Source: a virus. Taken from it: DNA of 32,663 nucleotides. Numbering within the stretch: position 1 is the stretch's first letter; the number at the start of each line of letters is the position of its first letter. Shown in pieces: positions 1 to 32,663 of the stretch. The stretch lies in IMG/VR virus record IMGVR_UViG_3300009512_000039, positions 1 to 32,663 of that record; one strand, written 5' to 3'. The notes beneath the pieces are model-generated. The model was given only the letters and a program-made list of their open reading frames with translations, was not told the DNA's origin and searched no databases. The translations under genes were made by a program, and so were the position numbers.

Positions 1-1
1 A

Positions 2-316
2 GTTACAAATGTACTTAGAACATGCCATTTTATAGTAGAAAGAATTAATGTATTAGGTCCTAATACTGCATTTAATACAATCCCAGTAACAGCAGTTAAT
101 GAATATTCATCTAGTGATCAAACAGCTGCTATAGTATCAGGAGCTACATTTGCCCATAACTTTCAAATTTCAGATTCATTTACTATGTTAGCATTCAATA
201 GTGCAGATCTGATATCTGTAGGCTTTGGTTTTTCTGAAGTAGGTGGTGCATTTATACCAGCAGATTTTGACTTTAGCCTTACATGGAAAATTGTTGAAGA
301 AGGAGCAGCATCGTAA
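2..316 (+). CDS. C-terminal end of a probable virion structural protein (5' truncated)
   Basis: An open frame enters from the left edge and ends at TAA 314-316, giving 104 residues with no start in view. The peptide is rich in Thr, Ser, Phe and Ala and looks beta-stranded (for example the stretch SADLISVGFGFSEVGG, then a final FSLTWKIVEE), which suits a tail or capsid protein. In T4-like phages the sheath and tube genes often precede the baseplate block, so a tube, sheath or decoration protein is plausible from position. I do not recognise a diagnostic motif. The stop codon begins a 14-nt sequence that recurs after the stop at 9157. Confidence 0.75.
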   Translation, partial: VTNVLRTCHFIVERINVLGPNTAFNTIPVTAVNEYSSSDQTAAIVSGATFAHNFQISDSFTMLAFNSADLISVGFGFSEVGGAFIPADFDFSLTWKIVEEGAAS

Positions 317-327
317 TCTTAAACAAT
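314..327 (+). repeat. 14-nt direct repeat starting at a stop codon, copy 1
   Basis: TAATCTTAAACAAT begins with the TAA stop of the upstream gene. An identical copy begins with the stop codon at 9157-9159. Both copies precede a gap that holds an AT-rich promoter-like motif. It could be a 3'-end or RNA-processing element, or a relic of duplication. Confidence 0.5.
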
Positions 328-350
328 TATTATATTTAATGTATAATAAT
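326..350 (+). promoter_or_regulatory. AT-rich inverted repeat with promoter-like right arm
   Basis: ATTATTATA (326-334) and TATAATAAT (342-350) form a perfect 9-bp inverted repeat around a 7-nt loop. The right arm continues into TATAATAATAAATA (342-355), which resembles a T4-type late promoter (TATAAATA) and lies 9 nt before the ATG at 364. The stem is all A/T, so chance is a real alternative. Confidence 0.4.
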
Positions 351-363
351 AAATACACAAATA

Positions 364-936
364 ATGCAAAAGGATAATACTGAGGAAAACATACTAGGTG
401 TGAATTCACCTTTACCTGGTGAGAAAACCGAAGAAGCAACAGATAGTAAATATTTTCAATGGATTAAAGGTGAAGATACTGGTACAGTAGTTAATATTAA
501 AGATATAGATGATCAATGGATTAATTTTACCAACGGTCGTAGATTGGCTAAAGATCTTAGGGATGAATTTATTCAACCATTAGATGAAGAGCTTGCTAAA
601 GAATTTATAAAAACTGAAGCACCGCCTACTTTACTATCCACACCAATCAGTGTAGCAGTTAGCAATGACGCACCAATTTCCGTAAAGCAAATTTCACCTA
701 TTAGAGTTTTATTTAATAAGCAAAAGAAAAATAATAAAGTAAAACTTCTTTTAGAATTTCCTATAAACATTCCAACAAAAGGCGTTTATGAATTAATGAG
801 TACATCATTTGATAAAGAAGAGGTTGATGAAAAGTTACATGACTTTATTTCAGAGCAATTAGATGAAGATGAAATTACTGATTGTTTATTTGATAGTATT
901 AAATCATTAATCGAGAGCAAGTACAAAGGCGAATAG
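364..936 (+). CDS. Acidic protein of unknown function, 190 aa
   Basis: A 190-residue, Glu/Asp-rich protein with no signal peptide or membrane segment. The N-terminal third is probably flexible, followed by a WIKGEDTGTVVNIKDIDDQW region (about 33-52). The C-terminal third (about 150-190) is strongly acidic and probably helical. I do not recognise the family. It is the first of five small genes between a probable structural gene and the hub genes; in myoviruses such a place often holds tail assembly chaperones or completion proteins, which is only a positional guess. The ATG at 364 follows a leader without Shine-Dalgarno but with an A/T promoter-like motif. It ends in TAG, 39 nt before the next gene. 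Confidence 0.75.
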   Translation: MQKDNTEENILGVNSPLPGEKTEEATDSKYFQWIKGEDTGTVVNIKDIDDQWINFTNGRRLAKDLRDEFIQPLDEELAKEFIKTEAPPTLLSTPISVAVSNDAPISVKQISPIRVLFNKQKKNNKVKLLLEFPINIPTKGVYELMSTSFDKEEVDEKLHDFISEQLDEDEITDCLFDSIKSLIESKYKGE

Positions 937-953
937 CATACTTTATAACTAGT

Positions 954-967
954 AATATATAATAAAA
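954..967 (+). promoter_or_regulatory. Late-promoter-like motif AATATATAATAAAA
   Basis: AATATATAATAAAA lies 22 nt (motif start to ATG) upstream of the gene at 976, in a 39-nt gap. The same 14-mer occurs at 2626, 12627 and 30732, and the core AATATATAA also at 8831, 9211, 10408 and 26076. No strong inverted repeat flanks this copy. Confidence 0.55.
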
Positions 968-975
968 TCAATCAT

Positions 976-1362
976 ATGAACGAGACTACAAATCAAAGAA
1001 TACCAAATCGTAGCCAAAGAAGAAGGGCAATGAAACACCAAGGAATCTTAAAAATGAAAAGTAAATTATCATTAAAAGATTGGACCGAATTATGCAAACA
1101 AACAAGAGAAAAAGGTAATGAGATTCATGCTGCTAATGTTGATGCTTCTGAAAAATCTACTTATGCTGCATTAGAAGCTGCTGAGGTTATTCATATAAGT
1201 AGATGGAAAGAAGAAGGATATACAGATAAAGAAATAGAAAAATTAAGAGAAGCATATTCTCTTATAATGATTAAAGATAAATCTACATGGCATACTGATA
1301 AAAAAGTTGCAAGAAAAACAATCAAAGAATTAGCATCTAAATTATATAATAGAAAATCGTAA
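976..1362 (+). CDS. Basic helical protein of unknown function, 128 aa
   Basis: A Lys/Arg-rich protein of 128 residues. The N-terminus has a dense basic patch (PNRSQRRRAMKHQG, about 10-23), then a mostly helical body with a charged segment (WKEEGYTDKEIEKLREAY, about 77-94). It has no signal peptide or membrane helix. The basic N-terminus could bind nucleic acid or an acidic partner such as the 190-aa protein upstream, but this is speculation. I do not recognise the family. It has its own promoter-like motif and no Shine-Dalgarno. The stop TAA is followed at once by the ATG of the next gene. Confidence 0.75.
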   Translation: MNETTNQRIPNRSQRRRAMKHQGILKMKSKLSLKDWTELCKQTREKGNEIHAANVDASEKSTYAALEAAEVIHISRWKEEGYTDKEIEKLREAYSLIMIKDKSTWHTDKKVARKTIKELASKLYNRKS

Positions 1363-1692
1363 ATGATTAAGATAGTTTTAGAACCTGCCAGGAATGGTGT
1401 AATTAAAAAAGTCATTGATGATAATCACGGTGGTGGTAAAGAACACTTTACTTCAACAGATGTTTATGAATCAAATGAAAATGATAAGAATCAATTTAGC
1501 TATATAAAAAGATTCTTTTTTGATTTATGCGATGATCTTGGTTTAGAGTTAGGTAGTAAATTTGATAAAAAAGTATTAGATATTAATACACAATGGGGAA
1601 CTCACTATGAACCTACTGTTAAAGATATTGAATTTAAAATAAAAAGACTTAAGAGTGAGCTTAAGGAATTAGAAGAATGGAAGAACATATAG
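1363..1692 (+). CDS. Hypothetical protein, 109 aa
   Basis: A 109-residue protein of unknown family. The first half is polar with a Gly/His stretch (HGGGKEHF, about 22-29). The C-terminal 25 residues form a highly charged amphipathic helix (DIEFKIKRLKSELKELEEW) with heptad-like Leu/Ile spacing, so a coiled-coil contact is likely. The start directly abuts the previous stop and the 3' end overlaps the next gene by 16 nt, so it probably belongs to one translationally coupled unit. Confidence 0.72.
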   Translation: MIKIVLEPARNGVIKKVIDDNHGGGKEHFTSTDVYESNENDKNQFSYIKRFFFDLCDDLGLELGSKFDKKVLDINTQWGTHYEPTVKDIEFKIKRLKSELKELEEWKNI

Positions 1693-2066
1693 AATTTAAT
1701 TTCATATACTCTAGTGATGCATTACGCGTTAAAACATTCTTAGGAAAAGTTCCTAGGAGTATTGAGTGTATAAATTATATGGATATATTTAACAAACTTA
1801 CAAAAAACGACTTTTATCAATATGAACCATCTGATGCAGTAGTATCATCTTATTTAATGAGACAATTACAAAATGCAATAGGTCGTAATATTTCTACAAC
1901 AATATTTTATGTTTTAGGAAATCTTAATAAAGAAACAGTTGGAGGAATACAGTCATATGTAGAATCACTTTCTGATAAACCTATTACTTATACAATTTAT
2001 CATTCACCTGATATTACTGTCAACGGAACTGCAGAGCTATTCGATGACATAATAGAGTTTGAATGA
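1677..2066 (+). CDS. Hypothetical protein, 129 aa
   Basis: A 129-residue protein that starts within the last codons of the previous gene (16-nt overlap) and whose end overlaps the next gene as ATGA. It appears compact and mixed alpha/beta; the segment TTIFYVLGNLNKETVGG (about 75-91) has a strand-turn-helix look but no complete P-loop. No family recognised. I tested for a programmed -1 frameshift from the previous frame: the A-rich site near 1640 leads directly to a stop, so independent initiation at 1677 is the better reading. Confidence 0.7.
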   Translation: MEEHIEFNFIYSSDALRVKTFLGKVPRSIECINYMDIFNKLTKNDFYQYEPSDAVVSSYLMRQLQNAIGRNISTTIFYVLGNLNKETVGGIQSYVESLSDKPITYTIYHSPDITVNGTAELFDDIIEFE

Positions 2067-2626
2067 AAACACACAGAATATTTAATAAAGGACAGAACGT
2101 ATACTGCTTATTAGCATCTCATACTAATCCTAACATTCTTTTACCTGTTAAAGGTATTATACTTGATTCTAAATGGGATCCTGTAAATCCGCTATATCAA
2201 ATTCGTATTATTAAGTTTTATGATAATATGAAATTTTTAAAACAACATTTCTTTGATATGAATTTTAGGCACTTGTTTGAAAACAGAGCCAGGAAGATGA
2301 TTCTAAAGGCTGAAGATTTTAAAACTGCTAAGGTATTAGAGAATAGATTAAATGAAAAAGATAGAGAAAGATTTTATGTTGTCATAGAATCAGTAATGTG
2401 TACTAAAACAAAGGTTGGTCTTTCAGAATTATTTGAAAAGGTTCAACTATATATGATTTCTAAAAACTTAAAAGAAATTAGGGATATATCAACCCGGCCT
2501 TTTTTTAAAGGGCCACTATCATTAGATAGTCCTAAAGAATTTGATGCAAGGTATAAAAATAGCTGGTCAGATAAATTTGAAAAAAGTAACCTAGACATAG
2601 ATAAGTATCTTAATAGCCTAGGTTAA
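2063..2626 (+). CDS. Hypothetical protein, 187 aa
   Basis: A 187-residue basic protein coupled to the previous gene by an ATGA overlap. The N-terminal 50 residues look like a small beta-barrel (RIFNKGQNVYCLLA, then VKGIILDSKW and YQIRIIKFYD), followed by a helical, Lys/Arg-rich middle (about 65-130) and a polar tail. Such an architecture fits a small virion accessory or assembly factor, but I do not recognise the family. The sequence carries an internal hairpin at 2496-2514. Gene 5 of the unassigned block; it ends just at the left arm of the inverted repeat that precedes the next gene. Confidence 0.72.
   Translation: MKTHRIFNKGQNVYCLLASHTNPNILLPVKGIILDSKWDPVNPLYQIRIIKFYDNMKFLKQHFFDMNFRHLFENRARKMILKAEDFKTAKVLENRLNEKDRERFYVVIESVMCTKTKVGLSELFEKVQLYMISKNLKEIRDISTRPFFKGPLSLDSPKEFDARYKNSWSDKFEKSNLDIDKYLNSLG
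2496..2514 (+). other. Stable intragenic hairpin
   Basis: GGCCTTTT (2496-2503) pairs with AAAGGGCC (2507-2514) through eight pairs including one G-U, around a three-base loop. This is unusually GC-rich for the surroundings. It lies inside the 187-aa gene (encoding RPFFKGPL), about 110 nt before its stop. No U-tract follows, so it is not a typical terminator. Confidence 0.45.
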
Positions 2627-2647
2627 ATATATAATAAAAATAACCTA
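2619..2647 (+). promoter_or_regulatory. Inverted repeat with late-promoter-like motif as its loop
   Basis: TAGGTTA (2619-2625) and TAACCTA (2641-2647) are perfect 7-bp inverted arms. The loop is exactly AATATATAATAAAAA (2626-2640), the recurrent promoter-like motif. The right arm ends 5 nt before the ATG at 2653, so in a read-through mRNA the ribosome site would be paired, while an mRNA started from the loop promoter would lack the left arm. Confidence 0.6.
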
Positions 2648-2652
2648 TCTTT

Positions 2653-4452
2653 ATGGCTTTTGATTTTTCTAATTCAGTTGAGAATATTAATGATGCAATG
2701 TACCCTAATCCGTTTAAAGCTAATCCTAATTTAGTAGGACCTTTTGGCGGTGAAGCTATTGGGTTTGCTAAAGGTGTTGGTGAATTATATAGTAGAAATT
2801 TTTACACTGGAGAAGGTACTGTGCCAGATGCTTCAACGGTCCCTAATGGCATGACTAATTCAAAATTAGCCAGTTCTTTAGCCAATAGGTATGCTTTATT
2901 TAATTTTACTGGATTTAATGGATCATTACCACAAAATACAAAAACTAATTATATTGATAGTCCAAATAATCCTTTAATGGGTGGAACAAACGCACAAAAT
3001 GTTTCATTACCAAAGATCATAAATTATTTTGATGAAAATTATCCAAAGATAAGTTATAAACCATCAGATTTTTTATATTCTAAATATTACAAGAAAATTC
3101 CTGTTAATCATTTAATTACATTAAGAAGGTTTCCAACACCTATCACAGATAATATTTATAATTATAATATTAGGCCTAAAGATAGCGAAGATTCTGTTGA
3201 TGGTACACAGGTTGCTGGTGTAACTGCAATAACCTACTTAGGAGAAACTGCTGGTAATACTTTAGAAGAACTTCTTAAAATGTCATTTGGTTTAAACTTT
3301 AAAGAATTAACAGCTGAAATGGAAGCTGTTGATACTGGCGGTGCAGGTGGTGGATATACGCAACAACCTTTTTATAATAAAATAGGTGGAATTGGTAGAG
3401 CTGTTTCTGATGCATCAAAAGGAGTAACACCAGGTGCTAAGTTTAGGGCACAAAATGGTGCAGGGACTTCAACTGCTGATAGGTTAGGTACTACTTATGC
3501 AAACTTTGTACTAGGTCCTATTAATGTAGTAGACAAGACAATGATTAGAGATAGAGGTTTAAAGTTTCAAAATGATATGAAATTACAATTTGAATATGAG
3601 CTTAAATCGTTGAGTTATGTTAATCCTAAAATAGCTATGATTGATATTATTAGTAATATGTTAACTATGACTACGAACAATGCTCAATTCTTTGGAGGTG
3701 GGCATAGATATTATGGTAGTGCTGGTTATGTAGGAAGTCAATTTGGAGATGTTAACAAATTAAGGAATGGTGATTTTTCTGGTTATATGGGGAGTGTTGT
3801 AAATGATGTAGAGAATGGTATGAAAGGTTTATTTGGCGATGCTAATGGTAACTTTGATGCAAACAGTATTGTTGATGGTTTAAAGAATGTTGGTAAAACA
3901 TTATTAGGAAATATGCTTGGTGGCTTTTTAGGTAGCCAGGTTGGTGGCCAAACTGGTACACAGGCAACAAAAGCTTTTATTAGCGGTGAACCAACCGGTG
4001 ATTGGCATGTTACTGTAGGTAATCCACTTAATCCAATTGTAATGATGGGTAATATGATATGTGATAATACAACAATGACACTAGGCCAAGGATTAGGATA
4101 CGATGATTTTCCAATGGAAGTTAAATTTGAATTAGATTTAAAACATGGTAAGCCAAGAGATAAAGGTGATATAGAAAATATGTTTAATGCTGGACAAGGT
4201 AGAATATATGCATCAGCTGCAAATGTTGAGGATGTTTTAAATTTAGCAGGTAAAGAAACTGAAACTTATGGATCTGTCCCTGATGTAGGAACTAGTAGTT
4301 TACAACCGTCTGCTAACCAAGCACCTGCCGCATCATTTACAAATGAACAGATTAGTAATATTAATAACAGGACAGCAGCATCATCCCCACAAGCCCAAGC
4401 AACATCAGGGGAGTATGTTAGTAATTTAACACAAATGTTAATTGACTCATAA
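2653..4452 (+). CDS. Large tail-tube/baseplate junction-like structural protein, 599 aa
   Basis: A 599-residue structural protein. An N-terminal Asn/Pro/Gly-rich segment is followed by a conserved-looking core (KIPVNHLITLRRFPTPITD, 148-166), a long strand/helix region (GLKFQNDMKLQFEYELKSLS, 302-321), a glycine-zipper hydrophobic stretch (about 415-432) and a C-terminal domain (about 448-520) with WHVTVGNPLNP, then DDFPMEVKFELDLKHGKPRD. The last domain resembles the tube-like fold of baseplate proteins that seed the tail tube (T4 gp48/gp54), an assignment by motif feel and position next to the LysM and hub genes. The final 70 residues are low-complexity Ala/Ser/Gln. Another role in the central hub remains possible. 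Confidence 0.6.
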   Translation: MAFDFSNSVENINDAMYPNPFKANPNLVGPFGGEAIGFAKGVGELYSRNFYTGEGTVPDASTVPNGMTNSKLASSLANRYALFNFTGFNGSLPQNTKTNYIDSPNNPLMGGTNAQNVSLPKIINYFDENYPKISYKPSDFLYSKYYKKIPVNHLITLRRFPTPITDNIYNYNIRPKDSEDSVDGTQVAGVTAITYLGETAGNTLEELLKMSFGLNFKELTAEMEAVDTGGAGGGYTQQPFYNKIGGIGRAVSDASKGVTPGAKFRAQNGAGTSTADRLGTTYANFVLGPINVVDKTMIRDRGLKFQNDMKLQFEYELKSLSYVNPKIAMIDIISNMLTMTTNNAQFFGGGHRYYGSAGYVGSQFGDVNKLRNGDFSGYMGSVVNDVENGMKGLFGDANGNFDANSIVDGLKNVGKTLLGNMLGGFLGSQVGGQTGTQATKAFISGEPTGDWHVTVGNPLNPIVMMGNMICDNTTMTLGQGLGYDDFPMEVKFELDLKHGKPRDKGDIENMFNAGQGRIYASAANVEDVLNLAGKETETYGSVPDVGTSSLQPSANQAPAASFTNEQISNINNRTAASSPQAQATSGEYVSNLTQMLIDS

Positions 4453-4467
4453 AAGAAAAATTTAAAT

Positions 4468-5013
4468 ATGAACATTAAATCTCTTACACTTAAAAATAAG
4501 TTGTCAATCGAAAAAACTGGAGAACAGTATTTTGATTTAACTGCGCCATCATTTAAATATAGAAGAGAGCTAGGTGTAAAAGCTTTACATTATGTTACGC
4601 AGGATCAGGTAGGCCGAATTGATAAAATATCAGAAAAGTATTTTGGAACAGGCCAATACATAGATGCTATCTGTGTAATCAATAATATATTTAATCCATT
4701 TAGTGTTAATGAAGGTGACATTTTAGCAATACCTCAATTAAAAAATGAAAACCTTGTTTACAAAAGACCTAATCCAGCATCAAGACCAAGTGCTACATTA
4801 GCTCAGTATGTTAACACTGAACAACAAAGTGAAATTGATCAATCAAGAATACAAAGATTAATACAAAAAGCAAAAACTAAAAAGACTGGAGTTAAAGCTC
4901 CAATACCACCTAATATGTTACAGCAAGGACAAGCTGCTAAAGTATTCGAAGGTGGCAAAATTAAATTAGGAGCAAATTTACCAACTAGAAATAGTACTAA
5001 CACAGAATCATAA
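4468..5013 (+). CDS. LysM-containing baseplate wedge protein (gp53-like), 181 aa
   Basis: Residues about 42-90 (YVTQDQVGRIDKISEKYFG, then AICVINNIFNPFSVNEGD and ILAIPQ) follow the LysM pattern: a strand, a helix, a second helix with an Asn after the hydrophobic core, and the closing 'G..L.IP' strand. A LysM domain in a protein of about 200 residues next to hub genes is the signature of T4 gp53, a wedge subunit that joins wedges to one another and the hub; P2-type phages use a LysM protein in a similar place. The Lys/Gln-rich C-terminal half is probably extended. The leader is A-rich with no Shine-Dalgarno. Confidence 0.75.
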   Translation: MNIKSLTLKNKLSIEKTGEQYFDLTAPSFKYRRELGVKALHYVTQDQVGRIDKISEKYFGTGQYIDAICVINNIFNPFSVNEGDILAIPQLKNENLVYKRPNPASRPSATLAQYVNTEQQSEIDQSRIQRLIQKAKTKKTGVKAPIPPNMLQQGQAAKVFEGGKIKLGANLPTRNSTNTES

Positions 5014-5016
5014 GGT

Positions 5017-6504
5017 ATGTCAAATAGCACAGTTGAAAGAAATATATTAACAGTTATAGAACCTGCTATTCTATTGGATCCAATGGAAATATTAGATGTA
5101 GAGAGTGATAGCCAAAATTCTGATGATGGAACTATAAAAGAAAAACCTTCAAAGTTTTCTTCTGTTGTACCAGATATTAGAATAAACGGTTATGATGTTC
5201 AGATGGATAGATTAAATTTCTTTTCATTACAGAATGATTCTTTTTATCCAGAAATTAGAATTCAGTTTTCAGATGTAGATGGTTTATTTACAGCAAGGTT
5301 TTATCCTAAAGATGGTGATTTAATACAATTAAATATTAGGTCACAAGGTGATGAAACAACATTTAAGCCAATAAGAATTGATTTTACAATAGATGACTGT
5401 AAGCCTGTTGGTGGTGGGGGTGGTGTTGCTGCTAATGAATACTTAATAGAAGGTAAAATGTTTGTTCCTAACTTATTTACTGAAAAGGTAGAATATGAAG
5501 AAGAAGTTACAAGCTGGGATGCTTTATTAAATATTTCAGAAAGATTACAATTAGGGTATGCATCAAATGTTGAAGAGACAGCAGATGTAATGACTTGGAC
5601 TAATCCTAATGATACAACAGAATCATTTATTAAAGATATTGTTGCAAATAGCTACCTTAGTGACGAAACGTTTTTTACTGCATACATTGATCCTTATTAT
5701 TATTTAACTATGGTTGATGTTAATAGATTGTTTAGCCAAGAAGGAGCAATAGAAGCTAGCCTTGATTTTAGTCAAAATGCTGGTGATACTATGGGAGCAA
5801 ATGGTAATGATGGCCAAACGGAAGAATCATTTCCTAATTACTTAAGTAATTTAGTTCAGATGCAAGGAGGGGCTAGATATATTTCTAAACACCAAATGGT
5901 AAATAATAGTGGAGAAATAACTAAAGCAAACGGCTATAAAAGATATACTCAGTATTGGGACCTAGAGGCTAAAGAATGGGTTAGTGAATTTGTAGATCCT
6001 CTAACTAATGATACACCAGGAATGCTTCCTGCTACTAAAGGTAGATTAGTAGACGGTGAAGTAGAAGGCCCAAGAAATAACCAAGTTAAATATAAATATT
6101 TAGGTACACAAGGAGATAACGTGCATGCGGAATATTCACATGCAACAGTTCAAAATTATCAAAATATAACTGAGATTAATAAAATGGGAATGACTATAGA
6201 ATTAGATACAGTTAATCCTGCTTTAGTAAGATACAGTAGAATTTATTGTCAAATATTAGAATATGGTAGCCCTATTAAAAATGTATTATTAGCTCCAGGG
6301 CAAGATCAAATTGAAGGAGAAGAGGCTCCACAGACTAGATCAGGTGGTGATGATGAAAATGACCCGGCATCAGAAAATGGTGTTGTAAATGAATACTTAA
6401 CAGGGTTTTATGTTATTGCTGGTGTAGAATGGATATTAACAAAACCAGGACCTGTCAGAATGAAATTAAAATTACAGCGCCGAGAGTTTACTCCAACAAC
6501 CTAA
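5017..6504 (+). CDS. Baseplate hub protein, gp27/gpD family, 495 aa
   Basis: A 495-residue protein with hub features. Residues about 52-150 look like the first beta-barrel, with KDGDLIQLNIRSQGDET as the barrel turn. Residues 164-240 contain TSWDALLNISERLQLGY and then TESFIKDIVANSYLSDETFF with a hydrophobic YIDPYYYLTMVDVNRLF strand; the tryptophan followed by an 'F-I-x-x-I' helix is typical of T4 gp27, P2 gpD and the N-terminal half of VgrG. These proteins form the trimeric ring on which the spike sits. Adjacent genes encode the LysM wedge protein and, one gene further, the spike. It starts 3 nt after the previous stop, suggesting translational coupling. Confidence 0.75.
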   Translation: MSNSTVERNILTVIEPAILLDPMEILDVESDSQNSDDGTIKEKPSKFSSVVPDIRINGYDVQMDRLNFFSLQNDSFYPEIRIQFSDVDGLFTARFYPKDGDLIQLNIRSQGDETTFKPIRIDFTIDDCKPVGGGGGVAANEYLIEGKMFVPNLFTEKVEYEEEVTSWDALLNISERLQLGYASNVEETADVMTWTNPNDTTESFIKDIVANSYLSDETFFTAYIDPYYYLTMVDVNRLFSQEGAIEASLDFSQNAGDTMGANGNDGQTEESFPNYLSNLVQMQGGARYISKHQMVNNSGEITKANGYKRYTQYWDLEAKEWVSEFVDPLTNDTPGMLPATKGRLVDGEVEGPRNNQVKYKYLGTQGDNVHAEYSHATVQNYQNITEINKMGMTIELDTVNPALVRYSRIYCQILEYGSPIKNVLLAPGQDQIEGEEAPQTRSGGDDENDPASENGVVNEYLTGFYVIAGVEWILTKPGPVRMKLKLQRREFTPTT

Positions 6505-6526
6505 ATAAATATAAAAACAAAAGAAT

Positions 6527-7966
6527 ATGGCAACTAATGGAAATAATAATCAGGCTAATGAGTTAGGGAATCCCTTTACTGCTGCAGGTATTGGTGGGTC
6601 TGCTTTAAGTGGTGGTTCATTTCCAACTGCTTATGGTTTTGCTAAGAAATTTGTAGATGCTAAAAGTGTTTATGGAAGTGGTAATAATGGAGTTACATCA
6701 ATAGATGATCCTACTTATTTAGGTTTTGAATTAATGTTTGATATATCATCACCATTATTTAATGGTACAAGCTCAGGAGATCCTGGTATAGATGACGGTG
6801 GTAGCAGTAGTGATTACCCATCAACACCTTCAGCTATAGGTTATCTTAATAAGATTGGCCAAGCAAACAGAGTTCAATATTTAAAATCATTCTGCCAAGG
6901 GATGTTAGAAATACAAAGAACAAGACCTTATTATTTTCAAACAATTTCTGGATTAGTAGAAGCATTTCAAAAATCTACTGATTTTGCAATAGACCCTTTT
7001 ACTGGAAGTACCGGAGCAGATGGTATTGCTGTTGGTTGTTTAGAAGCTTTAGATTTAAAGATAACTGCTTTATTTAATATGTATAGAATGGCAGTGTATG
7101 ACATGAGATACAAAAGATTTGTTGTACCTAAGAATTTGTGCAGGTTTGATATTTATATTAATGTACATGAAATAAGAAAATTTAGAGCTACAGTAGCGGC
7201 AAGCGGTGCAGATGCTAAAACTTATGGTAATGTACCAGAGGCAGGTAATACAAATTCTGCCGGAGCCGATACTGCCTCAGTTACTAATGAAAATACTTCT
7301 CAGATTAGATTTAAGTTTACTGAGTGTATGTTTGATGTTGCTGCTAGTGGTAAAGTTTTTGATGGTGTTACAAACAGTGGTGGTGAAATTGCTACTACTG
7401 AATTAAAGTTTGGTTATAGTACATTAGAATTAATATCTCAATATTCTGGATTTGCAAGTGCAATGGAAGAAGATAAACAGCAGACTTCTAGTTCTCCTGG
7501 TATGGATAATAAGCAAAAAAGTTTCCTTAAAAGTAAATTAGATGAAGTTGCAAATAAAGCTGCTGCTGTAGGTGATACTGCATTAGCTAATCTTAAAGCA
7601 GCACCAGGTAGAGTTTTGGATGCAGCACAAGCAAGAATAGGTGGTTTAATTGATAGCGCAGTATTAGGGAATGTTTTTGGTTTGCAAAATCAAATATTAG
7701 GTGCACTAACTAACCCAGGTGTAATTAATGCTGCACTAGGCGCAGCTATACAAGGAGGACTAGGTGGTGCAGGTGGATCTATATCAACTAATTTAGGTGA
7801 TGCTGCATTTGACCCAGCAGTAGCTCCAGGTAATTCATTAACAGGAAATCAACAAGTGTTTGATCCATCGACAAATACACTCGGTGGCTTAGGCGCGTCA
7901 AACGTATTTGGTCCATCAGGGCCTTCAAATAATTCTGCGTTAAATTCTGAAAACATATTTGATTAA
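6527..7966 (+). CDS. Second tube-junction-like baseplate protein with glycine/alanine-rich tail, 479 aa
   Basis: A 479-residue structural protein. Residues about 60-75 (DPTYLGFELMFDISSPLFN) and 127-235 (RPYYFQTISGL, FNMYRMAVYDMRYKRFVVP, FDIYINVHEIRKF) followed by RFKFTECMFDVAAS (about 261-275) read like the tube-like fold of tail-tube initiators. It may pair with the 599-aa protein in a gp48/gp54-like role. From about 320 to the end it is Ala/Gly-rich with amphipathic helices and little charge. Its stop and the spike start share one base (TAATG), so the two are coupled. The family assignment is by pattern and position; a different central baseplate role cannot be excluded. Confidence 0.55.
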   Translation: MATNGNNNQANELGNPFTAAGIGGSALSGGSFPTAYGFAKKFVDAKSVYGSGNNGVTSIDDPTYLGFELMFDISSPLFNGTSSGDPGIDDGGSSSDYPSTPSAIGYLNKIGQANRVQYLKSFCQGMLEIQRTRPYYFQTISGLVEAFQKSTDFAIDPFTGSTGADGIAVGCLEALDLKITALFNMYRMAVYDMRYKRFVVPKNLCRFDIYINVHEIRKFRATVAASGADAKTYGNVPEAGNTNSAGADTASVTNENTSQIRFKFTECMFDVAASGKVFDGVTNSGGEIATTELKFGYSTLELISQYSGFASAMEEDKQQTSSSPGMDNKQKSFLKSKLDEVANKAAAVGDTALANLKAAPGRVLDAAQARIGGLIDSAVLGNVFGLQNQILGALTNPGVINAALGAAIQGGLGGAGGSISTNLGDAAFDPAVAPGNSLTGNQQVFDPSTNTLGGLGASNVFGPSGPSNNSALNSENIFD

Positions 7967-8832
7967 TGGCAAAGGTAGATCCAACAAATTTTAATGCAGA
8001 TGATTTAAGAACTACTCAGTGGGTAGGTATTGTCGAAGATACTGTAGATGATATCTTTGAAGGGAGATGTAAGATTAGAGTATATGGAAAAATGAATGAT
8101 CGTGTAGATCCTGAAGATCCTGAAAGTGCGTATGTAATTCCTACACTTTCATTGCCATGGGCTAGGCCTCATCAATTAATGTATGGTGGTAGTGCAACAG
8201 GTAGTGGCAAATTTGAAATCCCTAAACTAGGATCTATTGTTAGGGTTACATTTGATAATGGAAATCAATACCAACCAGTTTATCATGAAAACATTTATCC
8301 TTCAGATGAAACAAAAGGAGAGATAGAAGCATCATACCAAAATTCACATGTATTAATATATGATACTGCATTCGGTTTAACTGGTGAGTTACAGGATGGC
8401 GTTTCTGAGGTAACAAATGAAAGAGAAGGTGAACATGTTAAAGTTTTCTTTACTGAGGAAAAAGGTTTAATGATGGATTATACAACAACAGAAGGTCCAA
8501 CTACAGTTAATATAAAACCAGATAATTCAGTTGAAATAATAAATGCAAACGGGGATACTGTTGTAATGCTTAACGATGGAAATATAACATTTACTCATTC
8601 TGCAGATGTTAACATAAATTGTGTTAATGCAACGATTACAGCTAGTGGTGAAACTCATATAAATTCGCCAAGAATCAAATTAGGAGAAGCTGCTGCTGAG
8701 GCTGTTATTAAAGGAGATACTTTTGCAGGAATATTTGATGCACATACTCATGTTGGTAATTTAGGTGCTCCCACTAGTCCACCTATGTCTGTTACTGCAC
8801 CTTCACTAAGTGCAAAGAATACAACTGACTAA
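7966..8832 (+). CDS. Central baseplate spike, gp5-type OB-fold plus beta-helix, no lysozyme, 288 aa
   Basis: Residues about 17-110 form an OB-fold as in T4 gp5 and P2 gpV (WVGIVEDTVDD, RCKIRVYGKM, PKLGSIVRVTFDNGNQYQPVY). Residues about 155-245 are short alternating strands typical of the trimeric beta-helix needle. The end has DAHTHVGNLGAPTSPP (258-273), with the HxH pair (H260, H262) that in P2 gpV-type spikes binds a metal ion at the needle tip. The lysozyme domain of T4 gp5 is absent: OB-fold leads directly to needle. It sits on the gp27-like hub encoded two genes upstream and would pierce the outer membrane. Confidence 0.85.
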   Translation: MAKVDPTNFNADDLRTTQWVGIVEDTVDDIFEGRCKIRVYGKMNDRVDPEDPESAYVIPTLSLPWARPHQLMYGGSATGSGKFEIPKLGSIVRVTFDNGNQYQPVYHENIYPSDETKGEIEASYQNSHVLIYDTAFGLTGELQDGVSEVTNEREGEHVKVFFTEEKGLMMDYTTTEGPTTVNIKPDNSVEIINANGDTVVMLNDGNITFTHSADVNINCVNATITASGETHINSPRIKLGEAAAEAVIKGDTFAGIFDAHTHVGNLGAPTSPPMSVTAPSLSAKNTTD

Positions 8833-8851
8833 TATATAAACTATAAATTAA
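8831..8851 (+). promoter_or_regulatory. Promoter-like motif AATATATAA
   Basis: AATATATAAACTATAAATTA begins within the spike stop codon and lies 32 nt (motif start) before the ATG at 8863. It shares the AATATATAA core of the other leaders. No convincing inverted repeat surrounds it. Confidence 0.45.
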
Positions 8852-8862
8852 TATTTTAAAAG

Positions 8863-9159
8863 ATGCCATTAATTCCACCTATTTTAAACACTGCATTAAC
8901 TAGCGCGTTCTCCGCTGCTATGTATGACTTTATTACTGTATCAGCACAACCTGGTACTAATGATGGTGTTGATAAATCGGCTTTGGCTATTTCAACTGCA
9001 TCCGCAACCTTTGCAAGTATTGCTGGGCCAGCTATAGATGCTTACATAAGATCACAACTTATAATTTTACCACCAGGACAGGCCGTTGCTACTGCAGGAT
9101 CACCATCAGCACAAGTTGGAGCAACAACTGCTCCTTCACCACCAGCTATTATTACATAA
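8863..9159 (+). CDS. Small protein of unknown function next to the spike, 98 aa
   Basis: A 98-residue protein, low in charge and rich in Ala, Ser, Pro and Ile. Residues 1-20 and 40-68 form hydrophobic helices (LNTALTSAFSAAMYDFITV, ASATFASIAGPAIDAYI), and the tail is Pro/Ala-rich (ATTAPSPPAIIT). I looked for PAAR motifs because PAAR tips often follow spike genes, and none is present. It could be a spike-associated plug or chaperone, or a small membrane-active protein. The last possibility rests only on hydrophobicity. The family is not recognised. Confidence 0.7.
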   Translation: MPLIPPILNTALTSAFSAAMYDFITVSAQPGTNDGVDKSALAISTASATFASIAGPAIDAYIRSQLIILPPGQAVATAGSPSAQVGATTAPSPPAIIT

Positions 9160-9170
9160 TCTTAAACAAT
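9157..9170 (+). repeat. 14-nt direct repeat starting at a stop codon, copy 2
   Basis: TAATCTTAAACAAT, identical to 314-327, again with the gene's stop codon as its first three bases. It opens the longest gap of the window (9160-9249), which also holds the promoter-like motif at 9211. Confidence 0.5.
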
Positions 9171-9210
9171 CTACATAAGCCTGTGTATAACAATTAAATA
9201 TGCTAGGTGT

Positions 9211-9229
9211 AATATATAATCTATAATAA
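9211..9229 (+). promoter_or_regulatory. Promoter-like double motif ahead of the S1-like gene
   Basis: AATATATAATCTATAATAA contains the recurrent AATATATAA core followed by a second TATAATAA. It ends 20 nt before the ATG at 9250, and the intervening leader is A-rich (ends AATAAAAAA) with no Shine-Dalgarno. Only a weak 4-bp GGTG/CACT pairing flanks it. Confidence 0.5.
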
Positions 9230-9249
9230 CCACTCTTAAAAATAAAAAA

Positions 9250-10392
9250 ATGACCGAACAAGAAATCACCATTCAATTAAGTGATGATCCATTTGATACA
9301 AAGAAAGTAAAAGTCCAAGTACCAGAAGGTACAAAGTTAATGTGTAATGAAGCATATGCTGCTGATGCATTATCATTATATGGAATTACAGATTCACAAG
9401 CTGCAAAAACTCAACTAATAGAAGATAATATTGGTTATATAACTAGAGGTTATATTTCTTTTATATCTAAGGATGGCGAAAGGGCTCTTGTTGATATTGA
9501 ATCCAAATACACTGCTTACTGTAGTCTTACTAAAGAACCTGATTATATTGTAGAACAATTAGAGGTTGGTATGGAAATTGATGTTAAGATTAAAACTAAC
9601 AAAAAAACTGGTGATGTTATTGCTTCTATATCAGATGCAATAAGAGAAGTTAAATTAAAAGAAATTAAAGAAGCTATAGGAAATTCTTCAGTTGGATTTA
9701 CTGCTAAGGTTAAAGAATTAATACACGGTGGATACTGGGTAGACGTTGCAGGTATTAAATGCTTTATGCCAGGTTCTTTAGCAGGATTAAATAAGCTTCA
9801 TAATTTTGAGGCTATCGTTGGTAAAGATATTGTGGTTATGCCAATTACATTCTCTAGAGAAAAAGATACAATTGTAGTATCTCATAGAGAATATTTAAGA
9901 ACAATGATTCCAATTACTATTGATAAATTAAATGAAACTATTAAAGAACCTAGAATTGGTTTTGTAACAGGTACTACTAAATTTGGCGTGTTTGCTGAGT
10001 TTGACGAATGTTTAACTGGACTAATTCCTAGAGCTGAATTAAGCGAAGATTTCCAAAAGAAATTAGATGATAGAGATATCAAACCTGGTGATGAAATTGA
10101 ATTCTGGGCTAAGGAAGTTATATCTGATAGAAAAATTATATTAAGCCAACTAGGTCCTAAAATTGATTTATGGGATGGCGTAGATGAAAAATATAAACCT
10201 ATGATGATCACTGAAGGTAAGGTTACAAAAATAACTTCATACGGTGCATTTGTTGAATTAGAAAAAGGTATTAGTGGGTTAATACATAAATCTAAATTAA
10301 AAGGTGCAGATCTAACTAAAGGAGATACTATAAATATAAAAATCGGTAGTGTAAATGTTAGTGATCGTAAGATTACAATGAACATAGCATAA
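9250..10392 (+). CDS. Ribosomal protein S1-like protein with four S1 domains, 380 aa
   Basis: Four OB-type S1 repeats can be read: about 62-128 (GYITRGYISFISKDGERALV), 147-213 (VGFTAKVKELIHGGYWVDVA, then MPGSLAG and VVSHREY), 234-300 (GFVTGTTKFGVFAEFDECLT, then GLIPRAEL and IILSQ) and 320-379 (EGKVTKITSYGAFVELEKGI, then SGLIHKSKL and ITMNIA). The last two have the classic 'G.V....fGaFve...gl.Gl.h.s.l' form. Bacterial bS1 usually has six repeats and about 550-600 residues and helps mRNA load on the 30S subunit. This shorter version could bind phage mRNA or the host ribosome. It lies in a structural operon with its own promoter-like leader. A general RNA-binding role is the alternative. Confidence 0.88.
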   Translation: MTEQEITIQLSDDPFDTKKVKVQVPEGTKLMCNEAYAADALSLYGITDSQAAKTQLIEDNIGYITRGYISFISKDGERALVDIESKYTAYCSLTKEPDYIVEQLEVGMEIDVKIKTNKKTGDVIASISDAIREVKLKEIKEAIGNSSVGFTAKVKELIHGGYWVDVAGIKCFMPGSLAGLNKLHNFEAIVGKDIVVMPITFSREKDTIVVSHREYLRTMIPITIDKLNETIKEPRIGFVTGTTKFGVFAEFDECLTGLIPRAELSEDFQKKLDDRDIKPGDEIEFWAKEVISDRKIILSQLGPKIDLWDGVDEKYKPMMITEGKVTKITSYGAFVELEKGISGLIHKSKLKGADLTKGDTINIKIGSVNVSDRKITMNIA

Positions 10393-10397
10393 CATAT

Positions 10398-10427
10398 TCC
10401 TGGTTTGAATATATAAACAAATCAGGA
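10398..10427 (+). promoter_or_regulatory. Inverted repeat with promoter-like loop; right arm contains a Shine-Dalgarno-like AGGA
   Basis: TCCTGGTTTG (10398-10407) and CAAATCAGGA (10418-10427) pair over 10 bp with one G-U. The loop is exactly AATATATAAA, the recurrent motif. The right arm ends in AGGA, 5 nt before the ATG at 10433 and one of the few Shine-Dalgarno-like sequences in the window. Read-through mRNA from the S1-like gene would hide AGGA in the stem, whereas mRNA started from the loop promoter would leave it free. A terminator or operator is an alternative. Confidence 0.6.
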
Positions 10428-10432
10428 ACTAC

Positions 10433-11725
10433 ATGTATACTAACGAACAGCTAAATGCCATATACTCATCCAAGATTGGATTAGAATTTGAATTCTTTGC
10501 AAATGAAGCATTAGACGAAGTAAAATATAACTTATCTAATGCATTAAATAAGCAAATTAAAATTGAAGAAAAGGCTCATAGTGAATTTACACCTACAGAT
10601 GAAATATTTAAATTAGAGCCTGACAACTCTGGTGGAACTGGGATGATTGAATTAGTTACAGGACCAATGCCATTTGTTGAATCAAAACTTATCATAGCTA
10701 AAACTTTAAAATGGATTCGTGAAAATGGATCTACTAATGAGAGATGCAGTATTCATATTAATGTTGCATTTGATGGAAAGAAACTTGGTACACCTACAAA
10801 TGTGTCTTCTTTAGATATTGGTAAATTTGTACTTAACTTTAATGAAGATGCTGTATATGAAGCATTTCCAAATAGAAAAGATTCTGTTTACGCTAAATCT
10901 ATTAAATTTATTGTACCATTGAGTGATATGACTCAACCTTCCCCAGCAACTATTTCATGGAGAAATTATATGTTTGTTTCTGAAAAATATTATGGTGTAA
11001 ACTTTTCTAAGATACCTAAAAATTATATAGAATTTAGATATTTAGGTGGAAAGGATTATGAAAAGAAGTATAACACAATTATGAATATGACAGAACATTT
11101 TGTATTGTCATTATATGATTCTTTAGTAAATCCAAAATATAACCAAAAAGATCTTAAAGTATTAGAAACTATTTTAGAAAAACATAGTGGTGTAGTAGAC
11201 TCATATAAAGACTATCAAACATTTAAAAAGAAATTTCCTAAAATACATTTAATGGTAGATCTAAAAACAGCCGATCAAATAGTAGAAACATTTTATCCTA
11301 AAATGAGAGAAAAGATATTTGAACTTTTAACTAAAGCTGGATTAAAAGAAGGTTTAATTAATTATGATGCTGATAGTGGCAGGATGCAACTTAAGAATGC
11401 CGAGTTAATGAAATGTTTTGAAATAAAAGGTATAGATATTGTTGATAGTAAAGTACAAGGTAACATTTTAAACTGTGATATATTTAGTTCTGAATTAATT
11501 AACTCTTCATTATTTGAAAGTAATATTTTTGGTGCAACTGATGTTAGTGATTCTAAAATAGAGGATTCTTATGTAAGTAAAAATGTAATGTGTAAAGATT
11601 CATATGTATTTGGCGTAAGAGGAATATTCAGTGGTGAAATGGAAGGTGGCATTTTTAGAAAAGGTAGAGCTACAGAAATGGCGAGATTTGAAAATACCGA
11701 AATAATTGAAATAGAAAAAATATAA
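10433..11725 (+). CDS. Putative amidoligase (COOH-NH2 ligase family) with beta-helix-like C-terminus, 430 aa
   Basis: The motifs of the glutamine-synthetase-fold amidoligase family are in order: GLEFEFF (16-22, metal/ATP-site acidic residues), GGTGMIELVTGPMP (67-80, with E73), CSIHINVAF (105-113, with H108 and N110) and NYIEFRYLGG (197-206, with E200 and R202). Members join carboxyl and amino groups using ATP, often on peptides or cell-wall precursors; the substrate here is unknown. From about 318 to 430 short repeats (DIVDSKVQGNILNCDIFSS, DVSDSKIEDSYVSKN) look like a pentapeptide-type or right-handed beta-helix, which could anchor the enzyme to the virion or recognise a surface. It follows the S1-like gene and has a promoter-in-hairpin leader. 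Confidence 0.78.
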   Translation: MYTNEQLNAIYSSKIGLEFEFFANEALDEVKYNLSNALNKQIKIEEKAHSEFTPTDEIFKLEPDNSGGTGMIELVTGPMPFVESKLIIAKTLKWIRENGSTNERCSIHINVAFDGKKLGTPTNVSSLDIGKFVLNFNEDAVYEAFPNRKDSVYAKSIKFIVPLSDMTQPSPATISWRNYMFVSEKYYGVNFSKIPKNYIEFRYLGGKDYEKKYNTIMNMTEHFVLSLYDSLVNPKYNQKDLKVLETILEKHSGVVDSYKDYQTFKKKFPKIHLMVDLKTADQIVETFYPKMREKIFELLTKAGLKEGLINYDADSGRMQLKNAELMKCFEIKGIDIVDSKVQGNILNCDIFSSELINSSLFESNIFGATDVSDSKIEDSYVSKNVMCKDSYVFGVRGIFSGEMEGGIFRKGRATEMARFENTEIIEIEKI

Positions 11726-11731
11726 AATAAG

Positions 11732-12595
11732 ATGGCTAATAAGAATACTTATTGTAATGATCCTGATGAAGCTGCATGCTTAGATGCATTAATAAAATTA
11801 ATTAATGATGATCTTACTATTGCATGCCAAATACCGTTTACTGTTCCTAAGAAAGAATTAAACAATATTATACAAAGAGCAAAGCAATATTTTTACAAGA
11901 TATACGAAGATAGTGTAGAGCAAATGTATATTGCTTTACCAGCAGGTGCTGTAAATAAAGCTGATTTTAAACAAGGAGTTCCTTATGGTACTGGTGCAGC
12001 TAATGAAACTATAACTAATAAAAAAAATCTTGCTAACCCAAGAGGTATAGTTCAAATGCCTTCCAGAGTTTATTCAGTAAATGATGTATTTGAAATTGGT
12101 GGATTTAGTGGAGAAGATGGTGGTTTTGGTAGTACTAGTTTTAATGCAGGAGATGTAGATTTTTCAATTGATAAATTTATTTATGATGATGTTTATGGTG
12201 CTGGTATTGGGAGTGAAAATTTAATGTATTATGTAGTTAATTCATTATTTATGGATAATGCAAGACAAGTTCTTTTACCACAAATATCATATACTTTTAA
12301 TAGATTAACTAAAAAGTTTAGATTCCAAGGGCAGTTACCAAGAAATGCAGTTATATTTGAAATATTTTCTACTATTCCTGATTGTGCGTTATTTGAAGAT
12401 GAGGCCTTTCAACGATATGTTATGGGAATGGCTAAAATACAATTATCTAGAATATTAGGAACCTTTTCATTCAATCTGCCAGGTAATATTACTATTAACT
12501 ATGATATGATTTCATCTGAAGGTAGAGAAGAAGTAGACAGAGTAGTTGAAGAAATTAAAAACGATGAAGGCGTTGATTACTTTTTCACAGGATAA
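11732..12595 (+). CDS. Probable virion structural protein, 287 aa
   Basis: A 287-residue protein directly after the amidoligase gene (6-nt gap, A-rich leader). The N-terminal 60 residues are helical (PFTVPKKELNNIIQRAKQYF). A Gly/Phe-rich middle (about 120-150) may be a loop, and the C-terminus (about 230-280: YVMGMAKIQLSRILGTFSFN, then LPGNITINYDMISSEGREEV) resembles conserved ends seen in phage neck or baseplate structural proteins. I cannot name the family. Its position directly before gp25 and gp6 suggests a wedge or hub component. Confidence 0.65.
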   Translation: MANKNTYCNDPDEAACLDALIKLINDDLTIACQIPFTVPKKELNNIIQRAKQYFYKIYEDSVEQMYIALPAGAVNKADFKQGVPYGTGAANETITNKKNLANPRGIVQMPSRVYSVNDVFEIGGFSGEDGGFGSTSFNAGDVDFSIDKFIYDDVYGAGIGSENLMYYVVNSLFMDNARQVLLPQISYTFNRLTKKFRFQGQLPRNAVIFEIFSTIPDCALFEDEAFQRYVMGMAKIQLSRILGTFSFNLPGNITINYDMISSEGREEVDRVVEEIKNDEGVDYFFTG

Positions 12596-12626
12596 TTATA
12601 ATCTGAAAGCTATTAAAGTAAAAGAG

Positions 12627-12640
12627 AATATATAATAAAA
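12627..12640 (+). promoter_or_regulatory. Late-promoter-like motif AATATATAATAAAA before the gp25-like gene
   Basis: An exact copy of the 14-mer found at 954, 2626 and 30732, 29 nt (motif start) before the ATG at 12656. A weak 5-bp pairing, GAGAA (12624-12628) with TTCTT (12649-12653), places the right arm 2 nt before the start, a faint version of the hairpin seen at 2619 and 10398. Confidence 0.5.
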
Positions 12641-12655
12641 AATTAGTGTTCTTCA

Positions 12656-13018
12656 ATGATCAGAGATATTTATAGTAGAGATGCATTAGCACCAAAGTAT
12701 AACGACAATACTTTAGAGGTTAGCGATTCATTATCTCAGTTAATTATTAAGATAGAAAATTGTCTATTTACAACCAAAGGCGATGTTTTAGGAGCACCTG
12801 GTTTAGGTGCTAATTTAGATGAATTAATATTTTCATTAGTCTTAAACGAGAACACTATACAGAATAATATTAATAGTCAAATAACTGCATACTGTTTACC
12901 AAACTTTGCAGGTTTTGATGTAGATACAAAAGTTAGCTTTTTTTCTACAGAAGATCGTGACGGGTGTTTGGTTGATATTTTTGTAAATGAACAAAGAGTC
13001 ATAGGCGCTCTTTTTTAA
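12656..13018 (+). CDS. gp25: Baseplate wedge subunit gp25 (gpW/gp25 family), 120 aa
   Basis: A 120-residue protein, close to the length of T4 gp25. The family motif is visible at 36-60: CLFTTKGDVLGAPGLGANLD followed by ELIF, corresponding to the 'tp.GsrpG.PefG..l..ylF' loop. The gp25 protein forms the inner wedge with gp6 and triggers sheath polymerisation. The next gene is the gp6/BaseplateJ homologue, the usual partner order in contractile systems. Start at ATG 12656 after a leader without Shine-Dalgarno. Confidence 0.88.
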   Translation: MIRDIYSRDALAPKYNDNTLEVSDSLSQLIIKIENCLFTTKGDVLGAPGLGANLDELIFSLVLNENTIQNNINSQITAYCLPNFAGFDVDTKVSFFSTEDRDGCLVDIFVNEQRVIGALF

Positions 13019-13031
13019 AATAATAAAGTAA

Positions 13032-14888
13032 ATGTCATTTTTTAGTAAAACAAGATTAAAAGCTACAGAGTTATTTGAAGATTCATTTCAATATCTCCAG
13101 CGTACTTATGATCAGGCCGTAGAGGTATTTACTCCCGCGTCACCGTTTGGGCAAGTCTTGACTGTAGTTTCTAATTTAGGTGAAATGATTTTCTTTTATA
13201 TAGAGGCAGTAGCTACTGAAATGAATATTTCTCGAGCAAGAAACATTGAGTCTATATATGGACTATCTAGATTAACTGGTCATGACCCTACGCGAGGTAT
13301 ATCTGCAAGAGGTATTATTGGATTACGATTAAACACAAGTGCGTCTAGCCTTCTTAATGGTGATTACGTTCAGATTATGAATGGTGCCAGTTTTGAAGTA
13401 GGACAAAATGGATTAACTTATTACTTAAGATTTAATAGTGATTTTATAAGATTAGATAAAACTAATAAACAATTTGTTAATGTTGAAGTAATACAAGGTG
13501 AAAAGGATGAACAGTCATTTACTGGTTCAGGTAACCCTTTACAAAGCTTTAACTTAAGCACTAAAGAACCTACTGATCAATATTTAGTTGAAGTTTATGT
13601 TGATGGTGAATTATGGAAAATAGAAGATTCATTATATGATATGAATAACGGAGAAAAATCTGTTATGGTAAAAACTAGTGTAAACGGTGGTTTAAGTATA
13701 TTCTTTGGTAATAATCAATTCGGATTACCTCCTGCTTTAGGTTCTCGTATTAGAGTTACTTATGTAAAGACTAGAGGTGTTGCTGGAAATATTGGTGGTA
13801 AGGCATTAGACATAAAATTTTCAACTCCTGGAACTGATTCGTCTGGCGAGGAAGCTGATTTAAATGAAATCTTATCTATAAACATTACTAGAAATCCAAT
13901 GTTTGGTTCTGATTCTGAAGATCCAACATTTACCAGATTAATTGCACCATACCAAAGTAATTCTTTTGTTTTAGCAAATCCTAATAATTATATTTACTAT
14001 TTAAGTAAGTATGACTTTTGGTCTTTTATAGATGCTTATAATACAAAGAATGATGAATACTTAGATGATGATAATATTATTTACTTATTCTTAATACCAG
14101 ATGTAAAGAAAAAATTAACCAGTGACTTAGATTATTTTAGTGTACCTGAGGTTGAATTTACAATGACTACACAGGAAAAAGAGATGACCTATGAAATATT
14201 AAACAAAAGCGGAAGACAAGTTGTTACTGCTGAAACTCGAATTGTAGATCCTACTATTAAAAGGTATGCATTAAATGTTGTAATAAGATGGTTTGATAAT
14301 TATGATAAAGATGCTATAAGAATAGAAATAAGAAAAAACTTAGACCAATATTTTTTAAATGTAAATAGAAGAGATAGAATTCCAAGATCAGATATTATTT
14401 CAATAATTGAAAATGTTGACGGCATTGATTCTGTAAATGTATTCTTTATATCAGAAGCAAACGAACAAGCTATTAGAAATGGTTTTTATTTTGTACCTGT
14501 GTACGGTACAGATCCTGTCACAGATCAACGCGTATTAATAGAAAACACCAAAATAGTTTTAAAAGAAGGCGAAGATCCTCAAATAGGTTTGGATAGTTTT
14601 GGAGATGTAATTATTGAAAATAATGATATAGCAATTATTAGAGGTGGATGGAAAGATAGAAATGGAACATACTATGAACCTATACCAGAAGCTAATAAAA
14701 TTGGTTCTCTTAATGTATTCTATAAAGAAGGTATTGCAAATAATCTTTATAATAAAATACAACAAGAAAAATATAATAAAGTTCAAAGAAGCAGAGGTAC
14801 TACAATTGCAACAGGTGCTAATTCAGCTGGATTAAATACCGGTAGATTGCAAAATAGCCCTACACTTAAAGCATTAAAAGGAGAATAA
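13032..14888 (+). CDS. gp6: Baseplate wedge protein gp6 / BaseplateJ family, 618 aa
   Basis: The diagnostic BaseplateJ segment is at 224-254: IFFGNNQFGLPPALGSRIRV followed by TYVKTRGVAGNIG. The C-terminal gp6 portion is at 411-471: RYALNVVIRWF, AIRIEIRKNLDQYF, RDRIPRSDIISIIENVDGID and then SVNVFF. The N-terminus (1-90) is helical. At 618 residues it is similar in size to T4 gp6 (660). Together with gp25 and a gp7-like protein it would form the wedge core and change shape during contraction. About 130 residues beyond the core (490-618) are polar and have no assignment. The gene follows gp25 after 13 nt. Confidence 0.88.
   Translation: MSFFSKTRLKATELFEDSFQYLQRTYDQAVEVFTPASPFGQVLTVVSNLGEMIFFYIEAVATEMNISRARNIESIYGLSRLTGHDPTRGISARGIIGLRLNTSASSLLNGDYVQIMNGASFEVGQNGLTYYLRFNSDFIRLDKTNKQFVNVEVIQGEKDEQSFTGSGNPLQSFNLSTKEPTDQYLVEVYVDGELWKIEDSLYDMNNGEKSVMVKTSVNGGLSIFFGNNQFGLPPALGSRIRVTYVKTRGVAGNIGGKALDIKFSTPGTDSSGEEADLNEILSINITRNPMFGSDSEDPTFTRLIAPYQSNSFVLANPNNYIYYLSKYDFWSFIDAYNTKNDEYLDDDNIIYLFLIPDVKKKLTSDLDYFSVPEVEFTMTTQEKEMTYEILNKSGRQVVTAETRIVDPTIKRYALNVVIRWFDNYDKDAIRIEIRKNLDQYFLNVNRRDRIPRSDIISIIENVDGIDSVNVFFISEANEQAIRNGFYFVPVYGTDPVTDQRVLIENTKIVLKEGEDPQIGLDSFGDVIIENNDIAIIRGGWKDRNGTYYEPIPEANKIGSLNVFYKEGIANNLYNKIQQEKYNKVQRSRGTTIATGANSAGLNTGRLQNSPTLKALKGE
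14878..14883 (+). promoter_or_regulatory. Shine-Dalgarno-like AAGGAG
   Basis: AAGGAG lies 6 nt before the ATG at 14890, inside the last codons of the gp6-like gene. It is the best Shine-Dalgarno match of the window. Most other starts have only A-rich leaders. Confidence 0.5.
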
Positions 14889-14889
14889 T

Positions 14890-15159
14890 ATGGCAACAGT
14901 TAAAAATGATAGAACAGGATTTCCTAGCTTGTATAGAGCTACCTACGAAGAAGGATGGCAACTAAAAAATACAGGATTTGATTATTCTAAAGGGTTTTTA
15001 AGAAACATGATGGGAAAACAAATGTTTAGAAATAGACACTTAGCTGAATTCTTAGATGATTATCTTAGTCCTATTATGTTATTTTATATTAATAAAGTAA
15101 AGTACTTAAGAATTTATTATAACTTTGCAGTACCTAAGTGGTATCAAAAAATAAATTAA
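14890..15159 (+). CDS. Small baseplate-region protein, 89 aa
   Basis: An 89-residue basic, aromatic-rich protein (YEEGWQLKNTGFDYSKGFLR, then FLDDYLSPIMLFYINKVKYL). The hydrophobic stretch at about 60-75 is too charged on both sides for a clear membrane helix. It is coupled to gp6 (one base between stop and start) and precedes the large 1381-aa protein by 6 nt, so it is probably a small wedge component or assembly factor. No family recognised. Confidence 0.7.
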   Translation: MATVKNDRTGFPSLYRATYEEGWQLKNTGFDYSKGFLRNMMGKQMFRNRHLAEFLDDYLSPIMLFYINKVKYLRIYYNFAVPKWYQKIN

Positions 15160-15165
15160 TAAAGC

Positions 15166-18100
15166 GTGGCTAATTGGAAACATTTATTTTTCTTTGATAA
15201 GAACGGGAAGAATTACAACATGGCATATGACAGTACTACTGACAAGTGGTCTGGTGATATCTTTTTGCCTCAGGTTTCTATTGACTTATTTGAAGTAGGG
15301 CAGATATTTATCTTACAAAAAATGGTTAATGCTACTAGCAATACTTTTATGTATGGGTATCCTCATGCGTATAATGAGTTAGTTACTGGTGATAATTGTG
15401 ATTGGGATTTTACATGGGATACTACACAGCCTAATGAAATATTTCTTTTTCAGTTTAATAAAGAGTTTAACACTGGTACACAATCTGCATTAGTCCAAGA
15501 ACAAGATGGACCTCCGTTAGAAAAAATTACTAAATTAAATGCACCATTAGAATATGATTCAAATCAAACAATAAATAGTGAAGGATATATTGTTACGAAT
15601 AAAATTAATTCTGAAGCATTACAAATAAACATTGCGTTCTCATCCCCGTTAGAAAATACATATAGAAGAAAGTTAATTATAACTGATGAGTGTACTAATA
15701 CTATTATTGCAGAATTTACTGTTTATGCTGAGAGTATAGAAGAAGATGAAAGATTAAGAGTTATGACTCAAAACATGGGTTATAATGTTATTGCATCTGA
15801 CAGTGCTGTTTTTAGAGATACAAATATTAAGGAAGTTTTACCAGATTATGTAGAAGTTAATCTTAAGAGAAAAGAAATAATGATGGATGGGCATAACATA
15901 TACCCATACATAGGTTCATATAAAGGATTAATAAATGCTATAAAGTTTTTTGGTTATAATAATTTAAAGCTTAAAGAATTTTGGAAAAATGTAAATGCTA
16001 ATTCTCCACAATTTGGTAAGTATATTCAAAGTAGTACTGTAGATTTATTTTCACCTACAGTTCAATTTGATGACAAGAAAATAACATTACCAAATAAAAA
16101 CTTTAGAAAGACTAGTTTATTTAGTCTTATTTATAGAATTAATAAAATAGTCCCAGGAAAATTTACTGATGAGGATTTACCAGTAACAGAAGAGCTGCAA
16201 GATTTTACTATTGAAGAAATTTTAATTAAGCTATTTGGTTTAAAGAGAAAATTAGAAAATGAATATCTTCCACTTAATGCTCGCATCCAAGGAATTACAG
16301 CAGAGGCTGATTACTTTGGTTTATTAGAAGTAACTAATACTATAAGTAGAAATGATACTAATACAATTAGAGCTGGTATAAATACTGATTTTAAAATATC
16401 GCCTAGTGCATGTACATACTTAGAAGATCTTAGAAAATTTGATTCTTTTTGTTTAGAGGAAGCAGGAATTGTTGGTCAAGCAATTGTTAATTTCTGTAAT
16501 GCATATATTGCACCATTAGCTGGAGCTGGCGGCGCAGCAGCAGTTGCACAAAACATGATAATAGATTATGTACCAGGACAAGTATTACCACCTTCACCAA
16601 TTGGCCCAGATCCTAACAGCGTGCTTGGTGCATTACAAGATGGTAGTAATGTGCAAATAAAAGATGTAGCTGGAGTGTATGCTGCATATTTTTCTAGATA
16701 CGCGCCTAATTTAAATAAGGTACCAGGACTTAATGATAAAGATGGTTATTCTTCTGAATATTTACCTGACCAACCTAACACACCTACTGGTGCTTTAATT
16801 ACTTTAACTAATGATAGTTTTGGTAATATAACATGGGATAATATTAATAGTACATGGGATCAACTAACTAATGCAAATGACTTCTTTACTTTTGATTTTA
16901 ATGTACAAGGCGCGAATGTTGGTGATGTTTACACTATAAGTGATCCTGCATCTGCAACCTCTGCAACTTATACTGTGGTTTTTGGCGATACAATACAATC
17001 AATTACTACAGCTATCTTTAATCAAGTAGCGGCGTTTAAGACAGCACAAACTGATCCTTGGTTATGGTTTGATTGGTCACAGGTTACAAATGATATAGGT
17101 CCATGTATTAGAGCTTACGGAAATGATGTAAATAGATTTAGAGCAACAGCTACTTTAGCTAATGCTGCAAGTGGTGGTCAATTTACAGGTATTCAATTAC
17201 CTGGTGAAACTTTATTTACATGGAGTGGTTTACAATCTGGAAATATTTCAGAAATAGAATGGACTGTATATAAAGATGCATCGGATGTATCTCCTGCATA
17301 CTTTTTTCAAATAAGAGGTACAATTGGGCAATATGGAACTTTACCTATAACCTTACCTTATATTGGTACTTATAATGTAGAAATGAAATTATTTGATATG
17401 TATAATAATATATCATCTTCAGTAAAGCATGATGCAATTTGTGTTGATGAAAGACAAGTAGAATACTCAGGGTGGTACCAATCAAGAAAACTTGTATATA
17501 CATGGAGTAGTGAAGGTAAATATACATGGAAGGATTATGGATCTTTATGGGATTTACCTATACAACCTTCAGTAACTTGGGATGAAGAAACTCCTAGCTT
17601 ATATGATTCTCTCGATAGAGTTAATGCAATCTTAAATACTTTTGGTATTGGAACTTCTACGGATTTTCAACTATTAAATTATCAAGATAGTGGTAAAGCT
17701 AGTTTTAGTGGACCATATCAATGGAAAAATTTAAACAAAAGATTTTGTACTTGGAATAACTCTTATCACTTATGGTGGGACATGACAGCAACGACTGGCG
17801 ATACTCCTGCATTTTTTCAATTTAGTGAAATGAAGCCAGATACTTATTTAAAGATTGTTGATCTTAAAGGTAATATAGGAACTCATTTCTTTGATGCAGC
17901 AACAGATACTCTAGCTGAGGCAGTTGCAGAGCTTAATGTAAGCACTAATAACATTATTAACAAATATGTTTATAACTTAGTTTTAAATGCATCAAACAGT
18001 GCAATGTTTGTACAGGCAGTATCAAGATACTTTGGATTACATGGAGATTTTAAATCCGTTGATATTGTAGATATAAATAACTTAAGAGTTTGTTCAAGTG

Positions 18101-19311
18101 GAACTGGTAATGTTACAGATTATTTTGGAGGGGAGATAGCAGCAACTACACTATACCCACCTTTTGCTAAAGCATTACCAATAAATGGAATGACCTTACT
18201 TTCAGTAGGGGCCATTGGCGGTGCACCTGCAGTAACAGATAATTTTGTAGAAAAAGTTGCAAGATGTGTGGAAATGATATTAAATCCTGATGGTGCTAGT
18301 ATAATTTACAATAAACAAGCTGCCGTATTGCAAAAACTACAATCATTAAAAACTATTCAGAGAATAGGTTATGTTGGAATGGGATCTTATACCCCAAGTT
18401 TAGAAGACATGGCAGGTTGGGATAATACTATGGACAGTAATTCAAATGTTGATTTTGTTTGGGAAAATACCTCACTATCACCACAAGCGCAAATTACAGA
18501 AGTATTAGAACATGTGCTACATACTATAACTACATTTGGTTTACCAGGTGCTTATCCTACGGTGTTTAATCAAACTTCTCCATCAGGACCAACTTATGCT
18601 GCAATGTCAGAAGCAATTAATAATGGTGTATTTGATACATCAGGATATTCACAACAACCTGGAGAAACCTTAGACGAATTTAGAGCTCTATTAATGAGAG
18701 AGTATTTATACTTATTAATATATGCAGAATGGAATTTTATTACTACTTACGTGAGCGGTGGAACTTTATCACCAGAATGGACTGCTGATACACCATCATT
18801 GGTTGCATCGACCAATCCATTAGGGCATGCTCTATATACAGATTATATAAGTAAGCTATTAGTAACACCTAGTACTACTATATTAAATACAATATTTTTA
18901 ACATCAGCTACCCCATCTGGTTATGTACCATTTGAAATAGATCCTTCTGGTGGAAATGTAGATTGTTTAAGTAGAATTTACAAGTCAAGCCAAAGTATAA
19001 CAAGTAATCCTACATGGGGAACTGCTAAATTTATTAATGATGGAAAAGTATTACCACCAATGTCATGGGCCATGTTTGTCTATGATAAATGTAAGATTGT
19101 TGGTAAAGATGCTCCTAAGTGGACTATCTCTAATACTACTAACTCATCCGTGGCTGATATATATTTTGAAAGCAAGTATCTAACATATCTTTTTAAAGAC
19201 CCAGGAAAGTATATGATAACATTAGAACTTACTGATACGAATGGGAATAAATATAAAAAAGGTAGAAATATCTTGAATATAAAAGAGATTAAAGAATCTC
19301 AACAAATTTAA
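15166..19311 (+). CDS. Very large baseplate wedge protein with PKD/Ig-like modules (gp7-like position), 1381 aa
   Basis: It starts with GTG at 15166; the next in-frame ATG is at residue 19 but would lose the conserved-looking MANWKHLFFFDKNGKNY start. The segment YPYIGSYKGLINAIKFFGYN (about 246-265), followed by KLKEFW, recalls wedge proteins. Two regions look like PKD/Ig-like beta-sandwiches: about 685-750 (TWSGLQSGN, then GTYNVEMKLFDMYNNIS) and the C-terminus, about 1316-1370 (APKWTISNTT, then PGKYMITLELTDTNGNKY). At 1381 residues it exceeds T4 gp7 (1032), and it follows gp25 and gp6, where gp7 function would be expected. The gp7 equivalence is an inference from order. Confidence 0.68.
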   Translation: MANWKHLFFFDKNGKNYNMAYDSTTDKWSGDIFLPQVSIDLFEVGQIFILQKMVNATSNTFMYGYPHAYNELVTGDNCDWDFTWDTTQPNEIFLFQFNKEFNTGTQSALVQEQDGPPLEKITKLNAPLEYDSNQTINSEGYIVTNKINSEALQINIAFSSPLENTYRRKLIITDECTNTIIAEFTVYAESIEEDERLRVMTQNMGYNVIASDSAVFRDTNIKEVLPDYVEVNLKRKEIMMDGHNIYPYIGSYKGLINAIKFFGYNNLKLKEFWKNVNANSPQFGKYIQSSTVDLFSPTVQFDDKKITLPNKNFRKTSLFSLIYRINKIVPGKFTDEDLPVTEELQDFTIEEILIKLFGLKRKLENEYLPLNARIQGITAEADYFGLLEVTNTISRNDTNTIRAGINTDFKISPSACTYLEDLRKFDSFCLEEAGIVGQAIVNFCNAYIAPLAGAGGAAAVAQNMIIDYVPGQVLPPSPIGPDPNSVLGALQDGSNVQIKDVAGVYAAYFSRYAPNLNKVPGLNDKDGYSSEYLPDQPNTPTGALITLTNDSFGNITWDNINSTWDQLTNANDFFTFDFNVQGANVGDVYTISDPASATSATYTVVFGDTIQSITTAIFNQVAAFKTAQTDPWLWFDWSQVTNDIGPCIRAYGNDVNRFRATATLANAASGGQFTGIQLPGETLFTWSGLQSGNISEIEWTVYKDASDVSPAYFFQIRGTIGQYGTLPITLPYIGTYNVEMKLFDMYNNISSSVKHDAICVDERQVEYSGWYQSRKLVYTWSSEGKYTWKDYGSLWDLPIQPSVTWDEETPSLYDSLDRVNAILNTFGIGTSTDFQLLNYQDSGKASFSGPYQWKNLNKRFCTWNNSYHLWWDMTATTGDTPAFFQFSEMKPDTYLKIVDLKGNIGTHFFDAATDTLAEAVAELNVSTNNIINKYVYNLVLNASNSAMFVQAVSRYFGLHGDFKSVDIVDINNLRVCSSGTGNVTDYFGGEIAATTLYPPFAKALPINGMTLLSVGAIGGAPAVTDNFVEKVARCVEMILNPDGASIIYNKQAAVLQKLQSLKTIQRIGYVGMGSYTPSLEDMAGWDNTMDSNSNVDFVWENTSLSPQAQITEVLEHVLHTITTFGLPGAYPTVFNQTSPSGPTYAAMSEAINNGVFDTSGYSQQPGETLDEFRALLMREYLYLLIYAEWNFITTYVSGGTLSPEWTADTPSLVASTNPLGHALYTDYISKLLVTPSTTILNTIFLTSATPSGYVPFEIDPSGGNVDCLSRIYKSSQSITSNPTWGTAKFINDGKVLPPMSWAMFVYDKCKIVGKDAPKWTISNTTNSSVADIYFESKYLTYLFKDPGKYMITLELTDTNGNKYKKGRNILNIKEIKESQQI

Positions 19312-19324
19312 AACAAATAATAAA

Positions 19325-19975
19325 ATGGCAATTAGCGTAACAGAAATTTTAGGAACCGATTCTTTATCAGGATCGAGGTTAGTTATTAATGATAACTTTA
19401 ATGTTCTTGCTAGTGAAATTAATGCGATGGAGGTATATTTTGCCCCTACTGCTGGTACAATCACTAATTTAAATAACCTTTCAACCGAGGCATTGAGGGT
19501 AGGTTTAAGCACTATCCTACTTGATATTAATGCTAGTACTTTTGATATTTTAACCAATGTCAAAATGACGGGTAATTTAACAATGAGTGGTGGTGGAGTA
19601 TTTAGAAATGATACAAATCCAACACCTCTTAATGATACTACAGCAGGATCGTCAATGACATTGGATGTCGGTACTAGTACTGCAATACCTGCTTATACAA
19701 TTAATAGGTGTGGAAATACAGATATTACAGCCCCTCTAGATATATCATTGTATCAAGGAAGTATAGGACAAGAGATATTCTTTATGTGCACCGAAGGTAG
19801 TGGTGTTGTTAATGTAGCTTCTCCTGCGGGATTAAACTATATTGTAACAACAGGAACGACAAATACTATTACTTTAAATGCAGTAGGTGAAAGTGTACAT
19901 CTTTTAGCAATTGACAATGGATCAGGTATTCCTATTTGGTATATTGTTGGTGGACAAGGATATGTATTATCATAA
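19325..19975 (+). CDS. Short fibre-like protein with terminal knob, 216 aa
   Basis: A 216-residue protein. Residues 1-40 (LSGSRLVINDNFNVLASEIN, then AMEVYF) have the N-terminal form common in phage fibres and baseplate spikes of T4-like relatives. A central Thr/Asn/Ser-rich region is followed by a beta-rich end (about 130-216: GQEIFFMCTEGSGVVNVASP, then VHLLAIDNGSGIPIWYIVGG) that looks like a receptor-binding or trimerising knob. There is no membrane or signal segment. A short tail fibre or gp9/gp11-type peripheral wedge protein is the best guess. The A-rich leader has no Shine-Dalgarno. Confidence 0.6.
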   Translation: MAISVTEILGTDSLSGSRLVINDNFNVLASEINAMEVYFAPTAGTITNLNNLSTEALRVGLSTILLDINASTFDILTNVKMTGNLTMSGGGVFRNDTNPTPLNDTTAGSSMTLDVGTSTAIPAYTINRCGNTDITAPLDISLYQGSIGQEIFFMCTEGSGVVNVASPAGLNYIVTTGTTNTITLNAVGESVHLLAIDNGSGIPIWYIVGGQGYVLS

Positions 19976-19998
19976 TTAATTAAAGAAAAAAACTATAC

Positions 19999-22122
19999 AT
20001 GGCAACAACGCCCTTAATCAGAACTCCGCAGGCAGATGGGGGAACATTTTATACGTTCTCTTCTTCTGCTAAAGACTTATCTAGAACTCTCAATAATGAT
20101 GAGCTTAAATTAGTCTTTTCTAAGTTTGTGCTTCTTAATCTACCAGATATGGATAGATTAGATCCAAATACATTTAGCCAATACCAAAACTATATGCAGT
20201 TTGATACTATTGATGGTGCAATATGGAGCGGCGGCTTAAAAGGTGATCCTAATGTTAATTTTACTGAAAGTCTTCAAAACTATGCGCTTAATTTAGAAGA
20301 ACTTATAATTAGTGATGCAACATATGATAATACTACAAATTTAACTGTATCTGAAAGAGTATTTTTTAAATGGCTTAAGGAAACTGGAGCAATGAGATTT
20401 AGAGAAGCTACTGTTTTAGAAAAAGCAAGTGGTATAACAACACCTAGATTTGTTGAGGAAGATGAAGTAACTGCAGGTACGCGACAGTACAGAAGAGTAG
20501 TTAGATATATTGGTGAAATTGATATTGTAAATAATGTAGATAAGGCCGGAGAAGCGTATACTGAATTGTATATTAATGTACCTACAGAAGTAGGTAGAAC
20601 TCCCACTATCCTCTTTGATTCAATTTCTGATACGAATTATCAACCATCATTAAAGATTACGCGTACAGGCCCTGGTAGTGAATATATAATGGGAAGGAAC
20701 TCATCATCAGTTCATCCTCAAGGATTGGATATGTTTGCTTGGTATGATTATGATCAACCATTACAAGGTGGAGGTCCTGCTGGTTATACTGATCCTGTTG
20801 CAAATTGGATGGATGAATCAACACCACCTACTTCAGTAGATTCTTATTTTACAGAGCCTACATCTTTTACAAGTGTTCTTAACGCTAATATTATAAAATA
20901 CCCTGGTGATTATAACAATCCTACTGGTTATGTTGGATCTGCTTATGTAAGATCTGAATTGGATGGAATCTCAGTAGATTTTAATCCTAATGATTATCAA
21001 CAAATTGCACAAGATCCTACTATAAGTACTATTCCACAATTTAATGGAACTGATTTAGCTGAATCATTTGAATTCAATGCTGTATTGGTTTATTATGATA
21101 TGGTAGACTTAAGTGATTCAAATAAAACAAAAACAAACTTATATGGTATTTTAATCTTAGATAACATAACACCTACAACTGATGGTGGTTATATTCAAAG
21201 ATATCCAAAATACAAACCTAATCTTACAACTGGACAAAACGGTAACAGTTATGGATTTAAAATTAATTTAAGATTTGATGCTTCACCAGGTACTGCAGGT
21301 ATTGATACAATTGTAAATGATTATAATACATTCTCAATGGGATTATTTTCAGATGCATCAGCTCAATTACAGGCATCAGCTCAAATATTCCAAAGACAAC
21401 AATTAGAACTTGCTGATATAGAATTGAGATTAGCTTCTGTTGAAAATACCCTTAATTCTGTTAGTACTTCTGCTTTTTTACAATCTCAGATTAATAGTCT
21501 ACAAACGCAACTCGATAATGCTTCATTAGCATTCGCAAGTAGTACTACATTACTTGATTTAATTGCTAAAAACTCAGATGAAATTCAATCTATAGCTAAT
21601 GGAAATGTTTCGCAAACTTTACAATATAATACAGATGTTGTAAGACAAGGTACAGGTATATCTGTAAATACAAATACACCTAATCAAATACAAATTTCTA
21701 ATAATGTACAAGCATACAATTTCATGGTACCTATGGATGCTGGAAATGTTCAAGTTACTATTGCAAATCCATTAAATTTAAATGTAGTAAACCCAGGAGT
21801 ATTTGTTGATTTATCAACTTATACAAATATGCTAAGATTAGATACTATTAATACTGCAAAAGGAGACCTAGTTATTTATATTGATGATACTGATACTCAG
21901 TGGAGAACTGGGCAAACTGTAAGGTTAACATTTAATAATGTTCTTCTTATAGGATCACGAGATATAAAAATATATACTGATGCACCAAGTAGACTTAATA
22001 CAGGTTCGTTTGGTAAATTAGCTGCAACTATACCTAATCTTGACCTAAGCAATATTCCAATTATTGATCTGATTTGTACAGAGCAAGGAGTATTAACTTT
22101 TGCATATGATATAGTTAAATAA
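19999..22122 (+). CDS. Baseplate/fibre structural protein with coiled coil, 707 aa
   Basis: A 707-residue protein. The N-terminus (TPLIRTPQADGGTFYTFSSS, then ELKLVFSKFVLLNLPDM, about 4-52) has a pattern I associate with phage baseplate structural proteins. Residues about 463-512 form a coiled coil (LELADIELRLASVENTLN, then QINSLQTQLDNA), so a trimer is likely. The last 130 residues are beta-rich (TGQTVRLTFNNVLLIGSRDI, then IIDLICTEQGVLTFAYDI), a knob similar in style to that of the 216-aa protein. It probably forms a peripheral trimer such as T4 gp10 or a fibre base. The function is inferred from architecture and position. Confidence 0.62.
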   Translation: MATTPLIRTPQADGGTFYTFSSSAKDLSRTLNNDELKLVFSKFVLLNLPDMDRLDPNTFSQYQNYMQFDTIDGAIWSGGLKGDPNVNFTESLQNYALNLEELIISDATYDNTTNLTVSERVFFKWLKETGAMRFREATVLEKASGITTPRFVEEDEVTAGTRQYRRVVRYIGEIDIVNNVDKAGEAYTELYINVPTEVGRTPTILFDSISDTNYQPSLKITRTGPGSEYIMGRNSSSVHPQGLDMFAWYDYDQPLQGGGPAGYTDPVANWMDESTPPTSVDSYFTEPTSFTSVLNANIIKYPGDYNNPTGYVGSAYVRSELDGISVDFNPNDYQQIAQDPTISTIPQFNGTDLAESFEFNAVLVYYDMVDLSDSNKTKTNLYGILILDNITPTTDGGYIQRYPKYKPNLTTGQNGNSYGFKINLRFDASPGTAGIDTIVNDYNTFSMGLFSDASAQLQASAQIFQRQQLELADIELRLASVENTLNSVSTSAFLQSQINSLQTQLDNASLAFASSTTLLDLIAKNSDEIQSIANGNVSQTLQYNTDVVRQGTGISVNTNTPNQIQISNNVQAYNFMVPMDAGNVQVTIANPLNLNVVNPGVFVDLSTYTNMLRLDTINTAKGDLVIYIDDTDTQWRTGQTVRLTFNNVLLIGSRDIKIYTDAPSRLNTGSFGKLAATIPNLDLSNIPIIDLICTEQGVLTFAYDIVK

Positions 22123-22145
22123 ATAATAAAATTGAAACCTAGATA

Positions 22146-25100
22146 ATGGCTGAAAATAATTCAATACAAACAATGCTACCGGAACTGTTAAGACTTTTTA
22201 ACAATTCACTGGAGAGCTTTGAGAAAGTTAATCAAGCAATTACATCAAGCAGAGAATCTGTAACTGTTAACATTCAGAATAATGATGGAACAAATGCTAG
22301 GATTACTATACCGAGTTTTGGATTTCTTAAAAATTCAGTTGATAGATTAAATACAAACATTAATACTCTTACTAATTTTAATGATGGTGATAGTTCTATA
22401 AGATTAGCAGATGGTACATTTAGAAAATTAGTTTTAGCTAAATTACCAACAGAAGCCTTAGATTTAACTTCTCTTAATTCTATTAATGAATTTGATGTTA
22501 AACCTAATTGGTTTTTTGAAGAATTAATTAATCCATTATTATATGTAGCATTTAATATCACAGGGCAAGCACCTATTGATACAGAGCGAGCTATTGTTCA
22601 AAGATATATTTTAGATACAAATAGCCAAAGCAAAATTAACTTTTTTGAAAATAATTATAATGGCAATGCTGTAATTGATTATAATACATTTTTACAAGCA
22701 ATTGTTGAAAAGAATATTTCTTATGTATTAGATGAGGCTGTTGTTGATTTGCCACCTAGAGATAAAAGATTTTCAGGTAAATTTAGTGTAATAAGAATTG
22801 GAGAAGAAAGTGTAACACAAACAGTTAATGGTGTTGAGCAGACTATTGTACAAAAATTATATAAATTAAATAAAATATTTTATTCTGATGCAGAAGCTGA
22901 TTTTGCAGATACTGTGCAGCTTAAAGTAGGTGATAGCCTAGAAGTAGTATCTACACCTATTGATACAAGATATACAGTAACACAAATTGATACAAGTACT
23001 AATTCTGTTATTGTAAGATTACAAGAAGGGTCAAGAACTATTAGTATTGGTGCAGATGTTTTAAAGATAGGATCTGCGTTAAGTGATTCGTTAGAGGTAG
23101 ATGTAACTGTTGGTTTTAATGAAAGGTGTGTAACTTTTATTAAACCAATTGATCCAGATTCAAAAATACCTGCAGTGAATTGGTCACCAGGTAGTGGTTT
23201 TTATACAAATGATTTAACAACAATTAATTCTGCAGGTACTGCTCAAACTCTTGCTGACTATTATCAACAGAATGCTGTTGATTTTGGTAGATATTTATTA
23301 TCATTTGCACAAGATAAGATTCCAACAAGTAGAGAAGGTTTAATTCCTAATTCTCCAGTACTATCACCAAATGATTTTACAGTATCATTAATAAATGGAC
23401 AAGTTAGTCAATCAGATTCAATTGTACAGCTTAAGGATTTAAATAACCAAAAGAATACTATACAATCTACATTATCTGAATTAGATGTAGCCATTTCACA
23501 AAGTAGAACACGAATACAAACAACTAATTATTCAACAGAAGTTGAAAGAGATGCTGATAAGAATGCTTTACAGGGTTTAATTACCGAAAGAGCTTCACAA
23601 GCAAAACTATATTCTTCAGTAGTAACTGAAATAGATGCATTTGCATCTGATAACTCAGTAAGTAGTATAACACCTAAATATAGGGTTAGAGGATTTTGGG
23701 CAATGCCTGAGGAAAAATCAGCCCCAGAAACTGGAGTACAAGATATAATTAAATTTAGATATCGTTATAGATATCTTTCCGCTGATGGTGCAGCTAATGC
23801 AGTTGATCAGTTTACATACACTGATGGTAGTGGAACAAGCCAAGGCGCGTTTTCTAACTATGTAATTGTAGATAGTGTAATAAGACCTAGAACTAAAAAT
23901 AGTATAACAGGTTTATATGAATGGGCTCCGCTTGATGATGACAATGCAAATTCTGTAAATATCAATCAATTAGATATTCCAATTAGAAAAGGGGAACAGG
24001 TAGAAATAGAGGTTCAATCTATATCAGAAGCAGGTTGGCCATCTAATCCATTAGAAAGTGAATTCAGTACTGCTATAAGAGTTGAGTTTCCAGCAGACTT
24101 AAGCTCTGATAATGCATTAGAATCTATACTTGCACAGAATAAAGAAGATTTAGCATCAGTTGCATTAAATGAAAATTTAGAATCTATTGGGTTACCTACT
24201 CACTTAAGTAGTTCATTTACTGCAAATGAAACATATTATGCGCATTCATCACCAGTAATTGCATCAGGGTTTTTATCAGAAAATCAAACACCTATTGATC
24301 TTTTTACTAAATTGACAGAAATGCAAAATCAATTAGATTTATTTTCTGAAATATTAAATTCTGCACAAGGTGAATTACAAACAACATTAGTTGATGACAC
24401 TGGTAATACATTTAATTTAAGGAGAAATGCAGTTACAAAGGTATTTGCTGGTTTTTATTCACAAGAGGTTGATGGATTAGATGATCCTAGAGGAGCTGTG
24501 GTTTCCAAAACTTATTTTATTAATATTGCAAATGCATCACAAACTGCATTACAATTATTGGCAAGAATAACAGGTAGTCGTAGTAGGATGGTAAAACAAT
24601 CTGAAAACCCTGGTGATTATTCACCAACTAATACTGGTGCTTTGGATAACGGATCTGTAATATTACCAGCAACATATTCATGGTTAGATAATAGTGCTAG
24701 TAATCAATCTGATAATAGACAAACATACAGAGGAGATGATACAGATTATAACACAGTTAGGAAATATGATTTAACTCCTATTATTCTAACAAATCCTGAT
24801 GTTACTACTGCTACACAATATGGTCAGATGGTATCAACACCACCATTTGGATCAACACAAAATAAAAATCAATTTATATATAGTAGGTTTAGCGATGTAT
24901 CGGCAGAAGGTAATTTTTATAGTTATCTAAATCCAGATTCACCAACTAATTTATATACATTTAATTTAGATACTTTAGAGAATTTTTATAATGCAAACTC
25001 AGCAACTACAATAGGAGCACCAACTACCGAATTTATATGGGGTGGTGGTTTTGATGCAGCAGGCTTAGCAACAACTACTAGTGGCTACCCTACTAATGAT

Positions 25101-26054
25101 GATGTAGTATCAGTTTCAATTGCTCACCCTTTCTTAACTAATTATACTGCATATAGAAATGCTTACATTTCTTTGACTGGAGATACTAATACTTTATCAA
25201 CCACACCTACATTTCCACTAGACTGTTCTAGTGCAGGTAATGGTACAGGTGCTGTAATATTTAGACAATCTAAATTTGCACCAATTACAGCAGATACAAA
25301 GTATGGCAAGCAGCAAGGAATATATTTAAATGAAAATGTTACTGATTTATTAGACTTATCAAGTGGAAATGCAGGCGCAGTTCCACCGATAGTTGCATTG
25401 CAGCCAAATTTTGATACTGGGCAAACATTACAACCAAGCCCATCACTCTCATCACCTGCATTGGCTAACCTTTGGGATGAATCTGCAGCAGGTTATATTA
25501 CAGGTGGTTATAGTAGGAATGGAAAAACTTCATTTGAAGGATTTGACCAATATACTTTAGGAAAGCAATCATGTGGATCTTATTTGTTTGTTTCTTCTGA
25601 TAATCATTTAAATATTCAAGTAGATGGAGATTCAATTCAATCTCGAGAAGTTATAGCATTCGGTCAGCAAAATGCCATTAGCGTTCCACTAGTCTTTCAA
25701 TATAGAATGACTGATTATTTTGGGGCTACATCAGGAACTGGTTTAGGTAATATTGGTGGAGATAGTACAGGATCAACTGTTAATTTAACATATGCTAAAA
25801 GAATAGGATTTGACTTATTACCAAATAACTCTGAGGTAATACAATTTGATATTGAAATTTCTGCTAAATATAGATCTGATAGATTAAGTATAGATGTATT
25901 CCCTAAAGCTACAGTAACTAAAGGCTTAAATGATTTAGAAAAAGTTGTATCAGCGCTAAGACCATCAATAAGACAAACTGCCGTAAGCAATAATGGTGGC
26001 AGTAGTGGAGGTGGAAGTGGAGGCGGACAATCTTTCATTGGCAACGTATTATAA
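22146..26054 (+). CDS. Giant baseplate/fibre protein with coiled coil and Fn3-like module, 1302 aa
   Basis: The N-terminus is helical (1-35, AENNSIQTMLPELLRLFNNS). A long coiled coil lies at about 424-500 (VQLKDLNNQKNTIQSTLSEL, then GLITERASQAKLY). It leads to a beta-sandwich region (about 506-655: YRVRGFWAMPEEKSAPETGV, then EQVEIEVQSISEAGWPSNPL) that resembles a fibronectin type III module. The C-terminus is a Gly/Ser tail (about 1285-1297, GGSSGGGSGGGQ) ending in SFIGNVL, perhaps a flexible tether. I cannot name a family. Size and place in the row of large late genes suggest a peripheral baseplate or fibre-network protein. Confidence 0.6.
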   Translation: MAENNSIQTMLPELLRLFNNSLESFEKVNQAITSSRESVTVNIQNNDGTNARITIPSFGFLKNSVDRLNTNINTLTNFNDGDSSIRLADGTFRKLVLAKLPTEALDLTSLNSINEFDVKPNWFFEELINPLLYVAFNITGQAPIDTERAIVQRYILDTNSQSKINFFENNYNGNAVIDYNTFLQAIVEKNISYVLDEAVVDLPPRDKRFSGKFSVIRIGEESVTQTVNGVEQTIVQKLYKLNKIFYSDAEADFADTVQLKVGDSLEVVSTPIDTRYTVTQIDTSTNSVIVRLQEGSRTISIGADVLKIGSALSDSLEVDVTVGFNERCVTFIKPIDPDSKIPAVNWSPGSGFYTNDLTTINSAGTAQTLADYYQQNAVDFGRYLLSFAQDKIPTSREGLIPNSPVLSPNDFTVSLINGQVSQSDSIVQLKDLNNQKNTIQSTLSELDVAISQSRTRIQTTNYSTEVERDADKNALQGLITERASQAKLYSSVVTEIDAFASDNSVSSITPKYRVRGFWAMPEEKSAPETGVQDIIKFRYRYRYLSADGAANAVDQFTYTDGSGTSQGAFSNYVIVDSVIRPRTKNSITGLYEWAPLDDDNANSVNINQLDIPIRKGEQVEIEVQSISEAGWPSNPLESEFSTAIRVEFPADLSSDNALESILAQNKEDLASVALNENLESIGLPTHLSSSFTANETYYAHSSPVIASGFLSENQTPIDLFTKLTEMQNQLDLFSEILNSAQGELQTTLVDDTGNTFNLRRNAVTKVFAGFYSQEVDGLDDPRGAVVSKTYFINIANASQTALQLLARITGSRSRMVKQSENPGDYSPTNTGALDNGSVILPATYSWLDNSASNQSDNRQTYRGDDTDYNTVRKYDLTPIILTNPDVTTATQYGQMVSTPPFGSTQNKNQFIYSRFSDVSAEGNFYSYLNPDSPTNLYTFNLDTLENFYNANSATTIGAPTTEFIWGGGFDAAGLATTTSGYPTNDDVVSVSIAHPFLTNYTAYRNAYISLTGDTNTLSTTPTFPLDCSSAGNGTGAVIFRQSKFAPITADTKYGKQQGIYLNENVTDLLDLSSGNAGAVPPIVALQPNFDTGQTLQPSPSLSSPALANLWDESAAGYITGGYSRNGKTSFEGFDQYTLGKQSCGSYLFVSSDNHLNIQVDGDSIQSREVIAFGQQNAISVPLVFQYRMTDYFGATSGTGLGNIGGDSTGSTVNLTYAKRIGFDLLPNNSEVIQFDIEISAKYRSDRLSIDVFPKATVTKGLNDLEKVVSALRPSIRQTAVSNNGGSSGGGSGGGQSFIGNVL

Positions 26055-26063
26055 TTTAACCAA

Positions 26064-26099
26064 TATCTTTTGGTGAATATATAAAAAAAGTGAAAGATA
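26064..26099 (+). promoter_or_regulatory. Inverted repeat enclosing promoter-like motif next to the start of the 1565-aa gene
   Basis: TATCTTT (26064-26070) and AAAGATA (26093-26099) are perfect 7-bp arms, extendable by two G-U pairs. The loop holds AATATATAA at 26076-26084. The right arm ends 1 nt before the ATG at 26101, so the start region would be closed in read-through mRNA. This is the third leader with this design. Confidence 0.55.
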
Positions 26100-26100
26100 A

Positions 26101-29100
26101 ATGGCTGAAAAACTCCTAGATAAAGCGTCGTATAGTTTAGTTAGAACTAATCCTAAATTAACAGGTAATGTTAAAGTAGTATCGGATGGTACTGATATTT
26201 ACTTAGAATCCTTTAGTGCTAATACAAGACTTGCATCTCAGAAATTTAAAGCATTTAAGGTTGATGGTTCTAGTACCTATGATCGTGATGTTTTTAGATT
26301 TTTTGATTTTGGAAAATTTCCTAAAGAAGCTGCGTACGAAATCTTCCAAGAATATGAAGATGATGCAGTACTATCTAAATACGGTAATCAATATGAAATG
26401 TTTTATTGCGCAGGGACTAGGTCAGTTGCGTCGGAAGCATATTCACAGAGTTTAGCTACATTAGCGCCTCTTTGGTTAAATGATCAAATGCCTAATTACT
26501 TTGTAGTTTTTAGATTAGATAACCCAGCAGCAGTAAATAATTTTAGAGCTGCAACTGAGAATGCTAATACTGTAAATGCACAAACATCTGCTGAATTTAG
26601 CAAAAATGTTTTGGAGAATTGTACTGCAATTAAAACATTTGATTTAACAGAAAGTACCCCACTAGGATCTTATATTAGAAATTATAGAAATCAAGAAACA
26701 TTTCCAGAAGTACCACTAAATGTTTCATGGAGAAAAGACGAGCCTATCTTGTGGAATGGTATATCTTATAAAAGTGGAGGGTTTACTAGCACAGGAAATT
26801 TTGCATATAATGATATAATCGGTAAAGATTCTACTATTATTCAAGATGAGTATTTATTTACGCAAGGGTTTCAGAATAATGGAATTCTTTTGGCTAATCT
26901 TTTAAATATGGAATTCTTATTTGATGATCCTACTGCTGAAGATTATTCAATTAATAGATATTTTGGTATGTATGTTAATGATATTGAAGAAGGTAGGTTT
27001 GATATATCAGGAGAAGCATTTTATAAAAATACAGAAAAAACACAGTTACCTAAAATAACTACAATAACTGAAGTTTCACAAGATCTTAATACTCCCTTTA
27101 CTATAACTAATGAACAAGGTATATTACTATTTTTAGATCCTTTAAAAACAGAAACTATTACAGGATTACCAACACCTACTAGAGTAGATGAAGTTGAATC
27201 TATTTTTTATGTTAAGGATAAAGAAGATGATTTTCATACAATTAAAAAAGGGGCAATTTGGGGTAAAAATCAAATAAGATTATTTGACACTGAGGTTGAT
27301 GTTTCTTTATTTACAGGTTATAAGGATCCTGATACTTTTGCTAATGCTAGTATTATAAATCGCGCAGGTGTTGCACAGATGTATATAAAGGTATTAGATA
27401 ATATTGAAGATGGCTTTAGTATAACTTTTTATGATGGCTCATCTGTCACAGGTAAAATATTTGCTAATAGTACACTGGCACCAATACCTGGGAAATCATT
27501 TGAAAGATTCTTTAATCCTAGCGGTACAATACAAGAAGTTGCACAATCTATAACTTCTGCTATTAATAATGGTATAGATGAAAATGTTAGATTTTTTGTA
27601 GCCTCTTATAATGATAGTACTGTTTATGTTAAGTCAAGATTTAGTGGTAATAGATTTAATAGAATGGGATTTCTGTTGGATATACAATTCCCAGAAGCGT
27701 TTTCACAATTGCAAACATACCCATTAACCACACTAGTTAGCCCATCTAATACTTTTGTTGGTGGGAATGATGTTAAGAATAGTTTGCTAAAAGTTGAATT
27801 AGGAGATCAAGATAGATTTACACCTGGTGAGTTTGTACAAACAACTGGTGGTTATGCTGTTATTGGTGATTGGGTTCCATACACTGATGAACCTATTTAT
27901 AATGGTTTTAATGAAATTATAGGATATACTGATATAGATAAATATGCAATCATAACATGTAATGATGATGAGATAATAGTTACTAGGTCTAATCAAGTTG
28001 CACTCTATTCAGATTACAAGCCATCATTTGGTAGATTTTCATTTTTTGAAGTTAGAGATTTTGATTTTAATTTCTATAGTACTATGTATAGTGAAGAAGG
28101 TGAATTAGATTTTGAGTTTAAAGAATATAACCAAACTACACCAGGTATAGTACCTCCTCAATATACTGGAGTAAGTAGCAATCCACAGATTAGAAACTTT
28201 TATGATAATGGTGGGTTTTATAATCTTATCGGTTTATTAAATGATGCAGAAGACCAGAACCCTAATGATGAATATATTAAAAGTGAATATGTTAGGTTGG
28301 AAGAAAACTTTTTAACTTCGCAGGCCGCTGCGTCTAGAATTGCACCTTATATTAATAAATGGGGATGGGTTAACGACGGTAAAGATGTAAGAAATCATCC
28401 TTATAGATTGGATGTAAATGAAGCCTTTGGTTTAAATAACTTTGCACCATCTAAATGGGATAAGATACAAGAGGCTAGTGGTTATTCTCATGAGTGGTAT
28501 TACTTATCTGAATTTCCAGAATATTTTACTAATGACGCAATTGAAAGCTCTTGGAGTTATTGCGTTAAGGCACCTACCGATAATATAGAAGCTAATTTAT
28601 TTACTGGGCAAGTATTTGTGCCAGGTACTTTTCAAAATGTTAACATAAATTATTTTGATGAATATTTTATTGTACAAAAATTTGATTTTGGTAATAGCAA
28701 TATTGTAGAGATAGATAGACAACTAAGATATGGTAGATTTAGCGGTGGTAATGAAGATAATTTTGCTGAGGCATTTTTACGAGGTGTTAGAATTATAGCA
28801 AAGCCTAAATCAATTGGTACAGAAAAACCTGATTTTAATGCTAGATCATTATCATATGTTAGAGATGGTTCTTTTAATGATTATAGATTTTCTGTTATCA
28901 TGGTTCCTAATTTACCAGATAGCCCGCCATTTGAAATTAAGTTTATAAAAAATGAAAAGTGGAAAACTATAGTAATGTTTATTTCAATTGAATATGCTGT
29001 AAAGTGTTTAAATGATAATACTAAATCTATTATAGATAGAACTAGTTTATATTCTTTAAATAGTAATTGGGCCGTCAATCCAGCTACATGTGCACCACAA

Positions 29101-30798
29101 AACATTCCTAACCCATACACTAATACTACAGTGAGTGGTGCAATTGCATTAACGCAATCTTATTTAGAACCATCTGGTGATATTATTGTTAAATGGCAAC
29201 CAGATAAAGATGGTGTTTTACCTGACTTGATTAATGATATTAGAATTTTAGAAGATGGAACTTATGGTGAGATTAAATTTACAATTGGTTTTGATATCTT
29301 TGTAATTAATGGGATTATTAATATTGAAAATTTTAATACACTAAGAGTAGCGGCTAATGGTTTTACGAAAAATGGTAATGTGCAATCAATTCCATCATCT
29401 TCACCAAATAATGTTGAATTAAGAGCTGCAACATACCAAATTAATAAAGGTGGTTATTTACAATATACTGATAGACTTAATTCAGCTAGCTTTGGAGAAA
29501 TGTTTGATGCGGTTAATCAAGGTAACCCAAGTGTTATATATGAAACGATTGCAACTGATGGGAGCCAACTTAGAAATAATGACGGTTCATTAGCACAAAC
29601 TTTTAGTATTGAACTAAGAGCACAGGCAGATATACTTAAAGCTATATATGTTGGTGTATTACCTGATCCGGCAAAGCCAACTGCATTTAACTTAACTGAT
29701 GTGGTTGGGTATGATTTATCTTTACAGAAAAAACCAAGGTTAGTACCTATTGCAAGACATGCTGGTTATTATGCACCGTATGCGTTACCCCTGCTTTCAT
29801 TTAGAGATCCTTATCAAAATTTAGATTTTAATGATGTTACTGGTGGAACAGGTACTTCACTTATTCCAGATGCTGATTATAAAATAAAGGTAGCGGAATT
29901 ATGTAAATATAAAAATGCACAATTTTATAGTAAAGATCCTACATTTGGCCAAGTACAAAATTTCTTTTATCATAAAGTAAATGAACAAGATCCATCAACA
30001 GTTTTAGAATTATCAAGAGAAAGTGCATTCCCTAGTTTATATCCTCTAATTAATGAAATAGGTATTGACTATAAAGATTTTTATGCATTCTCATCAAACT
30101 GGGAACCGTCGTATTTTATTAAAAGTATTGATAAGTCTCAAATACAAAAGATTATTGGAACAAGATCAATGCTTGAGCGAAAGTCATTTTTCGGATCTAA
30201 ATATTTAAAAGTTCCAGAAACTATTATATTAGAAACATTTAAACCAGATCCATTTGTTAAAGGCGCAATTAGACAGCCCAGTTTAATAGATGGTACATTT
30301 ATGTACTTAGATCAACCTTCTGTAACAATTAATAAAAAAACAATTCAACGAGAAGGCGTAGTAAGCACTAGATCAATTAAGAAAAAACCTTCTGCTCCTG
30401 TAATTAATTTTTACTTATTTAATCAAAAGAGATTAATGGAACATCTATTTACTCCAATTAAAGAACAATTTTTAAAGTATGTTAATGAATTGTATGGGTG
30501 GGGTAATTTAGAAACTCTTGATGATGATGTTAATCAATACATAAGAGAAAATATATTAAAATTATATAAAGTAGAAAAAGTTGAATTATATACATTAGCC
30601 AGCAGGACAAAAGGCGGATCTACATATACTACAGCTGAATTAACAGATGCACAAAAAATTAATAATGGTTTAACTATTAATAATAATGTAGCATCAAAAA
30701 CTTTAAATACAAACCCATTTGATTTAAGGCTAATATATAATAAAAGAACAGGTTTCTCTGAATCATTTGGTTTCAGTGTTACAATAGTTAAAAAATAA
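26101..30798 (+). CDS. Giant virion structural protein, 1565 aa
   Basis: The largest gene of the window. The N-terminus (SYSLVRTNPKLTGNVKVVSD, about 11-30, then IYLESFSANTRLASQKFK) is soluble and beta-rich, with no signal peptide. The body is a run of beta-rich segments with many aromatic residues (for example NKWGWVNDGKDVRNHPYRLD, about 757-776). The last 150 residues are more charged and helical (KEQFLKYVNELYGWGNLETL, about 1453-1472). No enzyme motif is evident. It probably forms part of the outer baseplate or the attachment site for the collagen-like fibre encoded next. It has a promoter-in-hairpin leader. No family named. Confidence 0.6.
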   Translation: MAEKLLDKASYSLVRTNPKLTGNVKVVSDGTDIYLESFSANTRLASQKFKAFKVDGSSTYDRDVFRFFDFGKFPKEAAYEIFQEYEDDAVLSKYGNQYEMFYCAGTRSVASEAYSQSLATLAPLWLNDQMPNYFVVFRLDNPAAVNNFRAATENANTVNAQTSAEFSKNVLENCTAIKTFDLTESTPLGSYIRNYRNQETFPEVPLNVSWRKDEPILWNGISYKSGGFTSTGNFAYNDIIGKDSTIIQDEYLFTQGFQNNGILLANLLNMEFLFDDPTAEDYSINRYFGMYVNDIEEGRFDISGEAFYKNTEKTQLPKITTITEVSQDLNTPFTITNEQGILLFLDPLKTETITGLPTPTRVDEVESIFYVKDKEDDFHTIKKGAIWGKNQIRLFDTEVDVSLFTGYKDPDTFANASIINRAGVAQMYIKVLDNIEDGFSITFYDGSSVTGKIFANSTLAPIPGKSFERFFNPSGTIQEVAQSITSAINNGIDENVRFFVASYNDSTVYVKSRFSGNRFNRMGFLLDIQFPEAFSQLQTYPLTTLVSPSNTFVGGNDVKNSLLKVELGDQDRFTPGEFVQTTGGYAVIGDWVPYTDEPIYNGFNEIIGYTDIDKYAIITCNDDEIIVTRSNQVALYSDYKPSFGRFSFFEVRDFDFNFYSTMYSEEGELDFEFKEYNQTTPGIVPPQYTGVSSNPQIRNFYDNGGFYNLIGLLNDAEDQNPNDEYIKSEYVRLEENFLTSQAAASRIAPYINKWGWVNDGKDVRNHPYRLDVNEAFGLNNFAPSKWDKIQEASGYSHEWYYLSEFPEYFTNDAIESSWSYCVKAPTDNIEANLFTGQVFVPGTFQNVNINYFDEYFIVQKFDFGNSNIVEIDRQLRYGRFSGGNEDNFAEAFLRGVRIIAKPKSIGTEKPDFNARSLSYVRDGSFNDYRFSVIMVPNLPDSPPFEIKFIKNEKWKTIVMFISIEYAVKCLNDNTKSIIDRTSLYSLNSNWAVNPATCAPQNIPNPYTNTTVSGAIALTQSYLEPSGDIIVKWQPDKDGVLPDLINDIRILEDGTYGEIKFTIGFDIFVINGIINIENFNTLRVAANGFTKNGNVQSIPSSSPNNVELRAATYQINKGGYLQYTDRLNSASFGEMFDAVNQGNPSVIYETIATDGSQLRNNDGSLAQTFSIELRAQADILKAIYVGVLPDPAKPTAFNLTDVVGYDLSLQKKPRLVPIARHAGYYAPYALPLLSFRDPYQNLDFNDVTGGTGTSLIPDADYKIKVAELCKYKNAQFYSKDPTFGQVQNFFYHKVNEQDPSTVLELSRESAFPSLYPLINEIGIDYKDFYAFSSNWEPSYFIKSIDKSQIQKIIGTRSMLERKSFFGSKYLKVPETIILETFKPDPFVKGAIRQPSLIDGTFMYLDQPSVTINKKTIQREGVVSTRSIKKKPSAPVINFYLFNQKRLMEHLFTPIKEQFLKYVNELYGWGNLETLDDDVNQYIRENILKLYKVEKVELYTLASRTKGGSTYTTAELTDAQKINNGLTINNNVASKTLNTNPFDLRLIYNKRTGFSESFGFSVTIVKK
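30732..30745 (+). promoter_or_regulatory. Intragenic copy of AATATATAATAAAA upstream of the collagen-like fibre gene
   Basis: The same 14-mer as at 954, 2626 and 12627, here within the last 70 nt of the 1565-aa gene and 77 nt before the fibre ATG. It may be a promoter for the fibre gene, or a coincidence of coding sequence. Confidence 0.35.
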
Positions 30799-30808
30799 TA
30801 GAAAAGAA

Positions 30809-32663
30809 ATGCCAATCACTATAAAAGAAATAATAGCATCGGATACTATTTCACAACTGGTCGATAAAACAAATTTTAATTTTGATCAATTGTTACTTAA
30901 TGGTGGAGGTCCAACTGGCCCTGCCGGTATACAAGGACCTGTTGGTCCTGCAGGTGGAAGAGGACCAAAAGGAACTACATGGTATGAAGATACTGCTACA
31001 TCTGCACCAGGTACTACACCTACTGCTAATTTTCCAACATTAACACCGTTAAGTGGTGATTACTATTTACAATTTAATGGCCAAGTATGGGAATATACTG
31101 GATTAGTATGGTCAATTACTACAATAAATTTACAAGGGCCTATGGGTCCGCAGGGGCCAGGTGGTGGAATGGGAGATACTTTTGGTTCGCCAACTATTGG
31201 TTTACAAACTGCTATTTATAATGGTACTATTGGATTAGGAGCAGGTGCTACAACTGGTGCTGGTGGTAATGAAGGTATTGCTTCTGTTATGATTGGTGGG
31301 GCAGTAACAACAACAACTCAATTGACAGGCATACCTTTAACTAATGCTTATGTTATTCCTGATTCAGTTGCTACCCAATTAATTTCCAGCGCAGCTTCAC
31401 TATTAATACATCAAAAAGATTCTACTGCAAAGGCAATAGTGTTTCATGGCGGTTATGCAAATTTAGGTGATAAGTTTTATCAAACAGATCTAGGAGGGTT
31501 ATCAAATATTAAAATTGGCGTAGATGACAGATTAATTTTAAGTGTACCTAAGGCTTCTACCACTCCTTCTTCAATAAATGACTTGATTGGTTTTGAGCTT
31601 GATATACCAGAAAGATCTCAGTTATTTACTGCCGGAAAGGCAATCACATTCCAAACTGGAGATAGAAGTACCTTGGATTTATCAGGTGAAAATTCAAACT
31701 TTGATATTAGTGTTGGGACAGGATCAAGCCCAGGTGGAAATCAATTCAGTGTTACAACTTCAGGTACAGCTGCATCTGCAATTATGCAAATGGGTACAGG
31801 CTTTACTACAGTAACAAACCAAAATGCTAGAGTAGGCGATTTTCAAATACAAACAGGGAACATAGGCCTAGTATCATCGGCTAACAATAATATTAAGCTA
31901 TTCTCAGGAGGAACAATAGATTTAGAAACTACAAATGGAAGTAATCCAGTAGGCAGAATTAATCTACTATCAGGTGCAGGTGGAATAACTGCACAAACTA
32001 ATGATGGAACAATACAACTTAAACAGAATAGTTCAGCCGGGACAGCAACAGCTGACATTCTTATTGAAAATGCGTCTACTGCTGGCTCAGCTACTGCGGG
32101 AGGAGATATTAGAATACAAGGAAATAGTTTAATAGTATTAAAGAAGACAATACAAACTTCATTAGAAGCACCAAGTATAGTTATTGATTATACACGACTT
32201 ACACCACCTAGTGATACACCAACACCGTTTACTAGATTTGTAGGAAAGCAAACAATTTCACCAACGGGTTTAAGTGGTATTACTTATCCTTCATTAAGCC
32301 ATAATACACTTATATATAAAAATCCTGAAACAGTAGTAAATACTGCTAATGCTATATTTGAATTGACAGGAACAGCAGGTGTTACAGATTATGCACCTGG
32401 TATATTTTTACAAGCATGGACAGGTGGACCACAGTCAACTTCAGGTGTTGAAGCTGGTTTACTAACAATTAACTTAGGAAGCGAAGGACCAGTATCACCT
32501 GTTATTGCAGGTTATGAGCTATTTGATAATTCACTAGGGTTTGGAGTAAGAGATCAAACTAATACAAAAGATTATTTTAATGCAAGTGCAAATAAAATTT
32601 CATTTGGAGCACCGTGGGTATTAAAAAGAGCAAATGATTTAAATAGTTCTATTAACTCTGCAC
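30809..32663 (+). CDS. Collagen-like tail-fibre protein (3' truncated), at least 618 aa
   Basis: The frame from ATG 30809 runs to the window end without a stop (618 codons plus one base). After a helical N-terminus (1-30, IKEIIASDTISQLVDKTNFN) come seven Gly-X-Y triplets (about 34-55: GPTGPAGIQGPVGPAGGRGP), then an inserted module with WYEDTA, DYYLQFNGQVWEYTGLVW (about 84-101) and a second collagen block (GPMGPQGPGGG, 110-120). Collagen-like triplets in phage fibres form trimeric stalks, and this inserted module recurs in such proteins. The remainder is Thr/Gly/Ser-rich and beta-like, as in a fibre shaft. Receptor binding would lie in the missing C-terminus. Confidence 0.85.
   Translation, partial: MPITIKEIIASDTISQLVDKTNFNFDQLLLNGGGPTGPAGIQGPVGPAGGRGPKGTTWYEDTATSAPGTTPTANFPTLTPLSGDYYLQFNGQVWEYTGLVWSITTINLQGPMGPQGPGGGMGDTFGSPTIGLQTAIYNGTIGLGAGATTGAGGNEGIASVMIGGAVTTTTQLTGIPLTNAYVIPDSVATQLISSAASLLIHQKDSTAKAIVFHGGYANLGDKFYQTDLGGLSNIKIGVDDRLILSVPKASTTPSSINDLIGFELDIPERSQLFTAGKAITFQTGDRSTLDLSGENSNFDISVGTGSSPGGNQFSVTTSGTAASAIMQMGTGFTTVTNQNARVGDFQIQTGNIGLVSSANNNIKLFSGGTIDLETTNGSNPVGRINLLSGAGGITAQTNDGTIQLKQNSSAGTATADILIENASTAGSATAGGDIRIQGNSLIVLKKTIQTSLEAPSIVIDYTRLTPPSDTPTPFTRFVGKQTISPTGLSGITYPSLSHNTLIYKNPETVVNTANAIFELTGTAGVTDYAPGIFLQAWTGGPQSTSGVEAGLLTINLGSEGPVSPVIAGYELFDNSLGFGVRDQTNTKDYFNASANKISFGAPWVLKRANDLNSSINSA

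Follow-up and report, generated by a model that had tools for sequence, protein, structure and literature searches.

The gene g13 (positions 10433..11725; ATG at 10433 and stop at 11725, both exact) encodes a 430-residue fusion of an amidoligase and a pentapeptide-repeat helix, and lies among the tail genes of the viral window, that is, the whole stretch of 32,663 nucleotides analyzed here. The explanation we favor, with a probability of about 0.55, is that g13, docked by its helix, is a core and probably late protein of the tail module that acts as a ligase in most lineages and has a non-catalytic, probably structural role that is indispensable. Phage amidoligases have so far been read as modifiers of the host wall from gene company alone; the g13 family keeps different company: it is fixed in a tail module and fused to a repeat helix. 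What this analysis adds is a separation of the catalytic and non-catalytic functions through natural pseudoenzymes in a tail operon. These natural losses of the active site make the function testable, since proteins with and without an intact site can be set side by side for incorporation into the particle and for covalent bonds. All window features given below are on the + strand.

Profile comparisons and the predicted structure confirm that residues ~1-300 of g13 form a divergent Amidoligase_2/glutamine-synthetase-fold domain, fused to a short pentapeptide-repeat helix. The window protein alone has no PF12224 match in Pfam at E<=0.1 and matches nothing in PHROGs; as no library profile names it, its family identity is drawn from its relatives, a profile-profile alignment and a confident structural model. 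PF12224 (Amidoligase_2) matches 12 of 32 family members (best E 1.5e-6), and the distant relative gp196 of Agrobacterium phage Atu_ph07 exceeds the curated cut-off of this profile (E 5.2e-7, 30.2 bits) and matches the annotated amidoligases of Porphyromonas phages. When the family is aligned by hhalign to three annotated phage amidoligases (E 2.1e-6, probability 89%), every motif pairs one to one, which bears out the family assignment of the earlier note.

The amidoligase domain (residues 1-303, 10433..11341) features a series of motifs: G16-x-E18-x-E20 (10478..10492), which pairs with the GxExE of canonical amidoligases; D64-x-SGG....E73 (10622..10651); H108-x-N110 (10754..10762), where the canonical form is HxH; R148....Y153-x-K155 (10874..10897), paired with RR..yC; K185-YYG-x-N190 (10985..11002); and E200-F-R202 (11030..11038), the EFR of canonical amidoligases. 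All of these are invariant in 32/32 members save N110, which is kept in 31/32; the residues G16, E18, E20, D64, S66, E73, H108, R148, K155, K185, N190, E200 and R202 are the same across all 32 diverse members of the active set. By analogy with glutamine synthetase, we take E18, E20, D64, E73, H108 and E200 to be the likely metal ligands. An AlphaFold model computed from 27 aligned loci has a pLDDT of 88, and Foldseek searches of the PDB with the whole model, and also with residues 1-303, retrieve glutamine synthetases (8fbp, E ~1e-5, prob 1.00); TM-scores to these solved structures are just 0.3-0.4, with a high rmsd across long alignments. The modelled likeness is one of remote fold, backed by the sequence motifs. 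Against the BFVD, the N-terminal 300 residues match dozens of phage amidoligases. Thus, the claim that the amidoligase motifs are intact holds for the window copy, and the model features a glutamine-synthetase-like fold.

All domains of g13 are under purifying selection, with a median dN/dS of 0.12 in the helix and 0.07 in the ligase, whose active site itself appears strongly conserved in the active lineages. In most lineages the domain would be an ATP-dependent carboxylate-amine ligase, and superfamily chemistry predicts ATP-dependent formation of an acyl-phosphate, followed by an amide bond. Its most likely product is an amide or isopeptide bond, made while the particle is being assembled, on a protein of either the phage or the host. 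The family is large, as one scan of a collection confirmed at least 544 stretches that match it, and its carriers are large, mostly aquatic phages. A tblastn search of annotated phages gave eight records with g13 homologues: six huge metagenomic phages of 462-735 kb, and two records of Atu_ph07. Weak additional matches to the amidoligase profile (E ~1e-5) in LR756501 (W12, 380819-381295) and LR756502 (W13, 208720-208968) are possible paralogues, one of which reads through a stop.

The C-terminal region of g13 (residues 328-394, 11414..11614) has large hydrophobic residues at an exact 5-residue period (p=0.0005 against shuffles, in each of the seven members shown); in the AlphaFold model it has one short strand per five residues, and its matches in the PDB are MfpA and AlbG. 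It is therefore, by sequence and model, a pentapeptide-repeat (quadrilateral) helix and not a generic β-helix, so that the β-helix proposed in the earlier note is upheld in the model and narrowed to a specific type. The helix has ~13 repeats, which are followed by a conserved cap, GxFxGxMxGGxFRxG...(A)...EIIE (11615..11722), with G406, R409 and G411 invariant in 32/32 members. Pentapeptide_4 matches 11/32 members weakly, and the best member shown scores 26.9 bits against a cut-off of 38 for PF13599 and 17.8 against 20.2 for PF00805; because these curated cut-offs are missed, 'pentapeptide-like helix' is the cautious name. Both domains occur in 154 homologues, from loci fetched via g13 itself, and the ligase lacks this tail only in Atu_ph07. 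A candidate tail relative, gp118 of Klebsiella phage N1M2 (E 0.01), turned out to be a DUF285 repeat protein.

The neighborhood of g13 is that of a contractile-tail module, going by profile matches to the baseplate hub/tail lysozyme-like protein g10 (7966..8832; phrog_430, 2.5e-12), the gp25-like baseplate wedge subunit g15 (12656..13018; phrog_43, 0.0038) and the gp6-like wedge subunit g16 (13032..14888; phrog_219, 1.1e-24); the baseplate setting described in the earlier note is thus borne out. Directly flanking g13 are the S1-domain protein g12 upstream (9250..10392; PF00575, 4.4e-22) and the head-tail adaptor-like g14 (11732..12595; phrog_211, 2.7e-12). Wherever the contig extends far enough, the IMG/VR relatives of this lineage all retain the order g12-g13-g14-g15-g16. 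A 462-kb relative does so too, at ~41% identity, but has insertions separating g14 from g15. To avoid selecting on g13, loci were fetched via g16: g13 is present in 58/58, and later 120/120, of those with enough upstream sequence, the 120 including repeats of the same contig and representing 69 distinct upstream sequences. Hence, g13 is a core gene of the tail module of this lineage. It was not found in PAU, PTm1, pT24, MaF61, MA9V-2 and Lak, though these have the same baseplate proteins; the isolated phages with the same gp6 (Tenacibaculum, Flavobacterium, Chryseobacterium and Sphingomonas PAU) are likewise without it, so g13 does not accompany that baseplate in every phage. In phages above 600 kb the g13 homologue is found apart from its usual neighbors, yet near other tail genes in several of them. 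Judging from the tail relatives and from one contig binned to Bacteroidetes, the host may belong to the Bacteroidota.

Several other features of these loci are of note. The fixation of the S1-domain protein g12 in the tail module beside an amidoligase is an odd site for an RNA-binding protein; its homologues occur in huge phages and in Lak phages. Homing-endonuclease-like genes recur as insertions next to the amidoligase or g14 (L076:18047-19249, with DUF7487 repeats; L078:16316-17101; L080:19283-21073; L107:3586-4818; L115:1-1344). One frequent neighbor in distant loci (c16), considered as a partner, proved to be such a mobile gene (DUF7487). Among the largest phages, several have DHH-family proteins flanking the amidoligase (L077:16823-18811; L079:16838-19111; L116:6772-8226); this family (c18) was set aside as a partner, as it flanks the gene only in some of these phages. 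The window has no tRNA by our search. On a 181-kb contig (G001, L167-L175) with the same g13 gene at 100% identity, there is a tmRNA (tag DNAELAMAA) adjoining a tRNA-Ala (L169:3184-3605), together with further tRNAs, and there are sialyltransferase-, cytidylyltransferase- and glycosyltransferase-like genes (L170:168-1691, L170:14001-15800, L171:1235-2512), for which glycan decoration is a possible role.

A promoter-like motif, AATATATAAA (10408..10417), lies 25 nt before the ATG of g13. In the form AATATATAAW it has nine copies in the window, all on the + strand, against 3.1 expected, a number reached in 0 of 100 shuffles. The form AATATATAA (954, 2626, 8831, 9211, 10408, 12627 and 26076) precedes 7 of the 22 window genes, including g13, by 22-39 nt, in each case on the coding strand, and the motif is kept before most g13 homologues. 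On the 181-kb contig it precedes the portal, head-protease and tail-tube genes: it is found at 14/46 genes in the head and tail zones against 6/155 others (Fisher p=2.6e-6, with the zones set after inspection), and occurs rarely in the zone that holds genes for topoisomerase, glycosyltransferase-like proteins and other non-virion products. A sequence resembling an intrinsic terminator directly precedes the motif in some relatives (L239, L101). We consider AATATATAA a candidate late promoter, unlike the TATAAATA of T4, which shows no enrichment in the window (12 copies against 10.6 expected). This motif, common to head and tail genes, is the one pointer to g13 being probably expressed late. Around it lies an inverted repeat, TTCCTGGTTTG-(motif)-CAAATCAGGAA (10397..10428; fold z -4.0), and a similar one is found around the motif at ~2618-2650. 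The repeat is also seen upstream of g13 in L060, L061, L096, L102 and L127; judged by eye and from single folds, its arms vary yet still pair in several relatives, while many others lack it. An Rfam search gave no match.

The g16-fetched set also reveals pseudoenzymes: in 9 of the 69 distinct upstream sequences, g13 has an intact, full-length homologue whose active site, as judged by sequence, is destroyed. The substitutions affect E18, D64, E73, H108, E200 and other positions and differ between members; in L222, the six conserved columns that are lost all belong to the catalytic set (p=0.0004). The L222 match shows what looks like an internal stop, but this most likely falls a little before the ATG, and the 433-residue ORF is open. 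In a tree built with the catalytic columns omitted, the inactive homologues form two strongly supported clades and two changes are required, although the point at which clade B joins is unsettled. By this tree, the active site has been lost twice independently, in at least two lineages. The pattern of constraint is inverted in them: the ligase is more conserved than the helix in 392/406 active pairs, whereas the helix is more conserved in 15/15 inactive pairs and the ligase in none of the 15; the pairs are not independent, while the two inactive clades are. Those contigs with a dead copy that were searched have no second copy of g13. By their substitution patterns the pseudoenzymes stay under purifying selection: when L239 is compared with L240, 3 differences in the dead ligase domain are non-synonymous and 30 are synonymous. 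As two lineages keep a g13 homologue with a dead active site under selection, the protein therefore does something without catalysis. This suggests a second, non-catalytic job, probably structural, in the particle or its assembly. The claim that the protein is probably active thus stands for the window copy, to judge from its intact site, and falls short as an account of the whole function; the caution of the earlier note on function proves justified.

The pentapeptide-repeat helix and the overall fold may dock g13 to the tail or to an assembly partner late in infection, as its genomic context indicates; with catalysis dropped in at least two lineages and the protein kept under selection, the non-catalytic role would be the part that cannot be lost. 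A stronger version, which we hold only tentatively, makes g13 a particle-borne amidoligase: a helix-docked tail subunit whose covalent amide bonds would be made within the tail or, at contact, on the host surface. Purely structural pseudoenzyme subunits would have evolved from it at least twice. Like virion structural proteins, g13 is encoded in a structural operon; its late-type control would be that indicated by the common motif only. One could argue instead that the family is simply an enzyme and that its inactive members are pseudogenes decaying toward loss. The faster evolution of the dead ligase domain in clade A (dN/dS ~0.24 against 0.07) might be so read; however, the inactive ORFs are of full length, their dN/dS is far below 1, clade B is old and diverse, and the gene is missing from none of the 120 g16-fetched loci, making this by far the least probable of the alternatives.

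Two further accounts, both of which we consider unlikely, though far less so than pseudogene decay, place the protein outside the particle. According to one, g13 is a host-envelope enzyme that alters peptidoglycan peptides or a surface receptor and thereby blocks superinfection, its site among tail genes serving late timing only. Such a role has been proposed for the peptidoglycan-modification cassettes known from phiEco32, LUZ24 and RIO-1 (PMC5498523), and most phage amidoligases with a proposed role sit in cassettes of this kind (PMC5498523; PMC11318856); moreover, GGACT genes occur elsewhere in some of the largest phages. However, searches that recover all three partners (GGACT, COOH-NH2 ligase and GATase_6) in the control phage tf find none of them in the 181-kb contig, G003 or the 462-kb relative; in tf the amidoligase sits with these partners in the left transcription unit and not among virion genes. 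The retention of inactive homologues likewise speaks against this account. Because the defining partners are absent while the control has all three, the modification of wall peptides or a receptor, raised in the earlier note, loses its usual genomic support. The other account sees a Pup-ligase-like enzyme that modifies some late protein of the host or phage and is never itself packaged; its helix would dock the substrate, and its inactive forms would be chaperones or decoys for the same partner. This account is compatible with the carboxylate-amine ligase fold and motifs, and with a helix in which nothing points to a named virion part as its anchor; against it stand the operon position and the late-type promoter-like motif that g13 has in common with virion genes. 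A co-loss search of the conserved columns of g8-g20 likewise supports no neighboring residue as a substrate lost together with the active site; a substrate elsewhere would escape it. Of these columns, just two were lost in both inactive clades: K117 of the hub g10, rejected because the L235 phage (L250) retains it, and a g20 residue represented by a single clade-A sequence.

Returning to g13 as a probably docked core protein of the tail module, its parts can be compared with several known systems; our literature search found no paper joining amidoligases to a virion proteome or to pentapeptide repeats. The helix is a 5-residue-repeat quadrilateral helix like those of MfpA (6zt4, 2bm5) and AlbG (2xt4), but has just ~13 repeats and is fused to an enzyme, and nothing indicates that it binds DNA gyrase. 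The phiEco32/LUZ24/RIO-1 cassette contains an amidoligase of the same superfamily, along with GGACT, COOH-NH2 ligase and GATase partners, none of which accompany g13. The nearest named isolate relative, Atu_ph07 gp196 (YP_009611861; 27.6% identity over half the protein), has a different C-terminus without the helix and lies on the strand opposite to its portal-side neighbors, within the CDS 170-215 cluster, in which many virion proteins are encoded (PMC6102473). The BFVD entry A0A6J5PQ40 of an uncultured Caudovirales phage, an 'uncharacterized protein' without annotation, matches g13 structurally over its full length (TM 0.83, 26% identity) and has the same two-domain architecture. The PF12224 proteins DBA55455 (Porphyromonas phage), XTK82388 (Christensenellales phage) and tf gp21 (Pseudomonas phage) have the same fold as g13 and the same motif order: GxExE, D.S...E, HxH/HxN, R...yxK, Y..N and EFR. 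In contrast to these three, g13 has HxN in place of HxH and is the only one with a pentapeptide tail; it is fixed in a tail operon, does without the cassette partners and has inactive relatives.
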